NCBI GenBank assembly: GCA_903824675.1
Contig: CAIJXV010000002.1
Coordinates: 1 to 52,851 of the forward strand
DNA: 52,851 bases
Reading direction: 5' to 3'
DNA from: an uncultured bacterium
GTDB taxonomy: Bacteria > Verrucomicrobiota > Kiritimatiellia > CAIKKV01 > CAIJXV01
Made by a program: the position numbers and the translations under genes. Shown here piece by piece: positions 1-52,851 of this stretch; position 1 is the stretch's first letter, and every line of letters starts with the position of its first letter. The notes under the pieces are model-generated. The model did no database searches. It saw nothing but the letters and a program-made list of their open reading frames with translations, and was not told where the DNA came from.

Positions 1-215
1 GAACCAAGGTGTAACTCCCTTCTGGTGGTTATTAAGCAACTCCATTCCAGCAGGTTTTGCCCTTGGTTCCATCTTTTTTTTGCCGAGTTGAATTCGGAGT
101 TTCTCGCGTAATATTTTCATCCCGCAGCTCCCCATGCATCGGAGTCGCGAAATTTTCCCCCGGCCGGGTGGGTCAGGAGGTACCTGCACTTGCCCTAAAA
201 AAAGCTTTTTTGCGG

Positions 216-244
216 TTGACAGTGGCATTGTTTCATAACATGAT
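216..244 (+). promoter_or_regulatory. Candidate sigma-70 promoter of the coiled-coil gene
   Basis: TTGACA at 216-221 is a perfect -35 match. It is followed 17 bases later by CATGAT (239-244); a slightly later TGATAC (241-246) would give a 19-base spacer. The box lies about 40 bases before the start codon at 286. The rest of 1-285 holds no convincing gene. A 9-base inverted repeat (GAACCAAGG at 1-9, CCTTGGTTC at 61-69) sits at the window edge and has no assigned role. Confidence 0.5.
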
Positions 245-285
245 ACGCCCATTCATTCTCTAGGAACACGAAGCGGGGAGCGCAG

Positions 286-1227
286 ATGTCCATTTTAATG
301 CGTGTCATCGTCTCGATTCTGTTGGTGTTGAGCATTTTAGCGCTGGTCCTTGGGATCCAGATCTACAATCAACGCCAGGAAATCAAGGGACGCACCCAAC
401 TTCTGGAAAACGGCGTCATTAAGATCGCCGGCAATCTTGAAACGATTGTTTCCAGTAATTTTACCGACAAAAATCTTCCCACTTATGCCCTCAAAGTCGA
501 AGATCTAAAGCACTATTACAAGCTCGATTCGATGGGCAAAATCGTCTGCGAAATCGACGGAACTAAAGTGGCCAAGGGCAGCAATACCTTGGACGACATC
601 TTACAGCAAACCATTGGCTTTTCCGCCATTCAGCTCAGTCGTCTCAACGACACCCGTGATGAACTCAAGCGCACCCAGGAAGAACTGGCTAAAACCCAGA
701 ATGACCTCCGTCAGATGACAACCGAACGAGATGTCGCCACCAACCGAATCGCAGAATTGACCGCAACCCTCGCCGAACGCGACCGCACCATTGAAGAACA
801 AAAAACCAAGATCGCGGAATTAACTGAAGAAAAAGACCGCTTGAGCCAGAAGATTGACGAGCAAACGGCCCAAATCGGAAAACTTAAAGACGAGAAGCAG
901 GACATGGAAACGAAGATGGTTGCCGACAAGCGCCATATCAAGGAACTCGAGAAGAAAATCGACGAGATGATGCATCCCGAAAATATGCCCAAGGGTATTC
1001 AGGGCCAGGTGATGGTGATCAACTCGAATTATAATTTTGTCGTCGTGGATATTCCACCGGGCAGTCGGCTCTACAAAGGCGTGGAGTTGATCGTTCAGCG
1101 CGAGGCTATTTTTGTTGGTAAAATCAGAATCACGGATGTCAAACCGGACGAAAATTTTGCCGTCGGCGATATCATGACCGACCTGTTACAAGTACCGGTC
1201 CAAGTGGGCGATTTCATCTTTAATTAA
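286..1227 (+). CDS. Membrane-anchored coiled-coil protein, unknown function
   Basis: This 313-residue protein starts with one hydrophobic segment (about residues 4-24) that looks like an uncleaved anchor. A small globular region follows (about 40-110), then a long charged coiled coil (about 120-225, rich in Glu, Lys, Gln and Thr heptads). It ends in a compact beta-rich domain (about 240-313) with a PPGSRLYKG stretch and a final VGDFIFN, reminiscent of small C-terminal beta-barrel domains of envelope proteins. The start has a GGGGAG site 7 bases upstream. It ends 4 bases before a tiny lipoprotein gene, so the two are probably co-translated. An envelope scaffold role is inferred from topology only; I recognise no named family. 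Confidence 0.85.
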   Translation: MSILMRVIVSILLVLSILALVLGIQIYNQRQEIKGRTQLLENGVIKIAGNLETIVSSNFTDKNLPTYALKVEDLKHYYKLDSMGKIVCEIDGTKVAKGSNTLDDILQQTIGFSAIQLSRLNDTRDELKRTQEELAKTQNDLRQMTTERDVATNRIAELTATLAERDRTIEEQKTKIAELTEEKDRLSQKIDEQTAQIGKLKDEKQDMETKMVADKRHIKELEKKIDEMMHPENMPKGIQGQVMVINSNYNFVVVDIPPGSRLYKGVELIVQREAIFVGKIRITDVKPDENFAVGDIMTDLLQVPVQVGDFIFN

Positions 1228-1231
1228 GTTT

Positions 1232-1405
1232 ATGAGCAACTCGCGACGCTGCATCCTGACGGTCCGATTCCTGGGTATCCTCTTGGCAATCGTGTTCACC
1301 TGCCTGTTGAGCGGCTGCGCGACCACGGCAGACGAGTCTGATCTGCCGTGGAATGTCCCCCAATCCTGGGAAGGAAGTCCCTCCCTGCCCGGCATGCAAC
1401 AATAA
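1232..1405 (+). CDS. Small lipoprotein, 57 residues
   Basis: This is a short reading frame of 57 codons, ATG at 1232 and TAA at 1403-1405. The N-terminus is basic (SNSRR...R), followed by a hydrophobic stretch and a clear lipobox, LLSGC, with Cys29 as the predicted lipidated residue. The mature part is only about 29 residues and rich in Pro, Ser and Trp. The start is 4 bases after the stop of the coiled-coil gene, with no strong ribosome site of its own, which suggests translational coupling. It probably sits in the outer or inner membrane beside the upstream coiled-coil protein. Function is unknown. Confidence 0.75.
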   Translation: MSNSRRCILTVRFLGILLAIVFTCLLSGCATTADESDLPWNVPQSWEGSPSLPGMQQ

Positions 1406-1434
1406 GCCTCGCCGGCTCTCCTGACGACCGCCCG

Positions 1435-2625
1435 TTATTCGGTCACATCATTTGTATCGTCATGGATCGCGCGCCGGCGGCGCATCCAAAGCAAAAGAAA
1501 TAGCATCAAAATAGGGCATAGGGTTGCCGAGGAAAGTCCCCAGCGCAGATTGGAACGATCCGCAATAACCCCCACCAGCCACGGCATGAAGACGCACCCC
1601 AAATTTCCGAAGGCGGCCAGGAAGCCGAACATCGACGCCCCTCCGCGTGGAAAATGATCCGCCGCCACCCCCAACGTGCTGGGCCAGAGACAACTCCCCG
1701 TGATGCCCACCACCATGCACGCCGTCAACGCCACTCCCGGCCAGGGAGCCAGACTTCCAACTAGAAACAACACCGCCGATGCTCCACAACAAACCAGAAG
1801 AATCGTATAGGGATTAACCCGGTTCCCCATCACGCCCACCGAAATCCGCCCGATCGCCATCGCCAATGAAAAAAACAGCAGGGACATTCCGCTGGTCCAC
1901 GGGGAGAAGCCGAGCGTTGTTTCCGCATATGCCGGCAACCATTGGGCCAAGCCCACTTCTGCGGCTCCGCCCAGAAAAATGGCCATCAGCGCCACATGGA
2001 AAAATGGAATTCGAATCAAGTCGCGCAGGCGCATCCGCGCCTCCCCCGCCGTGATCAAATTCGGCATTTCCATGCAGGCAAATGCCCCCATCGACAGGAC
2101 CGGGAGAACCGCCAATCCCATCGCAAGCGGCCTCCACCCCCAGCCCCATTTCAACGTCACCGATCCGAACAACACGGTCAACACCGCACCGGAACAGTAA
2201 AAGGAATGGAGCCAGTTCATGGCCGCCGTCCGACGATGGGGTTGCAAGGCACAAACGATGGGACTTAGAACCATGTCCAGAATCCCCGCTCCAATTCCCA
2301 TAAAAAAGACCGCCCAACAGATTCCCGGGTAGCCGGGCGCCAGGCCCAAACACAATAAGCCCCCTCCGATCAATCCATTCCCGATCAGGGTAAAGGGCTT
2401 GGCGCCACATCGATCCGCCAAGGGGCCCGTAATCAAGATTCCGCCCACCAGACCGACAAAGGTGATGCCGGCCAGCCGCCCCAATTGCTCATGGGTCAAG
2501 CCGTGGACTCCCCCGAATTCATGACTGAAGGTGGTCAGAAAAACCGGCAAAAGATTAATCGCAATGGCCAGGCACATCATGCCGGCATAACTCACGAACA
2601 ACCCGTAACGAACTGAACGGATCAT
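1435..2625 (-). CDS. MFS transporter, FucP-like
   Basis: A 396-residue protein with about 12 hydrophobic segments. It has the MFS loop 2-3 pattern (GPLADRCGAKP), an ALQPHRRTAAMNWLHSFY segment after the fourth helix that resembles the FucP/GlcP sugar-permease branch, and a basic C-terminal tail. It should sit in the inner membrane as a proton-coupled symporter; the substrate cannot be read from the sequence. An upstream in-frame ATG at 2676 exists, but AGGAGG lies just before the ATG at 2625, so I start there. It is 54 bases downstream of the SrkA-like gene and is probably the last gene of that operon. A fucose link is possible because fucI lies at 49-51 kb, but that gene is far away. Confidence 0.85.
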   Translation of the reverse strand: MIRSVRYGLFVSYAGMMCLAIAINLLPVFLTTFSHEFGGVHGLTHEQLGRLAGITFVGLVGGILITGPLADRCGAKPFTLIGNGLIGGGLLCLGLAPGYPGICWAVFFMGIGAGILDMVLSPIVCALQPHRRTAAMNWLHSFYCSGAVLTVLFGSVTLKWGWGWRPLAMGLAVLPVLSMGAFACMEMPNLITAGEARMRLRDLIRIPFFHVALMAIFLGGAAEVGLAQWLPAYAETTLGFSPWTSGMSLLFFSLAMAIGRISVGVMGNRVNPYTILLVCCGASAVLFLVGSLAPWPGVALTACMVVGITGSCLWPSTLGVAADHFPRGGASMFGFLAAFGNLGCVFMPWLVGVIADRSNLRWGLSSATLCPILMLFLLLWMRRRRAIHDDTNDVTE

Positions 2626-2679
2626 AACCCTCCTCCTGAATACAACAAATCCCGAATCAACGTCTCCCCAGTACAACCG

Positions 2680-3672
2680 CTACCTTTGCCGCTCGCCGCC
2701 CCCAAGGGCCTGCTCGATGGCCTGATACTGGTTTTGCAGATCGACTATTTCACGCCGCCAGAAATTTTCAGAACCCCAGTCGGGATGGGTGGATCGGAAC
2801 GTATAATCTTCCAATTGACGACTGCACCAGGCCAGGTAGTAAATGATCCGCAAGGCCCGCAAAGGCTCAATCAGCCGCAAGGTCTGGTCGTCAAACTCTA
2901 AAAATTGCTCATACCCCTGCAATAACAAACCCAGTTCCCGCGCACACCGATCGGCCCGATCCGGCAGCAGCAACCAAAGGTCCTGGACCGCCGGCCCCAT
3001 CATCATGTCGTCAAAATCGATCAGCACGAGACCGTCGTCCGGCCGGTTGAGCAGATTCCCCCCATGACAGTCCCCATGGATACGATGAAATTCAACCTCG
3101 TCAAAAAGGGGCACTATCAATTCCAGAATATGTCCGGCGACTCCAGCAAATTCGTCCCGCAACCTCGGGGTAATGAATCCGCCGTCCCGCAACTGGCGCA
3201 AATGTTCCTGCATGAAGACGGACGGATGCAGCCGCGTCCGGTCCGGTGCATCAGCCCGCCGCCCCACCGCATGCACACGACCCACCAGACGACCCACCCG
3301 TTTCCATTCCTCATCGTCGTTGATTTCCAGGGGACGCCCCTGTCGTTTGGGAAAGAGGGCGAAGAAAATCCCCTCGATTTCCGCCAGGGTTTCGCCTCCC
3401 GGCAAAACCAGCGGGGCGATGACTGGAATTTCGTCTGCGGCGCATTCTCCCACAAAATCATGTTCGTCCTGTAAAGCCGCCAGACTCCAACGGCCCGGTC
3501 GGTAAAATTTCACAATCAACCGGCCCCCCGCGTCATCCTGCACTTCATAGACCCGGTTGATGTAACTCGGGAGCGGCAGAATCAAGCCGGATAGGCGTCG
3601 GCCAGAAGCCTCTTCCACAGCATCCATGATCTGGTCGGGCACCAATAATTCAAAATCAGCAGTTGCGCTCAA
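2680..3672 (-). CDS. srkA: SrkA (YihE)-like stress response kinase
   Basis: A 330-residue protein of the aminoglycoside-phosphotransferase/choline-kinase fold that matches the YihE/SrkA pattern along its length. It has an N-terminal NRVYEVQDD strand region, VKFYRPGRW with the ATP-site lysine, the catalytic loop HRIHGDCHGGN, the metal site LIDFDD, GPAVQDLWLLL, and EPLRALRIIYYLAW. In E. coli SrkA is a Ser/Thr kinase that counters stress-induced death pathways; substrates are poorly defined. The frame begins with a TTG codon at 3672. I keep it because the N-terminus then aligns with the E. coli protein and the first internal ATG would remove conserved sequence. It lies 39 bases after the sugar transferase gene on the same strand. 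Confidence 0.9.
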   Translation of the reverse strand: MSATADFELLVPDQIMDAVEEASGRRLSGLILPLPSYINRVYEVQDDAGGRLIVKFYRPGRWSLAALQDEHDFVGECAADEIPVIAPLVLPGGETLAEIEGIFFALFPKRQGRPLEINDDEEWKRVGRLVGRVHAVGRRADAPDRTRLHPSVFMQEHLRQLRDGGFITPRLRDEFAGVAGHILELIVPLFDEVEFHRIHGDCHGGNLLNRPDDGLVLIDFDDMMMGPAVQDLWLLLPDRADRCARELGLLLQGYEQFLEFDDQTLRLIEPLRALRIIYYLAWCSRQLEDYTFRSTHPDWGSENFWRREIVDLQNQYQAIEQALGGGERQR

Positions 3673-3711
3673 TGGTTATTCTCATCCGCTCCAAACCGAG
3701 CGGCGCCGGAT

Positions 3712-5127
3712 TCAATAGGCATTTTGGTTTGTAAAAAAGGTCTTGAAGATGATCTTGAAATCAAACGAGAGCGACCAATTTTCAAGATAATACAAATCGT
3801 ACCGGATGCGCTCCTCGATGCTGGTGTTGCCGCGCAACCCGTTCACTTGGGCCCAACCGGTCAAGCCGGGTTTGGAAACATGCCGCGCCATGTACCGGTC
3901 GATTTCCTCGCGAAATTGCTCAACGAATTCAGGTCGCTCCGGCCGGGGCCCCACCAAGCTCATATCCCCGCGCAAAACATTCCAGAATTGGGGGAGCTCA
4001 TCGAGGTTATATCGGCGAAGAAACGCGCCTAGGGAGGTCCGACGCGGATCATTCTCAACGGTCCAGACCGGTCCGGTCTCTTTCTCGGCATCCACCTGCA
4101 TGGTGCGCAACTTGTATAATGAAAATCGCCGACCGCGTTCTCCACATCGTTTCTGGCAGTAGAAGACCGATCCCGGCGAACTTAATTTAATCGCCACCGC
4201 CGCCAGAATCAAAATCGGAGCGGATAACATCAGCCCCACCACGGCCCCGCATACATCCTCCATCCGCTTGAGCAACCGGTTCCAAAAATAATCCAAGGGC
4301 CAACGGCTCCCCCCCAGCAGGGGAATGTCATCCACCATTTGCACATCCATCGAGCCCATCAAAATCTGGAACAGATCCGGCACCAGGTTGAAGGTCACCA
4401 GATTCTTCTGGCAGAGCAGAACAATTTCCACCATGCGCTCATGCCCCGGCTGGGCTCCGGCCAGGATCACCCGATCGGCCTGGTGGGTTTCAATCAGGTG
4501 TTCCAACTCCCCTAATTTCCCCAGGACCTGCTCGGGTTTAATTCCCGGACTCAACGGAACCTCGTCGAGTTGAACAAAACCCAGCACTTGCGTTCGCAAC
4601 CGCGGCTCCCGCCGGATATTGCGGGCCAGCCGGTCCGCCACATCGCCGGTGCCCAAAATCAACGTGCGATGCCGGGAGGTACTGTGCCGGGCCAGATGCA
4701 GTTCCCACCGGAATAGCAGGTACCGTTCGATCAGCATGAAATCCAGAATAACAGCAGCCGCCAAGGCGACCGTCAACCGGGAAAAGGGAGGCTCGGTCCG
4801 GATCGCAAACGCCAGCGCGGTTGTGAACAGAATCCCCACCCCCACCCCCCGGATCAACCGCGGGACCTTGTCGCTGAACAGTCCCACCTGGGGGCGGATG
4901 TAGAGCCCCATCGCCCGAAAGATAAAGAGAAAAAGAAGGGTTGCCAGCAGGGCACCCAACCCGTAAAAGGAATAAATATGAACCGGCGGCCGATCATGGA
5001 ATAGCGGGATCCAGCCGCTGTCGAACCGGAGCCAAACCGCGGCCATAAAGGCTCCAAAAATCGCGACGGCATCCGCGCCCACCGCCACCGCACTCATCAA
5101 TACATCCGTGGTGTCATGCCGTCGCAT
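3712..5127 (-). CDS. Polyprenyl-phosphate sugar-1-phosphate transferase (exopolysaccharide/O-antigen initiation)
   Basis: A 471-residue membrane protein with the WbaP/WcaJ-type layout: four or five N-terminal transmembrane helices (about residues 10-130), a central CoA-binding-like region (about 140-260, with LILGTGDVADRLARN), a further helix near 285-305, then the bacterial sugar transferase domain. The last contains SPGSVFYCQKRCGERGRRF, YKLRTM, RRYNLDELPQFWNVLRGDMS, LVGPRPERPEF and KPGLTGWAQVNG. This family moves a sugar-1-phosphate from a nucleotide sugar to undecaprenyl phosphate in the inner membrane, the first step of surface polysaccharide assembly. No other polysaccharide genes are adjacent, so it is an isolated initiator. 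A GGAGAG site supports the ATG at 5127. Confidence 0.92.
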   Translation of the reverse strand: MRRHDTTDVLMSAVAVGADAVAIFGAFMAAVWLRFDSGWIPLFHDRPPVHIYSFYGLGALLATLLFLFIFRAMGLYIRPQVGLFSDKVPRLIRGVGVGILFTTALAFAIRTEPPFSRLTVALAAAVILDFMLIERYLLFRWELHLARHSTSRHRTLILGTGDVADRLARNIRREPRLRTQVLGFVQLDEVPLSPGIKPEQVLGKLGELEHLIETHQADRVILAGAQPGHERMVEIVLLCQKNLVTFNLVPDLFQILMGSMDVQMVDDIPLLGGSRWPLDYFWNRLLKRMEDVCGAVVGLMLSAPILILAAVAIKLSSPGSVFYCQKRCGERGRRFSLYKLRTMQVDAEKETGPVWTVENDPRRTSLGAFLRRYNLDELPQFWNVLRGDMSLVGPRPERPEFVEQFREEIDRYMARHVSKPGLTGWAQVNGLRGNTSIEERIRYDLYYLENWSLSFDFKIIFKTFFTNQNAY

Positions 5128-5302
5128 CGTCTGATTCTCTCCAACTGACCATTCAAACCTACCGGTGCCCCATTATGGCAGGTTGCGCCCCGAATTCAAT
5201 ATGTTGTTGGAAATGAATTTACCGGAATTAGCGCTTCCCTCTGGGTTCCCTTTACGTTAAAAAGTTTGCCAGACCGTTTAACACTGCACCCACGGAACGA
5301 AT

Positions 5303-6643
5303 ATGCGCCAATGGAAAAAAGAAGCTGACTTCATCGCTGGATTACTCGACCGCGCCCCGCGTTTTGACAAAGAGTTCCGCATCGGTCCGGATGAATTCAA
5401 GGCCCGCCGCGACCGGGTTGTAGCCGCCCTCAAAGCCCTGGATCTTGATTGCGCCATCGTTTATTCGGATGAGCATTATAACGGGGATGTTCCGTATCTG
5501 GGCGGAAACACCAACATTTGCGTTGAACCCGTGGCCGGCGTCATCGGCCCCAACGGGTTTCACATCCTTGCCGGCCTTGAAGGCGGCTATGTGGCCGAGC
5601 AATTGGCCGGCCGATCCGGCGCCGAAGTTCACAAGGTCGAAATGTTGAAACTGGCTGATGAGGATTATCCGATCGAGGCGGAACGGGTCGAAACGGTCAT
5701 CGAACGGGCGGTGGGGCACAAACCCCGCCGGATCGGACTGCTCACTCCCCGCGCCGTCCTGCCGGTCAGCATTTTTGAATTCCTGGCCGGTTACTTGGGC
5801 GATCCAAGCCGGGTGGTCGATGCCCAGCAGGCGTATTATGAAATCAAGTACGAGAAATCTGAAAATGAGATGCGCCTGATCGAGGACGCCGCCCGTATCG
5901 CCGACGTCATGCTCGAAGGTATGCTGGGTGTCCTGAAACCCGGCATGTACGAAACCCAGGTGGCGGAATGGGGCGCCCTCATCGCCTATGAACTGGGCGC
6001 CGAGGAACTCGGCTTTGACACCATGGTCACCACCGGCGAGGCCAACCGCACCCTGATCGGAAAAGCTTTGAACCGGATCATCTGCGAAGGCGACATGGTC
6101 CACCTGGGCGTCGCGCCCAAGCGCGATGGCCTCACGGCTTGCGAGCGGGTTTCGGTCGTCGCAACGGTTGACCCGACCCGTATCACCCCCACGCAACAGT
6201 ATTGGCTGGATTTTGTTGAACACGCTTTCCAGCACGGATTGGACGCCTATATCCGAGTCGCCCGTACCGGGGCGCCCGCCCGTGAACAGGAACAGGCCCT
6301 GATTGATTTCTTCGCAAACCGGGCGGACGAAGTCGGCCAACGCATTGGCAAAAAAATCGATCTGGCCCGACAGAAACCTTACACCGGCACCCATAATGCC
6401 GGTTATACCGAATGTCAGGAATTTTTCGGCGCCATCACCCTTAACTCTTCTAAGCCGCTGGGGCATCGTATCGTCACCATGCTCGATGTCGCCATCCGCG
6501 GCATCGGGAATAAATGGAACGACATCGTCATCCCAGATCTGGATTATGTCGTGGTCGAAAAAACGCTCGGTAAATTCGGCCCGGAGGTCAGGGTCTTGAA
6601 CCATCTTCCCATCAATGTCCAACACCTGGTTGGAAAAGCCTGA
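5303..6643 (+). CDS. Creatinase/prolidase-like M24 protein without metal ligands
   Basis: A 446-residue protein with an N-terminal creatinase-like domain (about 1-170) and a C-terminal pita-bread M24 domain (about 185-440). M24 aminopeptidases use two Asp, a His and two Glu as metal ligands. Here the region holding both Asp reads GDMVHLGVAPKRDGLTACERVS, so Gly and Cys fall at the Asp positions. A THNAGYTECQEF segment keeps a His, and the two Glu regions read MLDVAIRG and IPDLDYVVVE. This resembles creatinase, a metal-free member of the fold, more than Xaa-Pro peptidase. It is cytosolic with no signal peptide. The substrate is unknown; an amidine- or C-N-cleaving hydrolase is an inference. The upstream gap to the divergent sugar transferase gene is 175 bases. 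Confidence 0.8.
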   Translation: MRQWKKEADFIAGLLDRAPRFDKEFRIGPDEFKARRDRVVAALKALDLDCAIVYSDEHYNGDVPYLGGNTNICVEPVAGVIGPNGFHILAGLEGGYVAEQLAGRSGAEVHKVEMLKLADEDYPIEAERVETVIERAVGHKPRRIGLLTPRAVLPVSIFEFLAGYLGDPSRVVDAQQAYYEIKYEKSENEMRLIEDAARIADVMLEGMLGVLKPGMYETQVAEWGALIAYELGAEELGFDTMVTTGEANRTLIGKALNRIICEGDMVHLGVAPKRDGLTACERVSVVATVDPTRITPTQQYWLDFVEHAFQHGLDAYIRVARTGAPAREQEQALIDFFANRADEVGQRIGKKIDLARQKPYTGTHNAGYTECQEFFGAITLNSSKPLGHRIVTMLDVAIRGIGNKWNDIVIPDLDYVVVEKTLGKFGPEVRVLNHLPINVQHLVGKA

Positions 6644-6748
6644 GTGGAAGCAGGGGAAAGGGATTGACCTCATCGCTCAAACTCATGATCTGACATAAGT
6701 GGTAAATCCCGCCGCCAAATCGCAACATCGTCCAATTATTTAATCGAA

Positions 6749-6768
6749 AATCACCTGATGATCAGATT
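6749..6768 (+). promoter_or_regulatory. Candidate operator of the toxin-antitoxin pair
   Basis: An inverted repeat lies 12-31 bases before the antitoxin start, with CTGA (6755-6758) and TCAG (6762-6765) around a TGA centre and flanking AATC and ATT. Phd-type antitoxins commonly repress their own promoter by binding such repeats. No strong Shine-Dalgarno is visible before the ATG at 6780. Confidence 0.3.
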
Positions 6769-6779
6769 ATTATGACCTC

Positions 6780-7082
6780 ATGAATTACCTGGCCATCAAA
6801 GATCTAAAAGCCCCTAAACTCGTCCGCGAAACGCTCGCGGCGCATGGCACCGCTCTGGTCACCAATAACGGGAAGCCCATGGCCATGTTGGTTGATCTGG
6901 CAGACGGAGAAAATCCGGATCAATTGGCGGAAGCCATTCGTATGGCGCGGGGGCGCCTGGCCCTTTCGGCTCTGCGGGCAGCAAGCCGCCACTGCGGCGC
7001 CAACACCCTGACCCTCGACCAGATCAACGCTGAAATTCGCTTCGCCCGGGCCGCGCGTAAGACCCGCCGCCCCCTTCCATGA
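6780..7082 (+). CDS. Phd/YefM-type antitoxin
   Basis: A 100-residue protein. Its N-terminal half carries the Phd/YefM signature: a short strand, AIKDLKAPKLVRETLAAHG, then ALVTNNGKPMAMLVDL, which corresponds to the usual (V)LVTRNGKPVAVLV strand. The C-terminal part is basic and Ala-rich and would wrap the toxin. Antitoxins of this family dimerise on DNA through the N-terminal part and neutralise a ribonuclease toxin through the C-terminal part. The stop codon overlaps the ATG of the next gene by four bases (ATGA), the classic toxin-antitoxin arrangement. Confidence 0.8.
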   Translation: MNYLAIKDLKAPKLVRETLAAHGTALVTNNGKPMAMLVDLADGENPDQLAEAIRMARGRLALSALRAASRHCGANTLTLDQINAEIRFARAARKTRRPLP

Positions 7083-7492
7083 TCGCAGCCGTGTTCGACA
7101 CCAATGTCGTGATCTCCGGGCTGCTCTCGCCCAACGGATCAAACGGTAGAGTGCTTGATGCGATGGTGGAAGGCCTCTGCCATCCGGTCGTGACAGACCG
7201 CATTCTGGCAGAATATAAAGAGGTGCTATGCCGCCCGAAGTTTCGATTTCCGATGTCCAAGATCCATCTCTTACTCGATGCCATTCGGACTAACGCGGTA
7301 TATGCGCTGTACGTTCCCGTTATTCAGGCCGACAACCTACCCGACCCCGATGACCTTATTTTTCTTGAAGCCGCGATAAGCCTGCAGGTGCCAATCGTAA
7401 CGGGAAACATCAAACACTTCCCTCGAAAAGCCGTCGGCCCGATTCACATCTGCTCCCCAGCCGCATTCCTTGTCCGGCTTTCGGCGAAATAG
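7079..7492 (+). CDS. PIN-domain toxin (COG1569-like ribonuclease)
   Basis: A 137-residue PIN-domain protein with the expected acidic positions: Asp in VFDTNVVISGL, Glu in TDRILAEYKEVL and Asp in LPDPDDLIFLEAA. A VTGNIKHFP segment occupies the usual fourth site. VapC-like and COG1569 PIN toxins are Mg-dependent ribonucleases that halt translation. It is translationally coupled to the Phd-like antitoxin by an ATGA overlap. The family call is strong; the RNA target is unknown. Confidence 0.85.
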   Translation: MIAAVFDTNVVISGLLSPNGSNGRVLDAMVEGLCHPVVTDRILAEYKEVLCRPKFRFPMSKIHLLLDAIRTNAVYALYVPVIQADNLPDPDDLIFLEAAISLQVPIVTGNIKHFPRKAVGPIHICSPAAFLVRLSAK

Positions 7493-7509
7493 TGGTCGCC
7501 ACGCAAATA

Positions 7510-8292
7510 TCAAAGCAACCGCTGGGCATTCCCGCCCAGCAGCGCGGCCTCCCGCTCGGCGGGCAAATGCAAGGCCCGTACGTGGGCGAGCGTCTCAGCC
7601 TGACCCACCCAGGGCGAATCGGTTCCGAAAAGCAAGTATTCGGCCGGATGTTCCGTTAAAAGAGCAAAAGCCAACTCCGGCGTCATGTACTGCAGGGAAA
7701 ACGATAGCTCCAAATAAATCGGCCGGCCGATCAACCACTGTCGAACTTCACTCCAGTCCGCCCAGGCCCCCAGATGGGTAGCCACGAATTTCAGATCCGG
7801 ATGGCGATCCACTACCCGCCGAATCCGGATGGGATCGGCGATCCGACGCCGGGGGAATGCAAAGTCGAAGCCGGTATGGACCAGCAACAGCAAGCCCCGT
7901 TCGGTAATCCGCCGGTAAATCGAATCCAGCGCCGGATCATCCACGACAAAATCCTGGTAGTAGGGATGCAGTTTGATGCCTTTGAATCCAGCCCGGGAGA
8001 TCTCATCGATATGGGCCAGCGCCGCGGGATCCGTCGGGTGGATTGAAGGAAAGGGAATGAGGCGCTCGGTGCGAATTGAGCCGGACCATTTCAAAATGGA
8101 TGCAAATTGGTCGGGCTTGGTGGCAATCGATACCACCACGGCGCGCTCAATGCCGCAGATATCCATCGATTTCAGCAGGCTGGAGACATGCCCATCCAAC
8201 GCCGCCGTGATCTTTCCCTCATGCTGGAGTTGAGTCATGGCCCGATCGGCGATGGAATCAGGAAACGCATGGGTATGAAAATCGACGATCAT
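7510..8292 (-). CDS. TIM-barrel amidohydrolase (COG2159-like)
   Basis: A 260-residue metal-dependent hydrolase of the amidohydrolase-2 (ACMSD-like) group. Metal and active-site motifs are in order: DFHTHAFP (HxH), a lysine-bearing GIKLHPYYQDF, LLVHTGFDF, VATHLGAW and LFGTDSPWVG with the final Asp. Members hydrolyse or decarboxylate small carboxylated ring compounds; this substrate is unknown. The start codon overlaps the iorB stop by four bases, so it is translated with iorAB. A role in degrading an aryl or keto acid linked to IorAB is therefore plausible but is inference. Confidence 0.85.
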   Translation of the reverse strand: MIVDFHTHAFPDSIADRAMTQLQHEGKITAALDGHVSSLLKSMDICGIERAVVVSIATKPDQFASILKWSGSIRTERLIPFPSIHPTDPAALAHIDEISRAGFKGIKLHPYYQDFVVDDPALDSIYRRITERGLLLLVHTGFDFAFPRRRIADPIRIRRVVDRHPDLKFVATHLGAWADWSEVRQWLIGRPIYLELSFSLQYMTPELAFALLTEHPAEYLLFGTDSPWVGQAETLAHVRALHLPAEREAALLGGNAQRLL

Positions 8293-8888
8293 GTCTTTTT
8301 CGGCGTATCGGCACTCCGCAAAGCTTCATTCCGTCCCGCCTGAAAAACCCGGATATTCGCTTCCACCACCTCGGCCCCTTTTCGCGAAAACTGCTCCCGA
8401 ATCGCTTCTTCCCACACCGCCTCCGGGAAGGGCATGCAGGGCGATGCGGCCCCCAAAACAGCCATATTGACCGATCGGGGCGATTTTTCCGCACGAGCCA
8501 ACCCAACCGCATCGACGACAATCCGGTGCGGCATCTCAGCCAGGGCCGCCTGCAGGCGCACGGGATCAGGATAATCGGCAATCGACGGGATGGGCACCGA
8601 ATTCGTAACCAGCCAACCCTCCGGCTTCAACCAGGGCCGGTAGCGCAAGGCCTCCATCGGTTCCATCGAAAGAATCAAATCCGAACTGGCCAAGGGAATC
8701 AGGTCGGAAAAAATCGTCCCGTCGGAAAGACGAAAATGTGAAGAGACCGCGCCCCCCCGCTGGGCCATCCCATGCACCTCGGACTGTTTGAGATGCAGTC
8801 CTTGATGCACGGCCGCTCGGCCGATCACGGTGGCGATCGATAAAATTCCCTGTCCCCCTACTCCGGCAATGATCAGATCGTAATGCAT
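8289..8888 (-). CDS. iorB: Indolepyruvate ferredoxin oxidoreductase, beta subunit
   Basis: A 199-residue gamma-domain-type subunit. It starts with the characteristic GVGGQGILSIATVIGRAA and has QSEVHGMAQRGGAVSSHFR, LILSMEPMEALRY and VVDAVGLARAEKSPRSVNMAVLG. With IorA it oxidatively decarboxylates aryl-pyruvates or other 2-oxoacids, transferring electrons to ferredoxin and making an acyl-CoA. It lies 4 bases after iorA, has an AAGGA site before the ATG at 8888, and overlaps the amidohydrolase by four bases. Length is normal for IorB. Confidence 0.93.
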   Translation of the reverse strand: MHYDLIIAGVGGQGILSIATVIGRAAVHQGLHLKQSEVHGMAQRGGAVSSHFRLSDGTIFSDLIPLASSDLILSMEPMEALRYRPWLKPEGWLVTNSVPIPSIADYPDPVRLQAALAEMPHRIVVDAVGLARAEKSPRSVNMAVLGAASPCMPFPEAVWEEAIREQFSRKGAEVVEANIRVFQAGRNEALRSADTPKKT

Positions 8889-8892
8889 GGTT

Positions 8893-10488
8893 TCATCCTT
8901 TGGGCACGGCCTGCAGGCAAACCCGCCGGGAAATGATCACGGAAATTCCCGGGTAAGCCGCCTCCTCGCGCAGAACCTGCAGGTTCTTGTCATGGTTTTT
9001 CGACAACGGAATCACCACGCGCAGATGGGCCGCATCGACCCCCAGCCCCGCAATAATCCGCTCCAGCCGTCCGGTCGCCGGCGACGTCTGGCACCCGGTC
9101 ATCCCGGTGGTTTCGTTGTCCAGAATCAACACCGTCATCGACGTATTTTCCATAACGGCATCCAGCAACCCGGTCAGCCCCGAATGCGTAAAAGTCGAAT
9201 CGCCAATCACCGCAATCGCAGGGGTTAAGCCGGCATCCGCCGCGCCTTTAGCCATCGTGATCGAGGCGCCCATATCCACACAACTGCTGATCGCCTCAAA
9301 CGGCGGCAAGGCCCCGAGGGTGTAACAACCGATATCGGCGAAAACCCGTCCGGCGGGGTGATCGGCCATGAATTCCTTGAGAAACCGGTAGGTATCGGCA
9401 TGTGGACAACCGGCACAGAGCATCGGAGGGCGGGGACGGACAACCGTCGGCACAGGAGCTGGTTTCGGTCGGCCCAACCCCAGTGCGGCGGACACCCCAT
9501 CGGGAGTCAATTCGCCCGACCGGGGCAAAGTGCCATCCATCCGGCCATGGATCGGTTTGCCGCCGGGCAACAGTCCCCGCAGACGGCTTTCGATCAAGGG
9601 GGCTCCTTCCTCCAAAATCAAGAGGGAATCGACATCCGCGGCCAGGCGGGCAATGGCGGCCGCCGGCAGGGGGTATTCCCGGATCGCCAGCACCGGCCAG
9701 GGACATTCACCCGTATCGGTAAACGCCTCCATCAGGTAATTGTAAGCGATTCCCGCAGCGATCACTCCCCGGTCCCGACGCCGTCCGCCTGTCCGCACAT
9801 TATAGGGCGATGCCTCGGAATGGGCCTGAAAAACCGCCTGCTGGTCCAGCAAGCGCTCATAATTCCTACGTGCATTCGCCGGCAATAGGACAAACTGGCG
9901 GGGGTCCTGGGGCAACTCGAGCCGGACCGGTTCAATGGGCGGAGTGGTGACTACATCGGCGCGTGAATGAGCCAGGCGGGTAACAATCCGGATCAGGATC
10001 GGGATCTTCCATTGCTCAGACCAGTCGAAAGCGGCGCGGGTCATTTCATAGGCTTCCTGCTGGGTCGCCGGCTCTAACAAGGGAATTCCAGCAAATCCGG
10101 CGTAAAACCGGCTGTCCTGCTCGTTCTGGCTCGAATGCATCGAGGGATCGTCCGCGACCACGAGGACTAAACCGCCATTGACACCGGTGATCGCCGCATT
10201 CACAAAAGGATCGGCGGCGACATTCAGGCCGACATGCTTCATCGCCACCAGGGCCCGACGCCCGGCATAGGAATGACCCAGCCCCTCCTCGAGCGCGGTC
10301 TTCTCGTTCACACTCCACAGCCGGTGCACCCCGCGTTCACGGGCTTCGGGCGCCTGCTGAATATATTCGAGAATTTCCGTCGAAGGAGTCCCTGGATAGG
10401 CATAGGCCCCCCCGATTCCCGCATCCAAGGCGGCTTGGGCAATCGCCTCATCCGTTAACAATAACCGTCGGCCGCTTATGCCATGCAT
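8893..10488 (-). CDS. iorA: Indolepyruvate ferredoxin oxidoreductase, alpha subunit, lacking ferredoxin domain
   Basis: A 531-residue protein with the pyrimidine-binding domain first (AYAYPGTPSTEILEYI, VNEKTALEEGLGHSYAGRRALVAMKHVGLNVAADP) and the TPP-binding domain last (CAGCPHADTYRFLKEF, DIGCYTLG, GDSTFTHSGLTGLLDA, LDNETTGMTGCQ). Classical IorA continues with two 4Fe-4S ferredoxin motifs; here the protein ends at RRVCLQAVPKG, and iorB follows after 4 bases, leaving no room for them. An upstream in-frame ATG at 10566 exists, but AGGAGG lies just before the ATG at 10488, which I use. Function is very likely 2-oxoacid oxidation with IorB; electrons would have to leave by another route. Confidence 0.92.
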   Translation of the reverse strand: MHGISGRRLLLTDEAIAQAALDAGIGGAYAYPGTPSTEILEYIQQAPEARERGVHRLWSVNEKTALEEGLGHSYAGRRALVAMKHVGLNVAADPFVNAAITGVNGGLVLVVADDPSMHSSQNEQDSRFYAGFAGIPLLEPATQQEAYEMTRAAFDWSEQWKIPILIRIVTRLAHSRADVVTTPPIEPVRLELPQDPRQFVLLPANARRNYERLLDQQAVFQAHSEASPYNVRTGGRRRDRGVIAAGIAYNYLMEAFTDTGECPWPVLAIREYPLPAAAIARLAADVDSLLILEEGAPLIESRLRGLLPGGKPIHGRMDGTLPRSGELTPDGVSAALGLGRPKPAPVPTVVRPRPPMLCAGCPHADTYRFLKEFMADHPAGRVFADIGCYTLGALPPFEAISSCVDMGASITMAKGAADAGLTPAIAVIGDSTFTHSGLTGLLDAVMENTSMTVLILDNETTGMTGCQTSPATGRLERIIAGLGVDAAHLRVVIPLSKNHDKNLQVLREEAAYPGISVIISRRVCLQAVPKG

Positions 10489-10588
10489 TTCCCAACCTCC
10501 TGATCTGCGTAACTGTTCAGCCGCAGAAAAAGCCGGTATTATGCCGATTTGCGATGGTTTTGCCATCCTTTTTTAAGGCGAAAAAGGC

Positions 10589-10616
10589 TTGTGACCCGCC
10601 CCGGAAACTCTATAAT
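10589..10616 (+). promoter_or_regulatory. Sigma-70-like promoter of ptsP
   Basis: TTGTGA (10589-10594), a 16-base spacer and a perfect TATAAT (10611-10616). The -10 box overlaps an in-frame ATG at 10615, which argues that translation begins at the later ATG at 10654. The predicted transcript starts near 10623. Confidence 0.6.
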
Positions 10617-10653
10617 GCAACAACACAGCTTTGGTTTCCCTAAGCGGAGCCTA

Positions 10654-12942
10654 ATGGACCGGGACAAAAATAATTTCGAACTGATCTGCGGCATTGGCGA
10701 ATTGCTCGATTCATTCGACAAAACCCAGTCCCTCGATCATTTTCTGGCCGCCGTCGCCGGACGTATCTCCGATTATCTTTCGGCCGAAATCTGTTCCATC
10801 TACCTTTTCGACGAAATTCACCAGGAAGTTGTCCTTCGCGCCAGCAAGGGGCTCCCCCCCGAAGCCATCGGTTCCGTCCGGCTTAAACTGGGCGAAGGCA
10901 TTACTGGCGCCGCCCTCAAAGAGTTGCGTGCCATTCTGGAAATTAACGCCGCCACCAACCGTCATTTCAAGTTCATTCCCAAAGTGGACGACGAATCCTT
11001 TAAAGCTTTCGCCGCCATTCCCATCACCAAGGGACTCGCCCGGATCGGGGTTTTGGTCCTTCAACACCGCAAGGCCGGCTATTTCAACCTCGAAGATGTC
11101 AAAACCCTTCGCCTGATCGCTTCCCAACTGGCCATGGCCATTGAAAATGCCCGTCTATTGATCACGCTCCATAGTCCCACCGATCTGCCCCCAGCCCCGC
11201 TGGAAGACAAGTCCCCCGCCGATCCGCCCACCCGGTTTATCAAATGCAAACCGGCTTCGGAAGGCATTGCGGCCGGGATCTTGCATGTCATGAATTTCAC
11301 CGCGGATGACTGGATGATCCCCCCCCCCGAAGGAACTCCAGCCTATACCCGGGCCGATTTCGAACGGGCCCTCCGTCAAACAGCTGAACAGATTGAAATG
11401 CTCCAGTCCCAACTGGCGGAAAAATTGACTGACACCGTTTCGATGATTTTTAATGCTCACCTGCTGATTCTCAAGGATGGCCAGTTTTCCGGCGACATTC
11501 TTCTCAAGATCGACGCCGGTACCCCCGTCCTTACGGCCCTTCACACCGTGATGGATAATTTTCTTCAGATTTTCAGCCGGAGTGCGAATCCGCGAATCCG
11601 CGAAAAAAGTCAGGATCTGCGGGATCTCTGCCGCCGGATTGCCCACAATCTGGCCCGACGCAGTGAGGAATCCACCGATTTCACCGGGGCCGTGATCGTC
11701 GCCCATGAACTGCTGCCTTCCGACATGTTGAAATTGGTCGCCGCTCGCGTCGCGGGCATTATCCTGATCAATTCCGGAGCCACCGCCCACATTGCCATCC
11801 TGGCCCGCTCGCTCTCCATCCCCATGGTGTTGGCTGACACCTCCGTTTTACCCCGTCTCTGCTCGGGCCTCCGGGTCCTGATGGACGCGCATCAGGGTAA
11901 TCTCTTTCTGGAGCCGGATCCCACGATTCTGGATCATTATCGGCACCTGATCGAGAATCCCGACTGGATCGCTCGCGCCGCGGAAATGATGCAACCCACC
12001 ACCCATACTCGCGATGGCACCCGCATCAAATTGCTCGCCAACATCAACCTCCTTAGCGACCTGAAAACCGCACACCGGTTGAAAGCCGAAGGCATCGGTC
12101 TCTATCGCACCGAGTTTCCGTTCCTGATTCGAAATGATTTCCCCTCCGAGGAAGACCAATATCAGATCTACCTCAAAATCAATCGGGAGATGGGCGAGCA
12201 GGAGGTGGTCTTCCGGACCCTCGACATCGGCGGCGATAAAATGCTGTCCTATTTCCCGCATCTCGACGAGGCGAATCCCTTCCTCGGCTTGCGCGCCATC
12301 CGGTTTTCCCTCCGGAATCGCCAGATTTTCGTCCAACAGTTGCGCGCCCTCCTCCGGGCCGGGATCGATCGTCCCCTGAAAATCATGTTTCCCCTGATCT
12401 CCTCCGTGGACGACCTGCTTCTCGCACGATCCATCGTCGCCCAGTGCATCCATGAACTGGCCGCCGAATCCATCCCTCATAACGCCCGACCGCATCTCGG
12501 AATCATGATGGAAATGCCGTCCGCCGTGGCTGTGGCCGACGAATTGACCGCCGAAGCTGATTTTCTATCCATTGGCACCAATGATCTGATCCAGTATCTC
12601 CTGGCCGTCGACCGGACCAATAAGCAGATATCCGGCTGGTATCAACCCCACAACCCGGCGGTGCTCCGCGCCATCGGCCAGATCACGGCAGCCGCCCTGA
12701 AGCATAAAAAACCGATCTCCATCTGCGGCGATATGGCTGCGGAGCCAGCCCTGATCCCGTTTCTTATCGGGGTGGGATTACGAACCTTCAGCCTGCAACC
12801 GACCTCGCTCCCCAAGGTCCAGGAATTGATTGCTCAAGTCGATCTCCGGGACGCGATCAAACAGGCGGACGCACTGTTAAAAATGGGCCGGGTCAGTGAA
12901 ACCGCCCGTTTTCTCAATCTGCCGGCCCAGTGGCCGGAATAA
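10654..12942 (+). CDS. ptsP: GAF-containing PEP-protein phosphotransferase (PtsP, enzyme I-Ntr)
   Basis: A 762-residue protein with an N-terminal GAF domain (about 1-150) followed by a full enzyme I: the HPr-interacting part, the phosphohistidine domain with SGATAHIAILARSL (His379), and the PEP-binding TIM barrel with GIGLYRTEFPFL, FRTLDIGGDKMLSY, LGIMMEMPSAVAVAD, FLSIGTNDLIQYLLAVDR and the active CGDMAAEP (Cys691). It autophosphorylates from PEP and passes phosphate to an NPr/HPr carrier, sensing small molecules through GAF. It is regulatory rather than a sugar importer in most Gram-negatives. No HPr or EIIA gene is in the window. In-frame start codons upstream lie in or before the promoter. 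Confidence 0.93.
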   Translation: MDRDKNNFELICGIGELLDSFDKTQSLDHFLAAVAGRISDYLSAEICSIYLFDEIHQEVVLRASKGLPPEAIGSVRLKLGEGITGAALKELRAILEINAATNRHFKFIPKVDDESFKAFAAIPITKGLARIGVLVLQHRKAGYFNLEDVKTLRLIASQLAMAIENARLLITLHSPTDLPPAPLEDKSPADPPTRFIKCKPASEGIAAGILHVMNFTADDWMIPPPEGTPAYTRADFERALRQTAEQIEMLQSQLAEKLTDTVSMIFNAHLLILKDGQFSGDILLKIDAGTPVLTALHTVMDNFLQIFSRSANPRIREKSQDLRDLCRRIAHNLARRSEESTDFTGAVIVAHELLPSDMLKLVAARVAGIILINSGATAHIAILARSLSIPMVLADTSVLPRLCSGLRVLMDAHQGNLFLEPDPTILDHYRHLIENPDWIARAAEMMQPTTHTRDGTRIKLLANINLLSDLKTAHRLKAEGIGLYRTEFPFLIRNDFPSEEDQYQIYLKINREMGEQEVVFRTLDIGGDKMLSYFPHLDEANPFLGLRAIRFSLRNRQIFVQQLRALLRAGIDRPLKIMFPLISSVDDLLLARSIVAQCIHELAAESIPHNARPHLGIMMEMPSAVAVADELTAEADFLSIGTNDLIQYLLAVDRTNKQISGWYQPHNPAVLRAIGQITAAALKHKKPISICGDMAAEPALIPFLIGVGLRTFSLQPTSLPKVQELIAQVDLRDAIKQADALLKMGRVSETARFLNLPAQWPE

Positions 12943-12983
12943 TCCCCCTTTCCACAATGGACGGTTTTGCCTATAAACCAACC

Positions 12984-14003
12984 ATGAAGCACTCGGATGG
13001 AGCGGCATACGTGATCAATCCCAACCCCTCCCCATACGGCGCCATTCTGAAGGGTGAAACAACAGGCCATTCTTTTCCGGGATGGCTCAAGAACCGTGTC
13101 GTCTTTATTCTTTCGATCCTTTTCGGGTTCGGGATGGTCACAACCTTGCATGCGACGGAACCGGTTCGCGCCGATGAAGCCTCCCTGACCGGCACTCCCG
13201 AACGACTAGCCGTCCCCACCAACCTTTGGTTTCATATCGGCGAAGAACTCGTCTACCGTATCTACTGGGGCAATGTTCCCGTCGGGTCCACCCGAATCAC
13301 CACCCAATGGGCACTGGAAGACCAACGCAAACTGATCGTCATCCGGTACCGGACCTTGTCCAACAAAATCATCGACACCCTGTACCCGGTCGACGACACC
13401 ATCGAAACCTACGTCGATCCGGTCACGTTCCTTCCCGTCCGGTTTGTCAAGCGACTCAACGAAGGACGTCACCGCTATCATGAAGTCACAACCTTTGATT
13501 ACTCCAATCGGGTCGCCCATTGGGAATCGCTCATCAAGAATAAAACAAAAACCTTTGCACTGGAATCCGACACCCGGGACCTCGTCAGCTTTATGTACCT
13601 CCTGCGCTCCGTCTCGTTCCGTCCGGACACCACACACCCGTATCGGGTGATGGCGGACGATAAAACCTACGATCTTTGGGTCAAAATCGCCGGCCCTGAA
13701 CCCGTCCGATTGAACACCTTTGGCGTGGTCAACAGCCTCCGCTTCGATCCTGAAGCCGCGTTTGAAGGAATTTTTGTCCGCAAGGGCAAACTCACGGCCT
13801 GGGTTTCCACCGACGATCGCCGCCTCTGTACCCGCATGGTCGGCAGTGTTCCCGTCGCCAGTATCAATGTCCTGTTGACCGAAGTCTACGGACCTGGCAA
13901 TGACTTCTGGACTCAGACGACCCGCCAAAAAATCGACGCGGGCGAGATCAAACCCCTCGAGTTCCCGGTGGAACCGTCCAAGAGCCGCACACAAAAACAT
14001 TGA
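12984..14003 (+). CDS. DUF3108 family exported protein
   Basis: A protein of about 339 residues. A basic then hydrophobic segment (WLKNRVVFILSILFGFGMV, ending in an A-T-E-like cleavage region) is a likely signal peptide or anchor. The rest matches DUF3108: GEELVYRIYWGNVPVGSTRI, TLYPVDDTIETYVDP, FLPVRFVKRLNEG and a Tyr/Asp-rich end. This is a soluble periplasmic beta-rich family of unknown function. The start is uncertain. The frame is open back to 12930, overlapping ptsP. ATGs lie at 12957 and 12984, but the only good ribosome site (GGAG) precedes a GTG at 13011. It is probably co-transcribed with ptsP. Confidence 0.8.
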   Translation: MKHSDGAAYVINPNPSPYGAILKGETTGHSFPGWLKNRVVFILSILFGFGMVTTLHATEPVRADEASLTGTPERLAVPTNLWFHIGEELVYRIYWGNVPVGSTRITTQWALEDQRKLIVIRYRTLSNKIIDTLYPVDDTIETYVDPVTFLPVRFVKRLNEGRHRYHEVTTFDYSNRVAHWESLIKNKTKTFALESDTRDLVSFMYLLRSVSFRPDTTHPYRVMADDKTYDLWVKIAGPEPVRLNTFGVVNSLRFDPEAAFEGIFVRKGKLTAWVSTDDRRLCTRMVGSVPVASINVLLTEVYGPGNDFWTQTTRQKIDAGEIKPLEFPVEPSKSRTQKH

Positions 14004-14004
14004 C

Positions 14005-14045
14005 GGTCGGCGCGGCCCTGATATGGTTTAACCATTCCGCCGACC
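14005..14045. repeat. Nested palindrome between DUF3108 and M42 genes
   Basis: Outer arms GGTCGGCG (14005-14012) and CGCCGACC (14038-14045) pair perfectly. The loop holds a second perfect hairpin, ATGGTTTAACCAT (14023-14035). No T-run follows, so it is not a standard terminator. It may stabilise mRNA ends or reduce read-through into the M42 gene. Confidence 0.6.
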
Positions 14046-14067
14046 CGGCGGCTTAAAAGGATGACTT

Positions 14068-15132
14068 ATGAATAAGGATTCGCTCCAGTTTTTCAAGGAA
14101 TTGATTGCCACCCCCAGCCCTTCGGGCTTCGAGATGGGAATTCAACGCATCGTCCGGAAGAAAATGGAAACATTTTGCGACCAAGTCCGGGCCGATGTTC
14201 ACGGCAACACCATCGGCGTGCTTCATCCTGAAGCCCCCTTCCGGGTGATGCTTTCAGGGCATTGCGACGAAATCGGCTTCATGGTCATGCATGTGGACGA
14301 CAAGGGCTTTATCTATGTCGCCGCCGTCGGCGGAATCGATACCGCGGTGGTGAGCGGGCAGCGCGTGATCATCCACGCGGCCAAGGGACCGGTTCCCGGC
14401 GTTTTCGGCCGCAAACCGATCCACCTGCTGGAAGCCGAGGAACGCAACAAGCCGGCCAAGCTTCATGAATTATGGATTGATATCGGCGCCAAAAGCCGCA
14501 AAGAAGCCCTGAAAGTCATTGAGATCGGCGATTACGCCACGATCGTCTCTGAAATCCAGGAACTCCGGAACGATCTCGTTTCCGGCCGCGGATTCGATGA
14601 CCGTGCGGGGGCCTTTGTCGTCGTGGAAACCCTGCGCCGGCTCAAGGAGAAAGAATGCCGGGTCGGTGTCTACGGCGTCAGCTCGGTCCAGGAAGAAGTT
14701 GGCTTGCGGGGCGCCAAAACAAGCGCCTATGGAATTGACCCCCATGTCGGCATTGCCATCGATGTCGGGTTCGCGACCGATTGTCCCTCGGTGGATCCCA
14801 AGATCGTCGGCCAATCCGCGCTGGGCAAGGGACCCACCCTGCATCGCGGCCCCAACATCAACCCGGTCTTGGGCCGCTTGATGGAAGACGTCGCCCGCAA
14901 ACGCAAGATCCCCTTCCAGATCACACCGGAGCCCCGGGTAACCGGAACCGATGCCAATGTGATTCAGGTCACTCGCTCCGGAGTCGCAACGGCTCTGCTC
15001 AGCGTCCCCAATCGTTACATGCACACGCCCGTGGAAGTGATTTCGCTTGAGGACCTGGATAATGCGTCCCGCCTGTTGGCGGAAGTGATCTGTGCGCTCA
15101 AGCCGACCTCCACCTTCATTCCGGGCGAATAG
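14068..15132 (+). CDS. M42 family aminopeptidase (FrvX/glutamyl aminopeptidase-like)
   Basis: A 354-residue cytosolic co-catalytic zinc peptidase of family M42. The metal and catalytic positions are present: SGHCDEIGF (His65, Asp67), the bridging Asp in GRGFDDRAGA, the general-base EE in SVQEEVGLRGA, Asp in AIDVGFATDCP, and the final His in RYMHTPVEVI. Such enzymes form dodecameric tetrahedral particles and trim short peptides from the N-terminus; some related proteins act as cellulase-associated CelM/FrvX. An AAAAGGA site lies upstream of the ATG. It is flanked by hairpins on both sides and is probably its own transcriptional segment downstream of ptsP. Confidence 0.92.
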   Translation: MNKDSLQFFKELIATPSPSGFEMGIQRIVRKKMETFCDQVRADVHGNTIGVLHPEAPFRVMLSGHCDEIGFMVMHVDDKGFIYVAAVGGIDTAVVSGQRVIIHAAKGPVPGVFGRKPIHLLEAEERNKPAKLHELWIDIGAKSRKEALKVIEIGDYATIVSEIQELRNDLVSGRGFDDRAGAFVVVETLRRLKEKECRVGVYGVSSVQEEVGLRGAKTSAYGIDPHVGIAIDVGFATDCPSVDPKIVGQSALGKGPTLHRGPNINPVLGRLMEDVARKRKIPFQITPEPRVTGTDANVIQVTRSGVATALLSVPNRYMHTPVEVISLEDLDNASRLLAEVICALKPTSTFIPGE

Positions 15133-15190
15133 TCAGCGGGGTCGAAATTCATCTGGCGCCATTGATCGGGGTCAGGGCACACATCGGCAG

Positions 15191-15208
15191 GCGGGGTGGC
15201 AACCCCGC
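15191..15208. repeat. Tight GC-rich hairpin after the M42 gene
   Basis: GCGGGGT (15191-15197) pairs with ACCCCGC (15202-15208) across a GGCA tetraloop. It sits 58 bases after the M42 stop and 45 bases before the next start. It has no following T-run, so it may be an mRNA-stabilising or attenuating structure rather than a true terminator. Confidence 0.5.
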
Positions 15209-15253
15209 ACTTGGACGATTAATCAAATCGAATACACACGAGGAAAAACAACC

Positions 15254-15484
15254 ATGAGCGACCTGAACATTGAACTGTGTCCGGAAACGGGAATTTGCTC
15301 GATCATCAAGGCCGATGGGACCAAGATCGATTTGATGCCGGATGAAGTGGCCCAAGTCAAGGATGCCGCGGGGAATGTGGACGCCATCCGGCAGGCCCTC
15401 GGGCAGATCGATGCAAGTTTTGCCGAACAACTGGCCGCAGAAAATGTGGATCAGATCGCCAAAAGATTCGGGAAGAAAGCCTAA
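15254..15484 (+). CDS. Small protein of unknown function, 76 residues
   Basis: A small acidic, soluble protein that begins SDLNIELCPETGICSI, continues with a DLMPDEV motif and a helical C-terminal half, and ends FGKKA. I start at the ATG at 15254, which has a GAGGAAA site. The frame is open upstream to 15092, but that would overlap the M42 gene and cross a hairpin. The two Cys (ETGIC context) are close together and could be redox or metal ligands; that is speculation. Its stop overlaps the convergent ferredoxin-nitroreductase stop at 15481-15484. Confidence 0.7.
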   Translation: MSDLNIELCPETGICSIIKADGTKIDLMPDEVAQVKDAAGNVDAIRQALGQIDASFAEQLAAENVDQIAKRFGKKA

Positions 15485-16311
15485 AGGCGTAGCGTTTTAA
15501 CCCGCGCGCCATCATCCCGTTGGACACAGCGCGGATAACGGACTCCGGGCACGCCAAATAACATCGCATAATACCGGTGTTTTTCGGGAATCTCAAAGAG
15601 CGGCCGAAGCTCGGGCAAGGTCCCCAAAAGGATACTGAGCATCCCCCACCACACGGTGCCCAACCCGTGGGCTTGGGCCATTAACTCAAAATAGGCCAGG
15701 GCCAGGGAAATATCCTCTTGGGGACAGGGCGCGTCCAAAGGCGCCGAAATAATCAAGGCATGCGGAGCGCCCCGAAAAATGATATCGGCTTGGTGCTCAT
15801 AATAGGCCGGAACTGCGGCCTGCAAATAGGCGACTTGCCCTGGAATCCGGCCGGATTTAAGGGCTTCCGCCACGGTTGCCAGAACTTTTTCCCGGATTTT
15901 TTGCATCCGGTCTTTATCTCCAATCACGGTAAAAGTCAGCTCCCGGCGATTCACTGCCGTCGGCGAATTGGCCAAGGCCCCCAGCATTTTCTCTATCAAG
16001 GCTGGCGCCACATTTTCATCCTTGTAGCGCCGGATACTTCGCCGACTCCGCACCAGGTTTATCATCTGCTCCCCGGTCGGCAGTTGCTCGGGTGTCACCC
16101 GCAAACTGTCCTCCGGATTCCGCCCCAGAATCGAAAGGGCACCCGTTGGACAAATCGCCAGGCAATGCTGGCATTGTAAACACTGGCTTTCCGCTTCCGG
16201 TTGGATCCGGGGAATTTCACGCCCTACCTGTTGAATAATCCGTACCGGACAATCCTGGGCACACGTTCCGCACCGCGTACAGCGGGATTCATTGATGATG
16301 AAATTGAGCAT
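15481..16311 (-). CDS. Ferredoxin-nitroreductase fusion protein
   Basis: A 276-residue flavoprotein. The first 60 residues form a two-cluster bacterial ferredoxin (SRCTRCGTCAQDCPV and SQCLQCQHCLAICPTGAL). A nitroreductase-fold FMN domain follows (RSRRSIRRYKDENV, NSPTAVNRRELTFTVI, a substrate/FMN region GAPHALIISAPLDAP, and GLGTVWWG). Such fusions pass electrons from the clusters to FMN to reduce an unknown substrate, often in anaerobes. The frame stays open far upstream, but the sequence there belongs to the DUF2752 gene. The ATG at 16311, with AAGGA about 10 bases upstream, fits the ferredoxin start; an ATG at 16320 is the alternative. It is probably the last gene of the dprA-led run. Confidence 0.88.
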   Translation of the reverse strand: MLNFIINESRCTRCGTCAQDCPVRIIQQVGREIPRIQPEAESQCLQCQHCLAICPTGALSILGRNPEDSLRVTPEQLPTGEQMINLVRSRRSIRRYKDENVAPALIEKMLGALANSPTAVNRRELTFTVIGDKDRMQKIREKVLATVAEALKSGRIPGQVAYLQAAVPAYYEHQADIIFRGAPHALIISAPLDAPCPQEDISLALAYFELMAQAHGLGTVWWGMLSILLGTLPELRPLFEIPEKHRYYAMLFGVPGVRYPRCVQRDDGARVKTLRL

Positions 16312-16328
16312 GATGAGCATTTCCTTTT

Positions 16329-16760
16329 TCAGTTCCCCATCGTTTCTACCAGATAAATCCAGTTGATCACAACCGCCGTCACCCCCGCGGCTAACATGCC
16401 CCAACGCCGACGTGTGGGGATCCGCGCCCACTCCCAACCCGCATAACCCCGTGCCCGGCGTAAGGCGCACACGATCATCAATAGCACCAACCCCACCCCG
16501 GCCACAACCATCAGGGGCTGGAAACGCACGGCATCCATAACCCGCCCGGACGCCAGGGCCTTCAAGGACCGGGTCACACCGCAGGTAAAACAGGGATGAC
16601 CCGTTAAACGAAAAAATAAACACCGGGGTGCCCAACGCAAAGGCCAGATGATGCCGACCAACCCAACGATCAGGGCTGCGCCACCCCATCGGAGGACAAA
16701 ACTTTCAATGGTATCGGCTGGCGATTTCCGCAGAACCACCCTATTGCTTTGATGAACCAT
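16329..16760 (-). CDS. DUF2752 membrane protein
   Basis: A 143-residue membrane protein with three predicted helices. The family signature is clear: the LTGHPCFTCGVTRSLKALASG motif with two Cys, followed by a DAVRFQPL region. DUF2752 proteins are small inner-membrane proteins of unknown function, common in Bacteroidota and PVC bacteria and often encoded near TM2-type proteins, as here. It is 118 bases downstream of the signal-peptidase-like gene and 17 bases upstream of the ferredoxin-nitroreductase start. Confidence 0.85.
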   Translation of the reverse strand: MVHQSNRVVLRKSPADTIESFVLRWGGAALIVGLVGIIWPLRWAPRCLFFRLTGHPCFTCGVTRSLKALASGRVMDAVRFQPLMVVAGVGLVLLMIVCALRRARGYAGWEWARIPTRRRWGMLAAGVTAVVINWIYLVETMGN

Positions 16761-16878
16761 TGGTCGCTCTTTCTTTGGAGAGGAATTTTTGCTCTACCCT
16801 CCCCCGCGCCGGGGGGAGGGAAAAGCCTGCACCTCTTGCGAAACTGGGTGCAGTTTGGGTCCCCCTTCCACCCGCCCC

Positions 16879-17493
16879 TCAAGGCTCCAGGGACTGACCG
16901 GCGCGCATCAGGGGCCAATAGATCTTCACCACGCGCCCCTCGATTTCTTTCCGCTTCAAGGGTCCCCAGTACCGGCTGTCGAAACTATTGTGTGCATTGT
17001 CGCCCAGGAGAAAAAACTCGCCGGCCCGGAGATCCACATGATCGGTCAGGGTTTTCAATGACGCATGAGGAGCATTGGTCGCGGCCAGACGATACCCCCC
17101 GGCCCTGCGAGCCAGTGTCGCAAACATCGGCGGATCGTCCAGAGGACGACCGTTGATCAACACATGGGGCGGCTCGATCCGAACCCGTTCCCACGGCAAT
17201 CCCACGACTCGCTGGATGAAATAGGAGCCGGACTTCGACGTCAGGCTATCCGCGCGATAGAGTACAATTTCGCCCCGCCGGGGTTCCCGAAACCGATAGG
17301 TCAACCGATCGATAATCACTTGATCACCGGGTTTGATTTGCGCCTGATCGTTGATTTTATCCATCTCCACCTTGGCCCCGAGCAAAACCGGTTCCATGGC
17401 CGCGGTCCGTACATTGAAAGTCCCTACCGCTTCTTCAAGCAACAGAGACCGGCCCAGCGACAGCACGACCCCTATCAGGCCACAGATCGCCAA
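16879..17493 (-). CDS. Signal peptidase I homologue with both catalytic residues replaced
   Basis: The frame encodes 204 residues if it begins at the TTG at 17493. The SPase I fold is clear: a transmembrane helix, the box B region VRTAAMEPVLLG, box C/D GDQVIIDRLTYRFREPRRGEIVLYR, GSYFIQRVVGLPWERV and box E LLGDNAHNSFDSRYWGPL. The nucleophile position (SM.P in active enzymes) is Ala32 and the general-base Lys position is Arg63, so protease activity is not expected. The helix extends upstream of the TTG (HLRALAICGLIG), so the true N-terminus probably lies in the overlapping membrane-protein gene. See the C11 tract at 17511-17521. A chaperone-like or regulatory role is speculation. Confidence 0.8.
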   Translation of the reverse strand: MAICGLIGVVLSLGRSLLLEEAVGTFNVRTAAMEPVLLGAKVEMDKINDQAQIKPGDQVIIDRLTYRFREPRRGEIVLYRADSLTSKSGSYFIQRVVGLPWERVRIEPPHVLINGRPLDDPPMFATLARRAGGYRLAATNAPHASLKTLTDHVDLRAGEFFLLGDNAHNSFDSRYWGPLKRKEIEGRVVKIYWPLMRAGQSLEP

Positions 17494-18052
17494 AGCCCGG
17501 AGATGCGAAGCCCCCCCCCCCGTCCCGCCGGGCTCGATCCTGATAGGCCTCCACTACCGTAATCAACCGCCAAAGGGCAAACCAGAGCAAAATCCCAGCC
17601 GCCCAGCCGGGGCCGGGCGAAAGCCGCTGGAGCCGGGCAAATCCCCATACCGATGCCAGGTGCAAGCCCAGAAAAAAAACACCGCGCATCCAGCGGCGAT
17701 TGAAAAATTGCCCCACCCCCAATGGGAAGAATGGCAGGGCGGCCAAAAGTCCCGCCACAGCCGGTCGCCAGGAACCGCTCCGATCATTGGCCCGATAATG
17801 CGCATCGACCAGCATCAGGAGGTAACCGGCCAATAATCCCATAAAAACGCCAAAAGCGGGAAACGGCGAGGCCACTTCACCCGAGAGTAACAACCCGATA
17901 AACGCCACGGATCCCAAGGTAAAAAAGATAAACCACCCGACCCCGGCCCAAACCCGCCCCGCCCGATAGTGTCCGGCGCCCGGCAGAAGGAGGGAGAATA
18001 AAACCGCATCCCAAGACGTCACCCCAACCCGTTCCGATTCGGCGACACTCAT
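17435..18052 (-). CDS. TM2/DUF5683-like membrane protein, probably frameshift-joined to the signal-peptidase homologue
   Basis: A 205-codon frame with about six hydrophobic segments and two related motifs, LLPGAGHYRAGRVWAG and FFPLGVGQFFNRRWMRG, like the Gly-x-Gly-x-Phe/Tyr turns of TM2-type proteins. The last real segment is TVVEAYQDRARRD. Immediately after comes the G11 run (minus strand), and the remaining ~30 residues look like out-of-frame sequence. Removing one G would fuse this frame with the signal-peptidase-like frame into one protein of about 390 residues. Its ATG overlaps the pfkB-like stop by four bases. Confidence 0.7.
   Translation of the reverse strand: MSVAESERVGVTSWDAVLFSLLLPGAGHYRAGRVWAGVGWFIFFTLGSVAFIGLLLSGEVASPFPAFGVFMGLLAGYLLMLVDAHYRANDRSGSWRPAVAGLLAALPFFPLGVGQFFNRRWMRGVFFLGLHLASVWGFARLQRLSPGPGWAAGILLWFALWRLITVVEAYQDRARRDGGGGFASPGFGDLWPDRGRAVAGPVSVA
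17511..17521. repeat. C11 homopolymer at the junction of two overlapping frames
   Basis: Eleven consecutive C (G on the coding strand) lie exactly where the membrane-protein frame must switch to the signal-peptidase-like frame. With 10 bases the two frames are continuous. Long G tracts slip during replication or transcription, and they are also a common sequencing-error site. Confidence 0.9.
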
Positions 18053-19095
18053 CGGTCATCCTCCAACAACATTTGAACATGCCGGCTGATCTCACACCGG
18101 CGGTCATCAGCCAATTTCCGCAAGGCCCCGCGATCGATTCCGGGATGGATGGTATGAACCGAGGTCACGGAGAGCGAGGCATTTAGATTCGCCAGCTCCT
18201 GAGCCTCGTTCGGATCCAATCCGGCGACCCAGCCGGCGATGAAACCGGCGAAAAACGCATCGCCGGCCCCGGAGGTGCCGGCCACTTCAACCGGACAAAC
18301 CGGCAGATGCCATTGAACTTTTCCATCCCAACACCAACTCCCCGCGGCGCCTCCGGTGATGGCCACCCAAATCCGGGGTTGAAGGCCGGAAATTTTTTCA
18401 AACGTTTGTTTCACAATCCATTCTGCCGGCGCACCTTCCTCCAACTCACAAAAAGCGGCGGCTTCGTTCAGATTGATCGCAAGGAAATCGGTCTGCCGGA
18501 TCAATTTACGGGCCTCAGGAGTGACGATTTCACCTGCCGTAAACGAGGTGGCCCGAAAAAGTCCGTACTGGGTGGCCAATTCCAGGGCCGCCGCGCGCGC
18601 CTCCAAGGAAACTTCGGGCACCGCCACCAGGACGCCTTTGTCGCGCAACCGTTTAAATTCCTTTTCGGCCTTGAACACGTCCGTCCCCGTCAGCCGGGCA
18701 CAGGCAGAATCATCGGTGGTCAAATTCCCGCCGCTTCCGTCGGGATAGACAAAACAAAACGAAAACAAGGTCGATACACCCGCCAGTTTCCGAATATGAT
18801 CCAAGCGGAACCCCACCTCGGTCATCTCCTGAATCAGGGCCGCGCCCGGAAGATCGTCTCCGACGAATCCGATCGGAGTGACATCAAAATCCGGACCCAG
18901 CAATCGTTTGACATAATGAGCGATGATGTGCAGTTTGCAATAGTCGCGCCGGTCGATGAAATGGCCCCCGCGACTTTCCTCCCGCCCGAGGGTCGCGTTG
19001 CCGCGCAAAGCAAAAAACTGTCCGCTTCCGATCCCCCCCACCCCGATCAGGCCCCGGCATCGACGTTCAGTCGGATTGATTTTCAAGGTGCTCAT
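18049..19095 (-). CDS. PfkB/ribokinase-family carbohydrate kinase
   Basis: A 348-residue kinase. It has the N-terminal GVGGIGSGQFFAL sugar-binding strand, GFVGDDLPGAALIQEMTEVG, the lid region, AITGGAAGSWCW before the ATP site, and the catalytic GTSGAGDAFFAGFIAGW with the base Asp in GAGD. Family members phosphorylate sugars, sugar phosphates or nucleosides; the substrate here is not readable. The start is ATG 19095, 11 bases after the nagB-like stop; an ATG at 19125 would overlap that gene. Its position directly after a NagB-like gene suggests the two act on related hexose or amino-sugar phosphates. Confidence 0.85.
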   Translation of the reverse strand: MSTLKINPTERRCRGLIGVGGIGSGQFFALRGNATLGREESRGGHFIDRRDYCKLHIIAHYVKRLLGPDFDVTPIGFVGDDLPGAALIQEMTEVGFRLDHIRKLAGVSTLFSFCFVYPDGSGGNLTTDDSACARLTGTDVFKAEKEFKRLRDKGVLVAVPEVSLEARAAALELATQYGLFRATSFTAGEIVTPEARKLIRQTDFLAINLNEAAAFCELEEGAPAEWIVKQTFEKISGLQPRIWVAITGGAAGSWCWDGKVQWHLPVCPVEVAGTSGAGDAFFAGFIAGWVAGLDPNEAQELANLNASLSVTSVHTIHPGIDRGALRKLADDRRCEISRHVQMLLEDDR

Positions 19096-19106
19096 GGCGG
19101 ATTCTT

Positions 19107-20000
19107 TCAGAGGCCCAGATCCCATTCAGGATGCTCGCTGATGGGATGGCGGGCGGTCTCAACGGTGGCCGTGATCAGGGCGTCGGGATGTTCCTGTAAT
19201 AGCGTCAGCGGATACTCCGTCGTCAAGGGTCCAAAGAGGGCCACCCGAAGAGCCGTCTGCTTCCAGGCGCCGGTGTCGCTGAACACGCGAACCTTTCGGG
19301 CTGACAGACATTCCTTGACCCCCAGAGTCACGGACATCGGCGGCACGAATTGATAGGCCATGCCAAAGGTCCGCTGGGCCAGGGCGATAAGGGTATCGGT
19401 ATTATTGTACTGAATCCGAACCGTCGCCTGCCGAAGTTCATCGAGCGTGAGCATCCGGTAAGGATCGCGCCGGGCCTGATTATAAGCGATATGTCCATCC
19501 TGGCCCCACCCCCCATAGGTCAGATCAATCGGCCGACGGGCGATCCGGTCGGCGATTTCACGAATATTATCGGGCGTCAGCCAATGTCGTTGGGCCACGG
19601 GAACGGCCAGTTTTTTTAGAACCGGTCCGTAAAACTGTTCCTCCATGAAGCCCCGGAAACAATAGGGATGTCGGCGGGGAAGTTCACGCCCCTGCCAGTC
19701 CAGGCATTCATCCATATGAAATACCTCGAACCGGCGCAAGCTGACCTGTTCGCGGTTGACCAAGTCCGTAAAGGGCTTGTACCAGCAACTGGGGCCACAG
19801 GGAATAATGGCGCGGGTCGTCTGACGGGCGCGGTTACGGGAGACAATTTCGGCCACCAACTCCTCGGCCATGATCCGCCCCATCTCTCGGGAGTCGGCGC
19901 ACAGACGAAAAGGCACTTTGCGCCGGGGATGACGTTCCAGCCGGCCGTAGGGAATTTGGCACCACCGATAAACATCGCGGGGTAATACCGTCGTACTCAT
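19107..20000 (-). CDS. Glucosamine-6-phosphate deaminase-like protein (NagB family) with altered active site
   Basis: A 297-residue NagB-fold protein. Recognisable sites: a phosphate-loop region TTRAIIPCGPSCWYKPF, the base FHMDECLDW (Asp97), and YGGWGQDGHIAYNQA holding Asp168 and His170. In E. coli NagB this last motif reads DGHIAFNEP with a catalytic Glu148; here the matching residue is Gln175. A C-terminal VTLGVKECL and GAWKQTALR segment keeps the basic phosphate site. It may be a NagB with altered chemistry or another aldose/ketose isomerase. GAGGAAA precedes the ATG at 20000. It lies 22 bases after waaA. Confidence 0.85.
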   Translation of the reverse strand: MSTTVLPRDVYRWCQIPYGRLERHPRRKVPFRLCADSREMGRIMAEELVAEIVSRNRARQTTRAIIPCGPSCWYKPFTDLVNREQVSLRRFEVFHMDECLDWQGRELPRRHPYCFRGFMEEQFYGPVLKKLAVPVAQRHWLTPDNIREIADRIARRPIDLTYGGWGQDGHIAYNQARRDPYRMLTLDELRQATVRIQYNNTDTLIALAQRTFGMAYQFVPPMSVTLGVKECLSARKVRVFSDTGAWKQTALRVALFGPLTTEYPLTLLQEHPDALITATVETARHPISEHPEWDLGL

Positions 20001-20022
20001 GGCTTTCCTCCAAGTGATCTGA

Positions 20023-21330
20023 TTATGACAGATTCCAGTGTTTCCGCAATAGGTCGACCGTTTCCGCCAAGACGCCCCGACAACCGGAAACCCACCGGCC
20101 AGCCGACGCGCCCAGGGCGGCCGCCCGATCAGGCTCCCGCAACAGAGCCCGCAGGGCCTCTTCCAAGCCGACCGCATCCGGCACCTGAACCAGCGCACCG
20201 GCCTTCAGGAAATCGTCGGCCACGGCCCTGAAGTTTTCGAGATGGGGCCCCACCACAATGGGCTTGCCGTATTGGGCCGGCTCAATGATGTTCTGTCCGC
20301 CCTGCGCCGTCAGGCTTTTCCCCACAAAAATCAGATCCGCCCCGGCATACAAACTCTGGAGTTCCCCCGTGGTATCCAACAATAAGACCGATTCCGGTCC
20401 CGTTGAACCACTCGTCTCGCCGGCCCGACACCGGGAACGGAACACGGGATTCAATCCGGCCTCGGTCAGGATCGCGGCGACTTCCTGGCGTCGTTCGGCA
20501 TGACGCGGAGCCAGCACCAGTCGCAAGGCCGGCGTTTCCTTTTGCAAGGTTCGATAGATCCCGGCCAGAACTTTTTCCTCGCCCGGCCAGGTTGACCCCC
20601 CCAACAGGATGACCGCATCCCCGGGAAGTCCTGCGGCGGCAAAAATTTCGCGGGCCGCGGACGCATCCTCGGCTCGCATCTGGGGCACATCGTACTTGGC
20701 GTTACCGGTGATTTTCAGCGCGGTGGAGGGAACGCCCAGTTCCTGCATTCGGGCCGCATCCGCCGTCGTCTGCATACAGGCGGGCGAGAGCCCGGCCAGC
20801 ACGGGGGCAAAAAAGGGCCGGACCCGCCGATACCCCCGGAAAGAGGAATCGGAAACCCGACCATTGATCAGGCCGGTTGGGATTCCCTTCGCCTGAAAGG
20901 CACGCAATAGATTGGGCCAAAACTCGCCTTCGGTCAAAACCAGGGCCCGAACATTAACCTGAGCTAGAACGCGACGCACAACCCAGGGAAAATCAGCCGG
21001 ATAATAAATCAGGCAGTCTTCGGCCGGGAGACGGCGCCGGGCCAGGGCATATCCGGTCGAGGTGTTGACGCTCACCACAAACCGGAGACCCGGCAGAGCC
21101 GCACGAAACACGTCGATGAACTTGAGTGCGACCAACATCTCTCCGACACTCACCGCATGCACCCAAATCCGGGGCGTCCGTAGCGCCTCCCGGGTGGCGG
21201 CGTCGTAGAAGCCCAGGCGTTGCATGAAATTTTCGCGATACCCCCCCCGCCGGCACATCCGGACGAGATAATAGGGCAGAAGGCACAGGTAACCAACCGC
21301 GAACAACACATTGTATATCAACCAGCGCAT
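20023..21330 (-). CDS. waaA: 3-deoxy-D-manno-octulosonic acid transferase
   Basis: A 435-residue GT30 enzyme. An N-terminal membrane helix (LIYNVLFAVGYLCLLPYYL) is followed by the Kdo-transferase pattern: WVHAVSVGEMLVA with the catalytic Glu, VSVNTSTGYALAR, YYPADFPW, TEGEFWPNLL, LINGRVSDSSFRGYRR, ITGNAKYD, LLGGSTWPGEEKVL, LAPRHAERR and the CMP-Kdo-binding QGGQNIIEPAQYGKPIVVGPH. It attaches Kdo to lipid A on the cytosolic face of the inner membrane, showing that this cell makes LPS. It sits 20 bases after xerC, with GGAAAG before the ATG. Confidence 0.95.
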   Translation of the reverse strand: MRWLIYNVLFAVGYLCLLPYYLVRMCRRGGYRENFMQRLGFYDAATREALRTPRIWVHAVSVGEMLVALKFIDVFRAALPGLRFVVSVNTSTGYALARRRLPAEDCLIYYPADFPWVVRRVLAQVNVRALVLTEGEFWPNLLRAFQAKGIPTGLINGRVSDSSFRGYRRVRPFFAPVLAGLSPACMQTTADAARMQELGVPSTALKITGNAKYDVPQMRAEDASAAREIFAAAGLPGDAVILLGGSTWPGEEKVLAGIYRTLQKETPALRLVLAPRHAERRQEVAAILTEAGLNPVFRSRCRAGETSGSTGPESVLLLDTTGELQSLYAGADLIFVGKSLTAQGGQNIIEPAQYGKPIVVGPHLENFRAVADDFLKAGALVQVPDAVGLEEALRALLREPDRAAALGASAGRWVSGCRGVLAETVDLLRKHWNLS

Positions 21331-21350
21331 GATTTGACTTCTTTCCGAAT

Positions 21351-22331
21351 TCAGGCCCGTGGATGGGCCTCGTCATAAGCTTTTTTCAAATGCTCCACCG
21401 AGACATGGGTATAAATCTGGGTGGTGGATAAACTGGCATGCCCGAGCAATTCCTGGACACTTCGCAAATCCGCACCGGCATCCAATAAATGCGTGGCAAA
21501 CGAATGTCGCAGGGCATGGGGTGTGATGTCCGAATTCAGCCCGGCTTCCACCAGGTATCGTTTCAATAACCGCTCGGCCGAACGGGTCGTCAAGGCCCCC
21601 CCCCGCAGGTTCAGAAAAACCCGCCGACCCTCCCGTTCGCGACGGGTCGAAGGCAACAGGGCATCCCGCCGGCGAATCGCCTCCCGCAAGGTTTTACAAG
21701 CCGGATTCCCCAGCGGACACATCCGCTCCTTGCGCCCTTTCCCCCGGACCACAATCGACCCGCCCAGCAAATCCAAGCTCCGGTCGGTCAAGCCGATCAC
21801 CTCGCTAATCCGACAGCCGGTGCTGTATAGCGTCTCCAACAAGGCAACATCTCGTAAAAAGGCATATTCCGCACCCGCCCGCTCTTTGACCGTCAGGTCC
21901 GGTTCCAGTTTTTTCCAAACTTTGCCCGGCGCCTCCAACAGCCGCCGGGTTTCATCCACCGACAATACTTGGGGAAGATTTTTCGCTTTCTTCGGTCCGG
22001 TCAACCCGTCAAACGGATTGGATGACAAGAGATCTTCGCGCTCCATAAATTTATAAAAAGAGCGGAGACTGGAGAGCTTCCGATTGGTCGTCGTCGCCAT
22101 CAGTCCGTCTTTTTGAAATCCGACGAGAAATCGACGGGCGGCAAAACGATCGGCGCTTTCCCAGGGAAAGGGAGGCGAGGCATCCGGACCCCAAGTGGCC
22201 AGGGCAAATTGAACGATATCGTTCAAATAGCTGGATTGGGTATGCTTCGATGCATTCCGCTCGTTTTCCAGATAGAGCAGATAATGCGCAATCCGCGGAT
22301 CATCCGCGGGACTCCATGGACGCTCTTTCAT
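21351..22331 (-). CDS. xerC: Tyrosine recombinase XerC
   Basis: A 326-residue phage-integrase-family protein with an N-terminal SAM-like domain (about 10-110) and a full catalytic set: Arg174 (STGCRISEV), Lys198 (RGKGRKERM), His272 and Arg275 (HALRHSFATHLLDAG), His298 (ELLGHASLSTTQIY) and nucleophile Tyr307. XerC/D resolves chromosome dimers at dif. Its place directly after topA matches the dprA-topA-xerC order known in many bacteria, which favours XerC over a phage integrase. I use the ATG at 22331 with GAGGG upstream; a TTG at 22346 overlaps the topA stop. Confidence 0.93.
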   Translation of the reverse strand: MKERPWSPADDPRIAHYLLYLENERNASKHTQSSYLNDIVQFALATWGPDASPPFPWESADRFAARRFLVGFQKDGLMATTTNRKLSSLRSFYKFMEREDLLSSNPFDGLTGPKKAKNLPQVLSVDETRRLLEAPGKVWKKLEPDLTVKERAGAEYAFLRDVALLETLYSTGCRISEVIGLTDRSLDLLGGSIVVRGKGRKERMCPLGNPACKTLREAIRRRDALLPSTRREREGRRVFLNLRGGALTTRSAERLLKRYLVEAGLNSDITPHALRHSFATHLLDAGADLRSVQELLGHASLSTTQIYTHVSVEHLKKAYDEAHPRA

Positions 22332-22342
22332 GACCGGCGCCC

Positions 22343-24952
22343 TCAATCGTTTTGGGGCTGATCCTTTGCCGCCCGGCCTTTTTTGGGACGTCCCCCTCGT
22401 TTGCCGGTGGCGGTGGCTTCGGACGTGTTGATCCCGAACTGCTGGGCCAGAGCCTCGAAATTCCCAATCTGGGCCCGATACACACGGACCATCCGTTTCA
22501 AGGCGCCGGACTGACGGACCGTCAAAGCCTTACGCTGATCGAATTGACGCTTCAACGATTCATAAAACAACCGGTCGTCAAAAACCCGCGCGCCTTTCCC
22601 CGAGGCCGGTCGCCATTCTTGAACGGCCGCCATGGCCTCGAGCAGGGGACCGCATTCGGGATCCATGGGTCTATTTTCAGGATCCGTCAGGGCCAAATCG
22701 CCGCGAATCGCCTCGAAATCAGGGATTTGAACCGAGTACTTGATGATCATCCGATCCAACACGGCCAATTGGGCGGGCGATAGCATCCGTCCCCCCTCAT
22801 GTTGCCGGCGAAGGGATTCGATAAATGCCTGGTCGTTATAGGTCTTGCCCCGGTGCTCCCGCGGTCCGTCGCAGGTGACAGCGCCTAATAATTCCAGTTT
22901 GCGCCGGACCGCCTCGCGATCGGCGTCCGACACCGGCGGATCCACCTGATCCAGTTCCATTTCGACCAGCGCCGGCTCCAATTCAGGAACCTGCTTGGCA
23001 TAGCGCTTGCCGATCCGGGCCAGCGCTTCGAGTTGACGGATCGACAGGGGCTTCTTTTTTTCAATTTGATCGCGGATGGATTTGACGAATTTCTGGTCGC
23101 TGTAGGTCCGCTTACCGCGCTTGGTTTCCGGCCCCCACTCCTGGATCCGTTCCAAAAGGCCCAGGATTCTTTCCACCTTGCCGGCATCGGCCGAGGGTCC
23201 CTTGGCCTGGTCTACCCATTCACTGAAGCGCCCGTAAAACTCTTCCAGCATGTTCGTCCAGTTGATGGCGCCACTCTCGATCTGATCGAGGGATTCTTCC
23301 ATGCCGGCGGTGAATTTGACATCGAACAACGTATTGAGATGCTTCACCAGGAAGGTATTGACCTGCACCCCGAGTTGAGTCGGTTTCAGCGCCTTTTTTT
23401 CTTTTTCCACATAACGCCGGTCGGACAATGTCGCAAGAATTTGGGCGTAAGTACTGGGACGCCCCACGCCGTTTTCCTCCAGGGCCTTGATGAGCGACGC
23501 CTCGCTGTATCGCCCGGGGGGCTGGGTTTCTTTGCGCTCGTTGATCCACTCCAGCTTTTCGACCAATTCGCCGGTAACCAACTCGGGCAAAGGCTGATTC
23601 TCGTCATCCTCGTCGCCGTCCCCATCGCTTTTTTCTTTTTCCTTCAGATCCATCCCCAGCCCCTTCATGTAGCCGGGAAATACAACCTGAGAGGCGGTGG
23701 CGCGGAAAAGATATTGTCCCCCGTCGGGGCCAACCGGAACGGACGGCACGGCTTCGATCTCCACCGTGCGTTGCTCGATGCGGGCGGGCGTCATTTGGCT
23801 GGCGACAAACCGCTGCCAAATCAAACGATACAGTTTCAACTCTTCGGGACTCAGGAACGGGGCCACCTGGTCGGGAAGGCGACGCACATCGGCCGGGCGA
23901 ATGGCCTCATGGGCCTCCTGCGCGCTGGAACGGCTTTTGAAGAAATTGGGCTGTTCCGGGAGGTAATCTTTGCCAAACTGCTCGACGATCAAACCGCGGC
24001 ACGCCTGGAGCGCTTCCGCCGCGATATTGAACGAGTCGGTTCGCATGTAGGTGATCAACCCCACCGGCCCTTCTCCCAGATCGGCGCCTTCATACAACTT
24101 CTGGGCGACGCGCATGGTGCGGGACGGCGTGAAGTCGTAGAACCGGGAGGCCGCCTGTTGGAGACTGCTGGTGATGAAGGGCGGCAAGGCGCGCCGGGTG
24201 AGTTCCCGACGGATCACCTGCGCCACTTTAAGGGTACGGCCTTCCAGGTCCTTTAGAATCGACTCGGATTGGCCGGGTTGCACAATTTTCGCCGGTTGGC
24301 CGTTGATCCGGGCCAGACGGATCCGAAACGGATCGCGGGGGTCAATGTATTTGCGAACCTTGGCGCCGATCAGCCAAAAAGATTCCGGCACAAAATTCTG
24401 AATCAAGGCTTCCCGCTCGCACACGAGGCGCAACGCCACCGACTGAACCCGCCCGGCGCTCAATCCCCGCCGAACCTGGGCCCAAAGCAGGGGGCTGACC
24501 TTATACCCCACGATCCGATCGAGAATCCGGCGGGCCTGCTGGGCATCGACGCGGTTCTGATCCAACGGCCGCGGATGAGCAAAGGCTTCCCGCACGGCGG
24601 TCGGGGTGATCTCATTATAAGTAACGCGGGAAAACACCGAATCGTCAATTTTGGCCGACAACAGGCACTTGAGATGCCAGGCGATCGCTTCTCCTTCGCG
24701 ATCAGGATCGGGCGCCAAATAGATGTTGGGCGCCAGGGCCGCCGCTTCCAGCAACTCCTGGATCACTTTTTGCCGGGATTTAACGGTCTCATATTCCGGT
24801 TTGAAATGGTTTTTGATGTCGACGCCCAACTTGCGCTCGGGAAGATCGCGCACATGTCCCATGGACGCCTTGACCACGTAATCGGACCCGAGGATTTTGT
24901 TGATCGTCTTGGCCTTCGCCGGAGATTCGACAATAACCAGATTTTTTCCCAT
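22343..24952 (-). CDS. topA: DNA topoisomerase I with three unusual C-terminal repeats
   Basis: An 869-residue type IA topoisomerase. The Toprim domain has Glu9 (VESPAKAKT) and PDPDREGE (81-88); the active Tyr302 is in GLITYMRTDSF; RGLSAGRVQS and the domain II/III core are intact. A short acidic insert lies near residue 440. E. coli TopA ends in zinc ribbons; here there are no CxxC pairs. Instead three repeats of about 70 residues (591-665, 679-749, 767-835) share a pattern of R.Y.D..F..S...Q....L...Q...L.R....Y..Q.P.F. A basic Gly-Arg-Pro-Lys tail (850-860) may bind DNA. The enzyme relaxes negative supercoils. It follows dprA by 16 bases. Confidence 0.95.
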   Translation of the reverse strand: MGKNLVIVESPAKAKTINKILGSDYVVKASMGHVRDLPERKLGVDIKNHFKPEYETVKSRQKVIQELLEAAALAPNIYLAPDPDREGEAIAWHLKCLLSAKIDDSVFSRVTYNEITPTAVREAFAHPRPLDQNRVDAQQARRILDRIVGYKVSPLLWAQVRRGLSAGRVQSVALRLVCEREALIQNFVPESFWLIGAKVRKYIDPRDPFRIRLARINGQPAKIVQPGQSESILKDLEGRTLKVAQVIRRELTRRALPPFITSSLQQAASRFYDFTPSRTMRVAQKLYEGADLGEGPVGLITYMRTDSFNIAAEALQACRGLIVEQFGKDYLPEQPNFFKSRSSAQEAHEAIRPADVRRLPDQVAPFLSPEELKLYRLIWQRFVASQMTPARIEQRTVEIEAVPSVPVGPDGGQYLFRATASQVVFPGYMKGLGMDLKEKEKSDGDGDEDDENQPLPELVTGELVEKLEWINERKETQPPGRYSEASLIKALEENGVGRPSTYAQILATLSDRRYVEKEKKALKPTQLGVQVNTFLVKHLNTLFDVKFTAGMEESLDQIESGAINWTNMLEEFYGRFSEWVDQAKGPSADAGKVERILGLLERIQEWGPETKRGKRTYSDQKFVKSIRDQIEKKKPLSIRQLEALARIGKRYAKQVPELEPALVEMELDQVDPPVSDADREAVRRKLELLGAVTCDGPREHRGKTYNDQAFIESLRRQHEGGRMLSPAQLAVLDRMIIKYSVQIPDFEAIRGDLALTDPENRPMDPECGPLLEAMAAVQEWRPASGKGARVFDDRLFYESLKRQFDQRKALTVRQSGALKRMVRVYRAQIGNFEALAQQFGINTSEATATGKRGGRPKKGRAAKDQPQND

Positions 24953-24968
24953 CTCAAACTCCTCTTCC

Positions 24969-26099
24969 TTATTCCGTACCCGACGAGCCCCCCAAGGGCT
25001 TGACCCGCACGAACCTACGCCCAGGTGCTTGTCGGACCAGTCGTTTCATCTCCAACATTAAAAGAATCGAACTGACCTGTGCCGCACCGAGTCCGACTTG
25101 CCGGACCAACTCATCGGGATCGGCCTCGCCGCTCTCATCGAAGGCATCCAGTACCCGGCGTTCCTCTTCCGATAATCGAGGGCTTACTCCAGGGCCTCCT
25201 CGACCCATCCCGCCAGCAACCCGGGGCAACAGCTGTTCGAACTCGACCAGGATGTCCTCGACCGACTCCACCAGTTGCGCCCCACTGCGAATCAGGGCAT
25301 GGCAACCTTTCGAGGCATCCGAATCGATCCGGCCCGGCACCGCAAAAACCGGCTTGCCTTGATCCAACGCCTGATTCGCCGTGATCATGGCGCCGCTGGT
25401 CAGATTGGCCTCCACCACCACCACGCCCAAAGACATCCCGCTGACGATCCGATTCCTCATCGGAAACGTCGTCCGGTCCGGCTCCCGCCCCATCGAAAAC
25501 TCGCTGATCACCGCACCTTCATCGGCCATTTGGTCTGCCAACGGCTTGTTTTCAGGGGGATAGAGACGATCCTGGGCGCCCCCCAATACCGCCACCGTCC
25601 GGCCTTTCGCCTTCAAAGCTCCTTGGTGCGCCGCAGTGTCGATTCCCCGGGCCAATCCACTGACCACGCAAAAACCGGCCTGCGCCAGATCAAAGCCCAA
25701 CCGTTCAGCCACCAGCCGGCCGTAGTGCGTGGCCTTCCGGGATCCGACCAACGCCACACTATGTCGATCCCGAGGCAACAACGCGCCGCGGACATAAAGC
25801 GCCAAGGGAGGATCATGCAAGGTCCGCAAGCCCTCCGGATAGTCCGGATCGCCATCCACCACGATCCGAATCCCTGCCTGGCGGGCGGCTTCAATCTCCT
25901 TCGCCGGATCCGTCCGGGACCGTTGATCGACAATTTTGCCGACGATGCTGGACCCCGCCCCGGGAATCGCCAAAAGCTCCCGGGCTGACGCGTTCCAAAT
26001 CGCCGACGCCGACCCCAAGCCCTTGACCAATTCCCGAACCGTTACAGGCCCAACACCCTGCATCATGTTCAAGGCAATCAACGCTTCCCTGTCCGTCAT
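24969..26099 (-). CDS. dprA: DNA processing protein DprA
   Basis: A 376-residue protein. A short helix-hairpin-helix-like N-terminus (ALNMMQGVGPVTVRELVKG, IPGAGSSIVGKIV) is followed by the Rossmann-type DprA core: VALVGSRKATHYGRLVAERLG, VSGLARGIDTAAHQGAL, AVLGGAQDRLYPPENKPL, FPMRNRIVSGMSLGVVVVEA and TANQALDQGKPVFAVPGRIDS. A C-terminal winged-helix region (about 310-365) ends it. DprA loads RecA onto incoming single-stranded DNA in natural transformation. The frame is open to 26270, but GGGGAGGGG precedes the ATG at 26099. It is the first gene of the long minus-strand run. Confidence 0.95.
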   Translation of the reverse strand: MTDREALIALNMMQGVGPVTVRELVKGLGSASAIWNASARELLAIPGAGSSIVGKIVDQRSRTDPAKEIEAARQAGIRIVVDGDPDYPEGLRTLHDPPLALYVRGALLPRDRHSVALVGSRKATHYGRLVAERLGFDLAQAGFCVVSGLARGIDTAAHQGALKAKGRTVAVLGGAQDRLYPPENKPLADQMADEGAVISEFSMGREPDRTTFPMRNRIVSGMSLGVVVVEANLTSGAMITANQALDQGKPVFAVPGRIDSDASKGCHALIRSGAQLVESVEDILVEFEQLLPRVAGGMGRGGPGVSPRLSEEERRVLDAFDESGEADPDELVRQVGLGAAQVSSILLMLEMKRLVRQAPGRRFVRVKPLGGSSGTE

Positions 26100-26359
26100 G
26101 CGCCCCTCCCCTGAATTCCCACCCCTACGCCAACGACGAAGTGAGGTAAGTAACAAATCTGGGGGAACTTGGCAAGCGCGTTGATTAATGTTTGATTTCA
26201 GCAGGCCTAAAAGACAACCTTGAGAACGTTCTACGAGCAGATTCGACAAGACCCCTACCTTCTTTTCCAAAATGATTTATTTTCGTGCCTTAGGCGATTA
26301 TTTATTATAGTAAAGCTCATTGAACCCTAGGGAAATTCGCGCATTATTTAAGGCCGATC

Positions 26360-27796
26360 ATGTCCGAAAACAACAAACCGAATATTCTGTTGATCATGAC
26401 CGACCAACAGCGGGGGGATTGTCTTGGGGTCGCCGGACACCCGGTATTGCTGACCCCCAGCATGGATGCCATCGCCCACAACGGCGTCCGGTTTACCCGC
26501 GCCTATTCGACCTGCCCCTCCTGCATCGCCGCCCGCCGGAGTCTCTTGTCCGGTCAATTCCCCAAAACCCATGGGATGGTCGGGTATCATTCCGGCGTGG
26601 AATGGCAACTCCCCCCCACCCTGCCCCAAGTGCTCCGGGACAACGGGTACCAGACGCTGATGATTGGACGAAGCATGCACCAGTATCCGCAGCGCCGACG
26701 GATGGGGTTCGACCAGTTGATCCAACAGGATGAATACCTCGCCTGGCTCGAAAAAAATGCGCCGTCCGATTCCGGCGGTTGGTTCGGGAGCGGGATCATG
26801 CACAACGACTGGACCGTAAACCCCTGGCCGTTGGCCGAACACCTGCATTTCACCAATTGGACGGTTAACACCGCGCTGGAGGCTTTCGCCCGCCGCGATC
26901 CCTCCTGTCCACTCTTCATGGTGGTGTCCTTTATCGCCCCCCATCCCCCGCTCCAACCGCCAGCCTTTTATATGGATCGCTATCTCCGCACCGGGGGCCC
27001 CGACCCGATCATCGGCGATTGGGAAACTCCGCCCGACCCGAACGGCCAGGCCTGCGACACGGTCTCCCCCAATTCACTCGCCTTGACCGGGGAAGCATTG
27101 CGTTCAGCCCGGGCCGCCTATTACGGCTCCATCAACCATGTTGACGACCAGATCCGGCGCCTGCTCAATCCGATCAACGGCATTCCGCCCCAATTACACG
27201 GGAACACCGTGATTCTTTTCACTGCAGATCATGGCGAGATGCTCGGGGATCATTACCGCTGGCGCAAACAGGTCCCTTATGAAAGTTCCGCCAACATCCC
27301 CCTGTTGATCCAGGCGCCCGCCCGCTTCGGTATTCACCCGGGCCGCCGGGTCGATCAACCGGTCGCGCTGGAAGATATCATGCCCACCCTTCTCGATCTG
27401 GCGGGTTGCGAGATTCCCGCGACGGTCGAAGGCCGAAGTCTGGTCCCCCTCTTGCGGGGCGGAAAACCGGCCTGGCGCGATTACCTCACCATCGAGCATG
27501 CCCCCGAACACCAATCCTTGACCGACGGACGCGAAAAATTCATCTGGCTCGTCGCCGATGGGCGCGAACAATTTTTCGATCTGGTCGCGGACCCCGGCGA
27601 ACGCCACAACCTGATCGCAGACCCCCGGGTAGCCGATCGGGTGACCCTGTGGAGAAACCGACTGATCGCCGAATTAAGCGGTCGCCCGGAAGGTTTTACC
27701 GATGGGCAGCAACTGATTCCCGGCCGACCCTTCTCCGCCCTTTTACCGGGTAGCCCCAACACCTATCGACCCAGCCATATTGATCCCCCTTACTGA
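26360..27796 (+). CDS. Cytosolic-type sulfatase
   Basis: A 478-residue sulfatase of the alkaline-phosphatase superfamily. It starts NILLIMTDQQRGDCLG with the metal Asp residues and carries the maturation site CIAARRSLLSG with Cys55 as the predicted formylglycine residue (CxAxR rather than the common CxPxR). FTADHGEMLGDH holds the second metal site. The middle has HPPLQPP and the C-terminus a QFFDLVADPGERHNL segment typical of the family. There is no signal peptide, unlike many polysaccharide sulfatases. The substrate is unknown; a sulfated sugar is the usual case. No maturase gene is in the window. It is divergent from dprA across a 260-base gap. Confidence 0.92.
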   Translation: MSENNKPNILLIMTDQQRGDCLGVAGHPVLLTPSMDAIAHNGVRFTRAYSTCPSCIAARRSLLSGQFPKTHGMVGYHSGVEWQLPPTLPQVLRDNGYQTLMIGRSMHQYPQRRRMGFDQLIQQDEYLAWLEKNAPSDSGGWFGSGIMHNDWTVNPWPLAEHLHFTNWTVNTALEAFARRDPSCPLFMVVSFIAPHPPLQPPAFYMDRYLRTGGPDPIIGDWETPPDPNGQACDTVSPNSLALTGEALRSARAAYYGSINHVDDQIRRLLNPINGIPPQLHGNTVILFTADHGEMLGDHYRWRKQVPYESSANIPLLIQAPARFGIHPGRRVDQPVALEDIMPTLLDLAGCEIPATVEGRSLVPLLRGGKPAWRDYLTIEHAPEHQSLTDGREKFIWLVADGREQFFDLVADPGERHNLIADPRVADRVTLWRNRLIAELSGRPEGFTDGQQLIPGRPFSALLPGSPNTYRPSHIDPPY

Positions 27797-27901
27797 GAAC
27801 GCACCTCCTCATGAACCGGGCCCTGATCCGCTTCTTTTGTTTGACCCCGCGTCGGCTTGTGCCTAAACTGACGCCCGTTACTTGAGTGAGGATATTTGCG
27901 T

Positions 27902-28633
27902 ATGACCCCTGCCATTGAAATCGACCGCTTATCGGTTTCTTTTCCTTCCCGATCCGGGCCCGATATTGTCGCCCTCGACAATATCTCCTTCAAGGTCGAA
28001 ACCGGCCAGGTTTTCGGCTTTCTGGGCCCTAATGGCGCCGGCAAAACCACCACCCTGCACGTGCTCCTCGGCTTCCTCAACGCCTCGGGGGGAGCCGCCC
28101 GCATTTTTGGGTGCGATGTCCGGGCCTCCATCGCCCGGGAACGAATCGGCTTCCTGCCGGAACACCCCGATGCCTATCGGTTCTTGACCGGCTGGGAATC
28201 GCTTCTCGTCGCCGGCCGACTCTTCCGCCTACCGCACCCGGTCCTGGCCGATCGGATCGAAACAATCCTCGCCCTCATCGGCCTCCCGCTGGATATCGCC
28301 CGCCGCTCCATCGCCACCTATTCCCGCGGTCAACGTCAACGGATCTGCCTCGCCCAAGCCTTGATCAATGAGCCCGACCTCCTGATCCTGGACGAACCTA
28401 CCGGGGGGCTGGATCCCCTCGGCCGCCGGGAGGTCCGCACCCTCATCCAAAACCTCAAAGCCGCGGGTAAAACCGTTTTCTTCTCCTCGCATGAATTATC
28501 CGAGGTCGAACTGGTCTGTGACCATGTCGCCCTGCTCGCCCGGGGCAGAATCGTCGCGCAGGGGGCCATTCGAGACCTTATCCCGCCCGATGAACGGCTT
28601 GAACAATATTTCCTCCGGATGGTGCAATCATGA
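27902..28633 (+). CDS. ABC transporter ATP-binding protein
   Basis: A 243-residue ATPase of the ABC-2 exporter type (CcmA/NatA-like). It has Walker A GPNGAGKTTTLH, Q-loop region GFLPEHPDAYRFLTG, signature TYSRGQRQRICLAQAL (SRGQ instead of SGGQ), Walker B LLILDEPTGGLDP and switch SSHELSEVE. I start at the ATG at 27902 with GAGGA 10 bases upstream; a TTG at 27896 is possible. It overlaps the permease gene by four bases (ATGA). The exported substrate is unknown. Confidence 0.93.
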   Translation: MTPAIEIDRLSVSFPSRSGPDIVALDNISFKVETGQVFGFLGPNGAGKTTTLHVLLGFLNASGGAARIFGCDVRASIARERIGFLPEHPDAYRFLTGWESLLVAGRLFRLPHPVLADRIETILALIGLPLDIARRSIATYSRGQRQRICLAQALINEPDLLILDEPTGGLDPLGRREVRTLIQNLKAAGKTVFFSSHELSEVELVCDHVALLARGRIVAQGAIRDLIPPDERLEQYFLRMVQS

Positions 28634-29418
28634 TTCCCATCCTCACCCTCGCCCGCGTGGTCTGGCTGGAATTGCTCCGACGCAAGGACTTTTATGTCCT
28701 GCTCTGTCTCCTGACCGCCCTTTGCGCCGGTCTGTTGTCGTTGGACATCTTCGGACTGGGCGGCATCGTCGCCTTTATCAAGGATCTCGGGCTATTGGCC
28801 ATCTGGATTCTCGTCTGGATTCTCACCCTTAACCTGAGCGTGCGGCAACTGCCTCGTGAAGAATCGCAGGGAACCATCTTTCCCCTTCTGGCCAAACCCA
28901 TTTCCCGTCTCGAACTGATCATCGGGAAATGGTTGGGATGCTGGTCGGCGGCCGGTTTCGCCACCTTCTGTTTCTATGTCCTTCTCGCCGGGGTGGCCGC
29001 GCTCCAGGGGGGAGCATTCACCCCGCTCGTGCTCGCTCAGGGTTTTATCCTTCACCTGGCCGCTGTCGCCATCCTCGCCGCGCTCGGGATTCTCCTCTCC
29101 ACCCGCCTGAACTCCGATGCGGCCGCAACGCTCGCCTACCTGATCAGCGGCGCCTGCACCCTCGTGATCCCTCAAATTCCCGGCGTTTTAACCACCCTCG
29201 TCGGCCCGAGACGCGATCTGCTCCTCGCCCTTTATTTCGCCACGCCCCATCTGGAACTCTTCGATCTCCGGCGGCGTCTGGTTCATGACTGGGGGCCCCT
29301 GCCCACCCAACCCTTCCTGATCATTCTCATCTATGGCGTCCTCATCACCTTCATCCTGCTGGCCCTCGCCTGGTTGGCTTACCGGCGAAAACGCTTTGTC
29401 CGGGGCGACATCCTATGA
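28630..29418 (+). CDS. ABC-2 type transporter permease
   Basis: A 262-residue protein with about six membrane segments. It shows the NatB/ABC-2 membrane pattern, including an early LPREESQGTIFPLLAKPISR loop typical of ABC-2 permeases where the coupling helix lies, and GKWLGCW. Start and stop are both in ATGA overlaps with its neighbours, so the ATPase, permease and TPR protein form one translational unit. Confidence 0.88.
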   Translation: MIPILTLARVVWLELLRRKDFYVLLCLLTALCAGLLSLDIFGLGGIVAFIKDLGLLAIWILVWILTLNLSVRQLPREESQGTIFPLLAKPISRLELIIGKWLGCWSAAGFATFCFYVLLAGVAALQGGAFTPLVLAQGFILHLAAVAILAALGILLSTRLNSDAAATLAYLISGACTLVIPQIPGVLTTLVGPRRDLLLALYFATPHLELFDLRRRLVHDWGPLPTQPFLIILIYGVLITFILLALAWLAYRRKRFVRGDIL

Positions 29419-30275
29419 ATCGCGGATTTCCCATTCCCGCCCTCATCGGGCTCATCCTGGGCGCATGGATCCTCGTCTTCACGCTGGCTTCCCGCATCTT
29501 CCTGATTCTCCCGCCGGACACCGCCGACCAGGAGTCCCCCCTCTTTCGGATTCTCAACACCGGCCGGGCCGAAATGAGCGCCGATCTCTATCACCGCGCC
29601 GATCTCTATTTCCATAAAGGGGTCGCGTTCACCCGTCCGCCCCCTCTCACCGGCGATCCCTTCCGAAAACTCCTCGACGCCGTCGCACCGGAATCCGTCG
29701 TCCATCTCGGGGGACAAAACATCCGCGAAATCATGCCTTGGTTGCGCTTCACCACCCGCCTGGATCCCCATCATGTCGAAGCTTTTCTCGTCACCGCCTT
29801 CTGGCTTTCTGAAGAGGCCCACCGGCCGGATGTCGCCCACGAGGTGCTGCGCGAGGCGCTTCGCCTGAATCCCGGCGCCTATGCCATCCACCTCGGCCGC
29901 GGTAAACTGTTCCTTCGCCAAAAAAATCCCAAGGCCGCCTTGCAATCCTTTTCCGCTGCCTTGCGGTGTTGGCCCCAATCTCCCATCGCCACGTCGCCCC
30001 AGGATCTCAATTTTGACCGGGCGGAAATCCTCACCTATCGCGCCCTGGTTTTTGAAATATTCAACCATCCCGCCGATGCCATCCGCGACCTCGAAGAGGT
30101 TCTGACCCTGTTCCCGGAACGCCATGAGTTCAGGAACCGAATCGCCGATCTCGCCGCCGGACGCCAAAGCCTTTCCTCCGCCTACCATCTGGCCGACACC
30201 CTCCTGAAAACCCGTCCGCCCGACGATGATCATCCGGATCAGCATGCGGATACCCACGAAGCCCATGACCATTAG
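29415..30275 (+). CDS. Membrane-anchored TPR-like protein of the ABC operon
   Basis: A 286-residue protein with one N-terminal hydrophobic helix (about 6-30). Helical repeats follow, resembling TPR/Sel1 motifs: FRKLLDAVAPESVVHLGG, REALRLNPGAYAIHLGRG, KAALQSFSAALRCWPQ and AIRDLEEVLTLFPERHEF. The tail is His/Asp-rich (PPDDDHPDQHADTHEAHDH) and may bind metal. Translation is coupled to the permease by an ATGA overlap. The TPR part probably faces the periplasm and may assemble with the exporter. No named family was recognised. Confidence 0.75.
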   Translation: MNRGFPIPALIGLILGAWILVFTLASRIFLILPPDTADQESPLFRILNTGRAEMSADLYHRADLYFHKGVAFTRPPPLTGDPFRKLLDAVAPESVVHLGGQNIREIMPWLRFTTRLDPHHVEAFLVTAFWLSEEAHRPDVAHEVLREALRLNPGAYAIHLGRGKLFLRQKNPKAALQSFSAALRCWPQSPIATSPQDLNFDRAEILTYRALVFEIFNHPADAIRDLEEVLTLFPERHEFRNRIADLAAGRQSLSSAYHLADTLLKTRPPDDDHPDQHADTHEAHDH

Positions 30276-30343
30276 CCGGCGTTGCCGAGTAGACGCGATC
30301 CAGGAATTCCAAGGGCCCACCTCCCCCTCGCCTTTTTGATTTT

Positions 30344-30366
30344 CAGATAATAAACGTAATTATCTG
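30344..30366. promoter_or_regulatory. Inverted repeat before exeA-like gene
   Basis: CAGATAAT (30344-30351) and ATTATCTG (30359-30366) form a perfect 8-base inverted repeat with a 7-base centre, 36 bases before the start codon. The AT-rich, symmetric form suggests a repressor or activator operator rather than a terminator. Confidence 0.4.
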
Positions 30367-30401
30367 GACTTCCGGCGATTTCTTCAGCAATAATACCCGC
30401 C

Positions 30402-31217
30402 ATGTACCGGGCTTTTTTCAATCTTGCGGATGCGCCCTTCAACATCACGCCCAACCCTCGCTTCCTGTTGATGACCAAACATCACCGCGAAGCTTACAAC
30501 GCCCTCATTTTTGGCATCCAACAGCGGAAAGGTTTTATCCAGCTCACCGGCGAAGTCGGCTCCGGGAAAACCACCCTTTGCCGGGCCGTGCTGGATTATC
30601 TCGGCAAAAGTGTGGATACCGCCTTGATTCTCAATCCCACCCTGACCGAAACCCAGTTATTGCGCGCCATCCTCCACGATTTCGGCATCGAGGCGAAGGG
30701 ACGAGACCGCTTGGCTTATATCGAAAAACTTAACGAGTTCCTTTTACAGAGGACCAGCGAAGGCATGAATGTCGCCCTCCTGATCGATGAGGCCCAGAAT
30801 CTATCACCTCAGGTCATGGAACAGGTCCGCCTGCTCTCCAATCTTGAAACCGACAGCCATAAACTGATCCAGATCGTCCTTGCCGGCCAGCCTGAATTGG
30901 ACCAGCGACTCTCCAGTCCTGAACTGCGCCAACTTCGCCAGAGGATCACGGTTCGGTACCACCTGCCCGCATTGACCGAAAGCGAATCGACGGCCTATAT
31001 TTCCCACCGCTTGAAAACCGCCGGCGCCGACGAAACCATGGTCCAGTTTGCCGACAAGGCCGTCGAAGCTGTTTTCAAGTATAGCCGCGGCATTCCCCGG
31101 ATGATCAATGCCGTCTGCGACAGTGCCTTGATGGCCGCCTATGTGGCCAACACCCGAATTATCGACATTCATTGCGTCCGACGGGCCATCCAACACCTCG
31201 AAGGAAAATCATCATGA
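30402..31217 (+). CDS. ExeA/MshM-like AAA ATPase
   Basis: A 271-residue ATPase. The N-terminus MYRAFFNLADAPFNITPNPR is characteristic of ExeA. It has Walker A GEVGSGKTTL, Walker B LLIDEAQNL, a sensor region IVLAGQPELDQRL and a C-terminal helical lid (SRGIPRMINAVCD). In Aeromonas, ExeA with ExeB (GspB) helps the type II secretion secretin cross peptidoglycan. This protein is shorter and lacks the C-terminal peptidoglycan-binding part of ExeA. It is coupled by ATGA overlap to the GspB-like gene. No other secretion genes are in the window. Confidence 0.9.
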   Translation: MYRAFFNLADAPFNITPNPRFLLMTKHHREAYNALIFGIQQRKGFIQLTGEVGSGKTTLCRAVLDYLGKSVDTALILNPTLTETQLLRAILHDFGIEAKGRDRLAYIEKLNEFLLQRTSEGMNVALLIDEAQNLSPQVMEQVRLLSNLETDSHKLIQIVLAGQPELDQRLSSPELRQLRQRITVRYHLPALTESESTAYISHRLKTAGADETMVQFADKAVEAVFKYSRGIPRMINAVCDSALMAAYVANTRIIDIHCVRRAIQHLEGKSS

Positions 31218-31999
31218 GCCTGATTGAAGAAGCCCTAAAAAAACAACAGGAAGAATTCGGCAACTCCGCATCACCCCATATCGCCTCGCCTCAGGGGGAT
31301 AAGATCCCGCCCACCCTCAAAAAAACTGAAGCCCCTCCCACCGCTCCGTCCCTCACCCCTCCCCCCCTCCCCGTTGCCCCCGCCAAATCTTCCTCCAAAA
31401 CCCTGCTTCCGGTGATTATTCTCATCTCGGTTTGCGTCGTCCTGCTGGTTGTCACTTTCTGGTTGATCTCAGCCGGTTTTCTTAAAATGTTCATGGCACC
31501 CAAAGTCCCCAGCAAGGCCCCCGTCATCGCGACTGCGCCGGCAAAAACACCGGAACAGCAGCCCCCCACGCCCATTGGAGTTGCCATTCCCGCTCCTGCC
31601 GTCATGGGGACACCCCCCGCAGCCCTTTCGATCCCCAAGGCGCTTCCCTTGGCCCCTGAGCCCCCCCCCCCGTTAGTCGGCAGCCCCGCCACGTCAACGG
31701 TCGTCCCCTCTCAGCCCCCTGTCCCCCAAAAGGCCGTCGTCGTCCTCGATGAGGAAGGACAACCGCCCACCGGGCGAACCGTCACGCCATTACCCAGTAA
31801 GAAAATCACAGTCTGGCCGGAAATGACTATCACCGGAATTATCGGCGCAGATCTCGCCAATGGAGCGGCCTTGATTAACGGTCAACTGATCAGCGTCGGG
31901 GAGTCATATCAGGGGGTCAAAATTCTATCCATCAGCCGTAACAGCATTAAGGCCGTGTACGATGGGGAAACCCGGACCTTGAAAGTGGGCGGAAAATAA
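31214..31999 (+). CDS. GspB/ExeB-like type II secretion accessory protein
   Basis: A 261-residue protein. MSLIEEALKKQQEEFG is the conserved GspB start. One transmembrane helix (about 60-85, LLPVIILISVCVVLLVVTF) is followed by a Pro/Ala-rich periplasmic linker (about 90-195) and a C-terminal T2SSB-like domain (about 200-261): TITGIIGADLANGAALING, VGESYQGVKILSI and RNSIKAVYDGETRTL. It pairs with the ATPase ExeA to guide secretin assembly. The start is ATG 31214 in an ATGA overlap; the frame extends upstream into exeA but that is not coding. Confidence 0.85.
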   Translation: MSLIEEALKKQQEEFGNSASPHIASPQGDKIPPTLKKTEAPPTAPSLTPPPLPVAPAKSSSKTLLPVIILISVCVVLLVVTFWLISAGFLKMFMAPKVPSKAPVIATAPAKTPEQQPPTPIGVAIPAPAVMGTPPAALSIPKALPLAPEPPPPLVGSPATSTVVPSQPPVPQKAVVVLDEEGQPPTGRTVTPLPSKKITVWPEMTITGIIGADLANGAALINGQLISVGESYQGVKILSISRNSIKAVYDGETRTLKVGGK

Positions 32000-32019
32000 T
32001 TTGATTTCGTCCCGCGAAA

Positions 32020-32928
32020 TCACGCTGGCTTGGCTGCCGCTCCCTCTTTACCCTTGTCTTTGATCTTTCCAATGACCAAATCAAAGTCCCCCGGCATGGC
32101 CACAAAAAAATAACAGGGGCGACTCACCAGAGATTGAACTTCCTGACGTAGCGCCTTGTTATAGGGATTCAAAACCGTCACCAGGGCGTTCGTTCCCATT
32201 AGTTCAAAAACCAATACTCCGCGACGAATACAATAGTCCAGAGGTAGCATCGCTTGCGTGTCCCTCACCAACTCGAACGAACTCAACAAAATCGGTGGGG
32301 TATTGGTTTCGCGGCAGGCAAAGGTGATGACGCTCTCGAGATTCCGGAATCCGCGGTCATTCAATACATGTAAAACCGACACGGTCACTTCCGCAGCACT
32401 CGTCGACACTTCGGTCAAATCCTGAGCCACCTTGGCATATTCTTCCTGGGTCAAAAAATTGGATTGATGAAGGTGCCAGGCAAAGGCCAGTTCATCCGAT
32501 ACCGTCGAAGCCCGCTTAGCCGCCACACTCGCCCGTGAAACGACAGCCCGCTCCGCAGGGGCAACCTCAACCCCCGCCTTGACCGGTATGGGTTCAGCTA
32601 CGGTCCCCAGTGCTGCGCCCATCTCTTCAAACCGCAAAACTGTCGCCTGTGCCGACGCATCCCCCTCACCCACAAACGACTTCAACTTTTCGATGAGCAT
32701 CCCGACGGATTCGGTGTCGCCCTTATCCATCAGCACATTCGCCAGCCGAATCAGATATTCACGCGCCCGGGTGTGATCGCCCACCATCTCGTAGGCATGC
32801 GTCAACGTCGCCAAGGTATCGGAATCGTTCGGAATAGCCGCGAGGATTTGTTCAAAAACGGCAATCGCTTCCCAAGCATCCGACCCGGCATCTGTATTCT
32901 TGTCTTTCGCCTTTTTCGGATCGGCCAT
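32020..32928 (-). CDS. TPR protein with a type II secretion E N-terminal-like domain
   Basis: A 302-residue protein convergent with the GspB-like gene. Residues about 10-110 form helical TPR-like repeats (AWEAIAVFEQILAAIPNDSD, TLATLTHAYEMVGDHTRAREYLIRL). A linker with Val/Ala follows. The C-terminal part (about 150-285) has LPLDYCIRRGVLVFELMG, LVTVLNPYNKALRQEVQSL and PCYFFVAMPGDFDLVIGKI, the pattern of T2SSE_N/MshEN domains that dock GspE or MshE-type ATPases. It lacks the ATPase domain. GAGG before the ATG at 32928 supports the start; the frame extends to 32970. A docking or cyclic-di-nucleotide sensing role is inference. Confidence 0.7.
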   Translation of the reverse strand: MADPKKAKDKNTDAGSDAWEAIAVFEQILAAIPNDSDTLATLTHAYEMVGDHTRAREYLIRLANVLMDKGDTESVGMLIEKLKSFVGEGDASAQATVLRFEEMGAALGTVAEPIPVKAGVEVAPAERAVVSRASVAAKRASTVSDELAFAWHLHQSNFLTQEEYAKVAQDLTEVSTSAAEVTVSVLHVLNDRGFRNLESVITFACRETNTPPILLSSFELVRDTQAMLPLDYCIRRGVLVFELMGTNALVTVLNPYNKALRQEVQSLVSRPCYFFVAMPGDFDLVIGKIKDKGKEGAAAKPA

Positions 32929-32992
32929 AAAATACACCTCGCTAATGGAATCCCCAGTAAAATAATCCAACCCGGCGCAATCTTCAACCTCA

Positions 32993-33013
32993 AATCACCC
33001 TTTCATGGTGATT
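32993..33013. repeat. Inverted repeat upstream of the regulator promoter
   Basis: AATCACC (32993-32999) and GGTGATT (33007-33013) pair perfectly around a 7-base loop, just upstream of the -35 box of the response-regulator gene. It could be an operator or, in the intergenic gap between divergent genes, a shared control site. Confidence 0.4.
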
Positions 33014-33019
33014 AACAAC

Positions 33020-33048
33020 TTTACATTTTTCAATTTTGAGACCATAAT
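33020..33048 (+). promoter_or_regulatory. Sigma-70-like promoter of the response regulator gene
   Basis: TTTACA (33020-33025), a 17-base spacer and CATAAT (33043-33048), both one base from consensus. The start codon is 58 bases downstream, and GGAG precedes it by 11 bases. Confidence 0.6.
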
Positions 33049-33105
33049 GATGTTCACTTTTGAGAAATACTCATTTATCTGTCTTTTTCCGGAGTTAAAT
33101 AAATA

Positions 33106-34488
33106 ATGGCACGCATTCTAGTGGTCGATGATGAGGTTAGCATCGTCAGTGTCTTGGCGACCCTACTAAAGGCTGAAGGATATGATGTCGTCCCGATGCG
33201 GGACAGCCAAAAAGCCCTCGAATTACTCAAATCCGACACCTTTGACCTCATGCTTTCCGATATTCGCATGAGTCCGGTTGACGGCATGGAACTCCTACGG
33301 GTTGCCCGGGCCGAAAAACCCCAGATGGCCGTCATCATGCTCACCGCCTTCGGCACCGTCGAAACTGCGCTCGAAGCCCTTAAACTGGGGGCCTTCGATT
33401 ATGTCACCAAACCGTTCAAGGTCGACGAATTGCTGATCACCGTCCAGCGCGCACTCGAATACAAACGGGCCCTCACTGAAAATATCGATCTCAAGGCCCA
33501 GTTAGTCAGCAAATACCAGTTCGACAATATCGTGGCGGAAAGCACCGCCATGCGCAATCTGTGCGAAATGATCCGTCGGGTCGCACCCACCGATGCAACC
33601 GTCTTGATTTGTGGCGAGAGCGGGACCGGCAAGGAGATCGTCGCGAAGGCCATCCACACCCATAGCCGCCGCAAGGATAAGACATTTCTGGCTGTAAATT
33701 GCGCTGCCCTTCCGGAACCGCTCCTCGAATCGGAAATGTTTGGCCATACCAAGGGGGCATTCACCGGGGCGTCGGCCAACAAAGAAGGCCTTTTTGAAGC
33801 GGCCACCGGCGGCACCATCTTTCTCGACGAAATCGGCGCCATGCCCTTGAGCATCCAGAGCAAACTGCTCCGGGTCCTCCAGGAAAAAGAAGTCCGCCGC
33901 GTAGGGAGCAACGAAACCATCGCCGTGGATTGTCGCGTTCTCGCCGCCACCAACATCAAGCTCGAAACGCTTTTGACCGAGGGTAAATTTCGCGAGGATC
34001 TCTATTACCGGATCAGCGTCATCCCGATTGAAATCAAGCCCCTCCGTGAGCGAACCGACGATATCCTCCCGCTTATTCACCATTTTCTGCGCCTCGAAAC
34101 TCCCCAGGGACGCGACATCCCCACTCTCGCCCCGGAAGTGCGTGAATTACTCGAGCAGTACCCCTGGCCGGGCAATGTTCGGGAACTGGAAAACGCCATC
34201 AAGCACGCCCTGACCTTCGCCCACGACAACCGGATTACGCTGGATGTCCTTCCCCCGAAAATCATCAGCCATGTGTCTCTGGGCAAGTCTTCCATCCCCA
34301 CCCAGCCCGCGTCGGACGCGTTCATCGGCAAATCTCTCAAGGCTTTTCTACGTGAGAAAGAAAAAGAATTTCTATCGCAAGTGCTCAATAAAGCCCAGGG
34401 CGACAAGGAAAAAGCGGCCCAAATGCTCAAAATCAGCCTTGCAACCCTCTACCGTAAATTGCCCGAAGGCCAGCCCAAGCCCCAATAA
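33106..34488 (+). CDS. NtrC-family sigma-54-dependent response regulator
   Basis: A 460-residue regulator with a receiver domain (about 1-120; acidic pocket VVDDE, phosphoacceptor Asp52 in MLSDIRM), an AAA+ sigma-54 activation domain (Walker A GESGTGKE 170-177, the sigma-54-contact loop GAFTGA 217-222, Walker B TIFLDE) and a C-terminal Fis-type helix-turn-helix (DKEKAAQMLKISLATLYRKL, about 430-455). It should drive transcription from sigma-54 promoters when phosphorylated. No cognate histidine kinase is adjacent, and I see no clear -24/-12 promoter next to it. It sits near the ExeA/GspB genes, a location common for pilus or surface-structure regulators, but this link is inference. Confidence 0.95.
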   Translation: MARILVVDDEVSIVSVLATLLKAEGYDVVPMRDSQKALELLKSDTFDLMLSDIRMSPVDGMELLRVARAEKPQMAVIMLTAFGTVETALEALKLGAFDYVTKPFKVDELLITVQRALEYKRALTENIDLKAQLVSKYQFDNIVAESTAMRNLCEMIRRVAPTDATVLICGESGTGKEIVAKAIHTHSRRKDKTFLAVNCAALPEPLLESEMFGHTKGAFTGASANKEGLFEAATGGTIFLDEIGAMPLSIQSKLLRVLQEKEVRRVGSNETIAVDCRVLAATNIKLETLLTEGKFREDLYYRISVIPIEIKPLRERTDDILPLIHHFLRLETPQGRDIPTLAPEVRELLEQYPWPGNVRELENAIKHALTFAHDNRITLDVLPPKIISHVSLGKSSIPTQPASDAFIGKSLKAFLREKEKEFLSQVLNKAQGDKEKAAQMLKISLATLYRKLPEGQPKPQ

Positions 34489-34513
34489 TCCACTACCGCA
34501 GGGGCTGTCTCAT

Positions 34514-34804
34514 TCAATCCTGAGTGTGGTCTGAAAAATACCAACTTAACAGGTATAAAAGAACCACAACAACTCCAAAAATATAATACCCTATCAGGTA
34601 TGTCTGAAACAGCCCCTTGAATGATTCATTGAAAAAAACCCACCCCCACCGATAGGCATCCACATAGGCGATTATCAATCCTGCCCTATTCCATCGAAAG
34701 AGCAGGCAGAGGGTGATCACCACCAGTAAAATCATGACGTCCCAAGTCGGCAGAAGGATCGATGAGTGCTCAAAACCTTTTAAGAGTTCCATCGCCACGT
34801 CCAT
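34514..34804 (-). CDS. Small membrane protein, 96 residues
   Basis: A 96-residue protein with two or three hydrophobic segments (WDVMILLVVITLCLLF, GYYIFGVVVVLLYLLSWYF). A very good ribosome site, AAGGAGG, lies 5 bases before the ATG, and a promoter-like pair lies upstream (34869-34896). There is an aromatic-rich middle (YVDAYRWGWVFFNESF). I know no family for it. It stands alone between the regulator and the divergent ankyrin-MORN gene. Confidence 0.75.
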   Translation of the reverse strand: MDVAMELLKGFEHSSILLPTWDVMILLVVITLCLLFRWNRAGLIIAYVDAYRWGWVFFNESFKGLFQTYLIGYYIFGVVVVLLYLLSWYFSDHTQD

Positions 34805-34868
34805 TGTAACCTCCTTATATAACAGGGATTCCGCACTCAGGGATTTCCGTATCGCACCTTAATCTTTA

Positions 34869-34896
34869 ATATTACTCGATTTTGTTCGAAAGACAA
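34869..34896 (-). promoter_or_regulatory. Sigma-70-like promoter of the 96-residue membrane protein
   Basis: Read on the minus strand: TTGTCT (34896-34891), a 16-base spacer, TAATAT (34874-34869). It lies about 65 bases before the start at 34804. Confidence 0.55.
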
Positions 34897-34934
34897 ATTG
34901 ATATTTTCAAGATTATGGGGATCGCACGCGGGCA

Positions 34935-34940
34935 TATAAT
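34935..34940 (+). promoter_or_regulatory. TATAAT -10 box before the ankyrin-MORN gene
   Basis: A perfect TATAAT lies 59 bases before the start at 35000. No strong -35 is seen 16-18 bases upstream (only TTATGG-like), so the promoter may be weak or activator-dependent. Confidence 0.4.
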
Positions 34941-34999
34941 AACAGCTTGAATCCCCCCGCCCGGATCATTATGCTGAACGGTACTGGAGGCTATTCCCC

Positions 35000-36196
35000 A
35001 TGATCGACCATCGCATTCGTAAGCTTATTGTCACGTTCGTTTTTTTTGCCGCGTCCATTCTGCCGCTCATCGCGGACCCGATCCACGACGCCGCCCTGGC
35101 CAATGACACCCGAACCCTCCAGGCTCTGCTCAAAAAAGGCCCCCCGTCTCTGGTCAATCGCCCGAACCGGGAGGGTAAAACTCCTCTGCATTGCGCAGCC
35201 TTCTCGAATGCCACCGCCGCCGCCAAACTCTTGATCGCCGCCGGGGCCGATGTGAATGCCACAACCGAACTGGGGGCCACCCCTTTGCATGAAGCCGCCA
35301 ATAACAAAGCCGCCGGCACCGCCCGCCTCCTGATCCTCAACAAAGCACATATCAGCGATTCCACCGTCAACGGATTCACCCCTCTCCATTGGGCCGCCTA
35401 CAATAATATGCCCGACCTGATCGAACTCCTGATCGAACACGGCGCCCCGATCAATCCGGTCACCATCAACGGATTCACCCCTCTCCATTGGGCCGCTTTC
35501 AATGATTCCGATGATGCCATCACCATCCTGAAAAAACTCAAGGCCGATCTCTCCCTGAAAAACAGCAATCAAATGACCGCGCTCGACATCGCCCGGAGTC
35601 GTCAAAATGTAAAAGCCATCGCCCAATTGACACCCCCTCCGGGCCCGCTCCCAACCCCTCCGGTTCAACGACCGCCCCTCCCCCCACCACCTCCCGCTTC
35701 CGTCAATAACCGCTTACTGGCCAATAAGGCCCGTTATGACGGCGGCTGGCTCAATGGGAAACCTAACGGACAGGGCTCCCTGCATTTCCCCGACGGCCAA
35801 ACCTATCAGGGACAGTGGACAAACGGACTCCGTCAGGGCCAGGGCACCGAAACCTATCCTGACGGCGCCACCTATGATGGCCAGTGGATTGGCGACCAAC
35901 GGGAAGGGGTCGGCACGTACCGACTGGCGACGGGTGAAAAATTTGAAGGCCAATGGCATAAGAATCTCCGCCAGGGCGAAGGCACCTATACGTTCGCCGA
36001 CGGCAGCGCCATTCGAGGCCTCTGGAACCAAGACCGCCTCGTTCGGGGAACCGGCCGGTTCGTATTCACCGGCGGTGATATTTATGAAGGCGCATGGGCA
36101 AACGATGCCATGCACGGCGAAGGCATCTACACCCTTGCCAACGGGTCGCAAATCAAGGGACTCTGGGAATACAACCGACCGGCCACCGGCCGGTGA
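35000..36196 (+). CDS. Exported ankyrin-repeat and MORN-repeat protein
   Basis: A 398-residue protein with a signal peptide (MIDHRIRKLIVTFVFFAASI, cut near LIADP). Five ankyrin repeats follow (about 25-200; GKTPLHCAAFSN, ATPLHEAANN, NGFTPLHWAAYN, NGFTPLHWAAFN). Then comes a Pro-rich linker (about 210-235) and about seven MORN repeats (about 245-398; for example GKPNGQGSLHFPDG, YDGQWIGDQREGVG and YEGAWANDAMHGEG). Ankyrin repeats bind proteins; MORN repeats bind lipids or proteins. The combination on an exported protein suggests a periplasmic scaffold; function is unknown. Two adjacent ankyrin units share an exact 31-base stretch. GGAGG precedes the ATG. Confidence 0.88.
   Translation: MIDHRIRKLIVTFVFFAASILPLIADPIHDAALANDTRTLQALLKKGPPSLVNRPNREGKTPLHCAAFSNATAAAKLLIAAGADVNATTELGATPLHEAANNKAAGTARLLILNKAHISDSTVNGFTPLHWAAYNNMPDLIELLIEHGAPINPVTINGFTPLHWAAFNDSDDAITILKKLKADLSLKNSNQMTALDIARSRQNVKAIAQLTPPPGPLPTPPVQRPPLPPPPPASVNNRLLANKARYDGGWLNGKPNGQGSLHFPDGQTYQGQWTNGLRQGQGTETYPDGATYDGQWIGDQREGVGTYRLATGEKFEGQWHKNLRQGEGTYTFADGSAIRGLWNQDRLVRGTGRFVFTGGDIYEGAWANDAMHGEGIYTLANGSQIKGLWEYNRPATGR
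35367..35496 (+). repeat. Exact 31-base direct repeat inside the ankyrin region
   Basis: The 31 bases at 35367-35397 recur exactly at 35466-35496, an offset of 99 bases, which is one 33-residue ankyrin unit. Both encode NGFTPLHWAA. Identity at third codon positions points to recent duplication or gene conversion of a repeat unit. Confidence 0.85.
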
Positions 36197-36303
36197 TCCA
36201 TCAAACGGATCGATACCGATAAAGATCTAAAGACGTCTTTACGAATGTCCACGGCACCGGCAACCCCGTGGGTCTGACACCGTTCTTTAAAATCTAAAAA
36301 AGC

Positions 36304-36332
36304 ATGTCATTTCAGGCTAAAACAACTATAGT
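36304..36332 (+). promoter_or_regulatory. Candidate promoter of the DUF362 gene
   Basis: ATGTCA (36304-36309), a 17-base spacer, TATAGT (36327-36332). It lies 31 bases before the start at 36363. Just upstream (about 36268-36281) a GGGTCTGACACC stretch resembles the ends of REP-type elements. Confidence 0.45.
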
Positions 36333-36362
36333 CACCCGCCAATACGCATTAAGGACCTTACC

Positions 36363-37460
36363 ATGAAGACGTCAGTCCGGAATCCCGTGTATTTCGCCTC
36401 CGCCATTCCCGAACGGATGGATCGAAACCTGACCCTGCCGGCGCGTTTTATTCGCCTTCTGGAAAAAATGCCCATCCAGGACCGCATCCGCGGCCTCTCG
36501 GTGGTCGTCAAAATGCATCTCGGCGGGGGCCTGGGCTATTCCACCATCCACCCGCTCTTTGTCAAAATGCTGGTCGATCACCTCAAGGCCGGGAAACCCC
36601 GCCGGATCATCGTCAGCGACAGCAGTGTTGAAGGTTGTGCAGTGCGTGGCTACACCGAAGAAACAATCGGCGCCCCTCTCGTCGCCGCCCTGGGCCCCAA
36701 AGGCAAATCGCTGGTGCCCCGCAAAACCGGATGGGAACCCCTACCCGAGATCAAGCTCGGCAAGCCCCTGATTGATGCCGATGTCCTGATTAATTTCTCT
36801 CATGTCAAGGGACACGGCGATTGCGGTTTTGGCGGGGCGTGTAAAAATCTGGGCATGGGCTGTGTCCCGGCTGAAACCCGACGTGCCATCCATAAGCTGG
36901 AAGGCGATCTGAAATGGGATTCGAAACGCTGTATCCATTGCAATAAGTGCATCGAGGAATGCCCCACCCACGCGGCTAAATTCAATGACAAGGGCGACTT
37001 TGAAATTTTTTGGCACCATTGCAAAATGTGTCAGCATTGCGCCTTGATCTGCCCTCATAAAGCCATCCGTATCCGGAGCCGCCAATTCGACCTTTTCCAG
37101 GAGGGTCTGGCCCGTGTCGCCAAACAAGTCATCGCCGAATTCAAGCCCGGCCTCGTTTTTCATCTCAATGTCCTCACCCACATCACCCTCTTCTGCGATT
37201 GCTGGGGGTTGACCACGCCCGCCCTTGTACCGGATATCGGCATTTTCGGCGGCGAGGATATCGTCGCGGTCGAGGATGCCTCGCTCAAAGCCATTAAAAC
37301 CGAAAACTACATTCCCGGCTCGCTCACCCCGCCGTTCACCTTGGGCGCAGGCAAGCATCTTTTCGAAAAAATCCATTCCCGCGATCCCTATCGTCAGGTT
37401 CTGGCCTTGGAGCGACTCGGGGCCGGTTCACGCCGCTACCAGGTTTCTACGGTGGATTGA
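36363..37460 (+). CDS. DUF362 domain protein with 2x[4Fe-4S] ferredoxin
   Basis: A 365-residue protein. The N-terminal two thirds are the DUF362 domain (VVVKMHLGGGLGYSTIHP, RIIVSDSSVEGCAVRGYTE, DVLINFSHVKGHGDCGFGGACKNLGMG). A bacterial ferredoxin insert lies at about 190-240, with CIHCNKCIEECPTHAAKF and CKMCQHCALICPHKAIRI. DUF362/ferredoxin proteins are common in anaerobes; the physiological role is not established, although a redox or cofactor-binding role is usual. No signal peptide is seen. The gene has its own promoter-like box and is followed after 8 bases by the metallophosphoesterase. Confidence 0.9.
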   Translation: MKTSVRNPVYFASAIPERMDRNLTLPARFIRLLEKMPIQDRIRGLSVVVKMHLGGGLGYSTIHPLFVKMLVDHLKAGKPRRIIVSDSSVEGCAVRGYTEETIGAPLVAALGPKGKSLVPRKTGWEPLPEIKLGKPLIDADVLINFSHVKGHGDCGFGGACKNLGMGCVPAETRRAIHKLEGDLKWDSKRCIHCNKCIEECPTHAAKFNDKGDFEIFWHHCKMCQHCALICPHKAIRIRSRQFDLFQEGLARVAKQVIAEFKPGLVFHLNVLTHITLFCDCWGLTTPALVPDIGIFGGEDIVAVEDASLKAIKTENYIPGSLTPPFTLGAGKHLFEKIHSRDPYRQVLALERLGAGSRRYQVSTVD

Positions 37461-37468
37461 GGCAGATC

Positions 37469-38602
37469 ATGGCCATCTTCCTCTCCCTCTATTTTTTTAT
37501 TTATGGCGGAATGAACGCCTATTTCTTCTGGAAAATCAGAATAGCCTTCCGGCTCGGGCCCGTCGGATCAATCCTCCTGGCTGTCGGAGTCATCGGCTTG
37601 GTCCTGCTTCCGTTTTTGATCCGGCGCTTTGAACACCAGCATGCCCTGAGCGTCGCCCGGTGGGCGGGTTGGATCGGGTATTCCTGGATGGCTGTGGCGC
37701 TCTGGTTTTTTTCGGTGGGTCTGCTCCTCGATCTGGGCAATGGCGGGGGAAAACTTCTCCACCTGACGTTCGGATCACCCGCCTTCCACCTGTCGCCATT
37801 GACCACGGTTACCCTCAACCTCAGCTTGACCGCCATTCTCCTGATCGCCGGGTTGATTGAAAACTACCGGATCACGATCCGGCCCATCACCCTTGTGGCA
37901 CCGACCGATGCCCGCCCGCCCAAACCCCTGAGGATGCTGTTCATTTCGGATACCCATCTCGGTCTGCTGGAAACCGAACTTTACCTGCGGGACATCGAAC
38001 GCGCCGTGGCTGAAACCCGGCCAGACCTGATTCTTTCCGCGGGCGATCTCTTCGATGGACGCGGCGACCCGATGCCGGAAGTCGCGGCGCGGCTGGCACA
38101 ACTCGAAGCCCCCTGGGGCAAATTTTCCGTCCTTGGCAATCATGAATTTTACGCGGGACTCACCGACAGTCTCCGTTTTCACCAAGCGGCTGGATTTACC
38201 CTTTTGCGCGGGGAAACCCGAACTCTAGAAACCAACGGGTGGTCCCTGGTCCTCGCCGGAATCGATTTTCCGGCACAAGGGGTTTGGGGCCGCCCGACCG
38301 CGGTCAACGACCGGATTACCGAGCCCCGCCATCCAGGTTGTTATCAGATCCTCCTGAAACACCTGCCCGTACCGTCTACTCAGCTGGGATCCCATTATAA
38401 CCTGCAATTGTCAGGCCACACACACGGAGGCCAGATCATCCCCTTCAATTGGGTCGTCAAAGCCGTATATCCTTATCTTCAAGGTTTGTTTACGGTGGCC
38501 GACGGACGTGCACAATTTTATGTCAACCGCGGCACCGGCAGTTGGGGCCCCCCGATCCGCCTCGGCCCTGGCCGCGAAATCACACTCATTACCATCAAAT
38601 AA
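37469..38602 (+). CDS. Membrane-anchored metallophosphoesterase (YkuE-like)
   Basis: A 377-residue protein. Four hydrophobic helices occupy residues 1-145. A calcineurin-like phosphoesterase domain follows with all motifs: LFISDTHLG (D-x-H), SAGDLFDGRGD, VLGNHEFYAG, LLKHLPV and LSGHTHGGQIIPF. YkuE-type enzymes are membrane-bound phosphatases, and some act on lipid or nucleotide pyrophosphates. The start is ATG 37469 with GAGG upstream; a TTG at 37457 overlaps the DUF362 gene. The two genes probably share one transcript. Confidence 0.9.
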   Translation: MAIFLSLYFFIYGGMNAYFFWKIRIAFRLGPVGSILLAVGVIGLVLLPFLIRRFEHQHALSVARWAGWIGYSWMAVALWFFSVGLLLDLGNGGGKLLHLTFGSPAFHLSPLTTVTLNLSLTAILLIAGLIENYRITIRPITLVAPTDARPPKPLRMLFISDTHLGLLETELYLRDIERAVAETRPDLILSAGDLFDGRGDPMPEVAARLAQLEAPWGKFSVLGNHEFYAGLTDSLRFHQAAGFTLLRGETRTLETNGWSLVLAGIDFPAQGVWGRPTAVNDRITEPRHPGCYQILLKHLPVPSTQLGSHYNLQLSGHTHGGQIIPFNWVVKAVYPYLQGLFTVADGRAQFYVNRGTGSWGPPIRLGPGREITLITIK

Positions 38603-38618
38603 GAATGGAGAAAGACCC

Positions 38619-40700
38619 ATGACTAAAGCGTTTAATATCAATAATGGTGGAACCGTCTGGTCATTTGATTTTTTTGATAAAAATAAATTGCGCCTGCGAA
38701 CCGTGGCTCCCGTGGGCTCACGGCCGAACTCGACTCTTCCGCCCACCGTGGCCCTGCTTGAATTGGAGGTCGCCCTGCAATGCACCGGCGAAGACCGTAA
38801 TGCACACCATGGTTCCAAATTCATCGGCGGCACACCCGGCATGCGCTTGGAATTCGTAGCCCGGCGGGACGACAAGGTGCCCGGAGGTCGACGTATCGTG
38901 TTCGAGCATCAGGATCCGTTGCTGAAACTTCACGTCGAATCCGTCTACCATTTTTTCAACGGAATTCCCGCCGTGCGCCGCACCGTGAAAGTGCGGAATA
39001 ACGGAACCGCTCCGGTTGGCATTGAATATCTCGCATCAGGGCTGATGCATAATTTCGGCCGATTTGGACAGAATTCCATCGAATCCAAATTGCGCCTGCA
39101 TATTCCGCGCAACACCTGGGATGCCGAAGGCCAGTGGAAAAGGTTCACCCCGGCCGAAGCTGGATATGCGCTCACCGGCATGAGCGCCATCACCGCCAAT
39201 AATACCGGCAATTGGTCCACTTCGGCCTACCTACCTCTGGGCATGATCGAAAACACCGAGGCCGGCATCACCTGGTTCTGGCAGATTGAGCACAACGGCT
39301 CCTGGCATTGGGAAATCGGGAATGGGTGGGAGGACCTGTATCTTTATGCCGGAGGTCCGGATGAGGACCATCACCAAGCCTGGAAAAATCTGCAACCCGG
39401 CGAGTCGTACGAGACTGTCCCAGTGGCGATGGGGTGTGTCAAAGGCGGATTCGATGCCGCCACCGCCGCACTCACGGATTATCGTCGCGCCGCGTGTATC
39501 CGGCCTCATGCCGATAATCGCAATTGCCCGGTCATTTTTAATGACTACATGAATTGCCTGTTTGCCGATCCCACCACCGAAAAGGAACTGCCCTTGATCG
39601 ATGCCGCGGCCGCCGCCGGTTGCGAATACTATGTGATCGACGCGGGGTGGTACGCCGAAAGCAACGAAAACTGGTGGTCCACCGTCGGCCTTTGGCAGCC
39701 CTCGCAGACCCGTTTTGCGCCCGAAGGGATTACCGGTCTCCTCCGGCTGATCCGTGAAAAGGGAATGATCCCCGGGCTCTGGCTGGAAATTGAATCCGCC
39801 GGTGTCAACTCGCCGCTTAAAGATAAACCCGATGCCTGGTTTTTCACCCGTCATGGCCGGCGCATTGTGGATCACGGCCGATTCCAACTCGACTTCCGCA
39901 ACCCGGAAGTGCGGGCGCATGCGGACGAAGTGATTAACCGGGTCGTGGGTGAATATGGGGCCGGGTACATCAAAATGGACTACAACGTGTCCTTCCAGAT
40001 GGGAACCGGACGGGATGCCGACAGCTTCGGGCAGGGCCTTCTCGATCATAACCGAGCCTACCTGGCTTGGACGAGAGACGTTTTAACCCGCTATCCGGAT
40101 CTCGTGCTCGAGAACTGTGCCAGTGGCGGATGTCGCATGGATTACGCCATGCTGTCCCTGTACCAATTGCAATCCTCCAGCGACCAAACCGATTACCGCA
40201 AATACCCCGGCATCCTCGTTGGAGTTCTGGCGGGAGTACTCCCGGAGCAACTAGCCGTATGGGCCTATCCCAAGTCGGACGGGAATGCCCGGGAAGCTTC
40301 CTTCAACATGGTCAACGCCATGCTATGCCGCATCCATCAGAGTGGGCATCTGGCCAACCTACCAGCCGAAAGTCTCGCGCAAGTGAAAGAAGGGATTCGC
40401 GTCTATCGGGAGGTGGTCCGACGTCACATCCCCAAGAGTCATCCCTTTTTCCCCTTGGGAACACCGGATTTCACCGATTCAGACAGACCGGTTGCCGTTG
40501 GACTTAAAAACCCGAAAGCGCAATTTCTGGCGGTCTGGCGTCTGGCTGGGAATGGCACCGTATCGCTCCCCAACCCGGACGGCATTGCTTGGAAGCTGCT
40601 CTACCCGTGCGATTTGGGCATTCGAGTCCGTCAAACCTCCGGCAAGCTCCAGGTTAGATTCCCGGAAAAATACATGGGCGCAGTGTTGACAAATCGCTAA
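38619..40700 (+). CDS. GH36-type alpha-galactosidase
   Basis: A 693-residue glycoside hydrolase with the GH36 plan: an N-terminal beta-supersandwich (about 1-300), then a TIM barrel (about 310-620). Key sequences are YYVIDAGWYAESN, GLWLEIESAGVNS, the nucleophile region YIKMDYN (Asp454), ENCASGGCRMDY and the acid/base region SSDQTDY (Asp522). It should hydrolyse alpha-galactosides such as raffinose-type or galactomannan side chains. There is no signal peptide, so it acts in the cytosol on imported oligosaccharides. It starts at ATG 38619 (GGAG site), 16 bases after the metallophosphoesterase. Confidence 0.92.
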   Translation: MTKAFNINNGGTVWSFDFFDKNKLRLRTVAPVGSRPNSTLPPTVALLELEVALQCTGEDRNAHHGSKFIGGTPGMRLEFVARRDDKVPGGRRIVFEHQDPLLKLHVESVYHFFNGIPAVRRTVKVRNNGTAPVGIEYLASGLMHNFGRFGQNSIESKLRLHIPRNTWDAEGQWKRFTPAEAGYALTGMSAITANNTGNWSTSAYLPLGMIENTEAGITWFWQIEHNGSWHWEIGNGWEDLYLYAGGPDEDHHQAWKNLQPGESYETVPVAMGCVKGGFDAATAALTDYRRAACIRPHADNRNCPVIFNDYMNCLFADPTTEKELPLIDAAAAAGCEYYVIDAGWYAESNENWWSTVGLWQPSQTRFAPEGITGLLRLIREKGMIPGLWLEIESAGVNSPLKDKPDAWFFTRHGRRIVDHGRFQLDFRNPEVRAHADEVINRVVGEYGAGYIKMDYNVSFQMGTGRDADSFGQGLLDHNRAYLAWTRDVLTRYPDLVLENCASGGCRMDYAMLSLYQLQSSSDQTDYRKYPGILVGVLAGVLPEQLAVWAYPKSDGNAREASFNMVNAMLCRIHQSGHLANLPAESLAQVKEGIRVYREVVRRHIPKSHPFFPLGTPDFTDSDRPVAVGLKNPKAQFLAVWRLAGNGTVSLPNPDGIAWKLLYPCDLGIRVRQTSGKLQVRFPEKYMGAVLTNR

Positions 40701-40722
40701 CTCCACAGAAACCGTATCAAAC

Positions 40723-40751
40723 AAAAAGGGTCAGACATTTCTGTCTGACCC
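40723..40751 (-). terminator. Hairpin terminator for minus-strand transcripts
   Basis: GGGTCAGAC (40728-40736) pairs perfectly with GTCTGACCC (40743-40751), and on the minus strand the stem is followed by TTTTT (40727-40723). It lies 44 bases after the decayed gene at 40795-41357 and 22 bases after the GH36 stop. It would end transcription from the decayed gene. Its GGGTCAGAC palindrome also resembles REP-type repeats. Confidence 0.65.
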
Positions 40752-40794
40752 GTAGTTTCACCAACGACCAACCGTCGTTTCAGATTTCAAGGCA

Positions 40795-41357
40795 TTATTG
40801 CTGGGCGGGATATGGACCGGATACCGGCGGCTCGATTGGAAGTGGTGCCTGGTTCTGGTTTTGTCCCTGACCGCCGACTCGCCCGGCGGGCGCGGCGACC
40901 GCCATAAAAGCCGTTGCAACGTTCTGGGCGAGCATTGGGCCAATCGTCTCGCCGCCAAAGGTGACCCATGCGCATTGGACGGAGGAGGTCAGTCCCGATT
41001 GCTTGAAATCGTGAGGCTTTCACCGCACGCCGTCCCCAAGTCAAAAGCAAAAAGGGCTGCCTGTTCAGGGGATAGCCCGGTCAAGGCATAGCGAATTACT
41101 GCCGCAATCTGCTCCTGCCCCTGCCCTCGCGCATGCGAAGCATGACCCTTACCGTCATGTTCCGTCGCACTTTCAAAAACAATAACTTTGACCACTTGGG
41201 CCGCTTGCGCAGGAGTCGCATCGGCGATCGAGGCCTTGACGGCCGAAGGGGTTTTAGCCGCCTTTTAAATTTGTTCGGACGTGGGGGTCGCAAATTCAGC
41301 ACAGGTAATTCCGGTCAGGACAAAAACAACTCCAAGAGATATTCTTTCTCCTTGCAA
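40795..41357 (-). pseudogene. Decayed gene for a small secreted protein
   Basis: On the minus strand a reading frame starts near a TTG at 41357 with a signal-peptide-like segment (ISLGVVFVLTGITCAEFA). It hits TAA at 41265-41267, continues in frame for about 90 codons (KTPSAVKASIADATPAQAAQ, EQIAAVIRYALTGLSPEQA, AFDLGTACGESLTIS), hits TGA at 40989-40991, and continues in another frame from about 41001 (SGLTSSVQCAWVTFGGETIG, AQNVATAFMAVAAPAGRVG) to TAA at 40795. So one premature stop and one frameshift split a protein of about 185 residues. It is the only content of the 719-base stretch 40701-41419. Family is unknown. Confidence 0.6.
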
Positions 41358-41419
41358 ACACTTATTGCGTATTTCAATCTACACCCGCTTTACGCCACTT
41401 TTTCCCTGGAAGGAATGCT

Positions 41420-43375
41420 ATGCCGAAGTCGAACCGCCAGTTCATCCTCCCCATTCCCAAAACGCCGGATCCGTTTATCAACACTCCGCTGATTTCAATC
41501 GGCCCCAACCCCCAGGGGCTCGAGCAGTTTTGGATCTCCTCCTGGAATCACAACGCGGGATCGCTCGGTCTCTGTGTTACGGAACGGGGCGAAGTCCGGC
41601 GCTATCCCTTCAAAAAGGCGAGTTTACCCGGATTTTACAGCGCGGTTTCGGTCGACCCCAACGTCTTGTGGTTATGCGGTAACCTCAGCCAAGTCGTCCG
41701 ACTGGATCTGCGAACCGGTCGCTTTGAAGCTTTCCCCACCGGGGCCCCAAAAGCCCTGGCCTTTCAGGGCATGATTTATGACCCGCCCTCGGGCCAACTC
41801 TTCATGGCCGCTTTCCCGCCACCCGAACTGTGCGCTTTCGCCTTCGACACCCGCACCCGAAAAACCGTCAAAATCTGGCGCGCCATCGCCGATGACCACT
41901 ATATGCGCTGTAGTTTTCCCAATGGGGATGGCTCTTATTCCGCCGTCCTCCATTGCCCCGGCGAATCCCTCATCCGCTGGACCCCCGGCTGCGATGAATT
42001 ACCCACCTTTTCTTTCAACCCCCGGCTCACTACCGAAAAGTTGGATGGAGGCACCACGTATTCCCTGATTTCCAACGAGCGGGGCCACCGCTATTTCCCC
42101 AATCTCGGCGGGTACGATCCGGCGCTGAACCGATTTGAGCCCCAAACTCCATTGCCCGAACGGGAAATGACCTGGTTCGCTCGCCGGGGCGAATGGGCTT
42201 GGGGTATCACCCAAGATAAGGGCATCGGCCTCATGGGCCGCTGGCACCTCCCCACTGGCCGGGTCACGAGCCTCGGATCGCTTCCCGACATGACCATCGC
42301 CAACATTAATCTCACCCGCTCTGGCGATGCGCTCATTGGAGTCAATCTCTTCGGCGTGTTCTTTCGCCTCAACGCTCAAACCGGGGTCCTCGAAATCAGC
42401 CGCCAATTGCCTGTCCTCTCTCATGGTCCTCTCGATTGCCTCTGCGCGGATGCCAAAACCCACACGCTGGTCGGCACTCCGTTTATCACCCAGCGATTCT
42501 GGACGTTTAACCTGCGAACCCGTAAAGGCGAAGATGCCGGACGCGCAGCCCCTGGCTTCGGCGAAGTGCTCCGCACCTGGTCGCTCCATAAAAAAATCTA
42601 TATGGCCGCCTATACCGGAGGAGAGTTGGTTGAGTTCAACCCGCGTCAACCCGCTCGTTTTCCAGAAAATCCCCGGGTGGTAGCCGACCCGCCCGATGGG
42701 ATGCGCCCCGTCGCCGGATGCGACGATGGCCGCCGGATCTTTTATTCGTGCAGTCATCCTTACGGGCACACCGGAAGCGTTCTGACCCGCTATGACGTGC
42801 GTTCCGGTGAAACCCTCTATTTCGACAACGCCTTGCCGGGATTGCAGATCCGCTCGCTTTTCCACGACCCCACCACCCAGTGCCTGATCGCGGGCGCTTC
42901 AGTCCTGTCCGATTGCCAAAGTTGCCCCCCCACCGTCAATCAAACGGCCCTGGCACTGATCAACCCTCAAACCCTCGCGCCCATCAAAATATTCCCCACC
43001 CCCACGGGAATTAACATGCTGGAGGTCCGCGGAGCTTTGGGGCCCCATCGTTGGTTGATCACCGTATCTGGAATTTTCACCCCCGACACCCCGCCGGTCA
43101 CCCGCTGGTTTGCCTGGGATTCGAAATCCGACCATCTGCCGGATTTCCCCTCTCTGCCCGCCCTTCCCTTCCCCGGCTCCATTCAATATGCCGGGAAACC
43201 CGGCCTCTTTATCGTCCAGCACGATTTCAAATTCGATCTTTGGGATTTGCGTAAACCCGCCTTAATCCGCACTCTTCACCGCGACAAACTCGCCTACCGC
43301 GGCTTCGTCGTCGGTCCCGATTTCTATGTCGCCCGCACCCGTTCACTCATCAAAATCAATGATTTTTTAACATGA
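41420..43375 (+). CDS. Large beta-propeller-like protein, unknown function
   Basis: A 651-residue protein built of repeated beta-strand units with WISSWN, LWLCGNLSQVVRLDLRTG, LCAFAFDTRTRKTVK, LTRYDVRSGETLYFDN and similar turns, the look of one or two beta-propellers. There is no signal peptide. It is preceded by AAGGA and followed by a coupled propeller protein (ATGA overlap). It is encoded between GH36 and an oligogalacturonate-lyase-like protein, so carbohydrate binding or lyase activity is plausible, but I cannot name a family and no catalytic motif stands out. Confidence 0.75.
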   Translation: MPKSNRQFILPIPKTPDPFINTPLISIGPNPQGLEQFWISSWNHNAGSLGLCVTERGEVRRYPFKKASLPGFYSAVSVDPNVLWLCGNLSQVVRLDLRTGRFEAFPTGAPKALAFQGMIYDPPSGQLFMAAFPPPELCAFAFDTRTRKTVKIWRAIADDHYMRCSFPNGDGSYSAVLHCPGESLIRWTPGCDELPTFSFNPRLTTEKLDGGTTYSLISNERGHRYFPNLGGYDPALNRFEPQTPLPEREMTWFARRGEWAWGITQDKGIGLMGRWHLPTGRVTSLGSLPDMTIANINLTRSGDALIGVNLFGVFFRLNAQTGVLEISRQLPVLSHGPLDCLCADAKTHTLVGTPFITQRFWTFNLRTRKGEDAGRAAPGFGEVLRTWSLHKKIYMAAYTGGELVEFNPRQPARFPENPRVVADPPDGMRPVAGCDDGRRIFYSCSHPYGHTGSVLTRYDVRSGETLYFDNALPGLQIRSLFHDPTTQCLIAGASVLSDCQSCPPTVNQTALALINPQTLAPIKIFPTPTGINMLEVRGALGPHRWLITVSGIFTPDTPPVTRWFAWDSKSDHLPDFPSLPALPFPGSIQYAGKPGLFIVQHDFKFDLWDLRKPALIRTLHRDKLAYRGFVVGPDFYVARTRSLIKINDFLT

Positions 43376-44520
43376 CCAATCCAGGCGCAACTCTTTATTC
43401 CCGCGAATCTTTCGTCGCCACCTTCCGGGACCCCGATACCGGACGAAGGGTCCGCCAGTTGACCGACCACCCCCAGGGACGGGTTATGAGTTATTTCCGG
43501 GTTCCCAAACACATCCCCGATGGCTGGATGATCGCCCGGATCAACCTCGCCATCCATCCGGAATCCGGTCGGGTTCGGGAGTTGCCACTGGATCGGTTTT
43601 ATTTGCTCCATCTCGACAAAACCACCGGACAAGGCTGGCTATGTGATTCCGCTCAACGTGAAATCTGGTCAGTTGATTTCCCCTTCGGTCTCCCGCGCAA
43701 GATCGCGACCCTTCCCGCCGATTGGCCCTCAAACCGGCATCCGGCAGGCATCACCTGTGATGGTAACTGGGTGATCGCTTCCGATTACGTTTCTGAAAAT
43801 ATCGACATTACCCGCGAACGGGATCCGGTCGCTCTCTGGCGCTATTTCAATCGCAAACGAAGCGGTTCCCTCTGGGCCTGGAACCTGCACGACCATCGGC
43901 TCATTCGTCTGGCCCATTTTGATACGCTCGGGCTGGGTCATATCCTACCTTCCCCCACCCACCCGGAATGGATCGCTTTTTCCACCGATAATTACGAGGC
44001 TGTCGGCCAGCGCATCTGGGCTGTTAAAATCGATGGAAGCGATCTGCATCCCGTCCGTCCCCAGGAACGGGGTGAATGGATTTCTCATGAATTCTGGATG
44101 CCCGATGGCCTCACGCTCGGCTATAAATACCAGGATCGCCGGCAGGATCCCGAACTGATGGAATTACCCTGGGCGGAATATGCGCACGTCCCCACTCATG
44201 TGGGTCTCGCCGATGTGAGCGGCCCTGAAATCTATCAGTCTGCGCCCCTGAACCACTATCATTCCCATGTCATGGTCAGCCCGGATAGTTCCCATCTGCT
44301 CGGCGAAGGCACCGATGGTCATTTCTTCATCTATGCCGCACGCCTGGACCGCACTTCGCCCCGCCTGGATTTTATCCCCCAAGCCCGTCTGCATACTCCC
44401 TATGTCCCCACTTCCGGCATGCACGTCAACGGCGGCTTTTCCCATGATAATCGCTGGCTGTTATACTGCGATCAGGTGGATCAGAAGTTCCAAATCTTTG
44501 CCGTCGAAGTCGCAATCTGA
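43372..44520 (+). CDS. Oligogalacturonate lyase-like seven-bladed propeller
   Basis: A 382-residue cytosolic protein that resembles oligogalacturonide lyase: RRVRQLTDHPQGRV near the start, LGLGHILPSPTHPEWIAFS, IWAVKIDGSDLHPV, GEWISHEFWMPDG, NHYHSHVMVSPDSSHLL and SGMHVNGGFSHDNRWLL. The conserved His residues in these motifs match metal-binding positions of the family. Such enzymes cleave di- or oligogalacturonate from pectin by beta-elimination to keto-sugars. It is translationally coupled to the upstream propeller. True pectin activity is inferred from the family; other uronate oligomers are possible. Confidence 0.75.
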   Translation: MTNPGATLYSRESFVATFRDPDTGRRVRQLTDHPQGRVMSYFRVPKHIPDGWMIARINLAIHPESGRVRELPLDRFYLLHLDKTTGQGWLCDSAQREIWSVDFPFGLPRKIATLPADWPSNRHPAGITCDGNWVIASDYVSENIDITRERDPVALWRYFNRKRSGSLWAWNLHDHRLIRLAHFDTLGLGHILPSPTHPEWIAFSTDNYEAVGQRIWAVKIDGSDLHPVRPQERGEWISHEFWMPDGLTLGYKYQDRRQDPELMELPWAEYAHVPTHVGLADVSGPEIYQSAPLNHYHSHVMVSPDSSHLLGEGTDGHFFIYAARLDRTSPRLDFIPQARLHTPYVPTSGMHVNGGFSHDNRWLLYCDQVDQKFQIFAVEVAI

Positions 44521-44642
44521 AAAAGCGCGATTCATCTGCGGCGGCACAAGAACTGACGCCATCCAACCTCCAAATTCCACACAAAATAAACGTGAATATC
44601 CGGACGGAAGAGGATATTATGACGCGTTTTTAGGAGATCATT

Positions 44643-45953
44643 ATGGCACTGACACGCGACGAAATTCTTGAATATCATCTGGGCGGTAAAATTGGCTTGC
44701 GGGTGACCAAACCCATGGACACTCTCGAAGCCCTCTGCAAAGCCTACACTCCGGGTGTGGCTGAAGCCGTCCGCGAAATTCACCGCCATCCCAAAACCCT
44801 CTACACTCTCACTGCAAAATCCAATCTGGTCGGCGTGGTCACCGATGGAACCGCCATTCTCGGGCTGGGCGACCTCGGCGCCGCCGCCAGTATCCCGGTC
44901 ATGGAGGGCAAAGCCGTCCTCTTCAAGGCTTTTGCCGATGTCGACGGCTGGCCCATCCCGCTTAACCACTGCCGCCAAAATGGACAAAACACCGGACCCA
45001 CCGATCCCCAGCGGGTTATCGACGCGGTTTGCGCCCTCGCCCCGATGTATGGCGGGATCAACCTCGAAGATATCGCCGCGCCCGCCTGTTTTGAAATTGA
45101 GAACAAGCTGGACGAGATGCTCGACATCCCTGTGTTTCATGACGACCAATGGGGCACCGCAGTCATCACCCTTGCCGGCGTCTATAATTACGCCCAACTG
45201 ACCGGCCGTGGGTTGCATGAATTAAAGACCGTCGTCAACGGGGCCGGTGCCGCCGGCATGCGGATCGCCGAAATGCTCAAGGCCGCCGGGGTCAAATCAC
45301 TCTTGATCTGTGATTCCAAGGGAGTCCTGCGCTCCGATCGGCCCGGTTTGTCCGGCAAGAAAAAGGAACATGCCGTTACCACCACGGCCACCACCCTCGG
45401 CGACGCCCTGAAAGGCGCCCATCTCTTTATCGGTGTCTCCGCCGCCGATTGCGTCAAACCCGCCGAGATCCAGGCCATGGCCGATACGCCCGCCATCTTC
45501 GCCATGGCTAATCCCGATCCGGAAATCAAACCGGAAGTCGTCGCCCAAGCCCTTGGTGCCAAGCCGTATATCATGGCGACAGGCCGTTCCGATTATCCCA
45601 ATCAGATCAACAATGTCTTGGGATTTCCTTTCCTTTTCCGTGGCGCCCTCGACTGTGGTGCCCGAACCATCAACCTGGAAATGAAAATGGCGGCCGCGCG
45701 CAAGCTCGCCGATCTCGCCCGCCTACCCGTCCCCCCGTCCGTGTGCAAAATTTACCGGCAAGATCTGTCGTTCGGCACCGGATACATCATCCCCAAGCCG
45801 TTCGATGAACGCTTGTTCCTGGAAATCCCCGTCGCCGTCGCCGAGGCCGCCATGAAATCCGGCGCCGCTCCTGCCGGCGCCCTCGATTTGAACGTCTATC
45901 GGCGGCAACTGGTCGAAAGAAATCGCGGACGGTTGATCACCGCAAAACCATAG
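44643..45953 (+). CDS. Malic enzyme (decarboxylating malate dehydrogenase)
   Basis: A 436-residue short-form malic enzyme: the TDGTAILGLGDLGAAASIPVMEGKA motif, FKAFADVDGWPIP, NLEDIAAPACFEIE with acidic metal ligands, FHDDQWGTAVITLAG and the nucleotide-binding VVNGAGAAGMRIAEMLKAAG. It oxidatively decarboxylates malate to pyruvate, making NADH or NADPH. It lacks the C-terminal phosphotransacetylase-like domain of MaeB. AGGAG precedes the ATG. It stands within the carbohydrate region and links C4 acids to pyruvate. Confidence 0.93.
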   Translation: MALTRDEILEYHLGGKIGLRVTKPMDTLEALCKAYTPGVAEAVREIHRHPKTLYTLTAKSNLVGVVTDGTAILGLGDLGAAASIPVMEGKAVLFKAFADVDGWPIPLNHCRQNGQNTGPTDPQRVIDAVCALAPMYGGINLEDIAAPACFEIENKLDEMLDIPVFHDDQWGTAVITLAGVYNYAQLTGRGLHELKTVVNGAGAAGMRIAEMLKAAGVKSLLICDSKGVLRSDRPGLSGKKKEHAVTTTATTLGDALKGAHLFIGVSAADCVKPAEIQAMADTPAIFAMANPDPEIKPEVVAQALGAKPYIMATGRSDYPNQINNVLGFPFLFRGALDCGARTINLEMKMAAARKLADLARLPVPPSVCKIYRQDLSFGTGYIIPKPFDERLFLEIPVAVAEAAMKSGAAPAGALDLNVYRRQLVERNRGRLITAKP

Positions 45954-46011
45954 GCCCATATGCCCCCTCACAACGCGTTCCCTAGACACAGCGACAAAAC
46001 GCGCCTCACAC

Positions 46012-46069
46012 GGCGCTACTACGAACGGGAGCAAAACGGCGTTAGTAGTAGGCGCGCAAGAGCGCCGTT
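46012..46069. repeat. Inverted-repeat-rich intergenic element
   Basis: Two overlapping inverted repeats: AACGGCG (46035-46041) with CGCCGTT (46063-46069), and an imperfect pair GGCGCTACTAC (46012-46022) with GTAGTAGGCGC (46045-46055). The alternating pairing could switch structures in the leader of the GH30 gene, or mark a REP-like element. Confidence 0.5.
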
Positions 46070-46098
46070 CTTCGCTTCGAATGCATAAGGAGTCTCCC

Positions 46099-47457
46099 AT
46101 GCCCGCTCCCATAACCGTCCGCTTCCATCGCACCTGTTCGCTCGGACCTGATCGCCTCAAAAAACTGGCACCCCTTCGGCTTGATTCCAAACTCCAATCG
46201 GCCAGTGGTTCTTCCATCTTTATCGATGACCAACGCACTTTTCAAACGATCGAGGGATTCGGTGGCGCCTTCACTGAATCGGCCGCATCCGTGCTCAATA
46301 CTCTCCCCGCCGCCCAACAACGCCGTTTCTTTCAGGCCTATTTCGATCCCCTCCGGGGACATGGCTACACCTTCTGCCGGACCCACATGAATAGTTGCGA
46401 TTTCTCGCTCGGCAACTACGCTTGTGCCGATGTCCCGGGCGACCGCAATCTGAACCACTTTTCAATTACTCGCGAGAAACAGTTGTTGATCCCCATGATG
46501 CGCACCGCCCAGCGCGTCGCCGGGAAACCCCTGCAGTTGCTCGTCTCTCCGTGGAGCCCGCCCGCCTGGATGAAAACCAACGGCGAAATGAATCATGGCG
46601 GCAAACTAAAACCCGAATTCCGCGCCACTTGGGCGCTCTATTACTGCCGTTTTATTCAAGCGCTGGAACGCGAAGGCATTCCGATTTGGGGACTCTCCGT
46701 GCAAAATGAACCCGAGGCCACCCAAACTTGGGATTCCTGCTGCTGGACTGCCGAGGAAGAACGGGATTTTGTCCGCGACCACCTCGGCCCCACCTTGAAA
46801 CGCCAACACTTAGCCCATCATAAAATCGTCATCTGGGATCATAACCGCGACCGTCTCTATGAACGCGTCCGAGTCGCTTATGAAGATCGTCGCGCCGCCC
46901 GTTATATCTGGGGCGCCGGGTTCCACTGGTATTGCGGCGACCATTTCGACACGCTCCAGACAACCCATGACGCCTTCCCTGACAAAAAACTTCTCTTTAC
47001 CGAAGGCTGCCAGGAAGGCGGGCCCCATCTCGGATCCTGGGTTCCGGCCGAACGCTACGCCCGCTCCATGATCCAGGACCTCAATCGCTGGACGGTCGGC
47101 TGGATCGATTGGAATCTCCTCCTCGACGAAAAAGGCGGCCCCAATCACGTCGGCAATTTCTGCAGTGCCCCGATCATGGCCGATACCCAGTCCGGGAAAC
47201 TCCTCTTCCAAGGGTCGTATTTCTATATCGGTCACTTCTCTCGATTCATCCGACCCGGCGCCCGCCGTATCCTCTCCGTCGCCACCCACGACGATCTTGA
47301 AACCACGGCCTTCCTCAACCCGGATGGATCACGTGCCGTCGTCATCCTGAATCGCTCTGAAAAAGCCATCGATTTCACCCTGAAAACTCCAGCTGGCGGC
47401 GTGCGCAACCAAAGCCCCGCCCATTCCATTCTCACGGCGACCATTCCCCGCCGTTAA
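46099..47457 (+). CDS. GH30 family glycoside hydrolase
   Basis: A 452-residue enzyme of the GH30 (O-glycosyl hydrolase) type: QTIEGFGGAFTESAASVLN, FCRTHMNSCDFSLGNYA, LLVSPWSPPAWMKTNGEM, the acid/base SVQNEPEATQTWDSCCW (Glu204), and the nucleophile LLFTEGC (Glu302). A C-terminal beta-sandwich follows (AFLNPDGSRAVVILNRSE). GH30 includes beta-glucosidases, beta-1,6-glucanases and xylanases; the specific activity is not readable. No signal peptide, so cytosolic. I start at ATG 46099, since AAGGAG sits 6 bases upstream; an ATG at 46081 lies in front of that site. Confidence 0.92.
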   Translation: MPAPITVRFHRTCSLGPDRLKKLAPLRLDSKLQSASGSSIFIDDQRTFQTIEGFGGAFTESAASVLNTLPAAQQRRFFQAYFDPLRGHGYTFCRTHMNSCDFSLGNYACADVPGDRNLNHFSITREKQLLIPMMRTAQRVAGKPLQLLVSPWSPPAWMKTNGEMNHGGKLKPEFRATWALYYCRFIQALEREGIPIWGLSVQNEPEATQTWDSCCWTAEEERDFVRDHLGPTLKRQHLAHHKIVIWDHNRDRLYERVRVAYEDRRAARYIWGAGFHWYCGDHFDTLQTTHDAFPDKKLLFTEGCQEGGPHLGSWVPAERYARSMIQDLNRWTVGWIDWNLLLDEKGGPNHVGNFCSAPIMADTQSGKLLFQGSYFYIGHFSRFIRPGARRILSVATHDDLETTAFLNPDGSRAVVILNRSEKAIDFTLKTPAGGVRNQSPAHSILTATIPRR

Positions 47458-47474
47458 GTTCGACCGGAACGTCC

Positions 47475-48695
47475 ATGAATTCAAGCGATCTGACCGTTTT
47501 GCGCGATCTCGCCCGACAATATATGGAGATTTGCGTCCAGCCGGTTCAAAAGGAACGCCGCGATCTCTGGCGCCGACATAACAGCCTCCAGCCCACCCGG
47601 CCCCCCATCTATATCCGTGCCTGGGCCTGGCAGGAAATGCCGCAATCCCAATGCCAGTGCACCGATCCCTTGTTCCGCCAGTACGAAGATTTCTTTCGTT
47701 CCCGCCTCTTCTGGAACTCTTTTAACGATGATTCCATCTTCGAACCTTGGATCACCGTTCAGGCGGTCCATGCCAGTGCGGGTTGGGGCCTTTCGGGGAA
47801 TCGGATTTCTAGCGAGGAACGCGGGGGATCTTTCAAAATCGATTACCCCCTCAAATCCCTCTCTGATCTTTCGCAACTCAAGGTCCCCCGTCATGCCATC
47901 GACGAGAAACAAACCGCCACACAGGTCAAGTGCCTGACCGATGCCTTGGGCGACCTCCTTCCGATCAATGTCGATCGCGGACCCGCCTATCGCATGTGGA
48001 CAGGCGACATTTCCACCGATCTCGGCTATCTGCGCGGCATCGAACACTTTATGATGGATATGCTCGATGATCCCGAAGGTCTTCACCGCCTGGTTAAATT
48101 TATGTCTGACGGCATTTTGAAAACGCATGAGGAAGCCGAAGCCGCCGGCGATTGGGGTCTCTGCGCCCAGCAGAATCAAGCGATGCCCTACGCTCTCGAA
48201 CTCCCCGATCCCGCCGCCAATGTCAACGGTGTGCCCCGACGCTCGCTCTGGACTTACGTTGCCGCCCAGGAATGCACCGCCATTTCGCCGGCGATGCACG
48301 AGGAGTTCATCCTCCGCTATCAAATGCCCCTGATTAAACCCTTCGGCCTCGTCGCCTATGGCTGTTGCGAGGATCTCACCCATAAAATCGACATGCTCCG
48401 CCAGATCCCCAACCTGCGGCGAATCGCGGTTTCGCCCTTTGCCGATGTCGCCCAATGCGCCCAACAGATCGGCCGGGATTATGTCATCAGCTACCGACCC
48501 AGTCCGGCCGATATGGTCAGTTACGGATTCGATCCCGTTCGAATCCGGTCCATCCTGAAACGGGACCTGACCTTCTGCAAAAACGGAATCGTCGATATCA
48601 CGCTCAAGGATGTCGAAACCGTCCAGAGCGACCCGAATCGTATCCGGCGCTGGGTCGCCCTCACCCGCAAAATCATTGACGAAGTCTACGATTGA
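47475..48695 (+). CDS. URO-D superfamily protein (uroporphyrinogen decarboxylase-like)
   Basis: A 406-residue protein of the uroporphyrinogen-decarboxylase superfamily, judged from an IKPFGLVAYGCCEDLTHKIDML strand, FADVAQCAQQIGRDYVISYRP and a C-terminal IRSILKRDL region. It lacks the short Arg-rich substrate motif of true HemE and is longer, so heme synthesis is unlikely. Similar proteins in PVC and Firmicutes genomes sit in sugar-degradation or methyl-transfer clusters. Here it follows GH30 by 17 bases and probably shares its transcript. The reaction is unknown. Confidence 0.75.
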   Translation: MNSSDLTVLRDLARQYMEICVQPVQKERRDLWRRHNSLQPTRPPIYIRAWAWQEMPQSQCQCTDPLFRQYEDFFRSRLFWNSFNDDSIFEPWITVQAVHASAGWGLSGNRISSEERGGSFKIDYPLKSLSDLSQLKVPRHAIDEKQTATQVKCLTDALGDLLPINVDRGPAYRMWTGDISTDLGYLRGIEHFMMDMLDDPEGLHRLVKFMSDGILKTHEEAEAAGDWGLCAQQNQAMPYALELPDPAANVNGVPRRSLWTYVAAQECTAISPAMHEEFILRYQMPLIKPFGLVAYGCCEDLTHKIDMLRQIPNLRRIAVSPFADVAQCAQQIGRDYVISYRPSPADMVSYGFDPVRIRSILKRDLTFCKNGIVDITLKDVETVQSDPNRIRRWVALTRKIIDEVYD

Positions 48696-48717
48696 AGCCG
48701 TCTAACCGAATCAACCG

Positions 48718-48933
48718 ATGAATCACCTTCTGATAGCACTCGTGATGGCTCTTGCGGTAACAGGCCCGGCCCTTATCGTATCCGGAATACCTTGGGTCGC
48801 ACTGGTGATTCTGCTCTGTTCGCTCCGTGTCATAAACTGGAAGACGGGCCGAATCATCCTGATTGCGACGGGTGTGTTTGCCATTCTGGGAATTGTCATC
48901 GTTGCCGGGATATTGTCTCTTGCCGGATTTTAA
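48718..48933 (+). CDS. Small two-helix membrane protein, 71 residues
   Basis: A 71-residue protein with two long hydrophobic segments (LLIALVMALAVTGPALIVSG and IILIATGVFAILGIVIVAGI) joined by a short basic loop. It follows the URO-D-like gene by 22 bases. No family is recognised and no strong ribosome site is seen, so I rate it as probable rather than certain. Confidence 0.5.
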   Translation: MNHLLIALVMALAVTGPALIVSGIPWVALVILLCSLRVINWKTGRIILIATGVFAILGIVIVAGILSLAGF

Positions 48934-48950
48934 AGGCGACCAGACGTTTC

Positions 48951-48987
48951 GGTAGGGACACCTCGCCCTACCCGCCTTCCTTTTTTT
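48951..48987 (+). terminator. Possible weak terminator
   Basis: Stem GGTAGGG/CCCTACC (48951-48957 and 48966-48972) with an 8-base loop; TTTTTTT at 48981-48987 begins 8 bases beyond the stem. The offset T-run makes it a weak candidate. Confidence 0.4.
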
Positions 48988-49183
48988 ATGCGAAACCCGG
49001 CAGTCCCGTCGGGCGGGGTGAGGGCTCGTGCTACGTAGTGAAAACAGAGTCACTGACTTCGCAGAGTTGCACATCCCGGCTCCAATTGCCGAAGAATGAA
49101 ATCCGAAAGATCGACCTTCAAAATTCTACCGTTCAGAATTCGTCAATCTGCGGTTCCAGGGACATCTCACGCCAGCCAATAAA

Positions 49184-49217
49184 CCTACAGACTAAGCCCC
49201 TACAGCCTATCAGCCTT
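49184..49217. repeat. Degenerate short tandem repeat of CCTACAG
   Basis: CCTACAG occurs at 49184-49190 and 49199-49205, followed by CCTATCAG and CCTTC. It lies 23 bases downstream of fucI (minus strand). Such short degenerate arrays are seen in many bacterial genomes; no role is evident. Confidence 0.4.
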
Positions 49218-49239
49218 CTTCCCTGCCGCCTTCTCCCCC

Positions 49240-51108
49240 TCACCGATACAACGGCCCCAGCTTTTCGCAGACCCGGAAATCATCCCCGGCATAGCGATCC
49301 CACAGGGTCGGACGGAAGATCTGTTCCTTCGGCACATTGTTCATGTCCATCGGGATGCGCAACATCGAATTCAGCGTCACCAGGTCGGCGCCGATCAGCC
49401 CAAACGAGTTGGCGTCGTGGTTCGGTCCGATCCGCGACATGTAATCGAACGAGGTCATGCCATACGGTGTCCAATAGGTCTCCGGCCAGGTCTTATCGGT
49501 CACGTTACTGATGTGATCCGCCACGGCCTGCGGCAATTCCACCGTCTCGCCTTCGACCACCGAACAGGTCAGCTCGTTACCTACCACATTGTACCGGTAC
49601 GAGGTCATCGGGATCCCGCCCGGTGTGCGATAGTGGCTCGACAATCCGTCGCCGGGGAAATAGTCCAGGGAGGCGTGCATGTAGGTTGTGTTCTTGATCG
49701 CCTGCGCGATCAGTGCCTTCTGGGCCGCCGGCTGGGCGCGAAGCGCCGCCGCCAGTTCCTGCACTGTCATTTTGCGACCGCCTTTGACCAGGTCAAAAAT
49801 ATTGAGCGCATAGTCCAACGCTCCCGCGCCGGAATTCCGCTTGTCGATCAATCCTCGCGGAACGATGCGGCTGACATCCCGGCCGGTGGCCTTCTTGATG
49901 CTTGCCGGCGTCCAGTTGGTGCGGATATCGGCAAACAATTGAGGCACGCCCGACAGGAGATGCGCCAGCAACATCCCAATCCCGTTCTTGCTGTCGTTCT
50001 CGGTCGCCACAATCTGCGGCGCCCGGAATCCGTTCCAGTCGAAGGAACTGTTCAGCATGGATTCCACCAGATCGAAATTCGGATAGAGATCGGTCCATTG
50101 CCGCTGACCCTGGGTCCCGGCCGCGATCGCGTGGGCCCCCTGGGCATACTCGACATCCGCCTTGAAGCCCATCCGACGCCCGATCGCCGGATCGGCCAGC
50201 CGCGCGTTGCCGATCATCAGGTCGCGCACGATCAGCGCCATCTTCACGCATTCCGCCAGCAGGGCATCCGGTGCGGAGGGCCGTTTGCCCTTGCCGAACA
50301 CCATCTTGAACTGGCGCATGAACTTCAACGCGCGATCAAATTCGTCGTGGTCGTAAAAACCCTTCGCAATCCGACCTTGCAGGGCCACCATGTCGACCGA
50401 TACCGTGCCCATTCCAAGATAATCCGACATCAAATTCCGCCGCACATCCGACCCGATGATCCCCATCGAAACCGAACCGATCGACAGGTAGTTCTTACCG
50501 CGGATCTCGGCCGCCGCCGCCGCGCATCGTGAAAATCGCAGAAGCCGCTCGGACACAAACGTATTGAACGGCTTGCTTTCGTCTTCCAAATCGGGGCTAT
50601 AGATGGCGAAGATCGGGCGCTTCTTCTCATCCATCGCCGCCGTGAAAGCCTTCAACCAAACCGCGCCCGGACGGTCGGTCTGATTCAAGCCATAGGCCGC
50701 CTGAATCCACTCGGAACTCCCGATGCCATTGCAGGCGCTCATCAGCTCATCGCTGTAAGACCAGGATCGCCCGATCCAGATGTTGGCGCTCACTCCTTCG
50801 CGCACATAGTGCTGCTGGGCCAGAGCGCCCGAGCGAGGTCCATACACGATTTCCGGCGCGACCACCACGCGGACCGGGGTGCCGTCGGGTAATTTAACGT
50901 TGTTGGCGATCAGGGAATAAACTTTTTCAACGAGCCGCCAGGTATTGGCGACATTGCTTTCATAGGCGCCGGTGCGACCATCCGCCACGGGCGTCAGGGC
51001 GATCGTGGGCACATGCCCGGCCAGGGCACGGGGAGTCGGCGTAAAACGACGCTGGGATTCAATCTGCTTGCGGAACATCGGGGGCATCATTGCACTCTTC
51101 AGGGCCAT
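49240..51108 (-). CDS. fucI: L-fucose isomerase
   Basis: A 622-residue protein matching FucI along its length: ADGRTGAYESN, the N-terminal Rossmann-type region, IGSSEWIQAAYGLNQTDRPGAVWL, LRFSRCAAAAAEIRGKNYLSIGSVSMGI, YLGMGTVSVDM, FDWNGFRAPQIVATENDSKNG with the catalytic Glu, VPQLFADIRTNWTP with the catalytic Asp, and the end HDANSFGLIGADLVTLNSMLRIPMDMNNVP plus LGPLYR. It converts L-fucose to L-fuculose (some act on D-arabinose) and is Mn-dependent and cytosolic. The frame is open to 51132, but GGAGGAG precedes the ATG at 51108. No fuculokinase or aldolase is next to it. Confidence 0.95.
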   Translation of the reverse strand: MALKSAMMPPMFRKQIESQRRFTPTPRALAGHVPTIALTPVADGRTGAYESNVANTWRLVEKVYSLIANNVKLPDGTPVRVVVAPEIVYGPRSGALAQQHYVREGVSANIWIGRSWSYSDELMSACNGIGSSEWIQAAYGLNQTDRPGAVWLKAFTAAMDEKKRPIFAIYSPDLEDESKPFNTFVSERLLRFSRCAAAAAEIRGKNYLSIGSVSMGIIGSDVRRNLMSDYLGMGTVSVDMVALQGRIAKGFYDHDEFDRALKFMRQFKMVFGKGKRPSAPDALLAECVKMALIVRDLMIGNARLADPAIGRRMGFKADVEYAQGAHAIAAGTQGQRQWTDLYPNFDLVESMLNSSFDWNGFRAPQIVATENDSKNGIGMLLAHLLSGVPQLFADIRTNWTPASIKKATGRDVSRIVPRGLIDKRNSGAGALDYALNIFDLVKGGRKMTVQELAAALRAQPAAQKALIAQAIKNTTYMHASLDYFPGDGLSSHYRTPGGIPMTSYRYNVVGNELTCSVVEGETVELPQAVADHISNVTDKTWPETYWTPYGMTSFDYMSRIGPNHDANSFGLIGADLVTLNSMLRIPMDMNNVPKEQIFRPTLWDRYAGDDFRVCEKLGPLYR

Positions 51109-51173
51109 GGGAATCTCCTCCTGTGAATTCAAAACATTGGACTAAAATTACTCATCCCAACCTCGTCTGGCAA

Positions 51174-52193
51174 TCAAAAAGGGAACGGGCCCCCCTGCCC
51201 GCTCTCTGAAAATCTACTAAACCACCGCAGGGCACCGCGTTCATTGGCATCATCGGCAAAGAAGCACCAGTATTCCGATGCGCTCGCGCCAACCCGTTCG
51301 GCCGGTCCCAGACTGAATCCTTCGATGTTTGAACGGCTCGGAACCCGGATTTCCCGTAGGGTCGTGAACCGACGATCGGCACCCTGAGGGGAGGATTTCA
51401 AATCCGTCACTTCCAACGTGTTGCCGTCAATATTGTGGAGGATGTACAATAAACCCGTCTGGGCATCAAAAGCTAGTTCGCAACTCTCACGACGGGCGGT
51501 TTGGTATTTCCCAACCGCTGTCCAGGTCCCATCCTTTTTCAAATCGAAGGCATACACATCGCCCGCTTGTGCCCGGCCAACCGCCTGGATGGCCACCAAC
51601 ATGATCCCCCCCAACCCAGATGCCCCATGGGCACTTCGATTATACACCTGCCCCGCTGAATCCTGGAACCCGCCTTTTGCCAACCATTCATCGGGGATGA
51701 AAGCCAACCCCTCCGGCCCATTGTTTTTCAGGTCACCCAGGCAGGTCTTAAGGGACCATGTTTGTCGAAGCTGGCCATCCTTGATTCCGTATTCCCGGAT
51801 CTCAGCCTCTCGTTCCGCCAAAAGAAACACCGAGTCCCCCTCAAGATCAGTCTGGGTAATCGCCTCCAAATCCCCCCCGACCGGGTATTCTCGTTCTTTC
51901 TCAAAAACACCGGCGTTAAACTTCAAAACCGTGAAAGTTCCCGAATTGTTCGCCAACCAGAGCCGGCCGGTTCTGGAATTCCAGTAAATACCGCTCAAAT
52001 TTCGTTTCCAAAGGCTGGGGTCTAAGGAAGTCAAATCGACGGCATTTTCCCATTTCTCGCCAGGCCAGGGAAGAATCCGCGGGATCGTGTCGGCTCCTAA
52101 AACGGGACCGCTAGGGAACAACCAACTCCCGGTTCGCAACATGGCCTGGAATACGATCAGCAAAAATAGCAGAGTGCGCTTTTTCAGTGTCAT
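51174..52193 (-). CDS. Exported beta-propeller-like (phytase/SdiA-regulated-like) protein
   Basis: A 339-residue protein with a signal peptide (MTLKKRTLLFLLIVFQAML...; cleavage near GADTI). The mature part has propeller-type strands: LSGIYWNSRTGRLWLANN, GGDLEAITQTDLEGD, NGPEGLAFIPDEW, CELAFDAQTGLLYILHN and NIEGFSLGPAE. The latter fit SdiA-regulated/esterase-phytase-like families that bind sugars or phosphates outside the cytoplasm. No catalytic assignment can be made. It lies between fucI and the partial glycosidase on the minus strand. Confidence 0.75.
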   Translation of the reverse strand: MTLKKRTLLFLLIVFQAMLRTGSWLFPSGPVLGADTIPRILPWPGEKWENAVDLTSLDPSLWKRNLSGIYWNSRTGRLWLANNSGTFTVLKFNAGVFEKEREYPVGGDLEAITQTDLEGDSVFLLAEREAEIREYGIKDGQLRQTWSLKTCLGDLKNNGPEGLAFIPDEWLAKGGFQDSAGQVYNRSAHGASGLGGIMLVAIQAVGRAQAGDVYAFDLKKDGTWTAVGKYQTARRESCELAFDAQTGLLYILHNIDGNTLEVTDLKSSPQGADRRFTTLREIRVPSRSNIEGFSLGPAERVGASASEYWCFFADDANERGALRWFSRFSESGQGGPFPF

Positions 52194-52235
52194 AACTGAC
52201 TGACACTGTACCAGATTGCGTCTCTCGACACAATA

Positions 52236-52851
52236 TTAGTAGGCCGCATATAGAATTGATGCATCGGCCGCAAAGGTATTTCCGGTCCGAATAACTGCAC
52301 TAATTTTGAGGGTGAAATGGGGATCCGCCAACTTTTGCAGGGTGTTCAGGATCGCCAATCCCCCGCCATCACTGTTGTTCGATTGGGTTTCATTAAAATC
52401 CCCAGCGAATTTCCCGGTCACATTTGCACCCGAAACAGCATTTCCGGCACCATCCACCAAGCTAATCCGGGCTTGTCCGTATTTGACACCACTTTTTAAT
52501 ACGGTCGTCAGAATAATCGAACTGATGCGTATTTGCGGCAGATTGGTTTCGGTTCCACCAGTCCCGACAAGGCTGGATGTCGGATCCCGGGTAAGCGCCA
52601 GTGTGGTGATTGATTCGCCAGGTAAGGCCAAGCTCGGTCCAGACGTAAAGCTGCCCACGCGCACCCCGTTCTCCGTCGAACTGGTCCGATAGATCGCGCC
52701 CGTTATGATATTAAACCCGGGGATATTCACCACAAACCCCGTCGCGGCGGCGGTCGAGTCGTTGATGAGCACCACCGACACTGAACTGGTGACGGCATCC
52801 CGAAAGGCTGAAATACGCACGCTACTCATCCCGGATATCGCGCTGACCCGA
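52236..52851 (-). CDS. C-terminal part of a secreted GH30-like glycosidase (partial)
   Basis: The frame enters from the right edge and stops at 52236; at least 205 residues are visible. The first part (RVSAISGMSSVRISAFRD, VSVVLINDSTAAATGFVV, LALPGESITTLALTRDP) resembles the beta-sandwich that follows the catalytic barrel in GH30-type enzymes. After a linker, a second beta-rich module (LKSGVKYGQARISLVDGAGN, SGANVTGKFAGDFNETQSN, LADPHFTLKISAVIRTGN) looks like an Ig-like extracellular adhesion or spacer module. No start codon is in the window. It probably belongs to a secreted enzyme that degrades a polysaccharide. Confidence 0.65.
   Translation of the reverse strand, partial: RVSAISGMSSVRISAFRDAVTSSVSVVLINDSTAAATGFVVNIPGFNIITGAIYRTSSTENGVRVGSFTSGPSLALPGESITTLALTRDPTSSLVGTGGTETNLPQIRISSIILTTVLKSGVKYGQARISLVDGAGNAVSGANVTGKFAGDFNETQSNNSDGGGLAILNTLQKLADPHFTLKISAVIRTGNTFAADASILYAAY

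What the first reader, a model, noticed from the sequence alone, without database searches (positions are those of the whole stretch)
16879..17493. Signal peptidase I homologue lacking both catalytic Ser and Lys
All structural boxes of SPase I are present (VRTAAMEPV, IIDRLTYRFREP, GDNAHNSFDSRYWG), yet the nucleophile position is Ala32 and the base position is Arg63 in the translated sequence. Loss of both catalytic residues with good retention of the rest suggests a retained non-proteolytic function, such as binding signal peptides or a partner peptidase. It is encoded in a run of envelope and DNA genes, not next to an active lepB in this window.
Basis: partly seen in the sequence, partly recalled or inferred. 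Interest (0 to 1): 0.72.

Follow-up and report, generated by a model that had tools for sequence, protein, structure and literature searches.

The report
Catalytically dead signal peptidase I paralogue
The window holds an extra, membrane-anchored relative of the enzyme that clips signal peptides off exported proteins; it has lost both catalytic residues, belongs to a patchy family of Kiritimatiellia bacteria that has lost them repeatedly, and in this genome its gene is also broken in two by a run of eleven Gs.

Summary
The gene is real, on the minus strand, and encodes a signal peptidase I (S26) domain (Pfam PF10502, 8e-30). Ser90 is Ala32. The general base Lys145 lies in box D (YIKRAVG) and is Gln94 here (YFIQRVVG), not Arg63, which is not a catalytic position. 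The genome has an intact LepB elsewhere (contig C86, Ser+Lys).

Relatives form a patchy accessory family in about 20 of 346 Kiritimatiellia genomes, outside the LepB clade, usually fused to an N-terminal multi-helix, TM2-like domain. Of 24 members 14 lack Ser (8 Ala, 3 Thr, 3 Gly) and 5 lack Lys. Box E is intact in all 24. One origin of the Ser-less members is rejected (p 1e-7; at least 8 changes), so loss is recurrent. All 19 LepBs compared keep Ser+Lys.

The given coordinates cover only the 3' half of the gene. The N-terminal half (18052..17435) lies in another frame, with the break at an 11-G run: a sequencing error, phase variation or early decay.

Most likely a non-cleaving SipA/SpsA-like protein that may bind peptides; decay of this copy is the main rival. 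Inactive S26 proteins are already known, so this is a new variant.

The parts
16879..17493 (-). S26 (signal peptidase I) domain ORF: 204 aa from a TTG, stop included; 3' half of the gene
   Evidence: AlphaFold model mean pLDDT 87, SPase fold in PDB search
17428..17490 (-). predicted N-terminal membrane anchor helix of the S26 part (residues 2-22)
   Evidence: helix H2-22 in the model; aligned with the anchor region of SPase I relatives
17398..17400 (-). Ala32 (GCC) at the nucleophile position (E. coli Ser90), box B VRTAAMEPV
   Evidence: alignment with 1t7d and 4wvg
17305..17307 (-).
   Evidence: Arg common here in Ser+Lys LepBs
17212..17214 (-). Gln94 (CAG) at the general-base position (E. 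coli Lys145), box D YFIQRVVGLPWERV
16972..17004 (-). intact box E GDNAHNSFDSR (Gly272, Asp273, Ser278, Asp280, Arg282 equivalents)
   Evidence: kept in 24 of 24 paralogues
17435..18052 (-). upstream ORF (205 aa): N-terminal multi-helix TM2/DUF6677-like domain that relatives carry fused to the S26 domain
   Evidence: HMM of the fused N-terminal domains hits it at 7.2e-9; weak DUF6677; TM2 hit in the Omnitrophota relative
17511..17521 (.). C11 run (G11 in the coding sense) where the reading frame breaks between the two halves
   Evidence: GC by codon phase changes frame here; runs of 11 or more C/G occur at only 7 places in the genome
18049..19125 (-). upstream neighbour, PfkB-family sugar kinase, overlapping the start of the gene by 4 bases
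16329..16760 (-). downstream neighbour, DUF2752 membrane protein

Best explanation
This is a divergent, catalytically dead paralogue of signal peptidase I from an accessory Kiritimatiellia family, built as an N-terminal TM2-like multi-helix domain plus an S26 domain. The housekeeping LepB, with Ser and Lys, is encoded elsewhere. Shown: homology, Ala/Gln in place of the Ser/Lys dyad, retained box E and (predicted) fold, recurrent dyad loss in the family, and a frame break in this copy. Inferred: the protein sits in the inner membrane with its S26 domain in the periplasm, and uses the retained SPase groove to hold extended hydrophobic segments of exported proteins (signal peptides or membrane anchors) without cutting them. 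It would act as a holdase or assembly factor, or as a modulator of LepB access, as has been proposed in general terms for streptococcal SipA. In this genome the gene is either switched off or split by a change in a G11 run, or the frame break is a sequencing error.
For: S26 domain by Pfam and NCBIfam. AlphaFold model pLDDT 87; best PDB folds are SpsB, including the substrate-peptide complex 4wvi, and the inactive SipA 4n31 with TM-score 0.76 on the target. Ala32/Gln94 against Ser90/Lys145. Intact LepB on contig C86. 24 paralogues: 14 without Ser, 5 without Lys, box E kept in all; 19 of 19 LepBs Ser+Lys. LepB clade 97/99 excludes the paralogues; at least 8 nucleophile and 5 base changes among them; a single Ser-less clade rejected, p 1.3e-7. 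All replacements of Ser are small residues (A, T, G), although P, Y, C, F and L are as reachable by one base change from TCN codons (inference: the site is constrained). dN about 0.2-0.3 against dS about 1.3-1.7 between the closer Ser-less members.
Against: No biochemical data for any member. No conserved neighbour that would name a partner, except an M90 peptidase in one family. The window copy has the frame break and, among complete members, the fewest LepB-invariant positions (25/49) and a long branch (1.61). In SipA itself, mutating the groove (V99R) did not affect function (PMC4049620), so groove binding is unproven even in the precedent. dS is near saturation, so dN/dS is rough, and part of the divergence may predate loss of Ser.
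Confidence: 0.5

Rival explanations
1. This copy is a decaying gene. A dispensable SPase I paralogue is under relaxed selection, has lost Ser, then Lys, and now its frame; it has no present function in this species, whatever the family does elsewhere.
For: Frame break at the G11 run; both catalytic residues lost, which only this copy and the truncated G043 copy show; fewest LepB-invariant positions among complete members (25/49); long branch; patchy family, about 20 of 346 genomes.
Against: The 204-codon S26 ORF has no stop and keeps the usual codon-position GC pattern. Box E and the predicted fold are intact. The sister lineage G012 also has Ala with an intact ORF and stands alone without the N-terminal domain, so an S26 part on its own can persist.
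Confidence: 0.35
2. Frame switching (phase variation) at the G11 run: slipped-strand mispairing toggles between a fused TM2-S26 protein and the separate halves. (This concerns expression and can hold together with the best explanation.)
For: C/G runs of 11 or more lie at only 7 places in 4.24 Mb, two of them in this window. Another, on contig C74, splits a multi-helix O-antigen-ligase-like gene in the same way. Homopolymeric G/C runs in surface-related genes are the classic phase-variation substrate (general knowledge).
Against: No read-level or multi-strain data; homopolymer runs are also where assemblies err most; no other genome of the family is held.
Confidence: 0.15
3. The protein is an active protease using other catalytic residues, for example a nearby Thr or Lys.
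For: Thr30 (E. coli Ser88 position, oxyanion hole) and the Arg146, Asp280 and Arg282 equivalents are kept; archaeal and SipW-type SPases use a different base (general knowledge).
Against: Ala cannot be a nucleophile and Gln is not a general base; no Ser, Thr or Cys at the nucleophile position and no Lys or His at the base position. SipA, with a Lys two residues away, is inactive (PMC4049620).
Confidence: 0.04
4. The Ala/Gln states are sequencing or assembly errors.
For: Each is one base change away from Ser (TCC to GCC) or Lys (AAG to CAG); the assembly is a fragmented draft (124 contigs).
Against: Ala is shared with the sister lineage G012 and six further members; two errors falling on exactly the two catalytic codons are very unlikely.
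Confidence: 0.02

Closest known systems
Streptococcus pyogenes SipA/LepA (signal peptidase-like pilus assembly factor; PDB 4n31, 4k8w)
   Same: SPase I fold with both Ser and Lys replaced (Asp48/Gly85), no detectable peptidase activity, groove retained (PMC4049620). Found by fold search with the window model and weakly by sequence.
   Different: SipA is a single-anchor Gram-positive protein encoded in a pilus cluster with sortases, and has lost box E features (Gly272 to Asn, Ser278 to Arg). The window protein keeps box E, has Ala/Gln, belongs to a TM2-like-fused family and has no pilus or sortase genes beside it.
Staphylococcus aureus SpsA
   Same: A second, inactive SPase I homologue beside an essential active one (PMC12445088), as in this genome.
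   Different: Not compared by sequence here; Gram-positive; no N-terminal multi-helix domain (my knowledge).
Kiritimatiellia LepB (own genome, contig C86)
   Same: S26 domain, boxes B, D and E; 35% identity over the S26 core.
   Different: LepB has PTGSMQPT and YIKR (Ser+Lys), a long insert between boxes B and D, and forms a separate clade (97/99).
TM2-like-fused S26 proteins of Kiritimatiellia, Verrucomicrobiia and Omnitrophota found here
   Same: Same domain order and the same lost or varied dyad.
   Different: In them the two domains are one ORF; in the window they are split by a frame break.

Membership tests
Signal peptidase I / Peptidase_S26 (homology) | S26 domain match above the curated cut-off | tested here: met
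   PF10502 104 bits against cut-off 22.9; TIGR02227 91.5 against 47
Signal peptidase I / Peptidase_S26 (homology) | SPase I fold | tested here: met
   Predicted model pLDDT 87; all significant PDB hits are SPase I or SipA
Signal peptidase I (active enzyme) | Ser nucleophile in box B | tested here: not met
   Ala32
Signal peptidase I (active enzyme) | Lys general base in box D | tested here: not met
   Gln94
Signal peptidase I (active enzyme) | box E Gly272, Asp273, Ser278, Asp280, Arg282 | tested here: met
   all five kept
Signal peptidase I (active enzyme) | cleaves signal peptides | not testable with these tools
   needs biochemistry
SipA-type inactive SPase of pilus clusters | encoded with pilins and sortase | tested here: not met
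   Pfam of the genes flanking the window copy: PfkB, Glucosamine_iso-like, KdtA, DUF2752, nitroreductase, DUF3108, M42
SipA-type inactive SPase of pilus clusters | SPase fold without Ser/Lys | tested here: met
Kiritimatiellia TM2-like-S26 paralogue family defined here | groups with the paralogues, outside LepB | tested here: met
   LepB clade 97/99 excludes it; sister to G012 (92/89)
Kiritimatiellia TM2-like-S26 paralogue family defined here | N-terminal multi-helix domain fused in one ORF | tested here: inconclusive
   domain present just upstream (E 7e-9) but in another frame; members G012 and G004 lack it altogether

The most novel reading that the evidence does not exclude
Kiritimatiellia carry an accessory family of TM2-like-domain-fused signal peptidase I proteins that has turned, many times independently, from a protease into a non-cleaving periplasmic peptide-binding factor. 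In this species it may additionally be switched by slippage in a G11 run. It would be a Gram-negative counterpart of SipA, with a natural series of Ser+Lys, Ser-less and dyad-less members.
Probability: 0.3. Interest if true: 0.62.

Novelty: new variant of a known kind. Interest (0 to 1): 0.42.

Why it matters
Inactive signal peptidases are known from a few Gram-positive bacteria (SipA, SpsA). A Gram-negative family with at least eight nucleophile changes, and an intact LepB in each of the 19 genomes where it was compared, gives a comparative series for asking what a signal peptidase scaffold does without proteolysis. It also warns annotators: these proteins score well above the cut-offs for 'signal peptidase I' although most should not cleave anything, and the Lys of SPase I must be read in the YIKR box, not in the preceding VxKxxY box.

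Tried and rejected
2) 'Arg-type LepB' as an anomaly of the class: an artefact of the same mis-assignment. 3) Recent error or mutation in one genome: rejected, since Ala is shared with G012 and dyad loss recurs. 4) One ancient loss of Ser: rejected by the AU test. 5) Functional partner from gene neighbourhood: no shared neighbours across loci, except that all eight f31-family paralogues lie next to an M90 metallopeptidase gene; no match to it was found in the window. 8) Regex-only tables of motifs mis-called several rows and were replaced by the alignment. 9) Literature searches for dyad-less SPases in Verrucomicrobiota or Kiritimatiellota found none.

Full report
What is there. The ORF lies on the minus strand, 17493..16879, starting at a TTG. 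It is an S26 protein by Pfam (PF10502, 104 bits against a cut-off of 22.9) and NCBIfam (TIGR02227). The window is one whole contig (C2) of a 4.24 Mb draft genome, 96% complete. A search of that genome finds a second S26 gene, on contig C86, just downstream of what reads as elongation factor 4 (EF4/LepA); it is a 370-aa LepB with PTGSMQPT and YIKR. Named relatives place the lineage in the Kiritimatiellae/Verrucomicrobiota.

Which residues are lost. PDB-guided alignment puts Ala32 at the Ser nucleophile. The general base is the K of LDYIKRAVGLPGD in E. coli; the window has SYFIQRVVGLPWERV, so the base is Gln94. Box E (GDNAHNSFDSR) is complete.

The gene is longer than stated. Close relatives are single ORFs of 279-419 codons (stop to stop) with an N-terminal multi-helix domain before the S26 domain. 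A profile of that domain finds the ORF immediately upstream in the window, 18052..17435 (7.2e-9 among all window ORFs). The Omnitrophota member's N-terminus matches Pfam TM2. GC content by codon phase shows the low-GC second position switching phase at the C11 run 17511..17521. The two halves are therefore most simply one ancestral gene whose frame breaks at an eleven-base homopolymer. Runs of 11 or more C/G occur at only seven places in this genome. One of the others splits an O-antigen-ligase-like gene in the same way (named by eye), and another in this window does not break its ORF. Error, phase variation and decay cannot be separated without reads. The S26 half keeps its own anchor helix, and two relatives (G012, the sister in the tree, and G004) consist of anchor plus S26 only, so a separate S26 protein is viable in principle.

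The family. Whole-genome searches of 346 class members found about 20 genomes with such paralogues, 12 of them full-length long forms. An alignment of 24 paralogues, the LepBs of 19 of the same genomes, and the E. coli and S. aureus PDB sequences gives: nucleophile Ser 10, Ala 8, Thr 3, Gly 3; base Lys 19, Gln 2, Met 2, Ser 1; box E and Arg146 24/24; LepB Ser+Lys 19/19. Only the window copy and the truncated G043 copy have lost both. On a maximum-likelihood tree built without the two catalytic columns, LepBs form a clade (97/99) outside which all paralogues lie; the window copy is sister to G012 (Ala/Lys; 92/89). At least eight nucleophile and five base changes are needed among the paralogues, and holding the Ser-less members together is rejected (p 1.3e-7). 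Between the closer Ser-less members dN is about 0.2-0.3 and dS about 1.3-1.7 (near saturation, so rough), which indicates purifying selection in those lineages. The replacements of Ser are always small residues (A, T, G), although bulkier ones are as reachable by mutation; this suggests a constrained groove (inference).

How it probably works. The model (pLDDT 87) is closest in the PDB to SpsB, including its substrate-peptide complex, and to inactive SipA. The best-supported picture is a membrane-anchored SPase scaffold that binds but does not cut. Dyad loss and fold retention are shown by sequence and prediction; binding and biological role are inferred. In SipA a groove mutation had no effect (PMC4049620), so even there the groove's role is open. 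For this particular copy decay is a serious rival: frame break, both residues lost, and the lowest retention of LepB-invariant positions among complete members (25/49).

Context. The window neighbours (upstream a PfkB kinase, a glucosamine-isomerase-like protein and KdtA, then by eye a XerC/D-type recombinase and topoisomerase I; downstream DUF2752 and a ferredoxin-nitroreductase) suggest no partner. The only recurrent linkage is in family f31, where all eight paralogues lie beside an M90 (MtfA-like) metallopeptidase gene, overlapping it by a few bases in the two loci checked.

Known or new. Inactive S26 proteins are established (SipA; SpsA, PMC12445088). I found no report of this TM2-like-fused, repeatedly inactivated family in Kiritimatiellota (open-access papers only). 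Hence: a new variant of a known kind, of moderate interest.

Noticed in passing
L297 (own genome, C74:37739-37749): A second G11 run splits a multi-helix O-antigen-ligase-like gene into two overlapping frames, as in the window gene; possible phase variation or homopolymer error.
   Followed up: partly
window 31661-31671 and 11319-11328: Two more long C runs (C11, C10) inside coding ORFs that stay in frame.
   Followed up: partly
L079, L082, L261-L265, L292: In family f31 all eight S26 paralogues lie next to an M90 (MtfA-like) metallopeptidase gene; in the two checked the genes overlap by a few bases, suggesting translational coupling.
   Followed up: partly
L084 (G271) and L240 (G272): Two similar full-length lepB genes in tandem in two genomes of family f35.
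   Followed up: no
L069:1-260 (G043): The closest sequence to the window copy (Ala/Met) is cut off at its N-terminus near a contig end and may also be frame-broken there.
   Followed up: partly
window 15481-16689 (-): The ORF called from its first ATG overlaps the DUF2752 gene by about 360 bases; its ferredoxin-nitroreductase part starts only about 125 residues in, so the true start is probably internal.
   Followed up: no
L002, L019-L033, L059-L068 and others: Kiritimatiellia LepBs carry a long (about 100 aa) insert between boxes B and D, absent in E. coli at that place.
   Followed up: no
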